From the IMG/VR virus record IMGVR_UViG_3300024343_000018, positions 1-55,412 of that record: a stretch of 55,412 bases of DNA, one strand, 5' to 3'. The DNA comes from a virus. Positions 1 to 55,412 of this stretch are shown piece after piece. A program made the position numbers and the translations under genes. Within the stretch, counting starts at the first letter, position 1. Each line of letters begins with the position of its first letter. The notes beneath the pieces were generated by a model. That model saw only the letters and a program-made list of their open reading frames with translations. It was not told the DNA's origin and ran no database searches.

Positions 1-52
1 TCAGGTCTGCCCAGATACGAAATGCTCCACGAATGCTCTGCCATCCAGTCAT
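1..52 (-). CDS. Possible 5' end of a leftward gene leaving the window
   Basis: Two frames are open to the left edge: one from an ATG at 52 (begins MTGWQSIRGAF) and one from an ATG at 44 (begins MAEHSW). A sigma70-type promoter lies about 105 bases upstream with nothing else between, so a gene probably begins here. Neither start has a clear Shine-Dalgarno sequence, and fewer than 18 codons are visible, so the frame and identity cannot be decided. Confidence 0.3.
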   Translation of the reverse strand, partial: MTGWQSIRGAFRIWADL

Positions 53-156
53 CCAGCAGTGTGAAAAGTAATAATCAAACCAAGATAATTTTATTTTTTT
101 TGTGTTTGTTCCTTTCAGGGGAGTAGAATACATTAAGAAATTCCATTTATAATAGT

Positions 157-202
157 ATAATATCAGAAAGGACGCCTGAAGTCAAGTGCCACTGGGCCAG
201 TT
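157..202 (-). promoter_or_regulatory. Sigma70-type promoter with AACTGGCCCA upstream element
   Basis: On the minus strand there is a TTGACT -35 (180-185), a 17-base spacer and a TATTAT -10 (157-162). The upstream element AACTGGCCCA lies at 193-202. It would drive the gene starting near position 52. It belongs to the family of ten promoters in this window that share this element. Confidence 0.65.
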
Positions 203-214
203 TGAGAAGTGTCT

Positions 215-886
215 TTATGATATTCTTTTTCTTTTTGAAGTATCTATTCCTCTTGCTTTTTGATACCTTGAAAGACATCCAGCATTAGTAATAAATCCAG
301 TTTCTAAGCATTCCCACTTTTGAGATGACGTTGTTTTTCCTCCAAGTTTAGCATTTTTAGTTTTTTCTTCTGCCGTTATGCCAAATAATCCAACACCAAG
401 TTCTTTTATCCTGTTTCCACCTTTTAGTCCTTGTTCCCGTTGCCATTCAATATTCCAAAAAAGATTTCCTTTTTCTTTATTTCTTGATACTGCTTTTCTT
501 CCATTAATTCTTTGATTTATTTTTTGTTTTTGTGGTGATAGTGAAAAATATCCCCTTTTTAATTCTTTATTTTGTTTTCCAACTTTTCTCAATATATCTA
601 ACGAAATATATCCACCACAGTGTTCGTTTAGACACCACTTATCAGTATTATAAAATGGTTTGATTAATCTTTTTTCAACTTCTTGTGCTTCTATCCAACC
701 TTCATCAGTATAATCAAATAGTTGAAGTATTTGTTTCTTTGATGTATAAAAATCCCACATCCGTTTATGAGTTATGGGATACCCCATATAATACTCATCA
801 AATTTCTTTTCTTTGTGTACACCATAGTAATAATAAGGAACCTCTTCAAAGGTAATCTTATATGTGTAAATCTTTGGAGAACCCAT
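215..886 (-). CDS. GIY-YIG-like homing endonuclease
   Basis: A 223-aa protein with a GIY-YIG-like N-terminus: IYTYKI at residues 6-11 is followed by a YYYGVHK segment near 19-25. The C-terminal end, CLETGF..NAGCLSRYQKARGID, resembles short DNA-binding tails of phage-encoded GIY-YIG proteins. The expected role is site-specific DNA cleavage that copies its own gene into phages lacking it. The ATG at 886 follows an AAGAG ribosome-binding sequence that sits inside an inverted repeat (888-980) with a late promoter in its loop. The ordinary NUMOD3 repeats seen in the other GIY-YIG genes here are absent. Confidence 0.7.
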   Translation of the reverse strand: MGSPKIYTYKITFEEVPYYYYGVHKEKKFDEYYMGYPITHKRMWDFYTSKKQILQLFDYTDEGWIEAQEVEKRLIKPFYNTDKWCLNEHCGGYISLDILRKVGKQNKELKRGYFSLSPQKQKINQRINGRKAVSRNKEKGNLFWNIEWQREQGLKGGNRIKELGVGLFGITAEEKTKNAKLGGKTTSSQKWECLETGFITNAGCLSRYQKARGIDTSKRKRIS

Positions 887-913
887 AACTGCTCTTAACT
901 TGGTGGTTATTAC

Positions 914-921
914 TATTTATA
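914..921 (-). promoter_or_regulatory. T4-type late promoter TATAAATA
   Basis: Exact TATAAATA on the minus strand, 28 bases upstream of the ATG at 886. Confidence 0.75.
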
Positions 922-926
922 CAGGA

Positions 927-950
927 AAAGCACCCAAAGGTGCTTTATCC
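927..950 (-). terminator. Hairpin terminator upstream of the late promoter
   Basis: Perfect 8-bp stem AAAGCACC/GGTGCTTT with a 4-base loop, followed by TTTTCC on the minus strand. It would end leftward transcripts before the endonuclease gene. Confidence 0.55.
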
Positions 951-1021
951 AACCTGAAAAGAACCACCAAGTCAGGCAGTATTATTTATCTGTTGCTAAT
1001 ACTGGTTTAGAGAATGTCATA

Positions 1022-1174
1022 TCAAAATACCGGTAATACTTCTATTTGTTTACATCCCTGAGATTCTACCATATTCTTCCAGAAAAAGGCACTCTCAACA
1101 TCAAGGAAGACCGCAGATTGTTTACTGAACTGACCCTTTTTCTTGGGTTTGAGGTAGACAACGCTGTATTTCAT
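1022..1174 (-). CDS. Small conserved cyanophage-type hypothetical protein
   Basis: A 50-aa protein starting MKYSVVYLKPKKKG, with C-terminal part LDVESAFFWKNMVESQGCKQ. The tail resembles a small cytoplasmic protein often seen in cyanomyoviruses. The frame is open further upstream, but the extension is antisense-like and hydrophobic, so the ATG at 1174 is preferred. It overlaps the end of the next upstream gene by about 50 bases and lacks a strong Shine-Dalgarno sequence. Function unknown. Confidence 0.55.
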   Translation of the reverse strand: MKYSVVYLKPKKKGQFSKQSAVFLDVESAFFWKNMVESQGCKQIEVLPVF

Positions 1175-1355
1175 AATTAGGAAAATGGTGAGTACGAAGA
1201 GCATTATACACAATAAATGAGTTTGTAATAAAAATGGAAAGAAACGCAATCAGACGAACCACCGCAATTTGGTCCGATTCTTTATCCGTATCACCACTCT
1301 TTTCCCCAAGAGACTTCGCAATAATTTTCCATAAATTACTTTGCTTCTGTTTCAT
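1122..1355 (-). CDS. Small membrane protein, hypothetical
   Basis: A 77-aa protein with a charged N-terminus (MKQKQSNLWKIIAKSLGEKSG) and one predicted membrane segment near residues 31-50 (VVRLIAFLSIFITNSFIVYN). The ATG at 1355 has a good GGAG ribosome-binding sequence. It begins inside the last codons of the upstream gene. It resembles small one-pass proteins of cyanomyoviruses; function unknown. Confidence 0.5.
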   Translation of the reverse strand: MKQKQSNLWKIIAKSLGEKSGDTDKESDQIAVVRLIAFLSIFITNSFIVYNALRTHHFPNYEIQRCLPQTQEKGSVQ

Positions 1356-1530
1356 AATCTCCAATAATTTCTATATTTTTCCATTCATTTGGATAAACTA
1401 ACATACAAACACTTCTGAACTTATCATCATAGGTTTCTATACAAACCGTGACATATTCATCGGATACAAATTCAATAAACCCATTACAGTTTTTGTATTC
1501 AACTTGAATTCCTGTGGTAAATGTCATCAT
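1336..1530 (-). CDS. Hypothetical protein
   Basis: About 64 aa, reading MMTFTTGIQVEYKNCNGF... The ATG at 1530 overlaps the TGA of the upstream gene (ATGA); a second ATG follows immediately. The beta-rich pattern (GIQVEY..GFIEFVSDEYVTVCI) suggests a compact beta domain. It is soluble, has no recognised motif, and is part of the 1336-2744 string of overlapping small genes. Confidence 0.6.
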   Translation of the reverse strand: MMTFTTGIQVEYKNCNGFIEFVSDEYVTVCIETYDDKFRSVCMLVYPNEWKNIEIIGDYETEAK

Positions 1531-1811
1531 ACAAAACACATCTCCAAAGAAGTTTTCTTGAGTGGCATAGCAGTATAAGAAGTAGTATTCTCTATATTTA
1601 CCTCTTTGCCAGGAGTCTTAGAATTTACCGGAGCATAATAGACTCTTTTCTTTGGAGAATAGAATCCCCATACAGTTTTAGTAGGAGCACCCAGATTATA
1701 ATCAAACTTACGAGTACAGCACAACCAAATACGAACTATTTTTGTATTGAATTGTTCGTACTCATAAGAATATTCTTTTGTGGGTGCCTTATGAGGAAAC
1801 TCGGGAATCAT
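1527..1811 (-). CDS. Conserved cyanophage-type hypothetical protein
   Basis: A 94-aa soluble protein with segments EQFNTKIVRIWL, PTKTVWGFYSPKK and APVNSKTPGKEV that recall a family common in T4-like cyanophages. The role is unknown. The ATG at 1811 overlaps the TAA of the preceding gene, and its own TGA overlaps the next ATG, so translation is probably coupled across the string. Confidence 0.65.
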   Translation of the reverse strand: MIPEFPHKAPTKEYSYEYEQFNTKIVRIWLCCTRKFDYNLGAPTKTVWGFYSPKKRVYYAPVNSKTPGKEVNIENTTSYTAMPLKKTSLEMCFV

Positions 1812-2041
1812 TAGGTTGTAAATGAATCAATAATACCGGACTCGTACTCGTCCGAGAGTTTGAATTTCTGAGCACTGACTACATTTGGCATAATCAGATT
1901 CACATACCTTTCGTCATAGGATTCTTCTTGTGACAAAATACTAAATGCTTCGGTGTCATTTTCGGCAATTAGATTGATTAGTCCACCATATTCCGAACTT
2001 GGAAAAGGAACCCAAAAATCAATCAGATACAAATACTTCAT
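1811..2041 (-). CDS. Hypothetical protein
   Basis: A 76-aa acidic protein, MKYLYLIDFWVPFPSSEYG..., containing NLIAENDTEAFSIL, a pattern seen in small phage proteins of unknown role. ATG at 2041, ending in TAA that overlaps the next start. It is followed upstream by a 14-base gap to the 2055-2225 gene. Confidence 0.6.
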   Translation of the reverse strand: MKYLYLIDFWVPFPSSEYGGLINLIAENDTEAFSILSQEESYDERYVNLIMPNVVSAQKFKLSDEYESGIIDSFTT

Positions 2042-2054
2042 TTCTTTTGTTTGA

Positions 2055-2225
2055 TTACTCCTTTATTTTAGCAGAATGTTGTAGACAAGTCAACTGGCGG
2101 CTAAGTTCAATTCTTACCGGAATCAGATTGTGGGAAAAAAACATCTCCCATTGATTACCCTTCACCAAATTGATAATATTATCCAACTGACGTAGTGCCA
2201 GCAGAATCTTCATTTCATTAGTCAT
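2055..2225 (-). CDS. Small hypothetical protein, predicted helical
   Basis: A 56-aa frame from the ATG at 2225 to the TAA at 2055: MTNEMKILLALRQLDNIINL..., ending HSAKIKE. Amphipathic helices with QLDNIINLVKGNQWE resemble a short protein found in many cyanomyoviruses. The start overlaps the upstream stop by four bases (ATGA), which supports it as a true gene despite its length. Confidence 0.55.
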   Translation of the reverse strand: MTNEMKILLALRQLDNIINLVKGNQWEMFFSHNLIPVRIELSRQLTCLQHSAKIKE

Positions 2226-2365
2226 AGAAACTCCGCAACAAAGTAATCAACCGTCAGTTCCAGTTTTGCGGCAGTGCTCTCAATATATTCATCAATCAGT
2301 TCGGGAGAATCTTGCTGAATAATGGCATAATAACTATACCAGAGAGGAGAAAGAACTTCACTCAT
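2222..2365 (-). CDS. Small hypothetical protein
   Basis: A 47-aa frame, MSEVLSPLWYSYYAIIQQDS..., acidic at the C-terminus (LELTVDYFVAEFL). ATGA overlaps at both ends place it firmly in the coupled string. No motif recognised. Confidence 0.5.
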   Translation of the reverse strand: MSEVLSPLWYSYYAIIQQDSPELIDEYIESTAAKLELTVDYFVAEFL

Positions 2366-2511
2366 TTGGAGTAACGACAATCAGGATGGGGTTGTGGAAG
2401 TGAGGCACATACAGTATCATATGCCTTGAAGAGTTCTATATCGCGTTTGGCAATTGCGGCATTATACATTAGAATGCCAATAAACGCAAGAAAAATGTAA
2501 GTAACTTTCAT
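2362..2511 (-). CDS. Small exported or membrane-anchored peptide
   Basis: A 49-aa frame with a hydrophobic N-terminus (VTYIFLAFIGILMYNAAIA) that looks like a signal peptide or anchor, followed by a short tail with two cysteines (CASLPQPHPDCRY). ATGA overlaps with both neighbours. It probably acts at the membrane or periplasm; function unknown. Confidence 0.5.
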   Translation of the reverse strand: MKVTYIFLAFIGILMYNAAIAKRDIELFKAYDTVCASLPQPHPDCRYSK

Positions 2512-2744
2512 CAGCAGGCACCCATCATAGGATTGACATTGGCAGGTTGAGTATTGAATCCGGTCACTTTATAACCAAGACCAATACGCTCATCACACTC
2601 GTGCTCAAAGTCACTTTTGGTGATACATTTGGTGCTCATTACGTCAGTACCCTGAAACTTGAGAACCTTGTAGATAAACTGTGTATCACCGGCAACGGGG
2701 AAATAGTCAACAACCATTGTGCCGGTGGTGGAAGTGAGTTGCAT
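2511..2744 (-). CDS. Hypothetical protein
   Basis: A 77-aa soluble protein with a YKVLKFQGTDVM...CITKSDFEHECDERIGLGYKV core, a small alpha/beta pattern. ATG at 2744 with a CGGAG ribosome-binding sequence. It is the first gene after the promoter at 2770-2814, so it probably heads the coupled set down to 1336. Confidence 0.65.
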   Translation of the reverse strand: MQLTSTTGTMVVDYFPVAGDTQFIYKVLKFQGTDVMSTKCITKSDFEHECDERIGLGYKVTGFNTQPANVNPMMGAC

Positions 2745-2769
2745 CTGGTGCTCCGTTGATTACCTTGTT

Positions 2770-2814
2770 ATTATAGGGCATTACCAGCACCACAGCAGTG
2801 CCGCTGGGCCAGTT
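2770..2814 (-). promoter_or_regulatory. Sigma70-type promoter with AACTGGCCCA upstream element
   Basis: Perfect TATAAT -10 (2770-2775), a 17-base spacer and a degenerate CTGCTG -35 (2793-2798). The element AACTGGCCCA lies at 2805-2814. It drives the small-gene string 2744 to 1022. The weak -35 makes the shared upstream element of particular interest. Confidence 0.6.
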
Positions 2815-2982
2815 TGGAAATTGGTTTTGACTGTCTGGGATACCATAGGAAGCGGTCGGTGCTTGGAGAGGCACCCAGAACCCTTACAAACACTAGGGTC
2901 AAAACCTGATTTTTTGCGATTTTCACTCCTTAGGTACTATGCTTGGTCTGTGCGGGCAGAATCCGCTGTTTTTTAAAGTTCC

Positions 2983-3192
2983 TCATCCTTTTTTGAGGCA
3001 GATACGGTCCATTATACACATAGCAAGGTCAAATTGCAAGTCCTCATCAATTTCTCCAAGTTTGTCTTTCAGAGCATCAGGAACAACCTCCTGCATAAAT
3101 TCACACCAACGCTCATCCAGATAGATGTAATCAATCACTTCAGGAACCAGAGCATCTGCCAGATTGCTAATTGTTTGATTAGAGAGTGCCAT
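2983..3192 (-). CDS. Conserved cyanophage-type hypothetical protein
   Basis: A 69-aa helical, acidic protein: MALSNQTISNLADALVPEV... with YIYLDERWCEFMQEVVPDAL. This resembles a small protein conserved across T4-like cyanophages. Function unknown. Three-gene unit with 3195-3425 and 3427-3633, downstream of the promoter at 3659. The 238 bases below it (2745-2982) hold the promoter at 2770 and no convincing gene. Confidence 0.65.
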   Translation of the reverse strand: MALSNQTISNLADALVPEVIDYIYLDERWCEFMQEVVPDALKDKLGEIDEDLQFDLAMCIMDRICLKKG

Positions 3193-3194
3193 AA

Positions 3195-3425
3195 TTACTT
3201 GAGATTGTACTTGGAAATGAGAAGGTCTCTTACAAGTTCGCGGTCAATACTATCACCACAGAACTTTTCACCTTTGATTCTGGCAATCTTGATGATGTCA
3301 TTAGTTGCCTTACGAATCACAGTACGATTGGCACCCATAGGATAGATACCATCAGAACCATAGAACGACATCACATAATCAACAAAATCGTTGATGAGTT
3401 CTTTTGAAAGTGTGGTTGCAGTCAT
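3195..3425 (-). CDS. Conserved hypothetical protein
   Basis: A 76-aa protein starting MTATTLSKELIND, with VDYVMSFYGSDGIYPMG and IKIARIKGEKFCGDSIDRE. The start at 3425 is chosen because it lies one base after the upstream stop; the frame is open for 12 more codons but these overlap the neighbour. It resembles a cyanomyovirus family of unknown function. Confidence 0.65.
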   Translation of the reverse strand: MTATTLSKELINDFVDYVMSFYGSDGIYPMGANRTVIRKATNDIIKIARIKGEKFCGDSIDRELVRDLLISKYNLK

Positions 3426-3426
3426 T

Positions 3427-3633
3427 TCAGTTAGCAATTTGGTTGAGAATGTTGCGAGCATACTTCATAAAGTCATATGCAGTCACATTGCCATTGTAAT
3501 TCTCAATACAATAACCATCAAGCATATCAGATTGATTATAAGTATTCACAATCAGCAGGCAGGCATCATAGAGTGCCGCTTTATGTTCTGCTTCGGCATT
3601 AAACTGAATTGCGCTGTAGGTCGGGAGGGTCAC
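3427..3633 (-). CDS. Hypothetical protein, GTG start
   Basis: A 68-aa helical protein (EAEHKAALYDACLLIVNTY...). The start codon is GTG at 3633, supported by AAGGAA seven bases upstream; no nearby ATG exists in frame. First gene after the promoter at 3659. Confidence 0.6.
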   Translation of the reverse strand: MTLPTYSAIQFNAEAEHKAALYDACLLIVNTYNQSDMLDGYCIENYNGNVTAYDFMKYARNILNQIAN

Positions 3634-3658
3634 TGGTGGTTTCCTTGATTACCTTGTT

Positions 3659-3703
3659 ATTATAGGGCAGAACACAGGCGGTTCGGGAAGTACTGTGCCA
3701 CTT
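3659..3703 (-). promoter_or_regulatory. Sigma70-type promoter with variant upstream element
   Basis: TATAAT -10 (3659-3664), a 17-base spacer, a poor CCCGAA -35 (3682-3687) and AAGTGGCACA at 3694-3703, one base different from the shared element. The -10 overlaps the stop of the SprT-like gene. Confidence 0.55.
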
Positions 3704-4139
3704 TGGGGGCTGGCACACCCTGTTTATCAATTAAGTACTCAACATATAGAGTTTCTTCTTGCTCCCGTGCCTCAATTTCATGCCCTTGATGCCAATATTC
3801 GTAATCTTCCATACAATCTTTACCATAATACATTTTTCCGCGTTTCTGACGGAGAGAACCCACTACCCACTGCCGCAGATGGGTCATTTCGTGTAAAAGA
3901 GTTTTTATATACAACTCTTCACACATATGGGTATTCAGTTCAATAATGAAGTCTCTGGGGCGATAGGTTCCTTCCAGTACATCACACCAACCATAAACAC
4001 CTTCACGCCTCAATCCACGATGTACAATCTGAACATAGATTTTATGTCGTGGAAGGAACTTATTCAGAAACCAAGAGGCAACATCCTCACAGGTCCGCTT
4101 GCGATAACCGTATCCACTAATTTCAATGAGAGAGTGCAT
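3660..4139 (-). CDS. SprT-like zinc metalloprotease
   Basis: A 159-aa protein with the zinc-protease signature HEMTH at residues 83-87; a downstream glutamate-rich helix (HEIEAREQEETLYVEYL) may supply the third ligand. The N-terminal IEISGYGYRKRTCEDVASWFLNKFLPRHKI is typical of cyanophage SprT-like proteins. In cells SprT/Spartan proteins degrade DNA-bound proteins; the phage role is unproven. ATG at 4139 is chosen because the longer frame starts with TTG. A shifted frame from 4198 is also open and cannot be ruled out as an overlapping small protein. Confidence 0.75.
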   Translation of the reverse strand: MHSLIEISGYGYRKRTCEDVASWFLNKFLPRHKIYVQIVHRGLRREGVYGWCDVLEGTYRPRDFIIELNTHMCEELYIKTLLHEMTHLRQWVVGSLRQKRGKMYYGKDCMEDYEYWHQGHEIEAREQEETLYVEYLIDKQGVPAPKVAQYFPNRLCSAL

Positions 4140-4200
4140 GACCAATGTAAGAACCAAATGAATGATGAGATGAAAATCAGTTTGTCTTTAGTAGTCATAA

Positions 4201-4626
4201 TCAGCAACCAAACATTAGTGCTCCAATACCCGCACCAAAAATACCCCACGAATTACTTCTCTTATTTCCATAAGAATAGTTGTAACTACCAGAGTTGCGG
4301 TTGCGAGTATAGTTAGAATTGTAGTTGTATCCTGTTTGACCTGAGAGGGCAGTCGCTAGTCCATAACCAACGGCAGCACCAGCAGCAGGATTACAAACTC
4401 TCTGACGTTGATAAGTGGGATTCCAGTTACCACCACTCACCTGATTACAAGGAACATTATAGGATTGAGTCTGAACTCCACCCGGATAGTAGTTTCCGTA
4501 CTGGTCATAACCACCAGGAACATAAACTTCCTGATATTGAGTACAGACACCAAATTGATTCACCTGTTGTGCCATTACTGGTGCGGGCAGAAATACTAGC
4601 GGAAGAAGGAGAAGAAGTTTTTTCAT
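4201..4626 (-). CDS. Exported glycine/tyrosine/asparagine-rich protein
   Basis: A 141-aa protein with a clear signal peptide (KKLLLLLPLVFLPAPVMA, cleavage expected after residue 19). A Gly/Tyr/Asn-rich region follows, with a Gly-Ala-rich stretch near 82-95 (AAGAAVGYGLATALSG) resembling glycine-zipper outer-membrane segments. Likely periplasmic or envelope-associated. Its ATG overlaps the stop of the 4623-4775 gene. Confidence 0.65.
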   Translation of the reverse strand: MKKLLLLLPLVFLPAPVMAQQVNQFGVCTQYQEVYVPGGYDQYGNYYPGGVQTQSYNVPCNQVSGGNWNPTYQRQRVCNPAAGAAVGYGLATALSGQTGYNYNSNYTRNRNSGSYNYSYGNKRSNSWGIFGAGIGALMFGC

Positions 4627-4775
4627 TGTGAAGGAGGAGGAAGTTTTGGAGCGGACATTTGTAATGTTTGTTTCTGTAAACCGAGCATGGCACCATCAAG
4701 TGCCTGTGCGATTGGACCAAATCCAACCGTTGCAGCAATAATACCAAAGATAGTTCCAGCAACAAAATTAATCAT
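4623..4775 (-). CDS. Small one-pass membrane protein
   Basis: A 50-aa frame, MINFVAGTIFGIIAATVGFG..., with one hydrophobic segment then a short hydrophilic proline-rich tail (KLPPPSQ). ATGA overlap with the 4201-4626 gene and with the HNH endonuclease stop. The pattern is common among small cyanophage membrane proteins; role unknown. Confidence 0.55.
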   Translation of the reverse strand: MINFVAGTIFGIIAATVGFGPIAQALDGAMLGLQKQTLQMSAPKLPPPSQ

Positions 4776-5272
4776 TTTAGTAATTTGTAACCTTTACAAG
4801 TTGTTCCAGGATTTCGCAGAGACCTTAACATATTTCCAGAGGATTTAAGTTCCAAAACTTCACGGCACCATTTTGTAAGATTAGAGACAACAATAACTTC
4901 ACCAATTGGAGTTTCAATCAAACGGATTTTTGCTTGTGAATATGCTACGTTGTCAGCATTACTCATCCATTCAAGATTTGATACGTGATTGTTTGTTTTG
5001 TTTTCATCAATATGATTTACAGTATCATAATTATTTGGATTTGGAATATATGCTAATGCTACTGCCCTATGAATAATCATAGTTCTAGCATTAGAAGTAT
5101 TTTGTTCCAAAATAACATTCATATATCCTTTGTGGTTAATTTGTGGTTTTAGTTCTCTTTTGTAAGAATAATCAAGGACTTTTCCTTTTCCCATTCCTCC
5201 CGTTTTTTTATGAGAATAGATTACACCGTCTTCGGTGACACTATATGCCTCATATCCTGGTATAAGTTTCAT
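4772..5272 (-). CDS. HNH homing endonuclease (NUMOD4-HNH type)
   Basis: A 166-aa protein. An N-terminal NUMOD4-like module (MKLIPGYEAYSVTEDGVIYS) is followed by an HNH core NHIDENKTNNH at 86-96 with NLEWMS. A C-terminal IGEVIVVSNLTKWCRE segment resembles a NUMOD1/helix-turn-helix binding module. Length is normal for free-standing phage HNH genes. It has its own late promoter at 5297 but no inverted-repeat module. It sits between a small membrane-protein gene and a hypothetical gene. Confidence 0.8.
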   Translation of the reverse strand: MKLIPGYEAYSVTEDGVIYSHKKTGGMGKGKVLDYSYKRELKPQINHKGYMNVILEQNTSNARTMIIHRAVALAYIPNPNNYDTVNHIDENKTNNHVSNLEWMSNADNVAYSQAKIRLIETPIGEVIVVSNLTKWCREVLELKSSGNMLRSLRNPGTTCKGYKLLK

Positions 5273-5296
5273 AGTTGATTGGTTTATAACTACTTA

Positions 5297-5304
5297 TATT
5301 TATA
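5297..5304 (-). promoter_or_regulatory. T4-type late promoter TATAAATA
   Basis: Exact TATAAATA, 25 bases upstream of the HNH endonuclease ATG at 5272. No flanking inverted repeat of meaningful length. Confidence 0.7.
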
Positions 5305-5324
5305 CCAGAATGATTGGGTCTTGA

Positions 5325-5768
5325 TTACTTATACAAATATGACCCGCTCCAATCCGCATTCTCAAGCAACCATTCACGCTGCTCAATCAATCGCAAATCA
5401 TAACGAACACCTTTGGCAGGAGATTTCCAACTGGCACTTTTATAAATTTGTCCAGTTTTCTTATCTACAAAAGCATGAACAGAGCGAGAACCAGCAGCAT
5501 TCATAATGATTTTGTGATACTTGCGACCACTCTCAATAATGAACTCATAATCACATTCACCATTCTTTAGTTTTTCAACACATTCCTGATGATAAGGAAC
5601 ATAAGACTCATCCTTATTCTTAATGGCATATTCATGAGACTTGATGTTGTAATCAATGAAGTTTTGACGCAGTGCCTCACAAAGTTCCCAAGTGTGCTTC
5701 AGAACGGCAAGTTCAATGTTCTTCCGTGCCTCTGTGGCGGCAGCGTAGTCAGCGAAGGTGGTCGTCAT
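5325..5768 (-). CDS. Conserved cyanophage-type hypothetical protein
   Basis: A 147-aa protein. The C-terminal part SVHAFVDKKTGQIYKSASWK and GVRYDLRLIEQREWLLENADW is strongly reminiscent of a family present in most cyanomyoviruses. The N-terminal half is helical. The function is not known. It is driven by the promoter at 5791-5835, which overlaps the end of the methylase gene. Confidence 0.7.
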   Translation of the reverse strand: MTTTFADYAAATEARKNIELAVLKHTWELCEALRQNFIDYNIKSHEYAIKNKDESYVPYHQECVEKLKNGECDYEFIIESGRKYHKIIMNAAGSRSVHAFVDKKTGQIYKSASWKSPAKGVRYDLRLIEQREWLLENADWSGSYLYK

Positions 5769-5790
5769 CGGTTTGCTTGCTTATGAGGTT

Positions 5791-5835
5791 ATTATAGGGC
5801 ATCCAGCAGGGGATTCTGAGGGTCTTGTGCCAGTT
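5791..5835 (-). promoter_or_regulatory. Sigma70-type promoter with AACTGGCACA upstream element
   Basis: TATAAT -10 (5791-5796), a 17-base spacer, TCAGAA in place of the -35 (5814-5819), and AACTGGCACA at 5826-5835. The whole site lies inside the last codons of the methylase, where it encodes the tail ELAQDPQNPLLDAL. Confidence 0.6.
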
Positions 5836-6679
5836 CCCAGTCTGCACACCGCTTGGTTGCGATTTCTGTATAGTGTTCACTAAGATCTATACCCACAAAG
5901 TTTCTATTTTCCCGAATGGCGGCAACTCCTGTGCTGCCACTACCAACGAACGGGTCAAGTACCGTAGAATTGATAGGAGAATAGATCTTGATAAGATACG
6001 CCATCAAATCTACTGGTTTGACTGTAGGATGGTCATTGTCGGATCCTTTTTCTTTTCTTGTGGCACGAGGAGCATAAAAATATTTTTGATGTTCTGGTAA
6101 TACGTCACCAATGATATTAGAAGGATATCTACCAGCAGGGTTAGCATCTACAGTTCCAAACTCTTCTTGTGTTCCTGTAGTTTTTCCATCACGTCCAAAT
6201 GTACGACGTTTAGCACCATCTTTTACCCAACCTGTTGGTGGTTTCTTATCCCATGGCACTCTAGTATTTTCAGTATCAATTAAACCACATCCCCACTTCT
6301 CAAAATTATTTTGAAGTGTTCCTTGATATGGTTTTTGTGCTACTACTATTGGTTCATGTGCTGGTTTTAATCTATTATGTTTGGGCATTTTAGTAGTGGT
6401 CATCCACATAATTTGATCTTTAATTTTAAATCCAGCATCCTCTACATTACATGCCAGACGATGATAAAGTTCTGGAGAACAAAATGCTAAGCAAAAAGCA
6501 CCTGGGCGAAGTGTGCGAAACACTTCAACCCAGATGTCTACGGAAGGAACTGAATGATCCCAATGGTCCATATTCATTCCATAAGGGGGATCGGTGATAC
6601 AACTATGAAAAGTATTATCTTCGTAATTAGATAACACTTCTTTAGAATCACCTAATAGAATTGAGAACGTTTTGTTCAC
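5792..6679 (-). CDS. DNA methyltransferase (N4-cytosine or N6-adenine), modification partner of the adjacent nuclease
   Basis: A 295-aa amino-methyltransferase. The catalytic motif DPPYG is at 30-34, a long target-recognition region fills 60-210, HPTVKP precedes the AdoMet motif, and FVGSGSTG lies at 244-251. The order (catalytic motif first, AdoMet site last) fits the beta class. The base modified cannot be told from sequence. The start is GTG at 6679 with GGGAG eight bases upstream, inside the end of the nuclease gene (32-base overlap), so the two are co-expressed. The C-terminal residues are encoded by the promoter of the next gene. Confidence 0.85.
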   Translation of the reverse strand: MNKTFSILLGDSKEVLSNYEDNTFHSCITDPPYGMNMDHWDHSVPSVDIWVEVFRTLRPGAFCLAFCSPELYHRLACNVEDAGFKIKDQIMWMTTTKMPKHNRLKPAHEPIVVAQKPYQGTLQNNFEKWGCGLIDTENTRVPWDKKPPTGWVKDGAKRRTFGRDGKTTGTQEEFGTVDANPAGRYPSNIIGDVLPEHQKYFYAPRATRKEKGSDNDHPTVKPVDLMAYLIKIYSPINSTVLDPFVGSGSTGVAAIRENRNFVGIDLSEHYTEIATKRCADWELAQDPQNPLLDAL

Positions 6680-7271
6680 AGATTAATCTCCCTTCGTGTT
6701 TAAAATAATTAGTTTTTTCAGCACTACCATTCTGAGTGTACATATTTCTTATGTAATAGTCAAATCCACGAGATTTATCTTCCCATTTTGGCATGTTTTG
6801 ATATTTATGCAGAATTTGATTTAGTTCTACAAGCAATTTTGAATACAATTCTCTCTTTTCTGATTTTAGCACATCTTTACCATAAAAAATTGTAGTCTCA
6901 TTAGTTTCTTTACTTGTAAAAATGTAAATATACTCTTCCCCTGGAAGTCCACCATTATAAACGGGATAAGTCTTGTTGGATGATTTACATTCAATAAAAT
7001 AAAGTTTACCATTGTACCTTACAATGAAATCCGGACTGGAATTTTTTCCTGTCGGTTGTGAAATATATTCTCCTTCTTTTAATTCAGGAATATCACCACC
7101 ATTAAGTGCTTTTTTGAGTTGTAATTTTGTAATTTTTTTAATTTTTGATTTTAAAAATCCATTAGAAATCAAAGTATTTTCTACAGAAACTTCGTGTTCT
7201 GATACTTGATATCCACCAGACACAAAATTAAGTTCAAGAATTTCTTTGAAAAATTGATTCAAATTTGCCAT
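6648..7271 (-). CDS. PD-(D/E)XK nuclease, putative restriction endonuclease
   Basis: A 207-aa protein with SSPDFIVRYNGKLYFIECKSS, a PD-(D/E)XK core: PD at 80-81, E94 and K96, on the expected beta strands. It directly precedes and overlaps a solitary-looking DNA methylase, the layout of a type II restriction-modification pair. The ATG at 7271 is chosen; the frame extends to a TTG at 7298. It could instead be a non-restriction phage nuclease, because the target and activity cannot be read from sequence. Confidence 0.65.
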   Translation of the reverse strand: MANLNQFFKEILELNFVSGGYQVSEHEVSVENTLISNGFLKSKIKKITKLQLKKALNGGDIPELKEGEYISQPTGKNSSPDFIVRYNGKLYFIECKSSNKTYPVYNGGLPGEEYIYIFTSKETNETTIFYGKDVLKSEKRELYSKLLVELNQILHKYQNMPKWEDKSRGFDYYIRNMYTQNGSAEKTNYFKHEGRLICEQNVLNSIR

Positions 7272-7317
7272 AACAGTTTTTCTGACGATTGCCGTCAATT
7301 CGATTGTTTACTCTGTA

Positions 7318-7362
7318 ATTATAGGGCATCCACCAGGGGATTCGGGGGGTCTTGTGCCAGTT
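7318..7362 (-). promoter_or_regulatory. Sigma70-type promoter with AACTGGCACA upstream element
   Basis: TATAAT -10 (7318-7323), a 17-base spacer, CCCGAA -35 (7341-7346) and AACTGGCACA (7353-7362), immediately after the Dam stop codon. It drives the nuclease/methylase pair. From 7318 to 7362 it is nearly identical to the site at 5791-5835. Confidence 0.65.
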
Positions 7363-8205
7363 TCAGGACTGCCACACGGCAATCAGTTCACTTGCTTTTT
7401 TTCTGCTAGAACTCTTTGCAGAAATGGACCTTGACACCTGAATTGAATGGATTTTGGCATTTTTATAAAGTTCTCTTGTAACGGGAACATCGTGATTAGA
7501 AAGTATCACCTTAATTCCACGATTTGCCAGAGTTTCTGCTAAATCTCTCAATTCAATCTGTTGTTCGTGAGTAAATCCATCTGTTGCATAATTGGTAAAG
7601 TTAGAAGTCTCAGATGTGGGAACATAGGGAGGGTCAAAGTAAACAACATCACCCTCTCCTAAAGATTCATACAGTAATTCGTTGGAGAATGTGGTATTGG
7701 TAAATTCAACACATCTATTATTAAATGTGGCAATAAAGTCCAACATTTCTTTTTCGGGAAAGTGTGCCTTTGTATTTTCTATTACCCCAGTCTTTGAGTT
7801 CTTGTTCTCCTTACCATAGGGAACATTAAACTCACCTTTAGAATTATAACGACAGAGACCATTAAAGGCGTGTTTGTTCAAGTATAAGAACAGTTTAGCT
7901 CTCTCTCTGGCATCAGTCTCGGAATTAAACTTATTCCTAATTTCAATATACCTTTGTCTTGTATTATTATCGTCCACAAATATCTTGGCACAATCAGAAA
8001 CAAACTCAATATCAATATTTGTATAAAGAGAATGCAGATCTGAATTAATGTCATTTAGAATATATTCATATGCCTGTACGTTTAGTGCTACAGACAGACT
8101 TCCACCAAAAGGTTCACAATATCTGGTGGGTGTTCCAATTAAAGGTAAAAGATGGGGCAAGACCCTAAACTTGTTTCCTGCCCACTTGAGAGGTGGTTTA
8201 ATCAT
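7363..8205 (-). CDS. dam: Dam-family adenine-N6 DNA methyltransferase
   Basis: A 280-aa protein with KWAGNK at 7-12, the AdoMet motif EPFGGS at 31-36 and catalytic DPPYVP at 191-196: the alpha-class (D12) order and full length. It transfers a methyl group to adenine N6; GATC is the usual Dam target, but specificity is inferred. It is common in cyanophages as protection against host or phage restriction. It lies after the composite terminator/promoter at 8228-8264 and before the putative restriction pair. Confidence 0.9.
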   Translation of the reverse strand: MIKPPLKWAGNKFRVLPHLLPLIGTPTRYCEPFGGSLSVALNVQAYEYILNDINSDLHSLYTNIDIEFVSDCAKIFVDDNNTRQRYIEIRNKFNSETDARERAKLFLYLNKHAFNGLCRYNSKGEFNVPYGKENKNSKTGVIENTKAHFPEKEMLDFIATFNNRCVEFTNTTFSNELLYESLGEGDVVYFDPPYVPTSETSNFTNYATDGFTHEQQIELRDLAETLANRGIKVILSNHDVPVTRELYKNAKIHSIQVSRSISAKSSSRKKASELIAVWQS

Positions 8206-8227
8206 TATATCCCACTATATGAATGTA

Positions 8228-8256
8228 ATCATAGCATAAAAAAAGAGGGTTGTCAA
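8228..8256 (-). promoter_or_regulatory. Strong sigma70-type promoter, -35 inside a terminator loop
   Basis: Perfect TTGACA -35 (8251-8256), a 17-base spacer and a TATGAT -10 (8228-8233) upstream of dam. The -35 forms the loop, and the terminator T-run forms part of the spacer, of the hairpin at 8238-8264. Confidence 0.75.
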
Positions 8257-8264
8257 ACCTCTTG
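8238..8264 (-). terminator. Rho-independent terminator of the CP12-like gene
   Basis: On the minus strand, AAGAGG - loop TTTGACAAC - CCTCTT followed by a run of T. It lies three bases past the CP12-like stop. It shares its bases with the dam promoter. Confidence 0.7.
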
Positions 8265-8267
8265 CAA

Positions 8268-8480
8268 TCAATTATCATACATTCTACATTCTAGAGCATC
8301 AGGGTGCGAATCACAATAAAGTTCAAGTCGTGTCGGATCGTGAGAATCTTCTGGATGATTTTCTTTATATGATTTCAGTGCTTCTAATTCTTCTGAAGTA
8401 TGCCGACGATTTTGTGGTGAAATTGTTGGGTCATCAAGAACTTGTTTGTCTTTTTCGATATGCTGATCGATTGTACTCAT
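8268..8480 (-). CDS. cp12: CP12-like Calvin-cycle inhibitor
   Basis: A 70-aa protein. The C-terminus LELYCDSHPDALECRMYDN matches the CP12 signature: two cysteines eight residues apart around NP/HP, then ECRxY. In cyanobacteria CP12 binds GAPDH and phosphoribulokinase and shuts down carbon fixation; phage copies are thought to push carbon to the pentose phosphate path. The acidic helical N-terminal part (MSTIDQHIEKDKQVLDD) lacks the N-terminal cysteine pair. The ATG at 8480 is chosen over upstream in-frame starts because a late-type promoter lies at 8504. Confidence 0.75.
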   Translation of the reverse strand: MSTIDQHIEKDKQVLDDPTISPQNRRHTSEELEALKSYKENHPEDSHDPTRLELYCDSHPDALECRMYDN

Positions 8481-8503
8481 AATACTCGGTAAATTAGATA
8501 TAA

Positions 8504-8511
8504 TATTTATT
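8504..8511 (-). promoter_or_regulatory. Late-type promoter AATAAATA
   Basis: AATAAATA followed by TTATATC, 24 bases upstream of the CP12-like ATG at 8480 and just beyond the stop of the upstream gene. Confidence 0.45.
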
Positions 8512-8697
8512 TTATTTTGTTTGTGAGGATACAGAGTCACCTTTACCATAAAGTGACCTAACAAATAATGCCGTAAATTTTTCCATCTTTTGTGGGCAAA
8601 CTTGACTCGGATTGTAATTAATTGCTTCTCTCAGAGCATTCAGTTCTCTCCACTCTTCTTGAGTGAGATATTCTGAGTTTGTTTTGGGAAGTGTCAT
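8512..8697 (-). CDS. Conserved cyanophage-type hypothetical protein
   Basis: A 61-aa helical protein, MTLPKTNSEYLTQEEWRELN..., with ALREAINYNPSQVCPQKMEKF. It resembles a short protein found near early genes in cyanomyoviruses. ATG at 8697; no partner motif seen. Confidence 0.6.
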   Translation of the reverse strand: MTLPKTNSEYLTQEEWRELNALREAINYNPSQVCPQKMEKFTALFVRSLYGKGDSVSSQTK

Positions 8698-8752
8698 GGG
8701 TTTAATAAGAATGTTAGGATTCTAACACAAATCCTTTATATTATGTAGAAAC

Positions 8753-9124
8753 TTAACATTCTCTTTTGTTTTCAACAAATTCCTCTAAAGCATCCAAATC
8801 ATCTTTGAGTTCCTTTTCTGCTTTTTGGTCGTGATAATAAGACCACAATGAGTTATGTACGGTCATTAATTCCGAAACCCAAAATCCGCCCGGATATATG
8901 CCCAGAGCATCTTGCAGTCCTCTGTGACTGGTTCCTTCTTTCTCTGCCTTACACATAATATAGCAGATTGCCTGGACCATATCAAGTTTATCAGACTCAG
9001 AGAGCATAAAGTACTTACCTATTGCTCTTTGCTTTGCCTCTTCATTTGACTTCTGAAGTTCTTTGCAGGCATCAGACGCCCACCATTCTTTTAGCATCTT
9101 ACCAAATTCGTTAGGTTCAGTCAT
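8753..9124 (-). CDS. Conserved cyanophage-type hypothetical protein
   Basis: A 123-aa helical protein, MTEPNEFGKMLKEWWASDAC..., with GTSHRGLQDALGIYPGGFW and VHNSLWSYYHDQKAEKEL, a family seen in T4-like cyanophages. The start at 9124 is chosen because longer versions run over the upstream gene. It overlaps that gene (9117-9347) by eight bases. Confidence 0.65.
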   Translation of the reverse strand: MTEPNEFGKMLKEWWASDACKELQKSNEEAKQRAIGKYFMLSESDKLDMVQAICYIMCKAEKEGTSHRGLQDALGIYPGGFWVSELMTVHNSLWSYYHDQKAEKELKDDLDALEEFVENKREC

Positions 9125-9347
9125 CTTTTCCAAATATAGTTCCAAAGAATCCGGTGTCACCAAATTTACGATTCTCCAGTTTATCCAGAATAGAATCAGT
9201 ATTTTGAACTGATTCAATACGACTAATCAAATCAGCAATAACTGAGCATATCATAGGTCGTTCTTGTCGTGCTGCAAATGCCAGTGCTGCTCTCAAAGAT
9301 TGTTCTGCATCTTTTAAATTTTCTTCAACTGATTGTGATAGTGCCAT
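9117..9347 (-). CDS. Conserved cyanophage-type hypothetical protein
   Basis: A 76-aa protein, MALSQSVEENLKDAEQSLRA..., with LAFAARQERPMICSVIADLISRI. The strongly helical segment is widely repeated among cyanomyoviruses. Start at 9347. Function unknown. Confidence 0.7.
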   Translation of the reverse strand: MALSQSVEENLKDAEQSLRAALAFAARQERPMICSVIADLISRIESVQNTDSILDKLENRKFGDTGFFGTIFGKDD

Positions 9348-9504
9348 CGTTTTCCTCCTCAAATAACATACAGTCAATACAGGACTTTAGTTCCAATACA
9401 TCATCCTTAGAAAGTCCATCTAAGGTAATTGCTTGTTTCTCAAATGCAATGGTGATATTATAAACTTCACCATCAAATCCACCACAGGTTTGAATGGTTC
9501 TCAT
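9325..9504 (-). CDS. Small hypothetical protein
   Basis: A 59-aa frame, MRTIQTCGGFDGEVYNITIA..., with LDGLSKDDVLELKSCIDCML. A short beta domain followed by a helix. Its ATG overlaps the upstream TGA (ATGA), and it overlaps the downstream gene by 23 bases. Confidence 0.55.
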   Translation of the reverse strand: MRTIQTCGGFDGEVYNITIAFEKQAITLDGLSKDDVLELKSCIDCMLFEEENDGTITIS

Positions 9505-10073
9505 TCTTTAAACCAGAAACCATCGGCAGTCATAGTCCAACCTGCCGCAACCATTTTATCATAAGTTTTTGGTTGTGTAATTTTGCGGAGAAGAAAACTG
9601 CCATCATTATTATCCACCCATTCCACCTCATCACCCGGAGAAAGATTTGCTGCTTCCAACAAGTCATCTGGGAATGTGATAAAGTATTCTTGCTCTCCGG
9701 TTATACAATCAGTTCCTTCTTCAACAGGAAGTTGCCACTTGACTACTTTATCTTGTTTAGGTTCTTCTGGGGGTAGATTAGAAAGATATTCCAAATCACT
9801 GTGCCCCCAAGGCGGCATACAATCGTCAGTCTCTTCTTGATTGATTTTAGTTACAGTTTCTTTCCAGGCATCCTTAAACTTCCTATCAAAGTCTTCAAGG
9901 TAATACTGAAGAAATTCATCCGCAGCATACAGAAGAGTTTCTGCTTTATCATACTGATGCTCTTGAAGTCTATCAACAGCACTATCCAAAATCTCACGGG
10001 CAGAAGAAATTTTGGCGGTGACCATTTCTAGGTCATTCATCACATTCCAAATTTTTTGGTAATTAGTCGTCAT
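9501..10073 (-). CDS. Hypothetical protein with AbrB/SpoVT-like domain
   Basis: A 190-aa protein. The N-terminal 60 residues are helical. Residues about 130-160 (ITFPDDLLEAANLSPGDEVEW) follow the swapped-hairpin AbrB DNA-binding pattern: FP..LL..A.L..GDEVE. A C-terminal segment has AGWTMTADGFWFKE. It could be a phage-encoded transcription factor acting on early promoters, but that is inference. ATG at 10073, in a run of overlapping genes. Confidence 0.6.
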   Translation of the reverse strand: MTTNYQKIWNVMNDLEMVTAKISSAREILDSAVDRLQEHQYDKAETLLYAADEFLQYYLEDFDRKFKDAWKETVTKINQEETDDCMPPWGHSDLEYLSNLPPEEPKQDKVVKWQLPVEEGTDCITGEQEYFITFPDDLLEAANLSPGDEVEWVDNNDGSFLLRKITQPKTYDKMVAAGWTMTADGFWFKE

Positions 10074-10251
10074 TTTGGTTCAGTCTGTCTTGGATTGCTT
10101 CTCGTACTATAACCTGAATCTCTTTGCTTGTCAAGTTATTCAACCACGACCAATTGGGGTCTTCCTTGTCCCAACTCATTTCATAAGACCCATCATCATT
10201 TTGAGTAATTTTCAGTGAATCAATCTCTTGGTTTTGGTTTGTTACACTCAT
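10063..10251 (-). CDS. Conserved hypothetical protein
   Basis: A 62-aa acidic protein. The second half DPNWSWLNNLTSKEIQVIVREA resembles a small cyanomyovirus family. ATG at 10251. It overlaps the next gene by 11 bases. Confidence 0.6.
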   Translation of the reverse strand: MSVTNQNQEIDSLKITQNDDGSYEMSWDKEDPNWSWLNNLTSKEIQVIVREAIQDRLNQNDD

Positions 10252-10429
10252 TGCAGTAATAAGAATAATTGTGCTTAAAGTATTTTACCACCTGAAAATT
10301 CGATTTGTCAAGTGGTTTTTCTACACCACACTTGGAGCAGACTCTAGTTTGGGGTGTTCCACTCGGACTTTTCTTCTTTACGGAGTGCCTTAAGTTCTTT
10401 ATATAAGATTTTGATTTGCTGATACGCAT
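10220..10429 (-). CDS. Zinc-finger-like reading frame overlapping the preceding gene
   Basis: The frame contains CSKCGVEKPLDKSNFQ...YYCNECNKPKP, a CxxC-x(n)-CxxC zinc-binding pattern. The only ATG that reaches it (10429) lies 85 bases inside the neighbouring gene 10344-10535. The zinc part begins just where that gene stops. It may therefore be the C-terminal domain of that protein, cut off by a frameshift, or read by programmed slippage. The zinc-finger residues look genuine; the gene model is uncertain. Confidence 0.4.
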   Translation of the reverse strand: MRISKSKSYIKNLRHSVKKKSPSGTPQTRVCSKCGVEKPLDKSNFQVVKYFKHNYSYYCNECNKPKPRD

Positions 10430-10535
10430 CTTCAGGTGAGATTTTATCAGATATTTCAAGTCCCGCAATGAGACCCACTTTATCCCCAAAACGGGCAAGT
10501 GCTCTTTCATATTCTGTTAAATTATCATAAGGCAT
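10344..10535 (-). CDS. Conserved cyanophage-type hypothetical protein
   Basis: A 63-aa protein, MPYDNLTEYERALARFGDKV..., with GLEISDKISPEDAYQQIKILYKELKAL. It resembles a short protein of T4-like cyanophages. Its C-terminus (KEEKSEWNTPN) runs into the zinc-finger frame 10220-10429 in another phase. Confidence 0.65.
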   Translation of the reverse strand: MPYDNLTEYERALARFGDKVGLIAGLEISDKISPEDAYQQIKILYKELKALRKEEKSEWNTPN

Positions 10536-10536
10536 T

Positions 10537-11137
10537 TTATTTTCTCTTTTTATAGGGTTTTAATGGTAATCTTCCAGATTTCCATTCTTTACCAGGACAT
10601 TCTACACTTCTTTTGTTAATTTGTCCATCATTCCACCATTTTGTTTCTTTATTATTATTATGAGTTCCTGGAAATGGTTTTCCTTTATGGACATTTCTTA
10701 TTTTTTCTTTAGTTTCTTCTGAATGAGTTTTACCTAACCAATTAGTGTTACCTTTTTTTGCTTCACCATTTTTTCTTCTATGTTCTTCTGAACGAGTTTT
10801 ACCTCTATTTGCATTTCCTATTTTATTTTTTGTTTCTTCACTTAATTTTCTACCAGCAACACCTCCACCAGTTCCACCATCTACAAGATTTCTCAATATA
10901 CCTGTTCCGTCATATTTTTTACCGAAAATGAAAATCATATAAATTTCGTGTTTATTAGCATCGTTAAGAGAAAGATTATCTTTTAGTATAATTCTTCTTT
11001 TTTCATTTGGAACAGAAACACTATGACCAAATTTAGTGTTCATTCTTCTATATTTTGATTTTTTTTTGATGCTTTCCCCTTCCAATATAATAAGGTGTGC
11101 CGTCTTCACGCAAATAAGCGTAAGTATAATATTCCAT
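10537..11137 (-). pseudogene. GIY-YIG homing endonuclease broken by a frameshift in a 9-A run
   Basis: The ATG at 11137 begins MEYYTYAYLREDGTPYYIGRGK, the GIY-YIG N-terminus shared with the genes at 18476 and 26814. The frame is lost at a run of nine A (11055-11063 region on the minus strand) and meets a stop soon after. Removing one A would join it to the second frame, which carries RRMNTKFGH...EKRRIILKDNLS, two or three NUMOD3 repeats (GRKLSEETKNKIGNAN) and a WWNDG...ECPGKEWKSGRLP tail. The result is an inactivated gene, a slippage-dependent gene or a sequencing error. Confidence 0.75.
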
Positions 11138-11159
11138 CTGCTTTACTTGTGGTTATAGT

Positions 11160-11167
11160 TATTTATA
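11160..11167 (-). promoter_or_regulatory. T4-type late promoter TATAAATA
   Basis: Exact TATAAATA within the inverted-repeat loop, 23 bases upstream of the ATG at 11137. Confidence 0.7.
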
Positions 11168-11170
11168 CAA

Positions 11171-11192
11171 GGAAAGGAGCATTTCTGCCCCC
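11171..11192 (-). terminator. Hairpin terminator with GAAA loop
   Basis: GGGGCA-GAAA-TGCTCC followed by TTTCC on the minus strand. The GAAA loop recurs in the terminators at 26849, 41177 and 48778. Confidence 0.5.
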
Positions 11193-11223
11193 ATTCTGCT
11201 TAAATAACCACAAATAAGCATCA

Positions 11224-11535
11224 CTATTTATTCATATAATGTTCGGCAAGAATATCTATACGGGCATCAACTGCATCTATAGAGTTGGCATTTTCATACA
11301 GACAATTTGTAGTCTCTACATTCTCTTCTTCAAGACGCTTAATGTCTATAAGAGCACCTTCATACTTTTGTTCCAGAGTAGTAATGCGTTCTTCAAGTAT
11401 AGCAACGTGCTTGGCAAGAGAAGAACAAAGTCCTACAAGACAATACTCATTATCGTGCTCATCAGAAACGATAAGTTTGTACTTGTCAGGCATCTCATAA
11501 TCTTTGAGAAACCAATCAAATAATCTAAATCTCAT
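11224..11535 (-). CDS. Coiled-coil hypothetical protein
   Basis: A 103-aa protein. Residues about 36-85 form a heptad-like helix (HVAILEERITTLEQKYEGAL...) typical of a coiled coil. It is soluble. The ATG at 11535 overlaps the preceding TGA. Function unknown. Confidence 0.6.
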   Translation of the reverse strand: MRFRLFDWFLKDYEMPDKYKLIVSDEHDNEYCLVGLCSSLAKHVAILEERITTLEQKYEGALIDIKRLEEENVETTNCLYENANSIDAVDARIDILAEHYMNK

Positions 11536-11699
11536 CACAAAACTCCTATTTCTTTAAGATATTGTCTGTACCTCATAAATCTACCGACACTTGGTTGATT
11601 TGGTACATTCAGTTGATGACAAATTTCGGAGTAGCACAACCACTCATACCAAGGTGTGGTAGAGTCCAGAGTATGATAAGGATAATCAGAGTTTTCCAT
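11535..11699 (-). CDS. Small hypothetical protein
   Basis: A 54-aa frame, MENSDYPYHTLDSTTPWYEW..., rich in aromatic residues with a basic C-terminal helix (VGRFMRYRQYLKEIG). ATGA overlap with the 11224 gene; its start overlaps the 11686 gene by 14 bases. Confidence 0.5.
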   Translation of the reverse strand: MENSDYPYHTLDSTTPWYEWLCYSEICHQLNVPNQPSVGRFMRYRQYLKEIGVL

Positions 11700-11895
11700 C
11701 CACGCTTCCCTGATGAGTAATTACTTCCATAAATCCTTCTTGAAGACCTTTCATATAGTACCTAGTGGCATTAATACAACCTTCCTCGGTCAGTGATGTA
11801 ATGAGTCGTTTTTCTTCTTTATTATAAGAGTGATAAACACCCCATCTTGCTTTTTCAATATAAAAGCAATCATCAATCAGTTTTTTTTCCGTCAT
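11686..11895 (-). CDS. Hypothetical protein
   Basis: A 69-aa protein, MTEKKLIDDCFYIEKARWGV..., with LTEEGCINATRYYMKGLQEGF. An alpha/beta pattern without a recognised motif. ATG at 11895, within an overlapping set driven from the promoter at 12223. Confidence 0.6.
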   Translation of the reverse strand: MTEKKLIDDCFYIEKARWGVYHSYNKEEKRLITSLTEEGCINATRYYMKGLQEGFMEVITHQGSVDGKL

Positions 11896-12004
11896 TTACT
11901 TTTTTTACTGTTTCGTGAAGTTGTTTAAGTGCCTCAATGGTTTCAGGAGTTTCTTCCCATTCCCATTGGTTTTCGTTTTTTTGAGTATAAGTGCGTGTGG
12001 TCAT
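11873..12004 (-). CDS. Small hypothetical protein
   Basis: A 43-aa hydrophilic frame, MTTRTYTQKNENQWEWEETP..., ending KVNDGKKTD. ATGA overlap with the upstream gene stop at 12001 and a 23-base overlap with the next gene. Confidence 0.45.
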   Translation of the reverse strand: MTTRTYTQKNENQWEWEETPETIEALKQLHETVKKVNDGKKTD

Positions 12005-12192
12005 TGTTCGTTCTTGTAGATAATAGTGTAATCTTTCTTTTTGAAATTGTTACGGGCAATGTACTTTTGAGCGTGGTCTTCGGTCTGGAAATAGCAGGTC
12101 TTGAAATCCTTTAGTTCTTTACCATCCTTATGAGTTATTTTAATAGGAAATCCATCTCCGTGAGGAAACTCTTCTTTAATGGGTTTGATCAT
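12001..12192 (-). CDS. Hypothetical protein
   Basis: A 63-aa basic protein, MIKPIKEEFPHGDGFPIKIT..., with TEDHAQKYIARNNFKKKDYTIIY. First gene downstream of the promoter at 12223-12251. No motif recognised. Confidence 0.55.
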   Translation of the reverse strand: MIKPIKEEFPHGDGFPIKITHKDGKELKDFKTCYFQTEDHAQKYIARNNFKKKDYTIIYKNEQ

Positions 12193-12222
12193 AAATTGGC
12201 AAAGTGGTTCAGATACTTAGTT

Positions 12223-12251
12223 ATCATAGCAAGACTTTGATTATTCGTCAA
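12223..12251 (-). promoter_or_regulatory. Sigma70-type promoter
   Basis: TTGACG -35 (12246-12251), a 17-base spacer and a TATGAT -10 (12223-12228). It overlaps the last codons (LDE-stop) of the gene at 12241-12438. It lacks the AACTGGCACA element. Confidence 0.6.
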
Positions 12252-12438
12252 GTTCCTGTGCGAGTTGTAGCATATCATTTTTATCCAGAACAATCAAATT
12301 GTCTTGAGCATTATAAAACCTTACAGTTTCTGCGGCAACTTGTAGGATTGCAGAAACCAGTTTCTCTTCAGTATCAGCACCTTGATTGTTCCTACAATCC
12401 CATACTGCGTTCATAAATGCTTGTGAGCGTTCAGACAT
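12241..12438 (-). CDS. Hypothetical protein
   Basis: A 65-aa helical protein, MSERSQAFMNAVWDCRNNQG..., with EKLVSAILQVAAETVRFYNA. The ATG at 12438 gives the smallest overlap with the upstream gene; another in-frame start exists at 12453. Function unknown. Confidence 0.6.
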   Translation of the reverse strand: MSERSQAFMNAVWDCRNNQGADTEEKLVSAILQVAAETVRFYNAQDNLIVLDKNDMLQLAQELDE

Positions 12439-12613
12439 AAGTTTCGTCCTCAAAGGTAAAGTATTCGTAAATTTGTGCCATTACACACTCTTCAATATGG
12501 TCACAGATAGACTCTTCAGTCGGGTTCTCAATATGCTTATGAGCACGACGATAACCACGCCGCACACCTTCTTCAATCGCTTGTTCTAGTATCACAAGTG
12601 TTTTTACTTTCAT
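12431..12613 (-). CDS. Conserved hypothetical protein
   Basis: A 60-aa helical protein, MKVKTLVILEQAIEEGVRRG..., acidic in the C-terminal part (DHIEECVMAQIYEYFTFEDE). It resembles a short cyanomyovirus family. ATGA overlap with the phosphoesterase stop. Confidence 0.6.
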   Translation of the reverse strand: MKVKTLVILEQAIEEGVRRGYRRAHKHIENPTEESICDHIEECVMAQIYEYFTFEDETYV

Positions 12614-13416
12614 AGTTCTACCTCAAAGTTAGGGTCAAAGTTAATGTTCAGGTCTGCATTATTGTATCCGTTGTAATAACCACGAGGATTACATACAACT
12701 CTACAATTACCAATCATATAATCCATACTTTCGTGTGTATGACCGTGACTCCAGCATTTGATTTGAGGATTATTCAAAATCAAATCATCAAGGTCACTTA
12801 CATAAGCACCATTTGCAATACCAGAACTTCGGTATTTTGGATGAACCGATTGATAAGATGGTCCGTGATGGGTAAGAACCCAGGTTTTAGTATCCTTAAA
12901 CTCTTCCAACTTTTGTTGAAGGAATAGTTTGGAATTCTTATGAAACTTGAGAGTATCATCAGTAGTTAGTTTGCGATAGTTAGAACCAATACGAATGACT
13001 TTATAATCATTCATACACTGTGCTGCCTCCATCATCTCTAGAGCATTTTCATTACGAAAATCAGTCCATAGAGTTGTCCCAAGAAATACCCAGTCCTTGA
13101 TTTTTACAAAGTCATTTTCTACAAGATGAATTTCCTTTGGTAGATGCTCTGCAAGAACATCCCAAGTTCCTTCATAGTTGTATCCATATGCTTCGTGATT
13201 TCCCGCAAGATACAGAACCTCATCAAAGTTCTTTACACACTTTTGTAGAAAGTCATTATAAACTTTCTTAAGAGGTCCATCCTTCTTAAAGTGACGAGCA
13301 CAAAGAATGTCTCCACCAAGAATCAGAACCTCACCTTCTCCAAGGTCAGGAACTCCGTGCCCGTGCTCACAACACTCTAAATGTAAATCACTGACTACTT
13401 TGATTTTCATTTCCAT
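12610..13416 (-). CDS. Metallophosphoesterase
   Basis: A 268-aa protein with the calcineurin-type two-metal motifs in order: D10-x-H12, GGD 34-36, GNHE 72-75, THH 182-184 and GHTH 225-228. All metal ligands are present and the length is normal for the family. It hydrolyses a phosphoester, but the substrate (nucleotide, RNA end or protein) cannot be inferred. Start at ATG 13416 (MEMK); an ATG two codons on is equally possible. It heads the operon below the promoter at 13446. Confidence 0.85.
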   Translation of the reverse strand: MEMKIKVVSDLHLECCEHGHGVPDLGEGEVLILGGDILCARHFKKDGPLKKVYNDFLQKCVKNFDEVLYLAGNHEAYGYNYEGTWDVLAEHLPKEIHLVENDFVKIKDWVFLGTTLWTDFRNENALEMMEAAQCMNDYKVIRIGSNYRKLTTDDTLKFHKNSKLFLQQKLEEFKDTKTWVLTHHGPSYQSVHPKYRSSGIANGAYVSDLDDLILNNPQIKCWSHGHTHESMDYMIGNCRVVCNPRGYYNGYNNADLNINFDPNFEVEL

Positions 13417-13445
13417 AGGTCATCGCTTTGGATTTGTATGTATAT

Positions 13446-13490
13446 ACTATAAGGCACCTGACTCGGAAGGTCAAGTGCCTTGTGCCAGTT
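13446..13490 (-). promoter_or_regulatory. Sigma70-type promoter with AACTGGCACA upstream element
   Basis: TTGACC -35 (13469-13474), a 17-base spacer and TATAGT -10 (13446-13451), with AACTGGCACA at 13481-13490. It drives the phosphoesterase and following genes. Confidence 0.7.
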
Positions 13491-13505
13491 CTTCAATTGG
13501 ATTAG

Positions 13506-13703
13506 TCATTCCGATTTTAGCATAGAAAAATACATCTTATAGTATTTTTTCTTGAGTTGAGTTATGGTTTCAAAGTCTTCTTCATCAATACAATCAAGTA
13601 AGTATGAAACTCCCTCAAGCTCACTCAATAATCTTGCTATTGTTGTTGAGTTCAGTTGCTTTACATTCCATTTCTGCCTGAAGTTCTCTTGCGAGTCTTT
13701 CAT
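13506..13703 (-). CDS. Hypothetical protein overlapping its upstream neighbour
   Basis: The 65-aa frame has an ATG at 13703, which gives an 83-base overlap with 13621-13893. The likely conserved part, ELEGVSYLLDCIDEEDFETI and KKKYYKMYFSMLK, lies beyond the overlap. A TTG overlapping the neighbour's TGA would make a shorter 36-aa product by coupled translation. The start is therefore uncertain. Confidence 0.45.
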   Translation of the reverse strand: MKDSQENFRQKWNVKQLNSTTIARLLSELEGVSYLLDCIDEEDFETITQLKKKYYKMYFSMLKSE

Positions 13704-13893
13704 ACTTCCATTTCATCATCAGGTTTGTAATCGGATTTTTTGGATGAAGTCTTATCATCCACAACATTCTTTCGGTATTGATTTTTATAACTTTGAAGAT
13801 AAGAGTCAAATATATCGCAATATTTTCATCTACCCATATCAGGTATGCGAGTATTCCGAATATTACAACACAGGCAGATTGAAAAGGTGTCAT
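13621..13893 (-). CDS. Membrane protein, hypothetical
   Basis: A 90-aa protein. Its hydrophobic N-terminal region (SACVVIFGILAYLIWV and a second stretch near 26-36) is followed by MLWMIRLHPKNPITNLMMKW and a helical tail. The second half resembles small membrane-anchored proteins of cyanomyoviruses. ATG at 13891-13893. Confidence 0.6.
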   Translation of the reverse strand: MTPFQSACVVIFGILAYLIWVDENIAIYLTLIFKVIKINTERMLWMIRLHPKNPITNLMMKWKYERLARELQAEMECKATELNNNSKIIE

Positions 13894-13920
13894 ATGAAAT
13901 TACCTCTTTATTGGCACTAT

Positions 13921-14124
13921 TTAGAACCCGACTGCCTTAGATTTCTTTTTAGTTTTATCAAGGGCATTTACATAATCCAAATAATCGGGGATTTGGTTGT
14001 GAACGAACCAATACCCCTGAACGCCCGTCCAATCGTCAAAAAATATGGTTTTGCCACTTTTCAGGACAAGTTCGTAGTTATGACGATTATATGGGGCATC
14101 AGAGGTTTGTTGAAATACTTCCAT
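13921..14124 (-). CDS. Conserved hypothetical protein
   Basis: A 67-aa protein, MEVFQQTSDAPYNRHNYELV..., with SGKTIFFDDWTGVQGYWFVH and IPDYLDYVNAL. The ATG at 14124 overlaps the upstream TGA. It resembles a cyanophage protein of unknown role. Confidence 0.6.
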   Translation of the reverse strand: MEVFQQTSDAPYNRHNYELVLKSGKTIFFDDWTGVQGYWFVHNQIPDYLDYVNALDKTKKKSKAVGF

Positions 14125-14324
14125 CACTGAATTCCATCAAACTGACGAAGATATGCCACACAATTCTTCCACTTTTGAAATTCAGCATCCGAAAAATTAT
14201 CAGAGGCATAGGGAATGTTCACAATTGCGGCACAAACCCGATTCACATTTACAGTAATCATCATTTCATTTGCCGATGCCGGTTGAATGAAAAGAAGAGG
14301 AAGAAGAAAGACAAGTTTTTTCAT
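14124..14324 (-). CDS. Small exported protein
   Basis: A 66-aa protein with a signal peptide (KKLVFLLPLLFIQPASA, cleavage expected near residue 18). A short mature part contains two cysteines (RVCAAIVNI, WKNCVAYLRQ) that could form a disulfide in the periplasm. ATGA overlaps on both sides. Confidence 0.6.
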   Translation of the reverse strand: MKKLVFLLPLLFIQPASANEMMITVNVNRVCAAIVNIPYASDNFSDAEFQKWKNCVAYLRQFDGIQ

Positions 14325-14575
14325 AGATATTCCTCAAGACTGGATGATGTAGTACGCTTTCGTGGAGTCTGTTTAACTTTTTTCTGAATGTAGTCCTTGG
14401 CAGTTGTGAGGTTATTTGAGGTATGAACCTGTTCGCCATTACAGATAATAACGAACTTATTACCCCAAGGAACTGCTGCCCATTTCCCGTCTTTAGTCAC
14501 ATAACCAGCAGGGTCTGAAGGTTTATTATTCAGAATATCATAATTGGGAGTATTTGGTATGTTAGGGGTCAGCAT
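14321..14575 (-). CDS. Hypothetical protein
   Basis: An 84-aa protein with a proline/asparagine-rich N-terminus (NIPNTPNYDILNNKPSD), a small beta domain (KWAAVPWGNKFVIICNGEQV) and a basic C-terminal tail (KKVKQTPRKRT). No motif recognised. Confidence 0.55.
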   Translation of the reverse strand: MLTPNIPNTPNYDILNNKPSDPAGYVTKDGKWAAVPWGNKFVIICNGEQVHTSNNLTTAKDYIQKKVKQTPRKRTTSSSLEEYL

Positions 14576-14703
14576 GTGACATTCACAACTCTGGCGTTTA
14601 GATTTCGTGCCTCAATAACTTTTTTTGCCTCAGCAGGATTGTTAGCATATACTTCTTCTGTTTGGCGTTGATTACCGGCAATAAAAATCACCCGATACTT
14701 CAT
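14569..14703 (-). CDS. Small hypothetical protein
   Basis: A 44-aa frame, MKYRVIFIAGNQRQTEEVYA..., with NNPAEAKKVIEARN: a short alpha/beta unit that recalls small cyanophage proteins. First gene after the promoter at 14732. It overlaps the next gene by seven bases. Confidence 0.5.
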   Translation of the reverse strand: MKYRVIFIAGNQRQTEEVYANNPAEAKKVIEARNLNARVVNVTC

Positions 14704-14731
14704 TTGAGTTTCCTCTTTTGGTTACTTGTGT

Positions 14732-14775
14732 ATTATAGCAGGAAAGGGGTCCGTTGAAAACCCCCTGTGCCAGTT
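14732..14775 (-). promoter_or_regulatory. Sigma70-type promoter with AACTGGCACA upstream element
   Basis: TATAAT -10 (14732-14737), AACTGGCACA (14766-14775) and only a weak -35 (TTTTCA region). The stretch around the -10 and the element is nearly identical to that at 16574-16618. Confidence 0.6.
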
Positions 14776-14786
14776 ATGAAAGTGGA

Positions 14787-15845
14787 TCAGAGGAGTTGAA
14801 TTGCTTCAGTTTCCCCTTCAATTTGAGGAGCTGCCCACAATTCAAGCGGGAGTTCATCAAGAGACACTGTAGGAGGAGTAATCATACCACCAAACTGTGC
14901 GTGAATCTTCTCACAGTAGAAGTTAATAGGTCCGAGGAACACTTCTTCCATAACCTTGATAATCTCTTGGCGATCTGCTTCGATGTCAGATTCGTGCTCG
15001 GCGTAGCTGTTACAGATTACGCGAACCTTTTCACCCTTTCTCCAGGCAGATATCGCCCACTTGAGAATGTCTCCAGCATACCGATAAGTGAACTGGGAGT
15101 CAAGAATCTTATGTCGGGTTGCAACTCCATCTTCAGAGGAATAGTTGTTAGAACCAAACATCGGATTGGATTTAATCCACTGCTTGATTTCTTCCTTGGT
15201 AGTGTTAAAAACCTTGGTAGATTTAGTCTTTCTATCCAGAATAGCATTTTCAATTGCCGTGATGACAGGTTTATGTGCATACCGAGAAGTAATGCCACAG
15301 ATATCTAGCAATTCCCCGACAACATCACGAGTCAGAGGAAGACTCTCATCTTCAATCACCAACTTCACAACGTTGATAAAGTCATTCTGAACCGCATTTA
15401 CTGTACCATCCGTTGCATTTGCATACAAACCCATCAAACTTAAAGCAGAATTGTCAGAAAGATTGTCGTAAAGTTCGTTACCAGTATCCTTTCGCACATA
15501 CAATGCAACAGGAACGGAGTGATAGTTGTTTTCCTTTACTGCCTTCAGAAGGTGTCGATGGTCGAACAAACTCTCATTACCATCGCCATCTACAAATACA
15601 CTAAATGGCCATTGTCTTACTGCCCATCCTTCCTTTGTTGATGCGATCAGAACATCCAGATTGCCCTTGGCAAGTTCAGTCTTTCGAGGATAATTGGCAG
15701 TTGTGGGAATGATTTTGGAAGTTAATCGTGGAACGAAGTTATCATCAATTAACTGTAGTAGTGGGTATTGAGGTCCGTCTTCAGAAGTAACCTCAACACG
15801 ATGAACAGGAAAAACCTGCTCTGAGTGAACTTTAATTTTTTTCAT
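14787..15845 (-). CDS. ParB-like/sulfiredoxin-fold protein, hypothetical
   Basis: A 352-aa protein. Residues about 82-112 (FSVFVDGDGNESLFDHRHLL..HSVPVALYV) match the ParB/Srx N-terminal pattern, in which a valued residue list is followed by D/G-H-R and a VPV strand. The remaining 240 residues, mostly helical, are not recognised. ParB-fold proteins bind DNA or CTP, and some cut DNA; no activity can be assigned. Single gene with its own promoter at 15895, next to the 15950 gene and the SF2 helicase. Confidence 0.55.
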   Translation of the reverse strand: MKKIKVHSEQVFPVHRVEVTSEDGPQYPLLQLIDDNFVPRLTSKIIPTTANYPRKTELAKGNLDVLIASTKEGWAVRQWPFSVFVDGDGNESLFDHRHLLKAVKENNYHSVPVALYVRKDTGNELYDNLSDNSALSLMGLYANATDGTVNAVQNDFINVVKLVIEDESLPLTRDVVGELLDICGITSRYAHKPVITAIENAILDRKTKSTKVFNTTKEEIKQWIKSNPMFGSNNYSSEDGVATRHKILDSQFTYRYAGDILKWAISAWRKGEKVRVICNSYAEHESDIEADRQEIIKVMEEVFLGPINFYCEKIHAQFGGMITPPTVSLDELPLELWAAPQIEGETEAIQLL

Positions 15846-15894
15846 TTAGTTTAATGCGATGTGTATTGCCCATCAATTGATTGAGCATATGAGT

Positions 15895-15938
15895 ATCATA
15901 TACCAAAAAGGAATCCTTGTCAACCCCCTGTGTCAGTT
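15895..15938 (-). promoter_or_regulatory. Strong sigma70-type promoter with AACTGACACA upstream element
   Basis: TTGACA -35 (15918-15923), a 17-base spacer and TATGAT -10 (15895-15900), with AACTGACACA at 15929-15938, one base different from the shared element. Confidence 0.75.
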
Positions 15939-15949
15939 CAGCGATTGTC

Positions 15950-16552
15950 TCAGGGAAAAATATCGGAATTTCTACCATCAATCCAAAGATTATCATCTAA
16001 TTGAATAAGACCATTTTCACCTACATCATCAAAGTATTCTTGAAGTCGGGAAACCTTATTCTTCAAACTAATATCTTCAACAACATACCCTTCAAGTGTT
16101 TGTGTTGTAACATCTGGATCATCACCAATATTTTCTAAACGATCTCGTTCGTTATTATCTACAAGAGGTGCAAGATTTTCCCAAGTATTACCAAGACCAT
16201 TTGCAAGACAAGGATTACAGTTCAACTTATACATCAAGGTGGTAATCATAGTATGAATATTATCCGCATTTGGTTCTTCTAAAGTATATTCAAATGCTTC
16301 TGCAAGTCCAAGACCACACTCACCAGTTTTGATTGGATCTACACCAGTTGGTTCATATTCTGTATAAAGACTTGGACTCAATCCATTATCTGGTTCCGCT
16401 TCAGTGCGCTCTTGTTTAACTACCTTTGATGCAGAAGAATAGTTAATATCTTTTAAACAAAGTTCTGGTTCTTGATGAAGAGAAGTCCATGCCCATTCAA
16501 GAATGTTACAAAGTGCATCATATTCAGTTGGAGTTAAAATTGGTTTCGTCAT
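15950..16552 (-). CDS. Unrecognised acidic protein
   Basis: A 200-aa acidic protein starting MTKPILTPTEYDALCNILEW. It has helical N- and C-terminal segments around a low-complexity acidic middle. A CNPCLANGLGNTW segment has two nearby cysteines. I cannot place it in a family. Start at 16552, as longer in-frame starts run through the promoter at 16574. It lies between the ParB-like and helicase genes, each with a promoter of the same class. Confidence 0.55.
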   Translation of the reverse strand: MTKPILTPTEYDALCNILEWAWTSLHQEPELCLKDINYSSASKVVKQERTEAEPDNGLSPSLYTEYEPTGVDPIKTGECGLGLAEAFEYTLEEPNADNIHTMITTLMYKLNCNPCLANGLGNTWENLAPLVDNNERDRLENIGDDPDVTTQTLEGYVVEDISLKNKVSRLQEYFDDVGENGLIQLDDNLWIDGRNSDIFP

Positions 16553-16573
16553 AATGATTTTAAATCTCAGAGT

Positions 16574-16618
16574 ATTATAGCAGGAAAGGGGTCCGTTGAT
16601 CAACCCCCTGTGCCAGTT
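16574..16618 (-). promoter_or_regulatory. Sigma70-type promoter with AACTGGCACA upstream element
   Basis: TTGATC -35 (16598-16603), an 18-base spacer and TATAAT -10 (16574-16579), with AACTGGCACA at 16609-16618, abutting the helicase stop codon. Confidence 0.7.
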
Positions 16619-17889
16619 CAGCGATTGATCGTGCTGATTGCCACATCCCCCTTCTGGAAGATAATGTCCATCACGTTCTGAACCTTCTGTGCCGTGCCCG
16701 TAGATGCCTTGTCAAAGGTCGGGCAAATCACCAGACCATAGGATTTGGTGTAGGAGTCCAGAGCACCTGCCACAAGGGCACCAGAGCGGATTCCAGCGGC
16801 ATCCTGGGGGTGAAGACGCAGCGTCCTACCGACCGTTTGACCGATACCTACGATGTCCATAGAACGCATAAACACAACCGCTTCCAGAGCAGAGATGTTA
16901 ATGCCTTCTGCCAGAATGCTGTGATGAAGAACCACAAACTTCTTGTCGGCATCCTTACCCCACTCGTTGAGAGTATCAAAGAATACCTCACGATTGACTT
17001 TATCACCATCAATAAAGGCACCGTGCTTGGAAGTAATGTGCATCACAGAATAACCTTCCTCTGCCAGTTGTTCGGCAAAGTCAGTTTCGGAAAGCAGACC
17101 AATAATGTGCTTGGTTGCCTTGGCACAAATCAGGACTTTATCAACAGAGTTTGAGTAATCAACCAAACCCTCAGTTACAGTAACCTGCTTGGGATTAAGG
17201 ATAAGGTCAAGTAGATACTCACAGTCCCGTTGAGCGATGTCCTCACCCTTGACCGAAAGTCGCATCTGCTTGCAAATCACCTTAGGAGGAATGATGTAAC
17301 CGTTCTGAACCAATTGAGGAGCAGGAACCTTAGCGATGATGCTACCGTAGACCTCAGTATCATTCATACCTGCCTTACCAATTACATTGCTGTATTTTGG
17401 GGTGGCAGTAAAGAAGAAACAACGCTCTGCCTCTGCACTGAAATACTCTACCGCAGGGAAGAAGTGACGTTGAATAGAATTATGTGCCTCATCCATATAA
17501 ATTGTATCAACGGTGATTTCTGCCCTTTGTAGTTGCTGTAGAGAGTTATAGGTGGTGAAGATAAGTTTGTGACCTTGTGCCTGCTCGTACCAATTACGAA
17601 TTACATTAGGTTTCGTGGTGCTAAAATGCCTAGTTTCTCCGGAGTGAATATGAAGAACATTAGCATTAGTGATAAACTCAAGATACTCAGAAGACAACTG
17701 TTCAGCAAGCAAAATACGAGGACTAACAACTACAATTGTCTTTGAGATGTTAGACTGGAATTGGCGAACAGCATCGAAAATACCTACATTAGTTTTACCG
17801 CCGCCTGTTGGCATCACGACAATACCTTTAGAATGCTGCGAGAGAGCATCCATAGCAGTTTGTTGGTGAGGACGGAGTTGGAACATCAT
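16618..17889 (-). CDS. SF2 DEAH-box helicase
   Basis: A 423-aa protein with Walker A MPTGGGKT at 26-33, DEAH at 133-136, motif III TATP at 161-164 and a C-terminal motif VI (GQTVGRTLRLH). It belongs to the type III restriction/UvsW-like ResIII group of DNA translocases. Both helicase lobes are present, so it should be an active ATPase. In T4-like phages such enzymes remodel recombination and replication forks; a defence or anti-defence role is also possible. Start ATG at 17889 (a second ATG follows). Confidence 0.85.
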   Translation of the reverse strand: MMFQLRPHQQTAMDALSQHSKGIVVMPTGGGKTNVGIFDAVRQFQSNISKTIVVVSPRILLAEQLSSEYLEFITNANVLHIHSGETRHFSTTKPNVIRNWYEQAQGHKLIFTTYNSLQQLQRAEITVDTIYMDEAHNSIQRHFFPAVEYFSAEAERCFFFTATPKYSNVIGKAGMNDTEVYGSIIAKVPAPQLVQNGYIIPPKVICKQMRLSVKGEDIAQRDCEYLLDLILNPKQVTVTEGLVDYSNSVDKVLICAKATKHIIGLLSETDFAEQLAEEGYSVMHITSKHGAFIDGDKVNREVFFDTLNEWGKDADKKFVVLHHSILAEGINISALEAVVFMRSMDIVGIGQTVGRTLRLHPQDAAGIRSGALVAGALDSYTKSYGLVICPTFDKASTGTAQKVQNVMDIIFQKGDVAISTINR

Positions 17890-17908
17890 CAATCAATTCA
17901 ATACTCAT

Positions 17909-17953
17909 ATTATAAGGCACTTTCTGGCAAAACTCAAGGGTCTTGTGCCAGTT
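17909..17953 (-). promoter_or_regulatory. Sigma70-type promoter with AACTGGCACA upstream element
   Basis: TTGAGT -35 (17932-17937), a 17-base spacer and TATAAT -10 (17909-17914), with AACTGGCACA (17944-17953). The element encodes the last residues (KKLAQDP) of the homing endonuclease upstream. Confidence 0.7.
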
Positions 17954-18476
17954 TTTTTTCTGTCCACCACCTTTTTATACTTTCAGACCTTTTTTGCTTA
18001 GTCTCTTCGCTTTGAGGTCTTCCGGTGCTTGCCTTTTTTTGTTTTTCTTTTGTTTCTTCACTATGTTGTTTGACTCTTGGATTTTTTCTATTACTTTCTG
18101 ATATTTTATTTCTATATTCATCAGTATCATAAAGACCACTTTGCCATTTATTTTTCATAGCAGCAGATATTTTTTGTTTAGTTTCCTCTGAAAGCTTTCT
18201 ACCTTTGCAACTACCACCACGACTATCTCTAACGTGATTTCTTAATACCCCAGTTTCATCCCAAACTAAACCAAACAAGTCAATCATATATTCTTCGTGT
18301 TTGATTGCTTGCTCTTTTGATAGATTATCTTTTAAGATTAATCTTCTTTCTTGTGGAGGTATACCGCAAGTATGTTTTTGAGTCATTCTATGATATTTGT
18401 ATCCAGAATGATGTTTTCCTCTACCAATATAATATGGAGTCTTATCTTCTCTTAGATATGCGTAAGTATAATACAT
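17934..18476 (-). CDS. GIY-YIG homing endonuclease with NUMOD3 repeats
   Basis: A 180-aa protein. The GIY-YIG core is YAY at 5-7 and YIG at 16-18, with the catalytic glutamate probably in KHEEYM near 61-62. Then come three NUMOD3-like DNA-binding repeats (GRKLSEETKQKISAAMK and degenerate copies). It cuts DNA to spread its own gene. Late promoter at 18501. Unlike four other GIY-YIG genes here, no inverted repeat covers the start. The C-terminal residues derive from the promoter element of the next gene. Confidence 0.85.
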   Translation of the reverse strand: MYYTYAYLREDKTPYYIGRGKHHSGYKYHRMTQKHTCGIPPQERRLILKDNLSKEQAIKHEEYMIDLFGLVWDETGVLRNHVRDSRGGSCKGRKLSEETKQKISAAMKNKWQSGLYDTDEYRNKISESNRKNPRVKQHSEETKEKQKKASTGRPQSEETKQKRSESIKRWWTEKKLAQDP

Positions 18477-18500
18477 AAGTGGCGAAACCTACCATATTAT

Positions 18501-18508
18501 TATTTATA
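18501..18508 (-). promoter_or_regulatory. T4-type late promoter TATAAATA
   Basis: Exact TATAAATA, 25 bases upstream of the endonuclease ATG at 18476. Confidence 0.7.
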
Positions 18509-18520
18509 TAATTATACAAC

Positions 18521-18546
18521 AAAAAAGGGGTCCTGTGAAGACCCCC
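18521..18546 (-). terminator. Rho-independent terminator after the 650-aa fibre
   Basis: GGGGTC stem pairing with GACCCC, followed by six T on the minus strand. It separates the fibre gene from the endonuclease. A possible weak promoter (TTGACA at 18624-18629, TAGACT at 18600-18605, 18-base spacer) lies upstream, so a short RNA could end here. Confidence 0.7.
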
Positions 18547-18637
18547 AGTGGACGGTTCTTTAAGTGGATTAAAGTCTCATCTTCAACGGGGACAAACCTA
18601 GTCTAGCAGTATTATGAGTATTCTGTCAAGCCCCTCC

Positions 18638-20590
18638 TTATAATGTCACCCAATTAGTTCCCGTATATCCCTGAAACTCATTGATACTTGTATTAAAGAT
18701 AACTGCACCACTAGAAATACCAACAATTAAATTTCTTTGTGCTGTTGTCATTCTTGGAAGATATAATGGTTGTGTTGTAGAAACTAAATCTAAAACACCT
18801 TTTGGATTTGTAATTCCTATGCCGACAGAACCAGAAACATAAGCACCACCAGTAACTTGAAGTGTTTGTGATGCTGTTCCTGTGGAGGTTGTAGTGCCGA
18901 TACCAACAGAAGATACTATAATATCGGGAGATCCATTAAGGTTGTATGCTCCATAAGCAGTTGTTGCTGTCCCAGTTACATTTCCAGTTACATTTCCAGT
19001 TACATTTCCAGTTAGAGGACCAACAAAACCTAAAGTAGAAGTTATAATACCACTATTATTAATGTTCGTACTGGTTATACTTGTTGATCTAATATTTCCT
19101 GATGCTCTAATACTAGTCTTAGTTATTGAAACTCCTTCACCAAATACCGGATCACCACCAACAAAGAATTCATAAGAATTAGTTGAAATTGTGCTTGTAG
19201 AAATACCTAGTCTAGAAAAAGTTGTGATTCCAAGATTGCCAGTTATATACCCATTAAATGTTATATTTCCATAAACATATAAATTTTGATTAACATCTAA
19301 ATTACTATCAATTGTTGTAATGCCAGTAATATAGGATGTTCCCACCACATGAAGTTTTGATTGTGGGTTGGTAATACCTAATCCTAGATTTCCACCATAG
19401 GTGAGTGACATTAATGGACTTGATGGACTCTGCCCATAAATCCAATTAAAATTACCAGTTCCTACCCCTGCCGAACCATAATCAAGATAATAGTTGACAT
19501 TTTCAGCATTATAGTTTATAATATCAAGAGAGTTTCTAGTGCTATATGGATATAAATTATTGACATTTCCGGTTCTTATTTCTGCACTTCTTCCAATACC
19601 AATACTTGCAATATCATTATTACTACTAATTACTCTTATCGATGAAATACCAGACTTATTAACTTCTATGTCTGCCTCTGGTGCCGTGGCAGTTCCTACT
19701 TTAATTTTACCAGTTACATAAAGAGTATCAGTTATTGTTGCAATTCCTGTTGAACTAAATCCACTATTTACCGAAGTAATTGATATAGTTGCCGAAGAAG
19801 GAAGTGTTGATGCCGTCGTTGCTGTTCCAGTTAGATTGCCAGTTACAGTACCGGTCAAAGGTCCACTAAATGAGGTTGCAGTAACAATACCACCACTAAT
19901 TGTAACACCGGTTCCTACTTTAAGTGTGGAGAAAGTTGAAATACCACTAGAATTTATATTTCCTGTTAGGTTTCCGACAAAACTATTAGAATTTACAATA
20001 CCACCACTAATAGTGACTCCGGTTCCTACTTGAAGTGTGGAAAAAGTTGAAACACCACTAGAATTTATATTTCCTAGTACATTTCCTGTTAAGTTTCCAA
20101 CAAAACTAGGTGCCGTTATAATTCCAGTTGTATTTACATTTCCTGTGATGGCATCAACCGAAAATCCATTCCCAGTTAGAGGGTTCTGACCTACCTGTAA
20201 TGAATGGTATGGAAGTGTGGTTCCTATACCTACTTTAGATGTTGTAGAGAGGTTTCCGGCATTAACAATCCATCCATCAACTGCAATTGCATAAATGCTA
20301 GTTAGTCCAACGGCACTTCCATAAAATGCCGTGGCACTTACGATTCCTGTAGAGGCATACATCGTAATTCCAGAACCAACTCTTACATCACTATAAAAAG
20401 TGGAAACTCCGGTGATTGTCAGATTCGTTGCCGTGACTAATCCGGTAACCTTTGCGGTTCCGTAAACATCCAGAAACTCTGTAGGAATTGATGTTCCGAT
20501 TCCAACCAAACCATTTGCATTTACAATAAAGTTGTCATCATCGACCTGAACTCCATTTCTAAAATTAAATGATTTGTTATAATTTGCCAT
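18638..20590 (-). CDS. Tail fibre-like structural protein
   Basis: A 650-aa protein built of short beta repeats: VGIGT(S/T)xP units that resemble trimeric fibre beta-helix repeats, and GNVTGNVTG/GNLTG tetrapeptide runs. The C-terminal end has PLYLPRMTTAQRN...GAVIFNTS...EFQGYTGTNW, a segment seen at the end of many phage fibre and structural proteins. It probably forms a trimeric distal fibre or decoration. Late promoter CATAAATA at 20608. The DNA shows 12-base tandem repeats at about 18972-19014. Confidence 0.75.
   Translation of the reverse strand: MANYNKSFNFRNGVQVDDDNFIVNANGLVGIGTSIPTEFLDVYGTAKVTGLVTATNLTITGVSTFYSDVRVGSGITMYASTGIVSATAFYGSAVGLTSIYAIAVDGWIVNAGNLSTTSKVGIGTTLPYHSLQVGQNPLTGNGFSVDAITGNVNTTGIITAPSFVGNLTGNVLGNINSSGVSTFSTLQVGTGVTISGGIVNSNSFVGNLTGNINSSGISTFSTLKVGTGVTISGGIVTATSFSGPLTGTVTGNLTGTATTASTLPSSATISITSVNSGFSSTGIATITDTLYVTGKIKVGTATAPEADIEVNKSGISSIRVISSNNDIASIGIGRSAEIRTGNVNNLYPYSTRNSLDIINYNAENVNYYLDYGSAGVGTGNFNWIYGQSPSSPLMSLTYGGNLGLGITNPQSKLHVVGTSYITGITTIDSNLDVNQNLYVYGNITFNGYITGNLGITTFSRLGISTSTISTNSYEFFVGGDPVFGEGVSITKTSIRASGNIRSTSITSTNINNSGIITSTLGFVGPLTGNVTGNVTGNVTGTATTAYGAYNLNGSPDIIVSSVGIGTTTSTGTASQTLQVTGGAYVSGSVGIGITNPKGVLDLVSTTQPLYLPRMTTAQRNLIVGISSGAVIFNTSINEFQGYTGTNWVTL
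18972..19014 (-). repeat. 12-bp tandem repeats encoding GNVT
   Basis: Three near-perfect copies of a 12-base unit (ccagttacattt on the plus strand) within the fibre gene. They are likely to change copy number by slippage. Related units occur at about 21480-21530 in the 1876-aa fibre. Confidence 0.75.
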
Positions 20591-20607
20591 CTTGGAGACT
20601 TTTTAAG

Positions 20608-20615
20608 TATTTATG
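20608..20615 (-). promoter_or_regulatory. Late-type promoter CATAAATA
   Basis: CATAAATA overlapping the stop of the 1876-aa fibre, 18 bases upstream of the ATG at 20590. Confidence 0.6.
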
Positions 20616-23600
20616 AAGTTCTCATAATAAATGCAAGAGCATAATATGGTGGGAGGTTTGCATTTGTTGCAGGATCCCCGAAAGGATCAATTGTTGTCGC
20701 AACTGTGATGAGAGTTACCTTGGATTGTGTCACTACTGCTCCCCTATCGGGACCACCATCCCACCCAGCAAATTCTTGATTTGCTCCTTGACCGGTTCCC
20801 TCATTTGCAGTGGAATCTCTCGTATCAAGTGTGTGAGTATGTCCAGGATCATTAACATCTGAAGTTGCAGTATGACTGTGAGATACTAAAGTTGCATCAG
20901 CACTACCCCCAATATCTCCAGGATCATATGGAGAGGTTCCAGCTTGAGATGTAGTTCCAGTCTTAGTAAGACTATCTGCAGCAACAATAAATCTATTTCT
21001 TAGGTTTGGAGTTCCATTACTTCCATTACATAATGACCATCCTGTTGGAACCGCAATTCCAGACCACATAATAATTCCACCAATAGGAACTAATGCATTT
21101 TGGAAATCTATTTTTGCAGTAGTTACTGCATTAGCAACAATCTTTCCAGATGTTACCGAATTATCATCCAAAGTAGTAACTAATTCAACATTGCCAGTTC
21201 CATTAAAAGAAACTGCGGGAGCATCAACAACTCCAGTAATACTAAAGGTCCTTGAGGTTTGTAGTTGAGTTGCAGAACTAGCAGTACCACTTAAAGCACC
21301 AACAAATGTAGATGCCGTTAAAGCATTAGTATCAGCATTATAACTCAATCCAGAATCAATAAACGGACTTTGATTACCAGTTGATTGATTTGCGACTAAT
21401 ACTACCGAAGTTGATGTATCTGTTGATGTAGTTGCTGAAATGTTTATGTTATTTGCATTAGTTGCAGTACCAGTAAGATCACCAGTTACATTACCAGTTA
21501 CATTACCGGTTGTATTGCCCGTTATATTAGCAATTATACTACCAGCAACATTTAAATTTCCACCAACATTCAGGTTCTTGGCAATACCAACACCACCAGA
21601 TATAACTAGTGCTCCGTTTGCCGTAGTTGTGGACTGGGTATCGGCACTTACTTTTAATTGTGACTTAGCATTTACTGCACCAGCAAACTTAACTTCTTTA
21701 TTGAATGTAACAGGTCCATCAAACTGAGAAAGAACAGTACCAGAATTACCTCCTTCAACAACAAGTCTTTCCTTAACCGTTACCTCATCAAATACGGCAC
21801 TCAATCTAGATGGGTCTTCACCAGTAATTGTTGGAATTGGATTATCAAATGTAACTTCCTCACCAGTTGATGAAGATGTCTTACGATTACCAATAAAAGA
21901 GTCTCCATTATTGTTCATACCAGTATAAACAACAATACCACCGGACCTTTCTTGGGATTGTACTAAGAACTCTTCTCTTTCTGTCAAAGTTACGCTCTGA
22001 ACCTGAGGCAATCCAGTTGAGTAGTTTCCTGGACCATATCCAAGATACTCAAAAGTATGCCCAGATGCTCTGACAATTGAAGGTCTTCTAAATTCAATTG
22101 AGATTGGTTTAATCTTTCTGATCAGTGAACCACTATCGTGAGATACTTGTCTTGTGGCAAGAGCACCACGAATCACTGTAAAAGTACCACCCACAGGGAA
22201 TCCAGCAACTCTCATAATCTCTTCATCAATCTGAATATAAGAACCGAGTGGGAATCTCTTCGTGATTGCTGCTGCACCTACAGAACTTGATACTGTAATT
22301 GTAGAAGTAGTGTTAGTAATTGCACTAGCAGCAACAAGTGTTTCTTTATCAAATAATGGAATACTTCTGATTCCTAGATTTTCTGCGGTAGAATCAGAAC
22401 TTGAATCATTTGTAGAAAGACCGTGCTTGAGGACATATCCACCATTCACACTTATGGTAGGTGTAAGTGCCGTAAATGTATCAATGTCAACTCTATCTTT
22501 TACAATATAATCTCCTCTATTATTATTTGAAGAATCAATTACTCTAAACTTATTACCGGCAACTAATCCGTGAGGTCCAGAACAATTAAAGGTACTTATA
22601 CCAGAAGAATAACTGGTGGTTGTAATCTGAACTGAAGGTCCAACAACATAAGCATATTGATTTGATGTAATTACAGGGTCTCCTGAAGTCCTGGCAATTG
22701 AAATTTGATTATCGGCAGAAACTGCCGTAATACGATGATAGGTGTCAGAAGTTGTTCCGGCACCAGTAAATTGAACTACATTACCAACTGCCGTAGTGAT
22801 TCCTGATGTTGCAATAGTGTATCTTGTATTATTACTACCATTACCAATCACAGAGGCATCAAAGAATAGATTGCCAGCAGAATAACCAGAACCAGAAGAA
22901 ACAACATCTACAGAATCAACTCCACCACCAGATACAACAACTCTTGCCGTTGCTCCCTGCCAGGTTCCAGTTTGAGAAGTATTGAGAAGTTTGAGGTTTT
23001 GATATGTTCCATCAGTATAAAGAGTACCACCATTTGGAGTTATGGTTCCAGTAACAATACCGGCAAGACCGTGCCTTCTTGCAAAGGTAATTGTTGGTGA
23101 AGTTGTTGTAGGATTAGAAACAGAGGAAACATCAAGACCAACTCCTAAACTTGTGAGTAAAGTGTCGGTAGATTCTTTTGTAATACTCTTTTTGAGGTCA
23201 TTTGTTACAACTTCACCAAGAGGAGACCTTTTGGCAAATGACTTGGAAGGAAGTGGATTATCATTAATATTATCTCTGTCTAACTGTGGATATAAATCAA
23301 CAACATTCTGACTATACTTAATATTTGTGAACTCTGTTGGAATTGCCTTATCGGCACTTAAAGTATAGATGTGATAAACACCATCCTGAATACCACTAAT
23401 GTATGGAGTGATTACTTCGCTTCTATAATTGTAAAGATTTGCTTGTAAGTCATTTCTCTCAAATCTTGGAAGTGAGGTTGTTCTGTTGGAGGTTACATTT
23501 GTGAATGATCCTAAAGTAGTTATTCCTACAGAATATCTAAAGGTCATATCATCAAAAACTGATGAAACCCCAACGGTTCCATTATATCCAGAATTTCCAA

Positions 23601-26241
23601 CTCCAGCAGGGTTGGTGCTGTCCGTTACATTCTTGATAATAATACTATCACCAACTTGAAGATTGTGTGGAAGTTCAGAAGTAACAGTTACAATTTTGGT
23701 AGATTCATTGAAAGAGCAAGTACTAATAAATCTTGGATTTCTGTTATACTCATAGTCTGATGTTGAAAGAGATGATAAATTAATGTCAGTATCCGATCTA
23801 ATTCCAGTAAAACTTGATTCTTGAATTACAAATCCATCCTCTGGGTTTTTGGCACCCACAAGTTCTTTTGGAATTACAACTCTAATCTTATAAAGTTTTT
23901 CATCCAAACTTCTGGTATCTTCAGTTCTCTTTACATAAGAAGGTTCGGTTCTTTCTGTTAATCCCGCAACACCCAATGAATTGATTGCCGTATAAATGCC
24001 ACTATTAGCATTTGTGGTAATATACCACTGAGTACCATCATATTGTACTGGGTGCCCGACATCTCCGGCAACCTTATCTGATACCCGACTCAGAATTCTT
24101 AGACCAGTTCCTTTATAAACGCTAATTGCATTTGCACTGACTGCTGCCGATTGTGAAGAAGCAAGTTTAATTTCATTTGCAGTTAAACTACCGTCAACAT
24201 CACTTGCAATTGCATAATAAACTGTATTTTCTACAATATTTTCTGGCAAATCACCATCATCACTCAGAATAATAACTTTTTCACCAGTCTGAATATTATG
24301 AGATCCAATTGTAAATTTATTTGATGATGGGATGCCAGTTACTGAATATTCTTTAACAGAACTTGTGACTCCATCGGACATTAAAATATTTGCCGAGTAT
24401 TCTGTCCCGTTTGCAGTAAAATATAGTTTATCACCTACTTTTGCACCAATTCTATATCCCTGAGTGAGTACTGGTGGTACATCATCTTCAGAAGTAAATC
24501 CAAATAGATATAGTCTGGCGTTATTACTACTCGGTGCATCAATCTTGGCAACATCTAATGAAATCCAATCAATATTATCTTCTTCTCCTACAATTGCTCT
24601 TGGAGCAATAATTGAGGTGATGAATGCTTTATTGTCCTTATCAAATGCTTCTTTCTTAAATCCAGAAGAAGTAAGTGAAATCTGCCCGAAGTTGGAGTTT
24701 GAGTTAGTGATACTCAGGTCTCCACCACTTTCAGAATCAAAGTGCTTATTAAAACCAATTGCAAATACGGAAACAATCTGAATAAAGGCATCATTTGTTG
24801 CTTTAATGTGACTTGATTCCCATCCACTTCTATAAATTGATAGTGGTTCTAGATGATATGCTATGCTGGTAGAAGAAGAATTACCAGATAAAGTTGCTCC
24901 GGCAACTCTGGAGATGGCAATATTGTCAGAATAATCTCTATTTGTTGGATTATATCTTACAAATGCACGGTCATCTTTTTGTAGAGATACGCCAGTAAAT
25001 TGTGCAACAACCATCGAACGAAAACCCGATGCCTTACTACCATCGGCAAGCATTCCATTCATACCATAAACGGAACGCAATGAAATATTAAAGATATATG
25101 GAGATGCTCCGGATACGGTATCAGTCTCAATTGTTACAAATGCACTAGATGCACTTCCTGGTGTTGTTAGATTGAGTGGGAAATTTGGAAGAAGATATGT
25201 AAAGACAGTTGGGTCCGTATCACTAATACTCTGAACTTTTGTTGAGATATTATAGTTTTCCGGAGAAACTCCACTAATCTTAATTGGAGTTCCTGCCGAG
25301 AGTTCGTGAGGTACTAAAGTTTTGACCGTAACCTGACTACTTGCGGTTCCACCAGACCCAGACTCAATTGTAGAAATCTTAATAGGATCTGCGGCAAAAG
25401 CACCTACAATCTCCCATTCTGGCCTCTGCTTCTCAAAACCAAGAGGATCGGCAGGATACTTTTGATCGATGTCTCTACCAGATGCAAGATTAAATGCATT
25501 AGAGAGTTTCGCATAATACATATCCAAGTCAGTAAGACCTGTATCTTCATATAGATTTACTCCATCTGCATACTCAAAGCATGTGAGTTTGTGGTGGGAG
25601 AATGTTGGGATTGATTTGTTATTGACGGAAAAATCTGTTGGGTCAGTATATACCGTACCTTCTGTACTGCCGTCAAAGATACAGAACTGCCAGAAATAGC
25701 AGGCACCGGTAATTCTAAAAATTGCCGAGTTTGGAACAGAAGAATCTGTTGGGTTCGGAACATATTTTGGACGAATCTTAGTCTTTCTTAAATCTAGACC
25801 AACGATTGAGGTTCCTCTGGGTACAACAACACCACCATTAACACTATTGAACTTATAAAGAATATTATCGTCTTGTGTGAGGTCAAATACTGAATTGAGT
25901 GTAAGTGATAAGGTATTTGATGCCGCAGATGTTGCCCCACTTGGAGATGTTACTGTTGCAGTAGTACCAACAGTTTTTATAGAAAAACCAGGTCTGTTAT
26001 CAACCGTATGTGCTCCTGGCATTAAGAGAATTGTAGTCTTCTCTACATCATCATTACTATTTCCTCTCTGATAGGAAAATCTTGCTGCTTCTAGAAGTGC
26101 TCTCTGTAGCGTCTTGAAGGGTTGAGCAAGTGAATTACCCTGATTACTAATACTATCAGTAGAATCAAGGTCACTTGGAGAAACATAAAGAATGCGACCT
26201 TCTGTGTTCTTTATAAAATTATCAAGTTTGTTTAATCCCAT
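20611..26241 (-). CDS. Very large tail fibre/structural protein with tail-collar domain
   Basis: A 1876-aa protein. The N-terminal 300 residues (GRILYVSPSDLDSTDSISNQ...GNSLAQPFKTLQRALLEA) resemble the beta-helix front end of cyanophage structural proteins. A long beta-rich middle follows, with GNVTGNVTGDLTGTAT repeats near 1540-1570. The C-terminal tail-collar-like region contains GGIIMWSG...PTGWSLCNG..GTPNLRNRF and paired SHSH / GHTH segments. It likely contacts the host surface. It is the longest gene in the window. Confidence 0.8.
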   Translation of the reverse strand: MGLNKLDNFIKNTEGRILYVSPSDLDSTDSISNQGNSLAQPFKTLQRALLEAARFSYQRGNSNDDVEKTTILLMPGAHTVDNRPGFSIKTVGTTATVTSPSGATSAASNTLSLTLNSVFDLTQDDNILYKFNSVNGGVVVPRGTSIVGLDLRKTKIRPKYVPNPTDSSVPNSAIFRITGACYFWQFCIFDGSTEGTVYTDPTDFSVNNKSIPTFSHHKLTCFEYADGVNLYEDTGLTDLDMYYAKLSNAFNLASGRDIDQKYPADPLGFEKQRPEWEIVGAFAADPIKISTIESGSGGTASSQVTVKTLVPHELSAGTPIKISGVSPENYNISTKVQSISDTDPTVFTYLLPNFPLNLTTPGSASSAFVTIETDTVSGASPYIFNISLRSVYGMNGMLADGSKASGFRSMVVAQFTGVSLQKDDRAFVRYNPTNRDYSDNIAISRVAGATLSGNSSSTSIAYHLEPLSIYRSGWESSHIKATNDAFIQIVSVFAIGFNKHFDSESGGDLSITNSNSNFGQISLTSSGFKKEAFDKDNKAFITSIIAPRAIVGEEDNIDWISLDVAKIDAPSSNNARLYLFGFTSEDDVPPVLTQGYRIGAKVGDKLYFTANGTEYSANILMSDGVTSSVKEYSVTGIPSSNKFTIGSHNIQTGEKVIILSDDGDLPENIVENTVYYAIASDVDGSLTANEIKLASSQSAAVSANAISVYKGTGLRILSRVSDKVAGDVGHPVQYDGTQWYITTNANSGIYTAINSLGVAGLTERTEPSYVKRTEDTRSLDEKLYKIRVVIPKELVGAKNPEDGFVIQESSFTGIRSDTDINLSSLSTSDYEYNRNPRFISTCSFNESTKIVTVTSELPHNLQVGDSIIIKNVTDSTNPAGVGNSGYNGTVGVSSVFDDMTFRYSVGITTLGSFTNVTSNRTTSLPRFERNDLQANLYNYRSEVITPYISGIQDGVYHIYTLSADKAIPTEFTNIKYSQNVVDLYPQLDRDNINDNPLPSKSFAKRSPLGEVVTNDLKKSITKESTDTLLTSLGVGLDVSSVSNPTTTSPTITFARRHGLAGIVTGTITPNGGTLYTDGTYQNLKLLNTSQTGTWQGATARVVVSGGGVDSVDVVSSGSGYSAGNLFFDASVIGNGSNNTRYTIATSGITTAVGNVVQFTGAGTTSDTYHRITAVSADNQISIARTSGDPVITSNQYAYVVGPSVQITTTSYSSGISTFNCSGPHGLVAGNKFRVIDSSNNNRGDYIVKDRVDIDTFTALTPTISVNGGYVLKHGLSTNDSSSDSTAENLGIRSIPLFDKETLVAASAITNTTSTITVSSSVGAAAITKRFPLGSYIQIDEEIMRVAGFPVGGTFTVIRGALATRQVSHDSGSLIRKIKPISIEFRRPSIVRASGHTFEYLGYGPGNYSTGLPQVQSVTLTEREEFLVQSQERSGGIVVYTGMNNNGDSFIGNRKTSSSTGEEVTFDNPIPTITGEDPSRLSAVFDEVTVKERLVVEGGNSGTVLSQFDGPVTFNKEVKFAGAVNAKSQLKVSADTQSTTTANGALVISGGVGIAKNLNVGGNLNVAGSIIANITGNTTGNVTGNVTGDLTGTATNANNINISATTSTDTSTSVVLVANQSTGNQSPFIDSGLSYNADTNALTASTFVGALSGTASSATQLQTSRTFSITGVVDAPAVSFNGTGNVELVTTLDDNSVTSGKIVANAVTTAKIDFQNALVPIGGIIMWSGIAVPTGWSLCNGSNGTPNLRNRFIVAADSLTKTGTTSQAGTSPYDPGDIGGSADATLVSHSHTATSDVNDPGHTHTLDTRDSTANEGTGQGANQEFAGWDGGPDRGAVVTQSKVTLITVATTIDPFGDPATNANLPPYYALAFIMRTS

Positions 26242-26268
26242 ATTTATTACTAATATACCTAATATGTT

Positions 26269-26814
26269 TTATTTATGTTTATTCATCCAATACTTGTTCA
26301 GAAATCCTAAAACATATTCTTCACCGGGACATTCTTTACAGAGTTTATTTTCTACACCATTATTCCACCACTTTTTCCCAAAAGACGGATTATTTTCTCC
26401 CATAAAAACTTTACTCATTTTTTCTCTTGTTTCTTCACTTGCTTTTCTTTTCTTCGCCGCCTCACTTAATGCTTTTCGGTGTGCCTCACTTTTCTTTCTT
26501 CCTTTATGACTATCACTCAACTTCTTTTTTGTTTCTTCACTTAAAACACGACCGGCACAACCTTCCCCACCATCGGTCATATTTCTTAAAATTCCTGTTC
26601 CTAAATCTTTTCTACCTAAAACAGCAATCATATAAATCTCGTGCTTCCTTGCTTCTTCATCGGTAAGATTTTTCTTTAAGAATATTCTTCTTTCTTCTTT
26701 TACTGGAAGATGAATAGTGTGTAAGGTATTATTAATTCTACCTGCTTTACCTTTACCGATATAATATGGTGTTCCATCTTCACGCAAATATGCATAAGTG
26801 TAATAATTATTCAT
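26269..26814 (-). CDS. GIY-YIG homing endonuclease with NUMOD3 repeats
   Basis: A 181-aa protein: YYTYAYLRED..PYYIGKGK at the N-terminus, catalytic region RKHEIYMIAVLG, two or three NUMOD3-like units (GRVLSEETKKKLSDSHK, SEAHRKALSEAAK) and the C-terminal WWNNG.ENK..KECPGEEY motif shared with other free-standing phage nucleases. The ATG at 26814 lies five bases after the near arm of an inverted repeat. It is inserted between the large fibre and a small gene. Confidence 0.85.
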   Translation of the reverse strand: MNNYYTYAYLREDGTPYYIGKGKAGRINNTLHTIHLPVKEERRIFLKKNLTDEEARKHEIYMIAVLGRKDLGTGILRNMTDGGEGCAGRVLSEETKKKLSDSHKGRKKSEAHRKALSEAAKKRKASEETREKMSKVFMGENNPSFGKKWWNNGVENKLCKECPGEEYVLGFLNKYWMNKHK

Positions 26815-26837
26815 TCTACTTTATTCGTGGTTATACT

Positions 26838-26845
26838 TATTTATA
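26838..26845 (-). promoter_or_regulatory. T4-type late promoter TATAAATA
   Basis: Exact TATAAATA in the inverted-repeat loop, 24 bases upstream of the ATG at 26814. Confidence 0.75.
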
Positions 26846-26848
26846 CAA

Positions 26849-26872
26849 GAAAAGGAGCATTTCTGCCCCTTA
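26849..26872 (-). terminator. Hairpin terminator with GAAA loop
   Basis: AAGGGGCA-GAAA-TGCTCCTT followed by TTC on the minus strand. It ends leftward transcripts of the 26909 gene. Confidence 0.6.
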
Positions 26873-26908
26873 ATCTTTGCCTAAACAACCACGAATAAGC
26901 ACCATTAT

Positions 26909-27217
26909 TTATGAAGATAAGTCCTGCCGCAAAAACTCATAACCTTCATCTGGAAGGTCTTGGGGGTTTTCTAGGTCCATATCAAAAAGTAATGGGTGTG
27001 CTTCCTCGTCTATAAGATAGAATGAGTTCTTAAATAAATCATCTGGTTCATATGCACGATACTTATCTGCCGTTCTACAGAGGTCTTGGTCGTATAAGTG
27101 CCCGTCAGGTAATTCATCGAAGGTAAATGGAATCTCGTTGATGAAGTACATTTTCACAATCATACTTCCGTTATTATACCAACAGTATGACTGACTTATT
27201 TTATACTTGAAAGACAT
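26909..27217 (-). CDS. Hypothetical acidic protein
   Basis: A 102-aa acidic protein, MSFKYKISQSYCWYNNGSMI..., with PDGHLYDQDLCRTADKYRAY and LLFDMDLENPQDLPDEGY. Late-type promoter AATAAATA at 27238, directly after the tRNA-Leu gene. Not recognised. Confidence 0.55.
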   Translation of the reverse strand: MSFKYKISQSYCWYNNGSMIVKMYFINEIPFTFDELPDGHLYDQDLCRTADKYRAYEPDDLFKNSFYLIDEEAHPLLFDMDLENPQDLPDEGYEFLRQDLSS

Positions 27218-27237
27218 TTGAGTATCTCAATATCTTA

Positions 27238-27245
27238 TATTTATT
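27238..27245 (-). promoter_or_regulatory. Late-type promoter AATAAATA
   Basis: AATAAATATAAG, 21 bases upstream of the ATG at 27217, between the gene and tRNA-Leu. Confidence 0.5.
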
Positions 27246-27249
27246 TCAA

Positions 27250-27331
27250 TACCCCCTGCCGGGTACGATCCGGCACGACTAAAGTCAACGGATTTTAAAT
27301 CCGTAGCGGCTACCAATTACGCCAAGGGGGC
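27250..27331 (-). tRNA. tRNA-Leu, anticodon TAA
   Basis: An 82-base class II tRNA. Acceptor GCCCCCT/AGGGGGT (first pair G-U), D arm GCG...CGC, anticodon stem ACGGA/TCCGT with loop TTTAAAA, and a long variable arm GACT-TT-AGTC. The T stem GCCGG/CCGGC carries an unusual loop, ATCGTAC. The anticodon reads UUA, a frequent codon in this AT-rich phage. CCA is not encoded. Confidence 0.85.
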
Positions 27332-27374
27332 TTGTGTATGAGACCATTATAACTCAAAGAGTCATTATGGTCAA
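27332..27374 (-). other. Hairpin between the two tRNA genes
   Basis: On the minus strand GACCATAATGACTC-TTT-GAGTTATAATGGTC folds into a 14-pair stem with one mismatch and one G-U. It may guide processing or end transcription; there is no T-run. Confidence 0.45.
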
Positions 27375-27447
27375 TAGGCAGAGAGGGCCATGATCCCTCA
27401 TAACTCCGTTATAAGCAGAGCATTTTGACCAATTAAATTATCCGCCC
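27375..27447 (-). tRNA. tRNA-Ile, anticodon TAT
   Basis: A 73-base tRNA. Acceptor GGGCGGA/TCTGCCT with a G-U first pair and a second G-U, D stem ATTT/AAAT, anticodon stem CTCTG/CGGAG with loop CTTATAA. The T stem GAGGG/CCCTC has loop ATCATGG. It decodes AUA, which is rare in many hosts. The T loop shows A at 54 and T at 58, as in the neighbouring tRNA-Leu. Confidence 0.85.
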
Positions 27448-27452
27448 ATAAA

Positions 27453-27495
27453 AGTTGCCTTGAAGCAACATATAAGACCTATAAGTTGCCTTGAC
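27453..27495 (-). repeat. 12-bp direct repeat with short hairpin upstream of the tRNAs
   Basis: TCAAGGCAACTT occurs twice about 25 bases apart on the minus strand. The copy nearer the tRNA forms GTTGC-TTCAAG-GCAAC followed by TTTT. This could be a weak terminator or processing signal after the 27496 gene. Confidence 0.4.
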
Positions 27496-27678
27496 TCAAC
27501 AACCTTCTTCGTGGTCGGTGTGTATTCGTATGAGGTCGTCTGCTTCTTTGTATTGACTATAAGGAATCATCATAGCATCTCCGTGTTCGCTAGTAACAAT
27601 AAAAGACTCTCCATTTTCCACTCTTTCTAGTAGATTATCAAAGTCTGATTGAAATTCTTCTACCGTAAACTTTTCCAT
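27496..27678 (-). CDS. Phd/YefM-like antitoxin-type protein
   Basis: A 60-aa protein, MEKFTVEEFQSDFDNLLERV ENGESFIVTSEHGDAMMIPY. This follows the Phd/YefM antitoxin N-terminal fold: a short strand, a helix, EN/GE, a strand with a T/S-x-x-G segment, then a V/I-P motif. No toxin gene is adjacent, and the short C-terminal tail lacks a long toxin-binding region. It may be a stand-alone repressor or a counter to a host toxin. Three bases separate it from the 27682 gene. Confidence 0.6.
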   Translation of the reverse strand: MEKFTVEEFQSDFDNLLERVENGESFIVTSEHGDAMMIPYSQYKEADDLIRIHTDHEEGC

Positions 27679-27681
27679 TTA

Positions 27682-27867
27682 TCAAAGAGGATTTGAGTAT
27701 GCAAGACAATCATCACTTACCTGAGCACGAACCACTTCAAGAACATTCATAAACTGGTCTACGGTCTCACAATTCACAACTTTTTCACCACCTTCGCTTG
27801 AATACAGATAGAACTTACGAGCAAGAGTATCGACAACACAGCGGGTCAGGGTCTCTTCGACAGGCAT
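27682..27867 (-). CDS. Conserved hypothetical protein
   Basis: A 61-aa protein, MPVEETLTRCVVDTLARKFY..., with LYSSEGGEKVVNCETVDQFM. It resembles a small cyanomyovirus protein. First gene after a consensus promoter, probably co-transcribed with the Phd-like gene and perhaps the tRNAs. Confidence 0.6.
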   Translation of the reverse strand: MPVEETLTRCVVDTLARKFYLYSSEGGEKVVNCETVDQFMNVLEVVRAQVSDDCLAYSNPL

Positions 27868-27893
27868 CAGGCGTTTCGTTTGATTACCTATGT

Positions 27894-27922
27894 ATTATAG
27901 GGCATCTGGGGCGGGTTGTCAA
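27894..27922 (-). promoter_or_regulatory. Consensus sigma70 promoter TTGACA-17-TATAAT
   Basis: Perfect -35 (27917-27922), a 17-base spacer and a perfect -10 (27894-27899). A second TTGACA sits 12 bases further upstream and contains the stop codon of the 27930 gene. It is an early promoter embedded in the late structural block. Confidence 0.85.
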
Positions 27923-27929
27923 GGGGTTG

Positions 27930-28448
27930 TCAATAGTATAATATATAAGTAAAATTACCACCACCATTATCAAATATTTCACCCTGACTTGGAATCCATC
28001 GAAGGTCATTGTAGTCGCCATCAACACCATCTTCCAACCACATTTGATTGAGGTCAGTTATAAAATCATACCCTTGTATAATACTTGCCGTTCCACCATC
28101 CGACCTGCCCGTAATTGTATAGGTTACGTTTGGTGCAATATAAGAGGAAATATTAAAAGTTCCATTAGATGGAGCAGTGAGGGTAACAGTTGGAAACCCA
28201 ACAGCAGATAAGTCAAAGTAATTTGTAAGACCTGCGTCTCTAGAGTATCCCATTGACACCAGTATGCCACGCCATGCTGAATAAAAATTTGACAGTGCTA
28301 TTGTTCCGCTTGTAGGAACATTTGTATTATTATTAGTAGTGTATGCTCCACCACGATAATATTCACTTAAATAAATAGGAGCATCGCCACCAAACTCACC
28401 TTGTATTTGACCCAGACTGATTGGAGCATATGCTGCTGGTAATGTCAT
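27930..28448 (-). CDS. Structural protein, cyanophage type
   Basis: A 172-aa protein. The N-terminus, PISLGQIQGEFGGDAPIYLS EYYRGG followed by VPTSGTIALSNFYSAWRG, is a hallmark of virion proteins repeated in cyanophage genomes. A beta-rich C-terminal domain follows. Its ATG starts two bases after the S74 chaperone stop, so it is probably translated with the fibre and incorporated in the tail or fibre. Confidence 0.65.
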   Translation of the reverse strand: MTLPAAYAPISLGQIQGEFGGDAPIYLSEYYRGGAYTTNNNTNVPTSGTIALSNFYSAWRGILVSMGYSRDAGLTNYFDLSAVGFPTVTLTAPSNGTFNISSYIAPNVTYTITGRSDGGTASIIQGYDFITDLNQMWLEDGVDGDYNDLRWIPSQGEIFDNGGGNFTYILYY

Positions 28449-28449
28449 T

Positions 28450-29186
28450 TTACTTACCTTCTAAGATTTCTATTCTATTTTGTAAATTTGTTATTGTCTC
28501 TTGCTGTTCTTTAATTGCTTCAATTAATAGTGGAACAAGTTTTTCATAACGAACCGCAAGATATCCAGTATCTCTAGTGGTTACTGCTTCTGGAAGAACC
28601 TCTAGAATTTCTTGTGCAATTACACCGACATCATTTCCTTCTTTTTCTGATTTTTCATTCCAATCAAATGTATTACCACTAATTGAAAGTACCTTATCAA
28701 GAGCATTAGGAATTGGAGTAATATTATCTTTTAGTCATTTACAGAGTCATAAATATTCTCATCTATTTTTATACTTCCAGCAACATCTAACTTTTGTTCA
28801 GGTTCTGCACTTCCAACTCCAACTTTTTCACTAATTACCGCACTTCCAATTACATCAAGTGATTGTTTAGGTGAAGTGCTTCCTATTCCTACTTTACCAG
28901 TTAAAAAAGGAAGTCCCTCAAGATCTGCAATTGCTCTTAATACTGTTCCCCCAATCCCAACATCTAATCTTTTCCTAACTGTTAAAATTCCTACATTTAA
29001 ATTTCCATTAATATAAATATCAGATAAAAATTCTGCATTTCCTTTAACTTGAATATCTTGAAATACTTCGGTGACATTTTTGGTTTCAAACTCATAATAG
29101 AGTGTTCCATAAATGTAAACGTCCTTAAAGAACTTAGCATCTTCATTAAAATATGCTTGTTGCCCGGTTACATTAATATTTGTCAT
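28450..29186 (-). pseudogene. Fibre protein with S74 chaperone domain, interrupted by a -1 frameshift
   Basis: The first frame (ATG 29186 to TAA at 28731, 151 aa) has fibre repeats (GKVGIGSTSPKQSLDVIGSA) and ends IYDSVND. The second frame, one base back, continues LKDNITPIPNALDKVLSISG..., then VGVIAQEILEVLPEAV, YEKLVPLLIEAIKEQQ and a coiled coil to the TAA at 28450: an intact S74 intramolecular chaperone-peptidase. The catalytic Ser/Lys (S..D..LK) straddle the break. One missing base explains it, by mutation, sequence error or programmed slippage. Together about 245 aa. Confidence 0.75.
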
Positions 29187-29187
29187 T

Positions 29188-29814
29188 TCATAAACCCACA
29201 ATTGAAGTTATATTACCAATGATGCCACTGCCACCGATGCCTCCGATCTCACCACTTTCAACGAAGACATCAGCAATATTAAATGCTGCATCAAGAACAT
29301 CAGAACCAACAAATGTTCCGGCAAAGACTTGAGCACCCCAATTGGTATTTTTTGGTGCCAGATTTCCGGTTAGTGCATCACAGTCTGCCTTATTTGCTTT
29401 GAGTAAGATTCTTCCCGAACCAGAATCTAATGTAATATTTCTTCCTGCTTTAATATCTACATCTTCATCTGCATCAATCATAATATTTTGAGCACGAATT
29501 CTTACTCTTCCATTTTTTTCTGCAGTTATACAAACATCACCATTTCTCCCACTAATAATAATATCTACACCATTTGACTCACTTTTTTGCCCGGCAATAA
29601 TTTCTATTGATCGGTCATTATATAGTCTGTAATTTCCACCTTCAGTCAATCCAGTAAGACAGACATCATTATTATTAGTTACGGCATAAAGATTATAAAC
29701 TTCAGTACCATTACAACCCATTTGAGGGTTATTCATATCTATTCTGAACTTCGGTCCAAAGCTTGTTAGACTTCTTCCCTGCCAGTTTTGTTTATCAAAA
29801 GGTCTTTCTGCCAT
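29188..29814 (-). CDS. Baseplate spike-like beta-helix protein
   Basis: A 208-aa protein. After a short N-terminal part, residues about 70-140 repeat short strands (VDIIISG, VCITAEKNGRVRIRAQNIMI, VDIKAGRNITLDSGSGRILL), as in trimeric beta-helix spikes of gp5/VgrG type. Encoded directly after the gp5-like hub gene (one base gap), it probably completes the central spike. The C-terminus (GEIGGIGGSGIIGNI) is glycine-rich. Confidence 0.65.
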   Translation of the reverse strand: MAERPFDKQNWQGRSLTSFGPKFRIDMNNPQMGCNGTEVYNLYAVTNNNDVCLTGLTEGGNYRLYNDRSIEIIAGQKSESNGVDIIISGRNGDVCITAEKNGRVRIRAQNIMIDADEDVDIKAGRNITLDSGSGRILLKANKADCDALTGNLAPKNTNWGAQVFAGTFVGSDVLDAAFNIADVFVESGEIGGIGGSGIIGNITSIVGL

Positions 29815-29815
29815 T

Positions 29816-31903
29816 TTATGTTACACAATCTATTACTTGTTTTACTTCACCTTGGAACTCTGCTGGCGGTGTATCTAGTATGGGTCGTAATATAGCACCA
29901 GAACCAGTATCAGATTTAATGGTAATTATTGGAAGATCGTTCACAATAACTATAGTATTTATTGGTTGTATCTTAGTAATAGATCCCTCAAATATTTCAA
30001 TAGAATATTCATTATCAAATTGATCTGTTGCCGTGTCTCCACCGACTCCCCCAATATAATTTTGACCTGGATTTTGAATAAGAATCTTATTCACACTATA
30101 ATTTCTGGCAATTAATGATTGTGTCTGATTTTCGGTTGAATTATTAATTACTGTGTTTGCAGTTGTAGATACTGAATTATCATATAAATCTCCCGTTGGA
30201 TAATTTTCTCCTTCGGATACAATATAAACCGAATCAACTTCTCCGGCATCATTAATAGTTGCTCTGGCAACGACACCATATCCTTGATTACAATTATCTC
30301 TAATCTCCACGAATGGTGGGAATCTATATCCAGAACCTCCATTTGTTACTTTTGCACCAATAACACTTCCGGTTGAACCAGAAATTGCCCCAATTAATGG
30401 TATTGCAGTTGCTCCTGTTCCACCTCCACCAAAAATAGTCACCACAGGAGCACTACAAAATAGTGGTGGTCCGGTATAACAACCACCAATTTGATTTGGA
30501 ATGTTGTTTATTGCACTAAATGCACCCGCAACTCCACCAACAATATCAGTAACTGCTCCAATAGCACCTTGTATTCCACCTAATACATCACCAGCAGTTG
30601 CTATTGCATTAGTAACATTTGCATTTTCTAAAATTTCATCAAAATTAGGTGTAGGTGCATTTGTCGGTCCGCAACCAATTATCCATTCATCAACAATACC
30701 ATTAGATTTTCCTTTACTCTGATTACAATCAAATAGTCCAACAAGACCTTTGATTGAATCTACACTATTACGCAAAAATCCATCAACACTAAATGATGGA
30801 GTAAATTCTAAAATTGTCTGGATTCCTCCAAGTGAGGCACTCAATCCGCTTGATATTTTACCAATAATATCATTAACGAGTACTCCAGTAAATTGATTTG
30901 CGGCACAAGACACAAAATTTTGAACATTATCAACTACAGAATTAAGTATCTCTTCTATGAGACTTCCAAGACCACTTATGATTGCACCGGCAACACAAGG
31001 AATTGCCTGTTCTACTGCCTTAATTGGATTAACCATCGCAGTTTGTGCGGCAACACCAGCAAGATGAGCAGCAGCAGGATTTTGAGTTGCTGCCAGAACT
31101 ATACTATAAACTGAATTATAAAGTAATTGAAGACCACTATTCAATATTGGTATCATACCTTTGTATAAACCATTAACCATATTACCAACAAGACCATTTG
31201 TAATTGCCTGTATCTTATCGGTTACACGAGTAATTTCATTTGCAATATTTGTAAAGATTGCCGGTGCCTTAATCTTATTCAGTAAATTACCAACCTCAGT
31301 AGATATTTTACCAATAATAGTATTATTTACCGTATTTCCAAGTAGAATTTTATCACCAATTGCACTAAAGGAAGAAATCTCATCATCTGCAATTGCTTCT
31401 GCTTGTTGTGGTGAAACACTTCTTGGAGACTTTTGAGATTTTGCATTTTGTTCAAGTGATTGGTCAGGTTTCAGTGTACCATTTGGTTTTTTAACCTTAC
31501 CAGTATATCCAGTAAAAGGTATAAAAGGTCCGGCATAATCTCCGGAAGGAACTTGTGAAGTTCTTCCAAAACATCCCATAATAACTGGAATCTGAGCATT
31601 ATCTCCATCTAGGAAGAATCCAAATACAGTATCTCCTGGAGATACTTTTACCGTAGTTGCATTATTTCCTGCTCCAGTTCCTGAAGTTGTTGGTAATAAG
31701 CACTGTGCCCATGGTAAATCTTCATTCGGAAGTTCTACCGTATTATAAGGATGATACCCCATAATACGAACTTTAAATCTATTTCCCCATCCTGCTCCAT
31801 TTATTTGCCCACCATGAGAACTCTCCGGTGGAATCTGACCTATCCACCAACGGAATCCATCTCTTCCTATAAAATTACTTTTGAGTAAAGATTCGTCTAT
31901 CAT
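29816..31903 (-). CDS. gp5-like baseplate hub protein, OB-fold type
   Basis: A 695-aa protein. The N-terminal region (residues 14-125: FRWWIGQIPPESSHGGQ...GWGNRFKVRIMGYHPYN, LPWAQCLLPTT, VKVSPGDTVFGFFLDGD) is the OB-fold of gp5-type hubs. No lysozyme motif follows; instead come a long helical region and a glycine-rich C-terminal beta region. The expected position is on the gp27-like ring at the tail tip. It overlaps the gp27-like gene by four bases. Confidence 0.75.
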   Translation of the reverse strand: MIDESLLKSNFIGRDGFRWWIGQIPPESSHGGQINGAGWGNRFKVRIMGYHPYNTVELPNEDLPWAQCLLPTTSGTGAGNNATTVKVSPGDTVFGFFLDGDNAQIPVIMGCFGRTSQVPSGDYAGPFIPFTGYTGKVKKPNGTLKPDQSLEQNAKSQKSPRSVSPQQAEAIADDEISSFSAIGDKILLGNTVNNTIIGKISTEVGNLLNKIKAPAIFTNIANEITRVTDKIQAITNGLVGNMVNGLYKGMIPILNSGLQLLYNSVYSIVLAATQNPAAAHLAGVAAQTAMVNPIKAVEQAIPCVAGAIISGLGSLIEEILNSVVDNVQNFVSCAANQFTGVLVNDIIGKISSGLSASLGGIQTILEFTPSFSVDGFLRNSVDSIKGLVGLFDCNQSKGKSNGIVDEWIIGCGPTNAPTPNFDEILENANVTNAIATAGDVLGGIQGAIGAVTDIVGGVAGAFSAINNIPNQIGGCYTGPPLFCSAPVVTIFGGGGTGATAIPLIGAISGSTGSVIGAKVTNGGSGYRFPPFVEIRDNCNQGYGVVARATINDAGEVDSVYIVSEGENYPTGDLYDNSVSTTANTVINNSTENQTQSLIARNYSVNKILIQNPGQNYIGGVGGDTATDQFDNEYSIEIFEGSITKIQPINTIVIVNDLPIITIKSDTGSGAILRPILDTPPAEFQGEVKQVIDCVT

Positions 31904-33243
31904 TTTCTTTCTTTGTTATTGACTCCAAAAGTATCTCTCAGCAATTTCATCGAAGTATAGGAATTATTCACATCAAAATGGTGGCAAAGTTCCTTAATCA
32001 TATATAGACCACTTGTTTCGGAATCGTGTTCGCTTTTATCCGATTTACTATTATTTGGAAATAGGCACTCGATGACATCACCCGCTCTTAAATCAGTATT
32101 TACGGGAATCATTACACTCAAAGCTTGTGTAAAAAGAATATTGTATCTCATTAAAGATTGAGATTGATATAATGATGGATCTGCGTTTTCAGATTTTGAT
32201 ACTTCTTTTTCTACGGTTCCAATATCCAGAATGGCAGTAATAATTCTTGAAGGGGCATCTCCGAGAGATAAATCAGATCCCTCAGATATTTTAGGAAGTT
32301 GTAAATCTGTCCCACCAAGGTTATTAGTTTTATTGGAATAATTTTGTAATTTAAACAGTCCTTCTTTAGGATCAGTAAATGTAAAATCTAAAGGATTGAA
32401 AAATGTTCTTTGACTTGCATAAGTACCAAGACGAAGTTTCTCAATTAAATTTTGATTTTTCTGTGTACTATAATTCAGAATCTTAAATTCATTATCAACT
32501 TTTTCATTATTATCATTATAAGAAACTGTCGTTGGACTATAAACATATGTTGCCTTTGATTTTTGAGAGATTAAATTATCAATTGCACGAAACTGAAATC
32601 CATCCTGAGTTTGATAAAATACAAATCCGGCAGTTGCATTTCCAGAAACTACTGGAACACCTTTAGATGCCAACCAAATTAATGTTGTGAAAGGTTTTCT
32701 CATATTTCCAATAAATCCATACTTATTGGAAGTCTCATCAATTGTTCCGATACTATCAGTTTTTAGAACATCTGTTAATATTTTACGAACCGACTCACTA
32801 ATCTTTGATGATGTTGAATATTTTCTTGATACTCGTGAAGTTTCATTCGTGATTGCCTCTCTTGAAACTAGATTTAGAGTGAAACTTTCTTGCTGTGCTT
32901 CTGAGATTACATCGGTAATACTAGAAACATAAAGATATTTTTTTGGATTATTTGAGAAGTCCAAAGATTCTCTTCCCGGAACATTTCCGGCAATTTTCAT
33001 TGAGAGCCTTTCACCACCACGAAGAGGAAGACCATTATAAATTGATTGCTTTTCTCCGTCTTGGTCCTTAAAAGATGTAATGGTATTTCCAGTATTAACC
33101 ACCTTGACTCTGGCAGTAATTGTTGGGGAGAAAATATCCTCAAAATATTCGAGTGCGATTGTTCCATTTTTAATATCAACCGTCCTTTTCTGGTCGTTTG
33201 ATTCAAGAACTAATTCTTCATATATGGATTTACTAATTGACAT
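31900..33243 (-). CDS. gp27-like baseplate hub protein
   Basis: A 447-aa protein in the place and size of T4 gp27. YEELVLESNDQKRTVDIKNG TIALEYFEDIFSPTITARVK near the N-terminus, SREAITNETSRVSRKYS and GLYMIKELCHHFDVNNSYTS resemble cyanophage hub subunits. It forms the trimeric ring that joins tail tube to spike. ATGA overlap with the gp5-like gene, TAATG overlap with the preceding lysozyme-domain gene. Confidence 0.75.
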   Translation of the reverse strand: MSISKSIYEELVLESNDQKRTVDIKNGTIALEYFEDIFSPTITARVKVVNTGNTITSFKDQDGEKQSIYNGLPLRGGERLSMKIAGNVPGRESLDFSNNPKKYLYVSSITDVISEAQQESFTLNLVSREAITNETSRVSRKYSTSSKISESVRKILTDVLKTDSIGTIDETSNKYGFIGNMRKPFTTLIWLASKGVPVVSGNATAGFVFYQTQDGFQFRAIDNLISQKSKATYVYSPTTVSYNDNNEKVDNEFKILNYSTQKNQNLIEKLRLGTYASQRTFFNPLDFTFTDPKEGLFKLQNYSNKTNNLGGTDLQLPKISEGSDLSLGDAPSRIITAILDIGTVEKEVSKSENADPSLYQSQSLMRYNILFTQALSVMIPVNTDLRAGDVIECLFPNNSKSDKSEHDSETSGLYMIKELCHHFDVNNSYTSMKLLRDTFGVNNKERK

Positions 33244-35204
33244 TATAGGTAAGCGAGGTCGAGTAGAAGTTTATTTTTTATAAAATTATTTAACAAGGCA
33301 AAATCACTTATTGGTGAAGACCCTCCACCAGAAGAACCTCCACCACCAGAAGACATCATTTGTTGTGCCGGTGATGAAGGATTTTGAGAAACAATCACGG
33401 TTGGTCCGGTTCTCTCTTGTGCTAGTGATTGACTTATTTGTGGATTTTGTGGAGTACCGGTTGGTGTTATTTGTGCTGGTGTTGGGGGTTTTGCTTGTGG
33501 TGTTGCTGATTGAGATGCTAGTTGTGCCCGTGGTGATGCTCCCGAAACATTACTTGCAGTAGATCCCGCTGCTCCGTGAGCTAGCGTTACGCCGCCACTA
33601 CCAAGAACTTCAGCTTCTCTACCATATCCACTTCCACTAGATAGAGACGATACTTTTCCTACTGCAAGAGGAAAAGCAATTTTAGATCCAGGCAAACCAG
33701 CAATAGTTGGTCCAACATTTGGATTTATTTCTTGAAGATCTATTCCACCCTGAGTTCTTCCTTTTTTACTGTGAGCTTTTTGCTCACGTAGAATCATTGA
33801 TTTTATTTGAGAATCTGAAGCGCCAGCAAGAAGATCTTCTTTGATATTGCCAAAATGAATCCTAGAACCTCTAGCCAACATTGCTTTAACAGCAGCAAAA
33901 GCAACATCCCTAGCTTTTTTATAACCATCTTCAGTCATATTTGGTGGGCTTAAATGGAAATGAACGCCATAACGTCCCTGATCTTCTTTACCATCTCCAG
34001 AAGCACCTTGAAGAAAACCACCAGCACCAGTTTGTGGTATTAATGATGTAGTTCCTGTTGATACTGGTCTTGATGGTGCAGATGATTGTTGAGATGCTTG
34101 TGATTGAGAACTTCCAGGTTTGAATGATTTAATAAAAGCATTATGTGTTTTTCTCCTATCAGCATAAACTCTTGGATCCGGATTCTCCCACTGTATCATA
34201 AAATCATCTGCTGCTTGTTCCGGAGAACTAAACTGTTTTCTTAAATATAACGGAGTATTCGGGTCACTCTTTATTGCAAAATCAATCTGCCCTTTCCAGT
34301 TAGTTTTATAATCAGGAACTGCTTTTAAAAATGCTTGTTTTCGGCTAGGAAATGTATATTGAAATAAACCAACTCCTTGCTTACTATCACCTTTTTCTTG
34401 AGCTCCAATTTGAAAACCACTCTCTCCTTGAATATTTGCCAATATACCTAAAGCGTGTATTTCAGAAACTCCTAAACTTTTAAGATAAGAATATACTGCT
34501 TGCGAACTAACCCTTCCACCAGATGTTTCTGGACCTTGACTACCACTATAAGGTGCAGTTCGTTCATAGGCACCCTCATTAGTATTTTCAGTTCCGAGTG
34601 GTCTGGCATCCTCTCCAGAAGCAATACCCTCACTTAATGGAGTTGTTATTAATTTGATTGCATTCTCAAAGTCAGTACCCCAATTTTCCACACTTAAATT
34701 TAGGTCATCAAAAGCAGTTTTAACTCTTCCAGAAGTATCAGAAAAATCAAATGTCATTAAATTTTGTAAAGATGCACCCAAAAGTGTTGTAAACTTAGTA
34801 AATACGGTCGTAACATTACCAACAAAGTTTCCAAGTATCTTACCCATTTGTTGAGTTCTGGCAATAAACTCTTTACCCATCGAAATCCAAGTGGGTAGAT
34901 TATTAATTATCCATCCTGCGGTCAAATAACTAAGGAATCCCACCAATCTTTCAAAAAATCCTTTGGCACTACCTGCAATTAATCCTGCTGCTCCACGAGG
35001 TTTTGTTACAAGATTTGGTGCCTCAAGTTCATCCTCTCTCTGTTTTCTTCTTTCATTTTCTATTCTACGATTTTGTAAGATTGTTTGCCTTTGAAATATT
35101 TCTCGTTTAACTTTTGTTCTATTGAGTAGAATAGTCTGTAACTTTCTAATCGTTTTTGTTGAACCTGTTGGAACTTTTGATTGAAGTGGTGATGAGATTG
35201 CCAT
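33243..35204 (-). CDS. Tail protein with phage tail lysozyme domain
   Basis: A 653-aa protein. The N-terminal 60 residues are a basic coiled coil. Residues about 232-345 form a phage_lysozyme2-type domain: AVYSYLKSLGVSEIHALGIL, E261 in NIQGESGF as likely catalytic acid, GLFQY, and EQAADDFMIQWENP. A Pro/Ser/Gln-rich linker and glycine-rich C-terminus (SSGGGGSSGGGSS) follow. It carries the cell-wall cutting activity that in T4 is inside gp5. It probably lies within the hub or tube. Confidence 0.75.
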   Translation of the reverse strand: MAISSPLQSKVPTGSTKTIRKLQTILLNRTKVKREIFQRQTILQNRRIENERRKQREDELEAPNLVTKPRGAAGLIAGSAKGFFERLVGFLSYLTAGWIINNLPTWISMGKEFIARTQQMGKILGNFVGNVTTVFTKFTTLLGASLQNLMTFDFSDTSGRVKTAFDDLNLSVENWGTDFENAIKLITTPLSEGIASGEDARPLGTENTNEGAYERTAPYSGSQGPETSGGRVSSQAVYSYLKSLGVSEIHALGILANIQGESGFQIGAQEKGDSKQGVGLFQYTFPSRKQAFLKAVPDYKTNWKGQIDFAIKSDPNTPLYLRKQFSSPEQAADDFMIQWENPDPRVYADRRKTHNAFIKSFKPGSSQSQASQQSSAPSRPVSTGTTSLIPQTGAGGFLQGASGDGKEDQGRYGVHFHLSPPNMTEDGYKKARDVAFAAVKAMLARGSRIHFGNIKEDLLAGASDSQIKSMILREQKAHSKKGRTQGGIDLQEINPNVGPTIAGLPGSKIAFPLAVGKVSSLSSGSGYGREAEVLGSGGVTLAHGAAGSTASNVSGASPRAQLASQSATPQAKPPTPAQITPTGTPQNPQISQSLAQERTGPTVIVSQNPSSPAQQMMSSGGGGSSGGGSSPISDFALLNNFIKNKLLLDLAYL

Positions 35205-35205
35205 A

Positions 35206-36939
35206 TTATATCACCACATTATAATTCAGTTGAGAGTAAAGAACATAAAAATTATCAGGATTAGAAGAACTAATCAAAGGAGTATCGGTTCCATTCGTTG
35301 GTGCCTGTGAAATAGAAGATTGTTGATTGTTACTTTGACCCGATGACATCATTACCACATTCGGTGCCGGTTCAGTAAGTTCTCCTACATTTTGAGTGGG
35401 TTTAGGAAGTGGTTGAACCTGTGCTGATGGTAGTGGTACTGCTTGGACTGTAGGTGGTTTTTCGACCAACTTCATTTCAGTCCAATCCTTGTCTGTTGAT
35501 TTTGCCCATTCCTTTGCCTGCTGTTGCTGTTCATAAGTCATATTATTCCAGGCAGACTCAATTCTTCCTCTTGCCATAGAGTTATCTTTATATTTCCAAG
35601 CCATCTCAAAGTTTTTCACCATTTCGGGACTTGGTGGAGGAATTGCCGGTGTTTGTGGTTGAGATATTGGTGCTGCCTCTGATATTGGTTGAGACAACAT
35701 AGAGTTTTGTGGTTGCACTGCTGCCGGTGCTGCCGCTGGTTCTTCTATTGGTCCTACTATTGTTGGTGGTGGTGTTTCTGGTTTTGGTGCTGGTTTTGGA
35801 TTTCCTGCCTTAGGAGTTGTTGGTAAGACTTTTGCCGCTGGTGTTGTTGGTGGTTTTTCTGGTTCATTTGGATTTTTACCAAAAATATTACCACCAAACA
35901 TTTCTCTAATTGAATCTAGACCATATGCAAGACCAAAAGGAATTTTGAGTGCTCCGGGAGCAAGTAAAGCACCAGCGGCAAGAGCAGAGTCTGTATATTG
36001 CCCGGATGCAGCATCCATAACACCACCAACAGCAGTAAGTGCTTTTCCAGCAAAATTGGCAACTGCACCCACACCTCTTGCAATTGGATTTCCTGATGCT
36101 GGAGGTTTTACACCAGGTCCAGCAGGAGGTTTTGGACCACCAGGTTTTGGACCACCAAAAAGACCTCCCACTAATGGAGCAGCTTGAAGAGCACTTCTTA
36201 AAAGTTTTAGAGGAGCTTTGGCAAGTTTAAGTAAAATTGAACCTATTTTTCCAGTAATACCAGTAATAGTTTTGATTACCAAATCAAATCCTATTTTGAT
36301 TGCACCAATAGCAGCTACGCCAAATCCAATATGTTTAAGAACATTATCTTTAATTTCTTCTAATTTGTTTTTATTTCCTTCTGATGCTGCCTTAAGTGCT
36401 TCTATTCCTTGATTAGTCAACCATCCGGCAAATAATGCAGTTAGAGCCTCTCCTATTCTTCCAAATATATTACCAACTTTCTGCTGCAGAGCCTGAACAG
36501 GTTTTGCCAGAGCATTTGTAATTTTTTGTTCTAGTTGAGATTCTTTCCCCAGTCTAATATTTGTTTCGGCAAGTTTTCTTTCACTTTCTGCTTCTGCCGA
36601 TGCCTGTTGCTTCTCTACGGCACTATCTTGCTGTATTAGATTAGAAACATTTCCAAGACCATTATTTAGAGTTGTGGTTTCTGCTCGTAAGGCATCTACT
36701 GTACCTCTAAGAGCAGAAATCTCTTGAGTTTGTTGAACATTTTGGACAGTTTGAACCTCCAAATTTCTTTCAACATTAACTAAACTTGCCTGAGGTTGCA
36801 CGGCAAGAGCACCACCTCTTCCTCCACCTCCACCAGGAATACCACCACCTCCACCGGCACCACCACTTATGACAGAACGAGAAACTGTTCTTGCCACAAC
36901 ATCTATAGTGGGTCCAATTGGAGATGATAGACTAGCCAT
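35206..36939 (-). CDS. Tape-measure-like tail protein
   Basis: A 577-aa protein. A glycine-rich N-terminus (GGAGGGGGIPGGGGGRGG), a coiled coil at about 55-145 (NVERNLEVQTVQNVQQTQEI...), membrane-prone segments near 155-280 and a proline-rich C-terminal half. Position between the hub and the gp51/gp26-like genes suggests tail length determination or tube filling. It is short compared with typical tape measures, so the assignment is tentative. Confidence 0.55.
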   Translation of the reverse strand: MASLSSPIGPTIDVVARTVSRSVISGGAGGGGGIPGGGGGRGGALAVQPQASLVNVERNLEVQTVQNVQQTQEISALRGTVDALRAETTTLNNGLGNVSNLIQQDSAVEKQQASAEAESERKLAETNIRLGKESQLEQKITNALAKPVQALQQKVGNIFGRIGEALTALFAGWLTNQGIEALKAASEGNKNKLEEIKDNVLKHIGFGVAAIGAIKIGFDLVIKTITGITGKIGSILLKLAKAPLKLLRSALQAAPLVGGLFGGPKPGGPKPPAGPGVKPPASGNPIARGVGAVANFAGKALTAVGGVMDAASGQYTDSALAAGALLAPGALKIPFGLAYGLDSIREMFGGNIFGKNPNEPEKPPTTPAAKVLPTTPKAGNPKPAPKPETPPPTIVGPIEEPAAAPAAVQPQNSMLSQPISEAAPISQPQTPAIPPPSPEMVKNFEMAWKYKDNSMARGRIESAWNNMTYEQQQQAKEWAKSTDKDWTEMKLVEKPPTVQAVPLPSAQVQPLPKPTQNVGELTEPAPNVVMMSSGQSNNQQSSISQAPTNGTDTPLISSSNPDNFYVLYSQLNYNVVI

Positions 36940-37105
36940 TCTGCTGGTTCTTTAGATTTTGCTCTTCAATATATTGAGAAAGAAGAGTAATATAAACTTC
37001 TTTTTCCCAAGGTAACATATTTTCTAACTCCGTTAATGAATATTTATGATGCTGCATTAACTGAAATGTAGTCTTATAGTATGACTCCAACGAAGTATGA
37101 GCCAT
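36932..37105 (-). CDS. gp51-like baseplate hub assembly/tail chaperone
   Basis: A 57-aa frame, MAHTSLESYYKTTFQLMQHH..., with MLPWEKEVYITLLSQYIEEQ. The PWE(K/R)E(V/I)Y motif is characteristic of small proteins (T4 gp51-like) encoded after gp26-type proteins. It starts two bases after the gp26-like stop and overlaps the tape-measure start by eight bases. Likely a chaperone for hub or tape measure rather than a virion part. Confidence 0.65.
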   Translation of the reverse strand: MAHTSLESYYKTTFQLMQHHKYSLTELENMLPWEKEVYITLLSQYIEEQNLKNQQNG

Positions 37106-37107
37106 TC

Positions 37108-37827
37108 CTAGGCGAAAAAAGATGTTAATCCCTCCAGTATGACCTCACTTTCCACATCAGTATTTGGATTTTTCAATTTAATAGTATAAGAAAGTTTAGG
37201 CATCGTCTCAAAAAACTTCTCAATTTCCTTAAACTGATTAGTAGTAAGTTGTTCCAAAAACTCATTTAGTTCTTTTTTAGTCGTATCAGAAGCATTCCAA
37301 GATTCTTCTTCACTATAAATCTGCTCTACACAGGCAGAAATCATCTCAAAAGTATCATCTACACTCACAGATTCATTATTATTAAAGTTGTTCTTAATGA
37401 ACTCCTGCATAGATGGATATTTCATACGAAGAGTTAGAACATCATCAAGTTTAATATCCTTTGAATGATTTTCATCTACATTTACTTTAATTTCATCCAG
37501 ATTGATTGAAACTGGAACTTGTGTGGTTCCATCATCGGGGCAGGTAATTAAAACATCCACCGACTCTCCAACTGACTTTCCACGGACATTCAAGAACAAA
37601 TATTCAATATCAAAAGTTGATAGTTGCTCTACCTTGATTCCTTTCGTAATAATACAATTTGAAATTACGGTTTTTACCGCTTCTGCAATTTGTTTTGTAT
37701 CCTCACTTTCCATCGCAATAATTAAAATCTTTTCTTCTTTAACCAGAAAAGGTCTATACTTAATATTCTTTTTTAATGATGGAACTTCCAACTCATATGT
37801 TGGCACCGCAATTTTTGGTAATGGCAT
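37108..37827 (-). CDS. gp26-like baseplate hub protein
   Basis: A 239-aa protein, MPLPKIAVPTYELEVPSLKK..., with KYRPFLVKEEKILIIAMESE and VDVLITCPDDGTTQVPVSIN. This matches the T4-type gp26 baseplate family seen in cyanophages. It acts in hub assembly with the downstream gp51-like protein. Late promoter CTAAATA at 37856. Confidence 0.75.
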   Translation of the reverse strand: MPLPKIAVPTYELEVPSLKKNIKYRPFLVKEEKILIIAMESEDTKQIAEAVKTVISNCIITKGIKVEQLSTFDIEYLFLNVRGKSVGESVDVLITCPDDGTTQVPVSINLDEIKVNVDENHSKDIKLDDVLTLRMKYPSMQEFIKNNFNNNESVSVDDTFEMISACVEQIYSEEESWNASDTTKKELNEFLEQLTTNQFKEIEKFFETMPKLSYTIKLKNPNTDVESEVILEGLTSFFA

Positions 37828-37855
37828 AATACTTGAATAAAAACTTCATTAAGGA

Positions 37856-37862
37856 TATTTAG
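37856..37862 (-). promoter_or_regulatory. Late-type promoter CTAAATA
   Basis: CTAAATATCC, 29 bases upstream of the gp26-like ATG at 37827, overlapping nothing but the preceding intergenic bases. Confidence 0.6.
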
Positions 37863-37863
37863 G

Positions 37864-38679
37864 TCAATTATTTAAAATCGTAGGAAACACACTTCCTTGA
37901 TTTGGAATTGTACCTCTTACTCCACTTTCACCAAGAGATTGTCCAGTTCTATAAACAACTCTTTGATTATTGCTTTGATTATTGCTTTGATTATTATTAT
38001 TGATTTGATTATTGATTTGATTATTATTATTGCCAATAATTTCATTCAAACTTAATGATTTACCTGCAATATAACGATCATACTCAAAAGTCACCGACAT
38101 CTTAAGAATATCTGATGAACTATAACTTACTGGAATTGATGACATTGCCGATGGAAATAGTCCAATAAAAGTATATTCTATTTCTCTATTATAATCTCTA
38201 TCAAACTTTGTGATTGTAGTTCTATCAGATTTATAATATTCTGGATATTGCATTCTAGAGATATAATCCTTACGATTCTGCCCTATTGGAGCAAGACTAC
38301 TTCCAATTGGATTATTGGAACCACTTGCAATAAACTCCATCCAACTTTCCATAAATTTAAGAGCATTATAATTTTTATCTACATAAAATTCTAGACTGAT
38401 TGGAATATATTGTCTGGTGTGTGCAAACTTCTCCGTTATACCCATAAAGTTCCCACTAACATTAGCAGTTGCCAAAGAAGTAGTTGGAAGAGATGCCGAA
38501 AAACAAAGTAATCCAGCATCTTCGGCAATAAATCTTTGACTAATTCCTTTACGAAAAAGATATGCCATTAGTGGTCCCCCAAGAGGTCCTACACCACCAA
38601 ATCTTACTTCATAATGAGAAGTCTGTGCAAGATTCGTGAAGAGTGGTTTAAAGTCGGATATTCTGCGGATACTAGGCAC
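37864..38679 (-). CDS. Baseplate/tail-tube protein, gp54- or gp19-like
   Basis: A 271-aa protein. SIRRISDFKPLFTNLAQTSH YEVRFGG, RFIAEDAGLLCFSASLPTTS and MGITEKFAHTRQYIPISLEF are strongly like a conserved cyanophage tail-tube-fold protein annotated as gp54 or a tube initiator. The GTG at 38679 is the start. The C-terminal tail is Asn/Gln repeats (GNNNNQINNQ...). It is expected to seed tube assembly on the baseplate. Confidence 0.65.
   Translation of the reverse strand: MPSIRRISDFKPLFTNLAQTSHYEVRFGGVGPLGGPLMAYLFRKGISQRFIAEDAGLLCFSASLPTTSLATANVSGNFMGITEKFAHTRQYIPISLEFYVDKNYNALKFMESWMEFIASGSNNPIGSSLAPIGQNRKDYISRMQYPEYYKSDRTTITKFDRDYNREIEYTFIGLFPSAMSSIPVSYSSSDILKMSVTFEYDRYIAGKSLSLNEIIGNNNNQINNQINNNNQSNNQSNNQRVVYRTGQSLGESGVRGTIPNQGSVFPTILNN
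37966..38036 (-). repeat. Low-complexity Asn/Gln/Ser repeats
   Basis: A run of 12-base and 3-base repeats encoding NNQSNNQSNNQ-type residues near the C-terminus of the tube-initiator-like protein. Such runs vary in length by slippage. Confidence 0.75.
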
Positions 38680-38680
38680 T

Positions 38681-38719
38681 CTAAATACCTTTATGAGTCT
38701 TATTAGTATAAGTATTTAG
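38681..38719. promoter_or_regulatory. Compact divergent late promoters (two CTAAATA sites)
   Basis: One CTAAATA faces right (38681-38687) and serves the gp4 ATG at 38720; the other faces left (38713-38719) and serves the GTG at 38679. Each is about 33 bases from its start codon, and each lies inside the other's leader. Confidence 0.7.
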
Positions 38720-39163
38720 ATGTCTTATAAGGGAAAATTTAAACCATCATTTCCAGAAAAATATGTTGGCGACCCTACTAATATTATATACAGGTCTCTA
38801 TGGGAATTGAAGTTTCTGAAATATTGTGATACGAATGTAAATATTTTGGAGTATGCCTCCGAAGAACTTGCCATCCCCTATCGTTCTCCGGTAGATGGTC
38901 GTATTCATAGATATTTTCCTGATGCTTATATAAAAGTCAAAGAACCCGATGGAAGTATTAAGAAATATTTGATTGAGATTAAACCTCATAAACAAACGAT
39001 GCCACCACCCAAACCAAAAAGGCAGACCAAAGGATATATCTATGAGGCATATGAGTATGCTAAGAATCAATCAAAATGGGAGGCAGCAAGGGAATATTGT
39101 AAGGACAGAGGATGGATTTTTAAGGTAATTACAGAATACGAATTAGGTATTGCCAAAAAATGA
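38720..39163 (+). CDS. 4: Head completion protein gp4 (TnsA/RecB-like nuclease fold)
   Basis: A 147-aa protein. SYKGKFKPSFPEKYVGDPTN IIYRSLWELKFLKYCDTN, then YFPDAYIKVKEPDGSIKKYL IEIKPHKQ (the D..E.K catalytic-core order of TnsA-type nucleases), and WEAAREYCKDRGWIFKVITE. It matches the T4 gp4 head-completion family. It probably trims or seals DNA at the head portal. It starts the only rightward operon in the window. Confidence 0.85.
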   Translation: MSYKGKFKPSFPEKYVGDPTNIIYRSLWELKFLKYCDTNVNILEYASEELAIPYRSPVDGRIHRYFPDAYIKVKEPDGSIKKYLIEIKPHKQTMPPPKPKRQTKGYIYEAYEYAKNQSKWEAAREYCKDRGWIFKVITEYELGIAKK

Positions 39164-39507
39164 ACCGCATCAAACCCCTACTTAAAAAATTATACGGAAC
39201 AGAAGATGCGGATGATTTGATGTTGGAAATACTTGATGTACTAAAAGAAACTACTAGTTCTCCAGAGGTAGGTAAATTTTACACTTTTGTTTATAGACCA
39301 AAGACTCCTCGTGTAAGGTATGATGCTCATCCTTTGGTTGCCGTTACAAATGTTTATTCCTGGGGGTTTAGTGGCATTAACTACCACTGGGAAAAACGGC
39401 GTCAATATACCCTTGAAGAAGTGATTGGACCTCTACATATTGTGGATAAAAATGAAGTCGGTGATTTGAGAAGAATACCTTTCGGACAAATCAAGATAAA
39501 TAACTAA
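39160..39507 (+). CDS. Conserved cyanophage-type protein of the tail operon
   Basis: A 115-aa protein. KFYTFVYRPKTPRVRYDAHP LVAVTNVYSWGFSGINYHW is a recurring sequence in T4-like cyanophages next to gp4/gp48. ATGA overlap with gp4. Its job is unknown; the context suggests a virion or assembly role. Confidence 0.65.
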   Translation: MNRIKPLLKKLYGTEDADDLMLEILDVLKETTSSPEVGKFYTFVYRPKTPRVRYDAHPLVAVTNVYSWGFSGINYHWEKRRQYTLEEVIGPLHIVDKNEVGDLRRIPFGQIKINN

Positions 39508-39516
39508 AAACTATAA

Positions 39517-40527
39517 ATGGCTTTTTCAACTCCAATATCATCAGCCACTCAGAATGCCATTATTGGTGGATATAAAGCAGCGGCAAATAGAGCACCATCA
39601 TCAAAAATATTTCGCTATCCATTAAAGAATATTGATAAGTCCGATGATTATCTGCAGATTGAATCTTATGAGTATCTTCCACCGGGATTGAGTCTTGGTG
39701 AGACGAATTTTGCACAAAGAAGTTCTGATGATGTTGTTGCGGAAGGTGGGTATGGAGCAAAAAACATCAAAGGAACCGTAATATTACCAATTCCAGAAGG
39801 TATTCAGGATAGTAATAGTGCAGGTTGGGGTCCTGGTGATATGGGACCCCTACAAACTGCGATACTGGGGGCAGGAAAAGAAATAATTGAGGGCGGAAAC
39901 TTTTTTAAGAGTACAGTAGGTGCAGTTAGCAATCTAATTGGTAAAGCTAGTGGGGCATCACAAACGGCGATTGGGCAAGATACAGTACAAGCATTTTTTG
40001 CTAGTCAGGCAGCAAAGGCACTACTTGGAGGTTCAGACTTCAATCAAAATCTTTCCAGAGCAACCGGAGCAGTTTTTAACTCAAATACGGAACTTCTTTT
40101 TAGTGGAGTAACACTAAGAAGTGGATTTTCATTTTCATTTGATTTAGTTCCTCGTTCTAAAAAAGAATCGGATGAAATCAAAGATATTATCAGATTCTTT
40201 AAGTCTGAATCTGCGGCACAAAAAGGAGCAGCAAGTGATGGTGCTGCCGGATTATTCCTCAAATCTCCAAGTGTGTTTAGACTTCGGTATATGAGTGGTG
40301 GAAAACCGCATCCATTCTTGAATCAATTTAAGATATGTGCCTTGAATGCTATGTCAGTCAATTATACTGCTTCAGGAACATATGCCACATATTCTGATGC
40401 CACACCGGTTCATATGAATATGACTCTAACATTCCAAGAACTCACGCCAATCTATCGTGAGGATTATATTGAAGCAGGGTCACCAACCGGTGATTATAAG
40501 TCCACTATAAAAGGAACAGGATTCTAA
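39517..40527 (+). CDS. 48: Baseplate tail tube cap gp48
   Basis: A 336-aa protein. KIFRYPLKNIDKSDDYLQIE near the start and LFSGVTLRSGFSFSFDLVPR, RLRYMSGGKPHPFLNQFKIC ALNAMSVNYT and MNMTLTFQELTPIYREDY near the end match the gp48 tube-cap family. It caps the baseplate to start tube growth. A GATAAATA at 39495-39502 may give it an additional late start. Confidence 0.8.
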   Translation: MAFSTPISSATQNAIIGGYKAAANRAPSSKIFRYPLKNIDKSDDYLQIESYEYLPPGLSLGETNFAQRSSDDVVAEGGYGAKNIKGTVILPIPEGIQDSNSAGWGPGDMGPLQTAILGAGKEIIEGGNFFKSTVGAVSNLIGKASGASQTAIGQDTVQAFFASQAAKALLGGSDFNQNLSRATGAVFNSNTELLFSGVTLRSGFSFSFDLVPRSKKESDEIKDIIRFFKSESAAQKGAASDGAAGLFLKSPSVFRLRYMSGGKPHPFLNQFKICALNAMSVNYTASGTYATYSDATPVHMNMTLTFQELTPIYREDYIEAGSPTGDYKSTIKGTGF

Positions 40528-41174
40528 TGTCTTACTTCAGAGAACTTCCAAACTTAGAATACCAGTCATTCTTATCCAGTAGTAAAGGTTCCGATGAATA
40601 CTTATTGGTAAAAAATGTATTTCGTAGAGTTAAACTTCGTGATGACTTACAAAATGTTTTTACCATATTCAATAAGTATGAAATCCAAGAAGGAGCAAGA
40701 CCTGATACGGTTGCCGAAGAACTTTATGGAAGTTCTCAGTATGATTGGGTCGTATTGATTGGTGCCAATATTATAAATGTAAGAAATGAATGGCCTCTTT
40801 CTGATAGAGACATCTATAGATACTCAGAACAATTATACGGAAATGACATAAACGCAGTTCATCATTACGAAACGATAGAAGTCAAAGATTCTAGAGGAAG
40901 ACTCATACTTCCGGCAGGTAAAATCGTAGATTCTACTTTTACTATCCCAGACCCTAATATTCCCGTACAAACTCTAAATCCTGTTGTTGGTATTAGTAAC
41001 TATGAATATGAAGTCAGAAAAAATGATAAAAAAAGAGACATTTATGTTCTCAAACCTGCATATCTTCAGCAGGTTATTAATGATACAAGAAAAGCGATGA
41101 CTTATGATAAATCATCGCAATATGTAAATGATAAATTAATTCGCACCGAAAACACAAGAGTCACGATGCCATAA
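40527..41174 (+). CDS. 53: Baseplate wedge protein gp53
   Basis: A 215-aa protein. SYFRELPNLEYQSFLSSSKG, DDLQNVFTIFNKYEIQEGAR PDTVAEELYGSSQYDWVVLI and IINVRNEWPLSDRDIYRYSE match gp53, the baseplate wedge protein with its LysM-like fold. TAATG overlap with gp48. Last gene of the rightward operon; it converges on gp32. Confidence 0.85.
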   Translation: MSYFRELPNLEYQSFLSSSKGSDEYLLVKNVFRRVKLRDDLQNVFTIFNKYEIQEGARPDTVAEELYGSSQYDWVVLIGANIINVRNEWPLSDRDIYRYSEQLYGNDINAVHHYETIEVKDSRGRLILPAGKIVDSTFTIPDPNIPVQTLNPVVGISNYEYEVRKNDKKRDIYVLKPAYLQQVINDTRKAMTYDKSSQYVNDKLIRTENTRVTMP

Positions 41175-41199
41175 AAAAGAGGAGATTTCTCTCCCCTTT
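41173..41199 (-). terminator. Terminator between convergent gp53 and gp32
   Basis: GGAGA-GAAA-TCTCC followed by TCTTTTTT on the minus strand, ideal for the leftward gp32 transcript. The plus-strand side has only a weak T-run, so gp53 readthrough is possible. Confidence 0.65.
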
Positions 41200-41205
41200 A
41201 CCTTA

Positions 41206-42117
41206 TTATTCCGCTAGGCGAGCAAAATATGATAAGGATTCATCATCTTCATCATCATCAACCGCAACAGAACGAGTCGGTTTCAGGTTGCTAAGTTCAG
41301 TACGCAAATCTTCAGTCAGAGAAGGAGCAGGACCACGATAGTTGTCCTCATCCTCAACTTCAGAATCAATACGAGCAGACTTTCCGCCTAAGGCAACTTC
41401 AAGACGCTTCTTCATTTCTTCATAAGACTTGAATTGGTCAGGAGAAACAAACTCAGAAAGAGAAAACTGCTTCTTCCAAATTGCTTCCATAGCATCATCA
41501 TCATTCAACAAAGCGCCCTGAGAGGCAAATTCACTGGAATCATAGTTTCTATAACCGGCAACACTCTTTGCCTTCAGTTTGAAATTGGCACCAGTCCAGA
41601 AATCAAACGGATCGATGGCAGTTTCATCTTCAAACTCAGGTTGCATTGCTTCCGTGAGTTTGTCAAAGATTTTCTTACCATACTTGAAGAGGAAGACTTT
41701 ACCCTCATTATCAGGATTAGCAGGGTCCTTGACAACATAGATATTACTCATATAAGTCAGTTTACGCTTCTGCTTACGGGCAACTTCCTTATTGGAGTCT
41801 ATACCAGAGTTCCACAATTGACCGTTGTGCTCACATACGGGGCACTTCTGGTTGAGAGTAGTTAGGCACGAGTCAATCAACCAACCACCGGGTCCCTGAA
41901 AGGCGTGAGAATAGACTTTGACGAATGGCAAGTCTTCACCATCAGGAGCAGGAAGGAAACGAATAACGGCATAACCATTATTTGCTTTGTCACATTCCAA
42001 TTTCCACAAACGGTCATCAGAAGAATTACCAGAATTATTCATTTTTTCAACTTCTTTCACCAGTTTTTCGGTGAGAGAACCAAGTTTAGATTGCTTTTTT
42101 AGGTCTGAAAAAGACAT
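41206..42117 (-). CDS. 32: Single-stranded DNA-binding protein gp32
   Basis: A 303-aa protein with the gp32 layout: a basic N-terminal cooperativity part, an OB-fold core (YAVIRFLPAPDGEDLPFVKV) with H71, C84, C92, C95 as likely zinc ligands, and an acidic C-terminal tail (DDDEDDESLSYF). It coats ssDNA and organises replication, recombination and repair. Promoter TTGACT-17-TATAAT at 42159. Confidence 0.95.
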   Translation of the reverse strand: MSFSDLKKQSKLGSLTEKLVKEVEKMNNSGNSSDDRLWKLECDKANNGYAVIRFLPAPDGEDLPFVKVYSHAFQGPGGWLIDSCLTTLNQKCPVCEHNGQLWNSGIDSNKEVARKQKRKLTYMSNIYVVKDPANPDNEGKVFLFKYGKKIFDKLTEAMQPEFEDETAIDPFDFWTGANFKLKAKSVAGYRNYDSSEFASQGALLNDDDAMEAIWKKQFSLSEFVSPDQFKSYEEMKKRLEVALGGKSARIDSEVEDEDNYRGPAPSLTEDLRTELSNLKPTRSVAVDDDEDDESLSYFARLAE

Positions 42118-42158
42118 AAGATTTTTTAGGATAGTTTAGATTGTTGGATTACTTAGAT

Positions 42159-42187
42159 ATTATAGCAAAAAATCACTCATTAGTCAA
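42159..42187 (-). promoter_or_regulatory. Sigma70-type promoter of gp32
   Basis: TTGACT -35 (42182-42187), a 17-base spacer and TATAAT -10 (42159-42164). It overlaps the end of the DUF1825-like gene (LD-stop). Confidence 0.75.
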
Positions 42188-42509
42188 GGTACTTTTTGAG
42201 TGACTCAATTGTTTTTGTCATACTGCTGAAAAGAATATTCATATCAGTCTCTGGTGGAAATCCCATCAGAGCAACTGACCTTCTCAGATTCTCTTTCATC
42301 TCAATTGCCTGAGGGTCATCAGAAAGAGAAAGTCTTGTGTACATAATACGCTGCTTTTCAAGCAGTATTGTCATTTTATCAATATGTTCCAGTTTATCTT
42401 CACGAGGCATCATACCAAAAGTTAAAATACTATTGTATATAAACTCTTGAAGTTGATTGATTTCTTTTAGTTCATCCTGAATAATATCAGAATCAAAAAA
42501 ACTACTCAT
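42180..42509 (-). CDS. DUF1825-like protein, shared by cyanobacteria and cyanophages
   Basis: A 109-aa helical protein. SFFDSDIIQDELKEINQLQE, MPREDKLEHIDKMTILLEKQ RIMYTRLSLSDDPQA and MGFPPETDMNILFSSM match DUF1825, a family encoded mainly by cyanobacteria and their phages. Function unknown. It overlaps gp59 by eight bases, which ties it to replication. Confidence 0.75.
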   Translation of the reverse strand: MSSFFDSDIIQDELKEINQLQEFIYNSILTFGMMPREDKLEHIDKMTILLEKQRIMYTRLSLSDDPQAIEMKENLRRSVALMGFPPETDMNILFSSMTKTIESLKKYLD

Positions 42510-43089
42510 TTATAATGTCCCGTAAAAGTTTTTTGTACTGGAATATATCAGTATGTATAAAGGGTTTATATTTCCGAATTTTCAAACTTACGGTTTCCCA
42601 TACTGGGTCCAGAAGTTTCTTGTCAAACTCACTAATATACGAGAATATTGTATCATAGATTACCATTATTTCAGGTGCCAATTCACTTTTTAGAAATGTT
42701 TTGAGAAGAATTGGATGACCTTTCGAGCAGTCGAAAACATTCTCTAATTTTGTCTGAGAGAACAATTCGGTCGATTGCTCCTTGAATAAGTAAGTCAGAC
42801 TCTGCTGTCTTTTCATCCATTCTTGGTAGGTTCTTTCTCCAGAATTTATAATTTCTCCAATCCATAAATTACTTGTACTATCTGCTGCTACAAAATTTGA
42901 TACTAGAAAATCTACTATTTCTTTATCTTGGTACTTACGACTTGTTTTCTCGAAAAAATACCGGTCCTTTCTTTTATTAAACGAAGTTAGTGTTGCTCTT
43001 GTCTTTTTATATTTAAAGTAATCATATTTGGGATTAGAAAAGTGATTCTTAATGCCCAAATAAGCCTGATAAGTTTCAAAGGGTGACAT
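42502..43089 (-). CDS. 59: gp59 loader of the replicative helicase
   Basis: A 195-aa protein. SPFETYQAYLGIKNHFSNPK YDYFKYKKTRATLTSFNKRKD and KGHPILLKTFLKSELAPEIM VIYDTI are diagnostic for gp59. It places helicase gp41 onto gp32-coated DNA at forks. Its start overlaps the gp33 stop by one base. Confidence 0.85.
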   Translation of the reverse strand: MSPFETYQAYLGIKNHFSNPKYDYFKYKKTRATLTSFNKRKDRYFFEKTSRKYQDKEIVDFLVSNFVAADSTSNLWIGEIINSGERTYQEWMKRQQSLTYLFKEQSTELFSQTKLENVFDCSKGHPILLKTFLKSELAPEIMVIYDTIFSYISEFDKKLLDPVWETVSLKIRKYKPFIHTDIFQYKKLLRDIINE

Positions 43090-43403
43090 CAGATAGGCAA
43101 TTTCGCTTTAGAGACTCTTTTCATAAAATTCAAATTAATAGCATCATACTTCAATCTTTCTTTAAGAGGTTTGGAAACTAGTTTGGTGACTGATTCAATA
43201 TCAATACTATTAATTTCACAATAATGGCAAATGGCATCAATATAATTACAGTTTTCTTCCGCAACTATTTTTTCTATTTCTAGGGCAAACTTGGAAGGTG
43301 TAAGAAACTTATCTTCTATTGCCTGCTCTAATTCTTTGTTTGATTCGGGTGATTCCATATCTTCTATATTAATCTCTAGGAATGTCGCTAGTATGTTTGT
43401 CAT
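43089..43403 (-). CDS. 33: gp33 late-transcription co-activator
   Basis: A 104-aa protein. LTPSKFALEIEKIVAEENCN YIDAICHYCEINSIDIES, then VSKPLKERLKYDAINLNFMK, match cyanophage gp33. In T4 it binds RNA polymerase and links it to the sliding clamp at TATAAATA promoters, many of which are in this window. Promoter TTGACT-17-TATAAT at 43425. Confidence 0.85.
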   Translation of the reverse strand: MTNILATFLEINIEDMESPESNKELEQAIEDKFLTPSKFALEIEKIVAEENCNYIDAICHYCEINSIDIESVTKLVSKPLKERLKYDAINLNFMKRVSKAKLPI

Positions 43404-43424
43404 AGTTTAGCAGTAATAATATGT

Positions 43425-43453
43425 ATTATAAGATATAATAATCAATTAGTCAA
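43425..43453 (-). promoter_or_regulatory. Sigma70-type promoter of the gp33-gp59 operon
   Basis: TTGACT -35 (43448-43453), a 17-base spacer and TATAAT -10 (43425-43430), 22 bases before the gp33 ATG. Confidence 0.75.
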
Positions 43454-44127
43454 GTAGACATCTGTTCGAGTTTATCATTCACAAACTTTTTGATGTATTC
43501 AACTACGAGTTTCATGTACTTTTTAAGGTCTCTTTCTTCATACACTACACACTCTCCATTCTCACATGCCATAATGATTACTAGTTTCTTAATCGGAATA
43601 CCAGTCATTTCATAATATGCCATACCATAAAACATTGCCTGAACAAAATAGTTCTCAATCCAATTTCTGGGTTTTGGTTTTTTAGAAGTCTTAAAGTCAA
43701 TTACGGCAAGTTCCTCATCAAACTCCCCAATACAGTCTGTTGTTCCTGCCACACCAAGTTGCTTACTATACAAAGCACCTTCTAGGCAGTAAATATTATC
43801 AATTTTATTCAGTTCAGTTTTAGCAATCTTAAAAAGAAAATCTGATATGGGTTGAACCGGAGGAAGCTCTCTATTATAAAGATAGTTCTCAACCAGAGTG
43901 TGCATATCAGTTCCACGACTGGTTGCTGCCTTGGTGATTTTATCTGCCTCTTCTACACCAACTCTCTTACGCCACTTGACAAAGATTTCCTTATTAAAAT
44001 GACTGGTTACTGAGGTGATGGAGACCATCTTGAGTAGTTGGTCTCCATCTGGGATGCTGTAATATCGGACCCCATCAATTGTTGCTCTCTCAAGTTGAGG
44101 AAGTACATTATCAAGATGATTAAACAT
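43450..44127 (-). CDS. RecB-type PD-(D/E)XK exonuclease
   Basis: A 225-aa protein with the lambda-exonuclease/RecB-like order: RGTDMH (H76), E116 region, GTTDCIGEFD (D131) and VIDFKTSKK (D144, K146), then NYFVQAMFYGMAYYEM (QxxxY). It is a standard cyanomyovirus exonuclease, probably for host DNA degradation or recombination ends. It lies directly after the GIY-YIG gene (adjacent, one base). Confidence 0.8.
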   Translation of the reverse strand: MFNHLDNVLPQLERATIDGVRYYSIPDGDQLLKMVSITSVTSHFNKEIFVKWRKRVGVEEADKITKAATSRGTDMHTLVENYLYNRELPPVQPISDFLFKIAKTELNKIDNIYCLEGALYSKQLGVAGTTDCIGEFDEELAVIDFKTSKKPKPRNWIENYFVQAMFYGMAYYEMTGIPIKKLVIIMACENGECVVYEERDLKKYMKLVVEYIKKFVNDKLEQMST

Positions 44128-44853
44128 TTAAGACCTCACTCTTCCTTTATTATAACCCATAGGTATAGATTCGTCAATATTCATAAGTTTTTCTTCAATA
44201 CCATTATTAATCCAAACTCTCTTTGGACGATTTTTTGCCTTTTCTCTTAACTTTTCAATAGTTTCTGGAGAGTGCTTTTTTCCATACATAGGATTATTTT
44301 CCCCATTTACATCGTGATGATTTTCACTAATTTTTTTTCTAGTTTCATCACTAAGAACTCTACCAAGATTTATTTGACGCAATTTTTCAATAGATTCTGG
44401 ACTCAGTTTTCTTCCAATTAACCAAGGTTTTGATTTACCTTTTGAGGCGACACTCATTTTTCTTTTTGTTTCATCACTATGATTCTTACCGTACATACCA
44501 ACTTTTTTTTCTTTATGAAGTTGTTTAACTCTTTCGGAACATTCTTGACGATATTCTTCGGTTACTTCCCAACCAAAAATGCCGTCGCCACCATCAGTTA
44601 AATTATAACCATAAGGAACTTTGGTATTATACTCTTTAATATAATACTGCTCCAATTCATATGCTCTTCCAGCAGTATCAACTTCTTCAATCAATTCAAT
44701 AAAAAACTTATCTTCACCGTACTTTTTGATTGCCTCAGTTAGAAGAAATCCTCTTTTTACGTGTTGATAAAATCTTTCCGTGATAGAAAACTTTGTTAGT
44801 CCAACATACTTTTTATTATTATCAAGGTTGGTAATTAAGTAAATATTATACAC
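44128..44853 (-). CDS. GIY-YIG homing endonuclease with NUMOD3 repeats (Seg-like)
   Basis: A 241-aa protein with IYL at 4-6, YVG at 16-18, R27 and E68 as likely catalytic residues (same spacing as I-TevI), followed by five NUMOD3-like units (YGKNHSDETKRKMSVASK, GRKLSPESIEKLRQINL, YGKKHSPETIEKL). The tail ends WINNGIEEKLMN. The start is GTG at 44853, right beside the near arm of an inverted repeat. It is inserted between the PhoH gene and the exonuclease gene. Confidence 0.88.
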   Translation of the reverse strand: MYNIYLITNLDNNKKYVGLTKFSITERFYQHVKRGFLLTEAIKKYGEDKFFIELIEEVDTAGRAYELEQYYIKEYNTKVPYGYNLTDGGDGIFGWEVTEEYRQECSERVKQLHKEKKVGMYGKNHSDETKRKMSVASKGKSKPWLIGRKLSPESIEKLRQINLGRVLSDETRKKISENHHDVNGENNPMYGKKHSPETIEKLREKAKNRPKRVWINNGIEEKLMNIDESIPMGYNKGRVRS

Positions 44854-44913
44854 TGTCTAACTCATAAAAGGTTATAATTATTTATATAAATCTAAACCTC
44901 TACGAGTTAGACA
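44854..44913 (-). promoter_or_regulatory. Inverted-repeat riboregulatory module with late promoter
   Basis: Perfect 10-base arms at 44854-44863 and 44904-44913, plus inner 5-base arms (44869-44873 and 44895-44899). Between them TATAAATA at 44879-44886. The near arm abuts the GTG start. No terminator lies in the loop. Confidence 0.7.
44879..44886 (-). promoter_or_regulatory. T4-type late promoter TATAAATA
   Basis: Exact TATAAATA (within TATATAAATAATTATAACC), 26 bases upstream of the GTG at 44853. Confidence 0.75.
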
Positions 44914-44918
44914 TATTA

Positions 44919-45671
44919 TTATAATCCGAGTGCGTGTTGGGCGATTAAAAATTCCTTAACCAATCCTGAACGAATCACATCATCAATACCAAACTCAATT
45001 ATATCAATAGACGGCATAGTTCTCAAAATTTTCATAAAATCAATTACACCATTTTTTTCATTTGTTTTTATTAAATCAGATTGAGTAGCATCTCCACAGA
45101 ACATAATCTTGGAGTTTTCACCCACACGAGTAATAATAGAACATAATTCGTGGAAATTTGCGTTCTGGAACTCATCCACAATAATAATAGAATTATCAAG
45201 CGTGGTTCCTCTGAGGAATGAAGTACTCCAGAACTTAATGGTTTCCTGTGCCTTGAGATTGCCATAAAGCATCTCAAATTCAGCATCAGAAGGCATCTGG
45301 AACATATACTTTACCATATTCTTATAAGGAATTTGGTAAATATCCGACTTATCATCATAAGAACCAGGAAGAAATCCAATTTCTCTTGTGGCAACTAAAG
45401 AACGGACAAGATAGATTTTTTCGTAAGGTGTTTTTTCATCCAAAACCTCACGAAGAGCATTATAAAGAGTAATAAAAGTTTTACCAGTACCGGCACACCC
45501 ATAGGCAACTAAATGTTTTTGTTCCGCATAAGAATCAAAAAGTTTTTTCTGATTATCAGTGAGTGGGTCAATATCTACTAGATATTCACCGCTTAACGGT
45601 TTTTTACGCTTTGCTTGACGAGTGGTAAGACCAACATCATTTTGTTGCTCTGCTCTTTTTCTTCTTGCCAT
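44919..45671 (-). CDS. phoH: PhoH-like ATPase
   Basis: A 250-aa protein with a basic N-terminal extension, Walker A GCAGTGKT at 58-65, a Walker B-like IIIVDEFQNA segment and a GDATQSDL motif. It is a common marker of cyanophages. In bacteria it is phosphate-starvation induced with suggested RNA-related activity; the phage role is unproven. Seven bases separate it from the 45678 gene. Confidence 0.88.
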   Translation of the reverse strand: MARRKRAEQQNDVGLTTRQAKRKKPLSGEYLVDIDPLTDNQKKLFDSYAEQKHLVAYGCAGTGKTFITLYNALREVLDEKTPYEKIYLVRSLVATREIGFLPGSYDDKSDIYQIPYKNMVKYMFQMPSDAEFEMLYGNLKAQETIKFWSTSFLRGTTLDNSIIIVDEFQNANFHELCSIITRVGENSKIMFCGDATQSDLIKTNEKNGVIDFMKILRTMPSIDIIEFGIDDVIRSGLVKEFLIAQHALGL

Positions 45672-45677
45672 AAGTGT

Positions 45678-45917
45678 TTAAAGTTTTTTTACAGTTGAAC
45701 CGGGCATTTTCTGAGCTTGTCCGAGTACATCATTCCACGAAGGATGTTTGGAGGTTAGTTTATTTCTCCAATCCCCCACTTCACCAACATTCATTTGTGT
45801 TGGTATAAGAGGTTTGATATGAGTATTTTCTTTGAGATATGGGTCTTTGTCTGCCATAAGCATCCATTTCTCAAAGATTTCACCTGTTTCTGTATTCTCA
45901 AATCTGTAAGTAGGCAT
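45678..45917 (-). CDS. FmdB-like small protein without zinc cysteines
   Basis: A 79-aa protein, MPTYRFENTETGEIFEKWML..., resembles the start of FmdB-family regulatory proteins, but the CxxC pairs are missing. The C-terminal PSWNDVLGQAQKMPGSTVKK is common in cyanophage homologs. Late-type promoter CTAAATA at 45939. Confidence 0.6.
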   Translation of the reverse strand: MPTYRFENTETGEIFEKWMLMADKDPYLKENTHIKPLIPTQMNVGEVGDWRNKLTSKHPSWNDVLGQAQKMPGSTVKKL

Positions 45918-45938
45918 TAGGTATAATAATTTACAAAA

Positions 45939-45945
45939 TATTTAG
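45939..45945 (-). promoter_or_regulatory. Late-type promoter CTAAATA
   Basis: CTAAATATTTTG, 22 bases upstream of the ATG at 45917, overlapping the ThyX stop. Confidence 0.55.
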
Positions 45946-46697
45946 GGAGAAAGTCGTGCTTTGTGTAGACGCTTTTCCTCATAATAACTAAAGATTTCTG
46001 GAACCCATTCTCTCATTACTGGAACCATACCTTCACATAATGCCTGAATTTCTACCTGAGCATCAAGTTTAGCACGAAGGTCAAGGAAGTGAAGTGCGGC
46101 ACGGAGAGAGAACGAAACCACAAAGTTCTGGCGGATATTCTGAGGAAGGTAATCACGAAGATGTTCCTCTGCCATACCACGAGTATTATAACCCTCAGCA
46201 TACCTCTCAGATGCCGCCAGACAGAACTTTAGTTGCCTTTCGTAGTCATCCTTCGTCCATTCATACTTGTGCCCTTTACGGTCCAAATAGAGACCTTCTG
46301 GACGCACATAGAAAACCTCTTCGGGTTTCAGGTCACCAGTCGCAACCTTCAATACACGACGACCGGTATAACGCTGAGACTGAACATCAAAAGAAACTCC
46401 AACACGGTGAGTTCGTGCCTGAACCATTACATTATGAACAAACCCAACGCAATCCAAAGAAATGGCAGGATGCTCTAGAGGTCCCCAGTGCCCTCTCTCA
46501 TTTGCCAGAAGTTGCTCAATTACCCATTTGCCACATTCCTTTTCCGCAGGAGGAAACTTAGTGTGAATAGGGTCTTCACTATAATCATTCTTACCTGCCT
46601 GATAAACAAGAGTCTGTGGAAGTTGTGTCTGACGAATCATCACAACTTTCATATAACGGTCAAGTTCAAGAAGGTCTTTTGCTTTAATTGGTTTCAT
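45942..46697 (-). CDS. thyX: Flavin-dependent thymidylate synthase ThyX
   Basis: A 251-aa protein with the ThyX motif RTHRVGVS at 95-102 followed by QSQRYTGRR. It makes dTMP from dUMP with FAD and methylene-tetrahydrofolate, supplying thymidine during phage DNA synthesis. ATGA overlap with the 46694-46858 gene, with which it is co-translated. Confidence 0.92.
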   Translation of the reverse strand: MKPIKAKDLLELDRYMKVVMIRQTQLPQTLVYQAGKNDYSEDPIHTKFPPAEKECGKWVIEQLLANERGHWGPLEHPAISLDCVGFVHNVMVQARTHRVGVSFDVQSQRYTGRRVLKVATGDLKPEEVFYVRPEGLYLDRKGHKYEWTKDDYERQLKFCLAASERYAEGYNTRGMAEEHLRDYLPQNIRQNFVVSFSLRAALHFLDLRAKLDAQVEIQALCEGMVPVMREWVPEIFSYYEEKRLHKARLSP

Positions 46698-46858
46698 TTT
46701 CCAAATCCTTTTGATGTTTTTGCTTCTAATTCTGCAAGTTCTTCTTTGACAACTCGCAGTTGTGATTTCATTTTCTTAAGTTCTTCATTAGAATATAAGT
46801 GATCTTGCCTAATCAATCTTTCTAGTAGTTTTACAAGTTTTTTTGCTCTTACGGACAT
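46694..46858 (-). CDS. Small coiled-coil protein
   Basis: A 54-aa basic helical frame, MSVRAKKLVKLLERLIRQDH..., ending SKGFGK. It resembles a short protein conserved upstream of thyX in cyanomyoviruses. The four-base overlap with the thyX start supports it. Confidence 0.6.
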   Translation of the reverse strand: MSVRAKKLVKLLERLIRQDHLYSNEELKKMKSQLRVVKEELAELEAKTSKGFGK

Positions 46859-46861
46859 CAG

Positions 46862-47005
46862 TTAAAAAACCTCATCATAGTCAATTTCCTCTGGTTTAAT
46901 GTCATCATACTTGTATTGTGGTATATCAGAATATATCTCTGCCTTGAGAGAATCTAAAAGCAATTCCATATTCCGAATAATGAGTTTTAATCTTTCAGTA
47001 TCCAT
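46862..47005 (-). CDS. Small acidic hypothetical protein
   Basis: A 47-aa frame, MDTERLKLIIRNMELLLDSL..., ending EIDYDEVF. First gene behind a consensus promoter at 47027; it heads the small-protein/thyX operon. Confidence 0.6.
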   Translation of the reverse strand: MDTERLKLIIRNMELLLDSLKAEIYSDIPQYKYDDIKPEEIDYDEVF

Positions 47006-47026
47006 TTAGATTGATATTTTGAATTC

Positions 47027-47055
47027 ATTATACAAAAAAAGAGAGGACTTGTCAA
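47027..47055 (-). promoter_or_regulatory. Consensus promoter TTGACA-17-TATAAT with -35 inside a terminator loop
   Basis: Perfect -35 (47050-47055), a 17-base spacer and a perfect -10 (47027-47032). The -35 is the loop of the terminator 47034-47064, whose T-run is the spacer. Confidence 0.85.
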
Positions 47056-47064
47056 TCCTCTCTT
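47034..47064 (-). terminator. Rho-independent terminator fused with the next promoter
   Basis: AGAGAGGA-TTGACAAG-TCCTCTCT followed by TTTTTTT on the minus strand, ending transcripts of the 47120 gene. Confidence 0.8.
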
Positions 47065-47119
47065 GAAAACCCTTTTTGGGTGAATTTTTTGGGGGATTTT
47101 TTTCCGCCTTTCTAGGAAA

Positions 47120-47455
47120 TCACTTTCGCCTTTTCTTTTCGGGTGCCCTGTATCCCCATAGTCTAGGAGATACTCTTCCGTATCCAAAGTCAATTTTTTG
47201 AACCGATCCGGGTCCAAACTTATCATAGTACATATCAAAGATTTTAACTCTAGTTCCACGACATAAGTCTACATGAGTCTCACCATCCACACGATAAAGA
47301 ATTAGATAAGCATCATTTGGTAAAGAAGGATCTTTTACTTGAGCAAGATTAGTACGTTCAAAAAGAATTTCACAACCGTAACGAGAAGAAGTTTCTTTTT
47401 TTTCTTCTGGAGTCCACTGCATAATTTCTTCCTCTACTACTACAGTTTTACTCAC
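47120..47455 (-). CDS. Hypothetical protein, GTG start
   Basis: A 111-aa protein starting at a GTG (47455) that overlaps the preceding TGA (GTGA). VSKTVVVEEEIMQWTPEEKK, RTNLAQVKDPSLPNDAYLIL Y and a basic C-terminal end (RAPEKKRRK). It resembles a cyanophage protein encoded beside the DUF6433-like gene; function unknown. Confidence 0.6.
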   Translation of the reverse strand: MSKTVVVEEEIMQWTPEEKKETSSRYGCEILFERTNLAQVKDPSLPNDAYLILYRVDGETHVDLCRGTRVKIFDMYYDKFGPGSVQKIDFGYGRVSPRLWGYRAPEKKRRK

Positions 47456-48027
47456 GAACGACCTCCCCATACAATTTCTGGGTATGCCTGAGAAACAAGT
47501 TCTTTTGTAATTTTATATTTCGTCTCAAGTTTTTTATCTTTTACCAAACACAGAATCTCTGCTTCTAAAGGATGAAGACCTTGTAGAACATTAATAAACA
47601 TAGTTTCTCTACGAAGAGAACTCAGACTATCATTACCACCCTTAATAAAATTATAAAACTTTGAATATTCTTTGCGAATTGATGAAAAACCCTGATCTTG
47701 TGATCCAAGTGAATTGGAACCAAGTTCACTCATTTTCCCTACGGCATCATCAATCTTCTCACTCAGGGTTCCACTAAATGAACCTTGCTCTCCCACACTT
47801 GAATAAGGAACAATACCTACTGGAAGAGCAGATGTCAAACTTTCATCAAAGTTCCAGATAAAAATTGCCCTGAGTGATGGGTCATTATATTTTTGTAGAA
47901 CTTCAACTTTTTTAATATTGGTTCTTTGCTTAGATACTAAATTCAGAACCTCAAAGGTAAAAGGATTTGCTGGCAAATCAATACTTACCGCTGGAGTTGT
48001 TTTTGCTTTTGTTTTTGTCGCTGTCAT
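47452..48027 (-). CDS. DUF6433-like conserved T4-type protein
   Basis: A 191-aa protein. SIDLPANPFTFEVLNLVSKQ R, DPSLRAIFIWNFDESLTSAL, LGSNSLGSQDQGFSSIRKEY and GLHPLEAEILCLVKDKKLET match a family conserved in T4-like phages (DUF6433-like). Function unknown; the strong conservation suggests a core role in DNA metabolism. Confidence 0.7.
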   Translation of the reverse strand: MTATKTKAKTTPAVSIDLPANPFTFEVLNLVSKQRTNIKKVEVLQKYNDPSLRAIFIWNFDESLTSALPVGIVPYSSVGEQGSFSGTLSEKIDDAVGKMSELGSNSLGSQDQGFSSIRKEYSKFYNFIKGGNDSLSSLRRETMFINVLQGLHPLEAEILCLVKDKKLETKYKITKELVSQAYPEIVWGGRS

Positions 48028-48059
48028 AATTGTTTAATATGTAATTATAATCTTAATGA

Positions 48060-48066
48060 TATTTAG
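48060..48066 (-). promoter_or_regulatory. Late-type promoter CTAAATA
   Basis: CTAAATATC, 33 bases upstream of the 48027 ATG. Confidence 0.5.
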
Positions 48067-48069
48067 AGT

Positions 48070-48315
48070 TTATTCTTCTTCATCATCATCTTCATCATCA
48101 ATACCATCAAAGTATCCTGGTTCAAATCTTACGGAAACGATTTCTTCGTCAATAAGATCGCCATCCTTATTATAAAACTCTGGATGATAGGCAATTTGCT
48201 TTGGTCCTTCCTGATGAGTCATCATATATTCTCTGCCGACCCAACCCAACATGAGACCCATTATAAAAAATAGTACGGTTAAGAATGAACCTATAACTAA
48301 ACTAGTTGCCAACAT
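48070..48315 (-). CDS. Membrane protein with acidic tail
   Basis: An 81-aa protein. A hydrophobic N-terminal segment (ATSLVIGSFLTVLFFIMGLM) is a single membrane span. The C-terminal 40 residues are strongly acidic (GIDDEDDDEEE). Predicted inner-membrane protein of unknown role. Confidence 0.6.
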   Translation of the reverse strand: MLATSLVIGSFLTVLFFIMGLMLGWVGREYMMTHQEGPKQIAYHPEFYNKDGDLIDEEIVSVRFEPGYFDGIDDEDDDEEE

Positions 48316-48332
48316 TTTTTTCTCCTGGGAAA

Positions 48333-48509
48333 CTACTCGACTTTCCTTGACTTTATCGAAAATTCAAGATAGATGGTTACTTCTCGTTTGAAGAATGAAA
48401 TCATCTTCTCAAATATAAGATGAAAAAGTTTAGGTTGTTTTCTTTTTCCTCCAGTAAGTATAAGTTCTACACCACGGTTCGGTGTTATATCATTATTTAT
48501 GTCTGACAT
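48333..48509 (-). CDS. Small basic hypothetical protein
   Basis: A 58-aa frame, MSDINNDITPNRGVELILTG..., with GKRKQPKLFHLIFEKMISFF and a basic end. Its ATG overlaps the glutaredoxin TAA (TAATG), which supports translation. Function unknown. Confidence 0.5.
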   Translation of the reverse strand: MSDINNDITPNRGVELILTGGKRKQPKLFHLIFEKMISFFKREVTIYLEFSIKSRKVE

Positions 48510-48745
48510 TATACCATTTGCTGTTCCTTCAGAAACTTAACGGTGTCAGTGCAACCGCCCAATCTCTTGTCGTCACAAATAACCTGTGGAAATGTGGAAT
48601 CTTCTCCAAACTCGGCATAGAACTCTTCTCTGGTGAAATCCTTATTAAGATTATACACCACAAAGTTATTTCCTGTCAACTCTAAAACTTGTTTAACTTT
48701 ATAGCAGAAAGGACAATCATCCTTAGAATATATGGTAAAGTTCAT
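48509..48745 (-). CDS. nrdC: Glutaredoxin
   Basis: A 78-aa protein with CPFC at 11-14, TFPQVICDDKRLGGCTD (cis-Pro and glutathione-binding GGC) and normal length. It is a dithiol glutaredoxin that can reduce ribonucleotide reductase. A near-late TATAAATT lies 20 bases upstream at 48766-48773. Confidence 0.88.
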   Translation of the reverse strand: MNFTIYSKDDCPFCYKVKQVLELTGNNFVVYNLNKDFTREEFYAEFGEDSTFPQVICDDKRLGGCTDTVKFLKEQQMV

Positions 48746-48776
48746 AATTGTTTAATATCTGTAATAATTTATATAA

Positions 48777-48873
48777 GAAAAAAGAGGAGATTTCTCTCCT
48801 CCTATGATACCACCTTACCTTTCTCACCACAGAAAGGGTCTTCATTCCCAAAGATACAAGGAATGCTGAAGAC
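48777..48873 (-). ncRNA. Candidate small RNA between the 48905 gene and glutaredoxin
   Basis: A consensus promoter (48880-48908) is followed within about 100 bases by a strong terminator (48778-48801), with no reading frame between. The region carries a second hairpin: GGTCTT and CATTCC pair with GGGAATG and AAGACC across about 48831-48875. A short structured RNA of roughly 95 bases would result. It may instead be a leader attenuating glutaredoxin expression. Confidence 0.45.
48778..48801 (-). terminator. Rho-independent terminator with GAAA loop
   Basis: GAGGAGA-GAAA-TCTCCTC followed by TTTTTT on the minus strand. Confidence 0.8.
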
Positions 48874-48879
48874 CTTTAT

Positions 48880-48908
48880 ATTATAAGGGATTTTGAGTCA
48901 GGTGTCAA
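48880..48908 (-). promoter_or_regulatory. Sigma70-type promoter TTGACA-17-TATAAT
   Basis: Perfect -35 (48903-48908), a 17-base spacer and TATAAT -10 (48880-48885). It overlaps the last codons of the 48905 gene. No gene starts before the terminator at 48801. Confidence 0.8.
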
Positions 48909-49450
48909 GTAGCAAAAATATTTACAAAGTCTTCTGGCAGATTACAAGACTCTGCAAGAGTTGTGAATTCGGCAATTAGTTCGGTTGGAACTGTGGTTGC
49001 GTTTTCAATTGCGGTCCAAGTATTCTCAAAATCTTGATAGTTTCCAGATTCAATAAGAAGTAGAGTTGCAGGAAGTGCCGTTGCGGCAACAGGTGCAATA
49101 CTAATTAATTGTCCAACAAAGGTATTGAGTAGAACAGAAGCAACAGCAGATTGCTTAAATGTATTCCAATCAGGACTACCGGGTGGTTGTGGTTGAGGTT
49201 CTGGTGCAGGAATGGTTGCAACGATTGCATCCCATTCTTCTCTGGTAAGAATCTCAAGACCAGGATCAACTTCGGTGATTAGAGTATTATCTGGAACCGT
49301 TGAAAGGCAATAATCAACTCCACGATCATCAGTCAACCAATAACGAACATCCAATCCTGAAATATTTGAATGACTTTGTAGAGGACCATTTTGACCTGGT
49401 TCAGTTAGATATTCTCCATTACGAACCCAATAATGCTTTAAGTATTGCAT
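48905..49450 (-). CDS. Tail fibre-associated or assembly protein, hypothetical
   Basis: A 181-aa protein. The N-terminus KHYWVRNGEYLTEPGQNGPL QS and GLDVRYWLTDDRGVDYCLST is like short proteins encoded next to fibre genes. A proline-rich hinge (PAPEPQPQPPGSPDW) leads to a helical C-terminal domain. Late-type promoter CTAAATA at 49478. It may be a fibre tip or fibre chaperone. Confidence 0.5.
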   Translation of the reverse strand: MQYLKHYWVRNGEYLTEPGQNGPLQSHSNISGLDVRYWLTDDRGVDYCLSTVPDNTLITEVDPGLEILTREEWDAIVATIPAPEPQPQPPGSPDWNTFKQSAVASVLLNTFVGQLISIAPVAATALPATLLLIESGNYQDFENTWTAIENATTVPTELIAEFTTLAESCNLPEDFVNIFAT

Positions 49451-49477
49451 TTCTCTAAACTTATAAGATCTTTGTAT

Positions 49478-49484
49478 TATTTAG
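49478..49484 (-). promoter_or_regulatory. Late-type promoter CTAAATA
   Basis: CTAAATAATAC, 28 bases upstream of the ATG at 49450, overlapping the oxygenase stop codon. Confidence 0.6.
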
Positions 49485-50155
49485 TTAACTCCATAAGTTT
49501 CTAAAAGTTCTTGATCTTCTTCTTCTTTTGTTCTTTCTCCTTTAACTCTAGCCCACGATACAATTGCCAATCTTCCAACTTCATTATGAATTTTAGTAAC
49601 TTCCCGAACGCCGTGCAAATAGTTTTGATCTGATGGAAAACACACAAGTGTCCCTGCTTTTGGTGGAACTTCTATACCAAGTTCAGGGAACATAAAGTTT
49701 CCACCATCAAAATCTTTACCGTTTCCATCATTACAAAAAAGTACTATGGATAATGATCTGTCTGTTGATTTTCTCCAAATCTTATCACCATTTGGAGCAA
49801 CCCATATAGACCTACCATCAATATGAGGTGCATAATGACCTCCTACACCATACCTCAAAAATTGTGGAACTTCACTATCCCACACTTCAATACCATAAAA
49901 AGGATTAATAATGTTTCTTACAAGGTTCTTAAAAAGATCTTCAATCTTTGGAAACAAAGGACCAAACTCAATGATTTGTGTGTCTCTTATATTTTTATCA
50001 ACAATCCAAGAAGTCTCACCTGTTTCATTGGTTTTGTCTGGGTCAAAGACTGATAGATCAGTTGTGCTTGAGTTTCTTGCGTGTTCTTGAAGTTCTTGTA
50101 GTGCTTCTTGTGTGAGGACTTGTGGTTCAATCAAGATGTTTGATAATAAATTCAT
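49481..50155 (-). CDS. 2OG-Fe(II) oxygenase, prolyl hydroxylase-like
   Basis: A 224-aa protein with iron ligands H111 and D113 (YAPHIDG) and H181 (NYLHGVREV), plus R195 for 2-oxoglutarate (GRLAIVSW); complete active site. It hydroxylates an unknown substrate, perhaps a virion protein. Placed between two fibre-related genes behind a late promoter, it may modify fibre residues. Confidence 0.8.
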   Translation of the reverse strand: MNLLSNILIEPQVLTQEALQELQEHARNSSTTDLSVFDPDKTNETGETSWIVDKNIRDTQIIEFGPLFPKIEDLFKNLVRNIINPFYGIEVWDSEVPQFLRYGVGGHYAPHIDGRSIWVAPNGDKIWRKSTDRSLSIVLFCNDGNGKDFDGGNFMFPELGIEVPPKAGTLVCFPSDQNYLHGVREVTKIHNEVGRLAIVSWARVKGERTKEEEDQELLETYGVN

Positions 50156-50176
50156 AATGATATGAGTTGTTCGTAG

Positions 50177-50184
50177 TATTTATG
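50177..50184 (-). promoter_or_regulatory. Late-type promoter CATAAATA
   Basis: CATAAATACTACG, 22 bases upstream of the oxygenase ATG at 50155. Confidence 0.6.
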
Positions 50185-53026
50185 AGGATCTTGCGTTGGT
50201 GGTTGCTGTCCCAAAAAAACTAGAATTTGTTAATGGACCTCTAATAGAAGCCAAAGATAAATCGTTAGAAAAATCTATTCTTTCCACTCTAGACGGATAA
50301 TTTCCTCCTTGTTGTCCTGAACTAAACCAACCATAAGATTGATTACCAGTAGCAGCATTGGCATTTCTACCAAAATTAAAATTACCTCGCAATGATGCTA
50401 ATGCAGTATCATTTGAATAATCTACTCTTTCTACAGAAGATATATTACTATATCCACCACCAAAATATCCAAAGTTAGAGTTTCCGGTTGCAGATATATT
50501 ATATCTAGCTAAATTAAGTGTTCCTCTTACAAGAGCAGTTGCAGTATCGTTAGAATAATTTACTCTATCGACTCTAGAAATATCTCCAGAAATATAAGCA
50601 AAAAAGTCTGTAGAAGTACAACCACTGGTATTTCTAGTGGTTATCATTCTTCCTCTTTGTAAAGTTAATCCACTATCATTTGAAAAATCTAGACGAGTAA
50701 ATAAACTAGTATTTGCAAAAACATATCCATAAAAATTATTTGAAAATCCTCCTCCTTGTTCTCCAGTAATGGTTATTAAAAATCTTGCATTTGAAGTATC
50801 ATTTGAATAATCTATGCGGTCCATATTTGTACTACCTTGTCCTCCAGAAATATACCCAAAATTTTGATTTGATAGACCAACTGTCCATCTTCTTGCAATA
50901 CTTAGAGGGCCTCTTGTCGATGCTATTGATGTATCATTAGAGTAATCTATGCGATTTATAATTGTGGTTACAGGTCCATTAGAACCACAAGCATTAAAAT
51001 ACCCATAAGACCCTAATACTCTCTTAAATGGCATATTGGAACTTAAAGTATTAGAATCATTAAATACTATCTGCTTCTGGAAGACCTCTGGAAGTGGATT
51101 GGTGAAGTAAATTGGAGCACCTCCGTATCCTAATGGAGAGGTTGCTGCACCAGAAGATTTAGCAACTGGTAGTGGTCCTCTCACCGATGCGATTGCAGTA
51201 TCGTTTGAGTAGTTGATGCGGTCTGTTGTTGAGTAATAAATTGGTGATCCAGAAGGGGTAAATCCTCCACCAATATATCCAAAATTATTATTCCCAGTTA
51301 CAGCAGAGGATCCTCTACCAGAACTCAATGGACCTCGTACCGATGATGTTTGTGTATCATTTGAATAATCTAAACGATCTACTGAAGATACTCCAGGAGT
51401 TCCTCCACCAAAGTAACCAAAGTTTTGATTTCCAACTGCTATATTATCATATCTTGCATTTATACCCCCTCTACTCAAAGTATTTAATGTATCATTTGAA
51501 TAGTCAAGTCTATCAACAACAGGAACTACGACACTTGAAAACCCACCACCAAAGTAACCAAAGTTTTGATTTCCTGTTGCTGAAAAATCTCTTCTTGCTA
51601 GTGTCAATAAACATCTATTGGATGCATTTGCACTATCATTTGAATAGTCAATACGATCTATTGTAGAACTATTTCCTGGAGCATAACCACCCCCAAAATA
51701 CCCAAAGTTAGAATTACCAGTTGCAGCACCTCTATTTCTTGCTATACTTAATGGTCCTCTAACAACTGTATTTTGAGTGTCCGATGAAAATTCAATTCTA
51801 TCGATAGTGCTTGAAGTTGCTGGATATGCAGTTGCCCCATTATAATATCCAAAATTATTATTACTAACACTTTTTACATAAATCTTTGCGCTACTCAAAG
51901 AACTTCGAACACTTGCAGTTGCTGTATCATTCGCATAATCTACCTTATCAATTGTTGCAAGACTATTCGTTCCATCGGTTCCACCACCAAAATACCCAGC
52001 ATTTGGGACGGTTGGGAATGTGAGGTTTGATGCGAAGGCAGAGTTTTTAGCACCACCGAAAGATGCAGAGGAGGTTGCTGCAATTGTAAGATCAACATTT
52101 GATAATGGTCCACGAACAGAAGCGGTTACTAAATCATTGCTATAATCTATTCTATCAACAGTAGAAACTGCTTGACCTTGAGAACTTGTAGTAGATCCCC
52201 CAACAGAGTAACCAAAATTAGAATTTCCTGTAGAACCAGGCCACCAAAATTTTGGAAAACTTAAAGATCCTCTAATTGATAATAATGCAGTATCATTAGC
52301 ATAATTTAAACGATGTGATGAAGATGTTCCCCAACCTGTTAAAAAATATCCAAAATTATTATTTCCAGTCGCACTAAAACTAAAACTAGAATTTTGTATA
52401 TTACCTCTAGATAATGCTGTTGCACTATCATTAGAATAATCTATACGGTCTACTGTAGATCCTCCAGATGGGGCTTGTCCGCTCCCACCAAAATAACCAA
52501 AGTTGGAGTTTCCTGTTGCAAGTATACCTCTTGATATTGTTAAAGGACCTCTAATTGATGCTGTGGTATTATCATTGGAATAATTTATTCTTTCTGTGGT
52601 AGAAATATATGCAGGTGTAGCACTAGTAATTCCCCCCGCAATATATCCAAAGTTAGAGTTTCCTGTTGCTCCTGTATAGGATCTTCCAATTGTTAAACCC
52701 CCCCTAGATAAAATATTAGTATCATTAGAATAATCAATACGTTTAATATCCGTTATATAATTAAATCCAGATTTATTACCTCCCATAATATATCCAAAAT
52801 TAGAATTGCCTGCCCCACCACTAAAATATTGATTTACTGATGTTCTTCTATTTGTAGTTGTTGTATCGTTTGAGTAATCAAGTCTATTTAATGGTCCACC
52901 AATTCCTAGAAAATACCCATATTCCCTATAAGTCTCTCTGGTTCTCTCAGGAACTTCGCCCAGTAACTGCTTCTTGCGAAAATCACTCAAAGAAAATATT
53001 TTCTGTATAGTTTTATTGTCCGCCAT
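50180..53026 (-). CDS. Tail fibre with about 18 kelch-like repeats
   Basis: A 948-aa protein. The N-terminus KTIQKIFSLSDFRKKQLLGE resembles the attachment end of cyanophage fibres. The remainder is about 18 copies of a 45-50 residue unit (R-(I/L)-DYSNDTxxxxxRG...xxATGNxNFGYFxGG), a beta-propeller or kelch-like pattern. It is expected to bind a host surface glycan. Late promoter at 53049. The repeats are similar at the DNA level and could recombine. Confidence 0.75.
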   Translation of the reverse strand: MADNKTIQKIFSLSDFRKKQLLGEVPERTRETYREYGYFLGIGGPLNRLDYSNDTTTTNRRTSVNQYFSGGAGNSNFGYIMGGNKSGFNYITDIKRIDYSNDTNILSRGGLTIGRSYTGATGNSNFGYIAGGITSATPAYISTTERINYSNDNTTASIRGPLTISRGILATGNSNFGYFGGSGQAPSGGSTVDRIDYSNDSATALSRGNIQNSSFSFSATGNNNFGYFLTGWGTSSSHRLNYANDTALLSIRGSLSFPKFWWPGSTGNSNFGYSVGGSTTSSQGQAVSTVDRIDYSNDLVTASVRGPLSNVDLTIAATSSASFGGAKNSAFASNLTFPTVPNAGYFGGGTDGTNSLATIDKVDYANDTATASVRSSLSSAKIYVKSVSNNNFGYYNGATAYPATSSTIDRIEFSSDTQNTVVRGPLSIARNRGAATGNSNFGYFGGGYAPGNSSTIDRIDYSNDSANASNRCLLTLARRDFSATGNQNFGYFGGGFSSVVVPVVDRLDYSNDTLNTLSRGGINARYDNIAVGNQNFGYFGGGTPGVSSVDRLDYSNDTQTSSVRGPLSSGRGSSAVTGNNNFGYIGGGFTPSGSPIYYSTTDRINYSNDTAIASVRGPLPVAKSSGAATSPLGYGGAPIYFTNPLPEVFQKQIVFNDSNTLSSNMPFKRVLGSYGYFNACGSNGPVTTIINRIDYSNDTSIASTRGPLSIARRWTVGLSNQNFGYISGGQGSTNMDRIDYSNDTSNARFLITITGEQGGGFSNNFYGYVFANTSLFTRLDFSNDSGLTLQRGRMITTRNTSGCTSTDFFAYISGDISRVDRVNYSNDTATALVRGTLNLARYNISATGNSNFGYFGGGYSNISSVERVDYSNDTALASLRGNFNFGRNANAATGNQSYGWFSSGQQGGNYPSRVERIDFSNDLSLASIRGPLTNSSFFGTATTNARSS

Positions 53027-53048
53027 CAGATACTAGACACCTTTTTAT

Positions 53049-53056
53049 TATTTATT
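53049..53056 (-). promoter_or_regulatory. Late-type promoter AATAAATA
   Basis: AATAAATAATAAAAAGG, 22 bases upstream of the kelch-fibre ATG at 53026, overlapping the sulfotransferase stop. Confidence 0.55.
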
Positions 53057-53903
53057 AGATTGTCAGGTAATAATTATTGGAACAATCAGATCTCCAGTAT
53101 TCCATACCAGAATATTTTTCTATAATTTCAGCACTTAAAACTTCTTCTGGTTTCTTACAAGTCTTCTTAATGGTTCTACCAACAGTATGCATACCCTCCA
53201 AGTTATACTGAAAGACATCATTCTCTGGATACTTATTCTCCAAGTTCTCATAAGTATGCTGATATTTTTCAAGTTCCCAGAAGTCATATACTTCCCTCAT
53301 TACCTCATCAGTTCTCTCAACCAAATCATCATACTCCACAATCTTCAATAAGTTCTCTTCACCTCTCAAATAAGGACGACTCATTGCAAACAATGCCTGC
53401 CCTACGATTCCATAATCACTCATCAAATAATCACAACGAGTATCATCATTCACTTTAATCTTATTATCAATCAAATACTGGTCTACAAAAGAAACCTTAT
53501 CACTATTCCTATGAATCAAACTAATAAAACTTGCAAGGATTTCTGGAATACTTCTTACGGGACATACAATTTTTACATCCTCTTTAATGTAAGTTCTAAA
53601 GCGTTCAATGTTATTTGGAATTGCTCTGTTGAATTCTACGACTTTTGATTTACCTTCTTTCTTTAAGATTGGTTCGTAGAATAAGTCCATCATATTAGAG
53701 AGTACATTAAAGCAAGACTCTGGTTGTGGTGATGCAAGTAACATCTCACTGGACTGAAAGTACTTATCTGTGTAATATAGAAGTTCTACTGATGGTGAGA
53801 TTGGTCCTGAATAGATTGTGGGATTTTGATTGAGAATTGAACGCAGTAATGTAGAACCACTTCTGGGTAATCCAGCCATTAGGAATTTTTCATATTTTTT
53901 CAT
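53055..53903 (-). CDS. P-loop sulfotransferase-like protein
   Basis: A 282-aa protein with the 5'-phosphosulfate loop AGLPRSGST at residues 9-17 and the downstream VCPVRSIPEILASF (3'-phosphate site RxxxE/S). It is a PAPS-type sulfotransferase that could sulfate a glycan or fibre; cyanophages often carry one. ATG at 53903 is chosen over an upstream TTG. Three bases follow the HNH gene stop. Confidence 0.7.
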   Translation of the reverse strand: MKKYEKFLMAGLPRSGSTLLRSILNQNPTIYSGPISPSVELLYYTDKYFQSSEMLLASPQPESCFNVLSNMMDLFYEPILKKEGKSKVVEFNRAIPNNIERFRTYIKEDVKIVCPVRSIPEILASFISLIHRNSDKVSFVDQYLIDNKIKVNDDTRCDYLMSDYGIVGQALFAMSRPYLRGEENLLKIVEYDDLVERTDEVMREVYDFWELEKYQHTYENLENKYPENDVFQYNLEGMHTVGRTIKKTCKKPEEVLSAEIIEKYSGMEYWRSDCSNNYYLTI

Positions 53904-53905
53904 AA

Positions 53906-54958
53906 TCAATAATTACCTCTTGTATAGTCTAGTTTTGATAGAGTTATATACACAATTTTATTTGTTTTTTTGTACTGCATAAACGGTGGAAATTCAATCT
54001 CATTTCCAATTATTTCTATCTTTGTAATATCAAGATGTATTGGATATTGTTTTCTTAAAACTAAAAGCATTTTAGAAAGATAATATTTATTATTCATTCT
54101 ACAAAAATAACTTATACCTTTTCTATATTCTAATGTTCTACCATCTTTAAAGTATATTTTTATTGGAAGATATAATTCTACCGATGGACTTTTCCTATTT
54201 CCCATATTTTGGTCTTCTGGATTTATAAAATCTACTTTTATAACATCTTTATAAAATTTTGCAGTTTTTCTTAACATTCTTCCTATCATTTGCGATATAT
54301 ATTTTGGATTTTCCTCGCAAAAAAATTTTATACCTTTTTCGCATTCAATAATTCTACCATCATCAAAATATACTCTAATAGGAATTGCTTTTTCGTGTTT
54401 TGGATCTAAATTTTCTGGAAACACTATTGGTTGTGGATTATCTCTATCTATTTCTTCTACTTTTATTATATCTCTATGTTTAATTTGATTTTTTAATATC
54501 ATTTTCCTCAACCCTTTATTACTATATTCAGGATTTTGTCTACAAAACTCTTCTTTACCATCATACCAATCAATAACTCTACCATCACTAAAATATATTC
54601 TCATTGGTATACAAGTTTGTCTAACTTTTCTTTTATATGCTTCCGCAAATAATCTAGAATTATAATATCTATTTTTATTTTTCATCCTAATAAAAGCGTG
54701 TGTTGCTTTTTTTGTATGTGGATGATATAAACCATATCTTTGGATAAATCCTTTTTCTAATACAGCGTGAAGAACATAATGTTCTCTGGTTGATACTACA
54801 ACTTTTCTTGTGTTTCCATCGCTTTCTTGCCCGTAAATAGACTTCATCCAGATATGGTGAACTTCACAATATCCAAATAATTCTTTACCTTCATTTCTGG
54901 TTAAATTTCTTTCTTCAAATTTTCTTACAAGTTTACAATAAACCTTAAGGTAGTTCAT
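53906..54958 (-). CDS. HNH endonuclease with three DNA-binding repeats
   Basis: A 350-aa protein. An HNH-type motif (EVHHIWMKS, H34-H35; REH at 58-60; H64) is near the N-terminus. Then three tandem 25-residue modules at about 117, 192 and 264, each PI(R/K)(I/V)YFxDGR followed by GxxxFC..N.KY. They probably provide sequence-specific binding, like NUMOD units. It is preceded by an inverted repeat and late promoter as in the GIY-YIG genes. A close family is not recognised. Confidence 0.7.
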   Translation of the reverse strand: MNYLKVYCKLVRKFEERNLTRNEGKELFGYCEVHHIWMKSIYGQESDGNTRKVVVSTREHYVLHAVLEKGFIQRYGLYHPHTKKATHAFIRMKNKNRYYNSRLFAEAYKRKVRQTCIPMRIYFSDGRVIDWYDGKEEFCRQNPEYSNKGLRKMILKNQIKHRDIIKVEEIDRDNPQPIVFPENLDPKHEKAIPIRVYFDDGRIIECEKGIKFFCEENPKYISQMIGRMLRKTAKFYKDVIKVDFINPEDQNMGNRKSPSVELYLPIKIYFKDGRTLEYRKGISYFCRMNNKYYLSKMLLVLRKQYPIHLDITKIEIIGNEIEFPPFMQYKKTNKIVYITLSKLDYTRGNY

Positions 54959-54982
54959 CTGCTCTTAAACTGACTGCATTAG

Positions 54983-54990
54983 TATTTATA
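54983..54990 (-). promoter_or_regulatory. T4-type late promoter TATAAATA
   Basis: Exact TATAAATA in the inverted-repeat loop, 25 bases upstream of the HNH ATG at 54958. Confidence 0.75.
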
Positions 54991-54996
54991 ATCATT

Positions 54997-55021
54997 AAAA
55001 AGGAGAGAATTTCTCCTCTCC
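54997..55021 (-). terminator. Rho-independent terminator
   Basis: GGAGAG-GAGAAATT-CTCTCC followed by TTTTT on the minus strand, 40 bases past the stop of the gene at 55061. Confidence 0.75.
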
Positions 55022-55060
55022 CACCTTAAAGATTGCAGTCAGTTAAGGCACTTCTATTTA

Positions 55061-55411
55061 TCAAGTATTAAAAAAGAACAATTGTACTAAACGACTTTGT
55101 GCTGGATCTTGTGGTCCAAAGTTAATATGATGACTATGATACATCCAAGACCTGAATAAAATTAAACGATTAAACTTTGGTAATACTCTAGCATAGGTTT
55201 CCCATTTATTCTCATCTAAACCATCACCATAAATGATTGATTGTCTTAGTTCGTCATAATGTGTATAACCAAAGAGTTCTGCTTCTTCTGCGGTTCTTGG
55301 TGTCGCATCTATCTTGAGTGCCTTGTGTCTTGCGAAGAGTGTTCCCGAATCTGGATTGTCTTTGAGTTGTTCTGGTGTGGATAGATAACAAACTCCACCC
55401 CATTCCCAACC
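55061..55411 (-). CDS. C-terminal part of a protein running off the right edge (DUF6445/2OG oxygenase-like)
   Basis: 116 residues are visible, from the window edge to the TGA at 55061. WGGVCYLSTPEQLKDNPDSG TLF, then RLILFRSWMYHSHHINFGPQ and RLVQLFFFNT at the end, are typical of cupin-like or 2OG-Fe(II) phage proteins (DUF6445-like): a late histidine (HSHH), then an Arg-Leu strand. The start and full domain are outside the window. A GATAAATA at 55055-55062 overlaps its stop. Confidence 0.55.
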   Translation of the reverse strand, partial: GWEWGGVCYLSTPEQLKDNPDSGTLFARHKALKIDATPRTAEEAELFGYTHYDELRQSIIYGDGLDENKWETYARVLPKFNRLILFRSWMYHSHHINFGPQDPAQSRLVQLFFFNT

Positions 55412-55412
55412 A

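Follow-up and report, generated by a model that had tools for sequence, protein, structure and literature searches.

A predicted small RNA of cyanophages, encoded between a promoter and a terminator of its own

The stretch of DNA that we analysed (the window) comprises 55,412 nucleotides of the IMG/VR virus record IMGVR_UViG_3300024343_000018. Upstream of a glutaredoxin gene on its minus strand, an earlier note had pointed to a candidate small RNA of about 95 bases between a near-perfect promoter and a strong terminator, and had proposed that it might be either a regulatory RNA of late infection or an attenuated leader of the glutaredoxin gene. The features of this locus are as follows.

48880..48908, minus strand: promoter, TTGACA-17-TATAAT, sigma-70-type and probably early; 12 of 12 consensus positions.
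48778..48874, minus strand: predicted small RNA of about 97 nt, its start placed by the spacing from the -10 box and its end by the U run.
48837..48874, minus strand: hairpin 1 (predicted), with a lower stem GGUCUUC/GAAGACC, an asymmetric internal loop, an upper stem and an apical loop.
48858-48850, minus strand: apical loop of hairpin 1, UGUAUCUUU in the window; the family consensus is UGURWCUUU.
48818..48837, minus strand: hairpin 2 (predicted), CCUUUC/GAAAGG, with the loop GUGGUG (48830-48825).
48804..48817, minus strand: unpaired linker of 14 nt, in which GGUGGU (48814-48809) repeats the GUGGU of the hairpin-2 loop.
48778..48803, minus strand: intrinsic terminator with a 9-bp stem and a 4-nt loop (together 48803-48782) and a run of six U whose last base is 48778.
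48767..48773, minus strand: TATAAAT, the T4-type late motif of the glutaredoxin gene, outside the RNA.
48509..48745, minus strand: glutaredoxin gene (nrdC-like; Pfam PF00462, E 1.8e-12), apparently a separate transcription unit.

The promoter that had been called near-perfect (minus strand, 48908-48880) in fact matches the consensus at every position, and the terminator, which had been called strong, has a 9-bp stem, a 4-nt loop and six U. The window contains five perfect promoters (with spacers of 16-18 nt), compared to a mean of 0.12 in first-order Markov sequences; a single one has a terminator downstream of it, an arrangement that occurred in none of 200 first-order Markov sequences. The 5' arm of hairpin 1, GGUCUUC, begins after 5 nt from the -10 box, with its first base at 48874, and the predicted length of the RNA is now about 97 rather than 95 nt. 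The interval 48873-48778 folds with -33.7 kcal/mol, compared to a mean of -24.5 (sd 3.3) for shuffled sequences (z -2.75), and 4 of the 200 shuffles folded as well or better. The hairpins ahead of the terminator number two (48874-48837 and 48837-48818) and not one. Note that a second perfect promoter, with an 18-nt spacer, lies within the glutaredoxin ORF (48679-48650, minus strand), and that another (47055-47027, minus strand), situated 21 nt upstream of a 47-codon ORF, overlaps a terminator-like hairpin (47064-47039) whose apex holds the -35 box. (An exact second copy of the terminator, GGAGAGAAATCTCCTCTTTTTT (22 nt), is found at 41194-41173 on the minus strand, directly behind the end of another ORF.)

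Homologues were sought with covariance models, the first of which (R1) was made from 26 sequences; its seed rows had been chosen by a motif scan that required GTCTT and GGTGGT. The match to the window element itself spans 48875-48777 and scores 100.3 bits with R1 and 98.8 bits with R2. In 82 sources R1 gave 49 strong matches, of 62-118 bits, the next best match being one of 18.5 bits. These 49 were the window, the phage S-SRM01 and 47 of 80 IMG/VR loci that had been fetched solely by similarity of their glutaredoxin genes; in the sequence retrieved for the other 33 glutaredoxin relatives no RNA was present, L019 among these being short of the upstream sequence needed for judging. Because it was the model and not a pattern that decided there, the 47 loci found by glutaredoxin form the fairest sample, and among the loci found in this way there was no class of relatives with diverged loops scoring between 62 and 18.5 bits. 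Two search patterns were also used, one fixing GTCTT, the hairpin-1 loop and AAGAY, the other fixing the hairpin-1 loop and GTGGTG. Of 63 pattern-found loci, 58 yielded at least 59 strong matches between them, further such loci at least 47 (in 47 of 53 IMG/VR loci and in none of 9 GenBank loci), and a last batch of loci at least 11 (in 11 of 12). Altogether there were at least 166 strong matches in the window, S-SRM01 and IMG/VR contigs, some of them sharing contigs; after collapsing loci identical in the 30 nt upstream, the RNA and the 60 nt downstream, at least 108 unique loci were left.

S-SRM01 is a Synechococcus phage of the Kyanoviridae from a Singapore reservoir, with Synechococcus sp. 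KCZYC6 as its host, and the promoter-RNA-terminator unit is present ahead of its glutaredoxin gene; hairpin 1, whose base is the predicted RNA start, begins there at about position 10977 of the record, on the plus strand. When R2 was run under stricter filters on 17 whole GenBank records with similarity to the glutaredoxin or the peptidase, only S-SRM01 was matched strongly (91.6 bits; next best 22.4 bits). Six members, the window element among them, served as BLASTN queries, and S-SRM01 was likewise the sole real relative found, the other matches being short. (One BLASTN match, to ACG-2014g, was rejected as a relative; it corresponds to the promoter region before gp55.) The exact hairpin-1 pattern, which diverged copies would escape, occurred in 15 stretches of a bacterial and archaeal genome set (84,980 species, a single genome each); the best of these scored 19.3 bits, and none is titled cyanobacterial. 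Three contigs (3300008108_000191, 3300008113_000332 and 3300042945_000878) carry two copies of the RNA each. Some copies look decayed, because a group of five or more identical copies (L131:2399-2500 with four RNAs that do not differ from it) is without a promoter and a truncated copy (L108:12584-12651) is without a terminator; both are probably decayed duplicates.

The earlier note had proposed conservation of the hairpins between related phages as a check, and this check came out in favour of the RNA. An alignment of 100 matches, 92 of them distinct (A5), was fitted to the modelled structure of 23 pairs; standard pairs make up 98.1% of its pair cells, a figure that, like the other pairing figures from A5, favours the modelled structure because the alignment was fitted to it. 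Two-sided changes were found in 15 of the 23 pairs, where shuffles gave 8.4 and slid controls 2-9, and the covariation score was 0.391, compared to 0.222 in shuffles and 0.146-0.189 in slid controls. In hairpin 2, whose stem was fixed by no pattern, all six pairs show two-sided changes and 99.2% of cells are paired; in the terminator, the sequence of whose stem varies among homologues while its pairing is kept, six of seven modelled pairs show such changes and 95.8% of cells are paired. When all 4,808 column pairs were compared with one another, structural pairs took covariation ranks 1, 2, 3, 5, 6, 10 and 11, with the hairpin-1 pairs 8-37 and 18-30 at ranks 2 and 3; the non-structural column pairs at ranks 4, 7, 8 and 9 show no standard pairing. 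Even in the structure that RNAalifold itself derived from a MAFFT alignment (A1), hairpin 1 shows changes from C-G to G-C and from C-G to U-A. RNAalifold did not predict hairpin 2 on A1, in which MAFFT had misaligned the arms of that hairpin. Note that columns 23-28 hold a possible pair within the hairpin-1 loop that may reflect one clade. (A pseudoknot of AACUU with GAGUU was rejected; by eye, it fails in members with the loop UAUCUUU.)

The lengths of the hairpins differ by single bases between members. In A5 the loop of hairpin 1 is UGURWCUUU, the UGGUG of the hairpin-2 loop is constant to at least 97%, and each position of the linker GGUGG is kept to 75% or more; this invariance of the loops arises in part through the way members were selected, because the patterns fixed the hairpin-1 loop, the second of them also GTGGTG, and the seed scan GTCTT and GGTGGT. 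By eye, 24 of the 26 A1 rows, which were chosen by the scan requiring GGTGGT, have GUGGU in both the hairpin-2 loop and the linker; the short-form rows L012 and L058, which look like deletions between the two copies, have it once. Taken as a whole, the alignments provide strong comparative evidence that selection probably acts on the RNA itself.

Among 108 unique loci in the matches listed, no coding frame is conserved. In the window, contrary to the claim that no open frame lies between promoter and terminator, a 42-codon TTG frame on the minus strand (48851-48723) and a plus-strand TTG frame of 65 codons cross the interval of the RNA. These observations bear on the idea that the transcript is the leader of a very small protein whose frame starts in the 3' arm of hairpin 1. 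Some members do have a frame of up to 44 codons there, but an ATG in this arm is found in only 65 of 108 unique loci and the resulting frames range from 8 to 44 codons (followed no further than 60 nt beyond the RNA; both figures among the matches listed), and the single-base variation in hairpin lengths speaks against coding as well. We consider this explanation extremely improbable.

The RNA keeps a fixed position with respect to its promoter. Of the 105 unique loci with enough upstream sequence among the matches listed, 75 have a promoter matching at 12 of 12 positions and 21 one matching at 11 of 12, with weaker scores in the others (10/12 in seven, 9/12 in one and 8/12 in one). A spacer of 17 nt together with exactly 6 nt between the -10 box and the first modelled pair (model position 3) was found in 103 of these 105, and this geometry is seen in glutaredoxin and other gene contexts alike.

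The position with respect to glutaredoxin is less regular. Among the matches listed, the gene lies at most 60 nt downstream of the RNA in 86 of 108 unique loci and about 680 nt away in two, and no glutaredoxin is found beside the RNA in 20 (19 of 107 if L281 is left out). (Downstream sequence is short in some of these: L281 ends 21 nt past the RNA, L181 about 210 nt and L209 about 160 nt past it.) For the 93 pattern-found unique loci listed, the corresponding numbers are 71 near, two distant and 19 without the gene, with one locus too short. Thirteen of the loci without glutaredoxin, among the matches listed, have a peptidase gene downstream of the RNA, at a distance of 33-87 nt in 11 of them and of 172 and 393 nt in the other two; the one such gene tested, in L107, is phrog_459. 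Another of the loci without glutaredoxin, L125 (7021-7948), has downstream of the terminator a cluster of small ORFs and three tRNA genes with a perfect promoter of its own. (By eye, one of the small ORFs is Phd-like.)

These contexts allow us to weigh the possibility, raised by the earlier note, that the element is a cis-acting attenuator or riboswitch that controls the downstream gene through conditional termination. Attenuators are built in this way, with a terminator immediately ahead of a gene, the gene is glutaredoxin in most of the loci listed, whether or not they were found by pattern, and the kept loop of hairpin 1 could serve as a ligand site. However, a TATAAAT motif of its own lies between the terminator and glutaredoxin in 84 of the 86 loci that have the gene within 60 nt of the RNA (among the matches listed), and by this motif glutaredoxin appears to be a late gene driven by a promoter of its own. 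The same motif is present in 22 of 32 readable glutaredoxin loci that have no RNA, with a looser form in three more. In both loci where glutaredoxin is some 680 nt away, an inserted ORF parts the RNA from the gene; in the one tested (L166:4705-5343) it is a gene for an HNH endonuclease (phrog_953) inserted between the late motif and glutaredoxin. Together with the peptidase and L125 contexts and the 33 glutaredoxin relatives in whose fetched sequence the RNA is missing, these findings leave little room for an attenuated leader, and no alternative antiterminator helix is prominent among the covarying pairs listed. Neither the constant upstream position nor the dependence on read-through that a glutaredoxin attenuator or riboswitch requires was found, and we regard such a role as very unlikely. 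Instead, the RNA looks like a transcription unit separate from glutaredoxin.

Another explanation would be that the promoter-terminator pair acts as an insulator, which blocks read-through or occludes its neighbours and makes an RNA that has no role. The strength of the terminator would suit such a function, as would the place of the element between larger ORFs in the contexts listed, apart from frames that merely run through it. For this purpose, however, a bare terminator would suffice, and the kept loop sequences and the compensatory changes in both hairpins are left unexplained; we give this explanation hardly any weight.

Three features expected of a stand-alone phage-encoded sRNA were found: the RNA is tied to its own promoter and not to a neighbouring gene, it has its own intrinsic terminator, and it codes for no conserved protein among the matches listed. 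By computation, fold, promoter and terminator are conserved, and the unit is independent of the gene downstream. The small RNA that had been suspected thus stands as a predicted unit kept across many phage contigs and several gene contexts. Judging from sequence comparisons, it very probably belongs to a genuine family of structured cyanophage RNAs absent from Rfam 15, and is very probably a new viral RNA of the phage sRNA kind.

As regards timing, the RNA is probably expressed early. According to a review, early genes of cyanomyoviruses have host sigma-70-type promoters and the late motif is NATAAATA (PMC2984593); two papers use TATAAAT as the late motif of T4-like cyanophages (PMC2984593, PMC3037559). 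The proposal of a role in late infection is less likely than early expression because the promoter is of the sigma-70 type. Against this it may be held that, as described for the cyanophage Ma-LMM01, sigma-70-like promoters occur in all phases, late genes included (PMC5780444); for S-RSM4, the review states that early motifs of the sigma-70 type were not found (PMC2984593).

In searches of Rfam with E values of up to 5, the best match in the window (48000-49600) was PYLIS_5, with 24.3 bits against a threshold of 60, and six other loci searched at the gathering threshold gave tRNAs only. The GGUGGUA of the window RNA resembles the T-box core; no T-box was matched in the same interval at E values of up to 5, and the window RNA has short hairpins only. 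Sponge RNAs of the CsrB/RsmY type act through repeated GGA motifs. The element resembles them in having a repeated G-rich motif, but this motif is GUGGU rather than GGA and is present in two copies at most.

The published cyanophage non-coding RNAs considered here are mostly leader elements, with one antisense RNA and one sRNA predicted by Rfam. CfrI of S-PM2 is a non-coding RNA expressed during infection (PMC2984593, PMC12197685); it is about 225 nt long and lies antisense to two genes, psbA and that of a homing endonuclease, whereas the element is predicted to be about 97 nt long, is intergenic and has a promoter and a terminator to itself. PhotoRC-II, wcaG, manA and glnA (RF01717, RF01761, RF01745 and RF01739) are structured RNAs of T4-like cyanophages (PMC2864571, PMC9964418) which, unlike the window element, are described in those papers as cis-regulatory for metabolic or photosynthesis genes; none of the four was matched in the window (48000-49600) or in the six other loci. 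The abiF RNA (RF03085), reported in cyanophage S-CREM1, is annotated as an sRNA; cmscan gave no match to it in 48000-49600 at E values of up to 5. No description of the window RNA was found in open-access literature as far as its searchable text extends, and a term search of the S-SRM01 paper (PMC8557907) returned no mention of a promoter, a small RNA, a terminator or glutaredoxin in the text covered. The element would thus add to the RNAs listed above a compact promoter-RNA-terminator cassette kept across many uncultured cyanophage contigs.

We consider it likely that the element is an independent, probably early, trans-acting phage sRNA that works through its loops. Transcription by the polymerase of the host, probably early in infection, would start from the near-consensus sigma-70 promoter and yield an RNA with its 5' end at the base of hairpin 1 and its 3' end at its own intrinsic terminator, and this RNA would act in trans as a regulator; transcription, early timing and action in trans are what we infer. 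The contact sites are probably UGURWCUUU in the loop of hairpin 1, UGGUG in that of hairpin 2 and GGUGG, which is less strictly kept, in the linker, because these stay while the stems of hairpin 2 and the terminator drift. The G-rich loops may pair with sites of the ACCACC/CACCAC type in mRNAs, most likely those of the host.

The same contrast between kept loops, in both hairpins, and drifting stems, in hairpin 2 and the terminator, would also be expected if the RNA were a decoy or sponge that binds a host or phage protein through the loops and the two copies of GUGGU, which most rows of A1 possess. By analogy with known sponges, we hold such a role possible but doubtful: no protein partner is known, we cannot name a protein that recognizes GUGGU, and the loop of hairpin 1 is unrelated to this motif. 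As the contact that the loops make, pairing with mRNA is somewhat more probable, with protein binding nearly as likely. A more specific and rather unlikely version is that the RNA serves in early host takeover or counter-defence as a decoy that presents its loops, occupying either an RNA-binding protein of the host or a defence component gated by RNA, and that the promoter-RNA-terminator cassette is mobile between positions in phage genomes. That such occupancy would take place through the two GUGGU sites and the hairpin-1 loop is, in our estimate, just as unlikely.

Returning to the preferred reading of a trans-acting sRNA that pairs with mRNAs, we scanned predicted start regions (374 in S-SRM01, 278 in a further phage, G001, and 80 in the window, with ORFs called crudely) for duplexes with three segments of the RNA per phage, using 10 shuffles for each. 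Four of the nine best duplexes lay beyond the range of their shuffles. For hairpin 2 the best duplex was -21.9 in S-SRM01 (shuffled bests -18.3 to -13.9), -20.2 in G001 (-19.2 to -14.1) and -15.8 in the window (-15.0 to -12.0); for hairpin 1 it was -20.7 in G001 (-19.3 to -14.5). That hairpin 2 surpassed all ten shuffles in three phages fits a pairing role, but the best sites differ between the phages. The linker can be matched to ATGACNACCACC of a recurring small ORF, a match that rests on repeated ACC codons, and hairpins with a CACCAC loop looked for elsewhere gave no further case recognized at a start codon.

The strongest duplex site is the leader GTTCACACCACTGAAC-C-ATG of two S-SRM01 genes, with a pairing of 14 nt that includes one G-U. 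As a general target this leader was rejected: with up to three mismatches it was found in S-SRM01 alone among 40 RNA-bearing records, mostly fragments, and is missing from the 39 others, and the RNA was detected in none of 26 leader-bearing contigs searched, 24 of which have it positioned at a start codon, by the same model that detects S-SRM01. Apart from any role as a target, it appears to be a conserved leader. In 32 IMG/VR stretches the 16-mer GTTCACACCACTGAAC occurs at 35 places, at 27 of which it lies 1-2 nt before an ATG, where a small hairpin is possible. (The S-SRM01 sites are L293:9333-9348 and 10317-10332, that is, S-SRM01 89333 and 90317; further stretches with the leader are L315, L317-L322, L326-L328, L330, L332-L336 and L338-L345.)

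Because S-SRM01, grown on Synechococcus sp. KCZYC6, is a cultured carrier of the element, expression of the RNA, its timing and its partner are directly testable. Elsewhere in the window, a 948-aa ORF on the minus strand (50180-53026) contains many repeats of the type NSNFGYFGGG...RIDYSNDT and appears fibre-like by eye.
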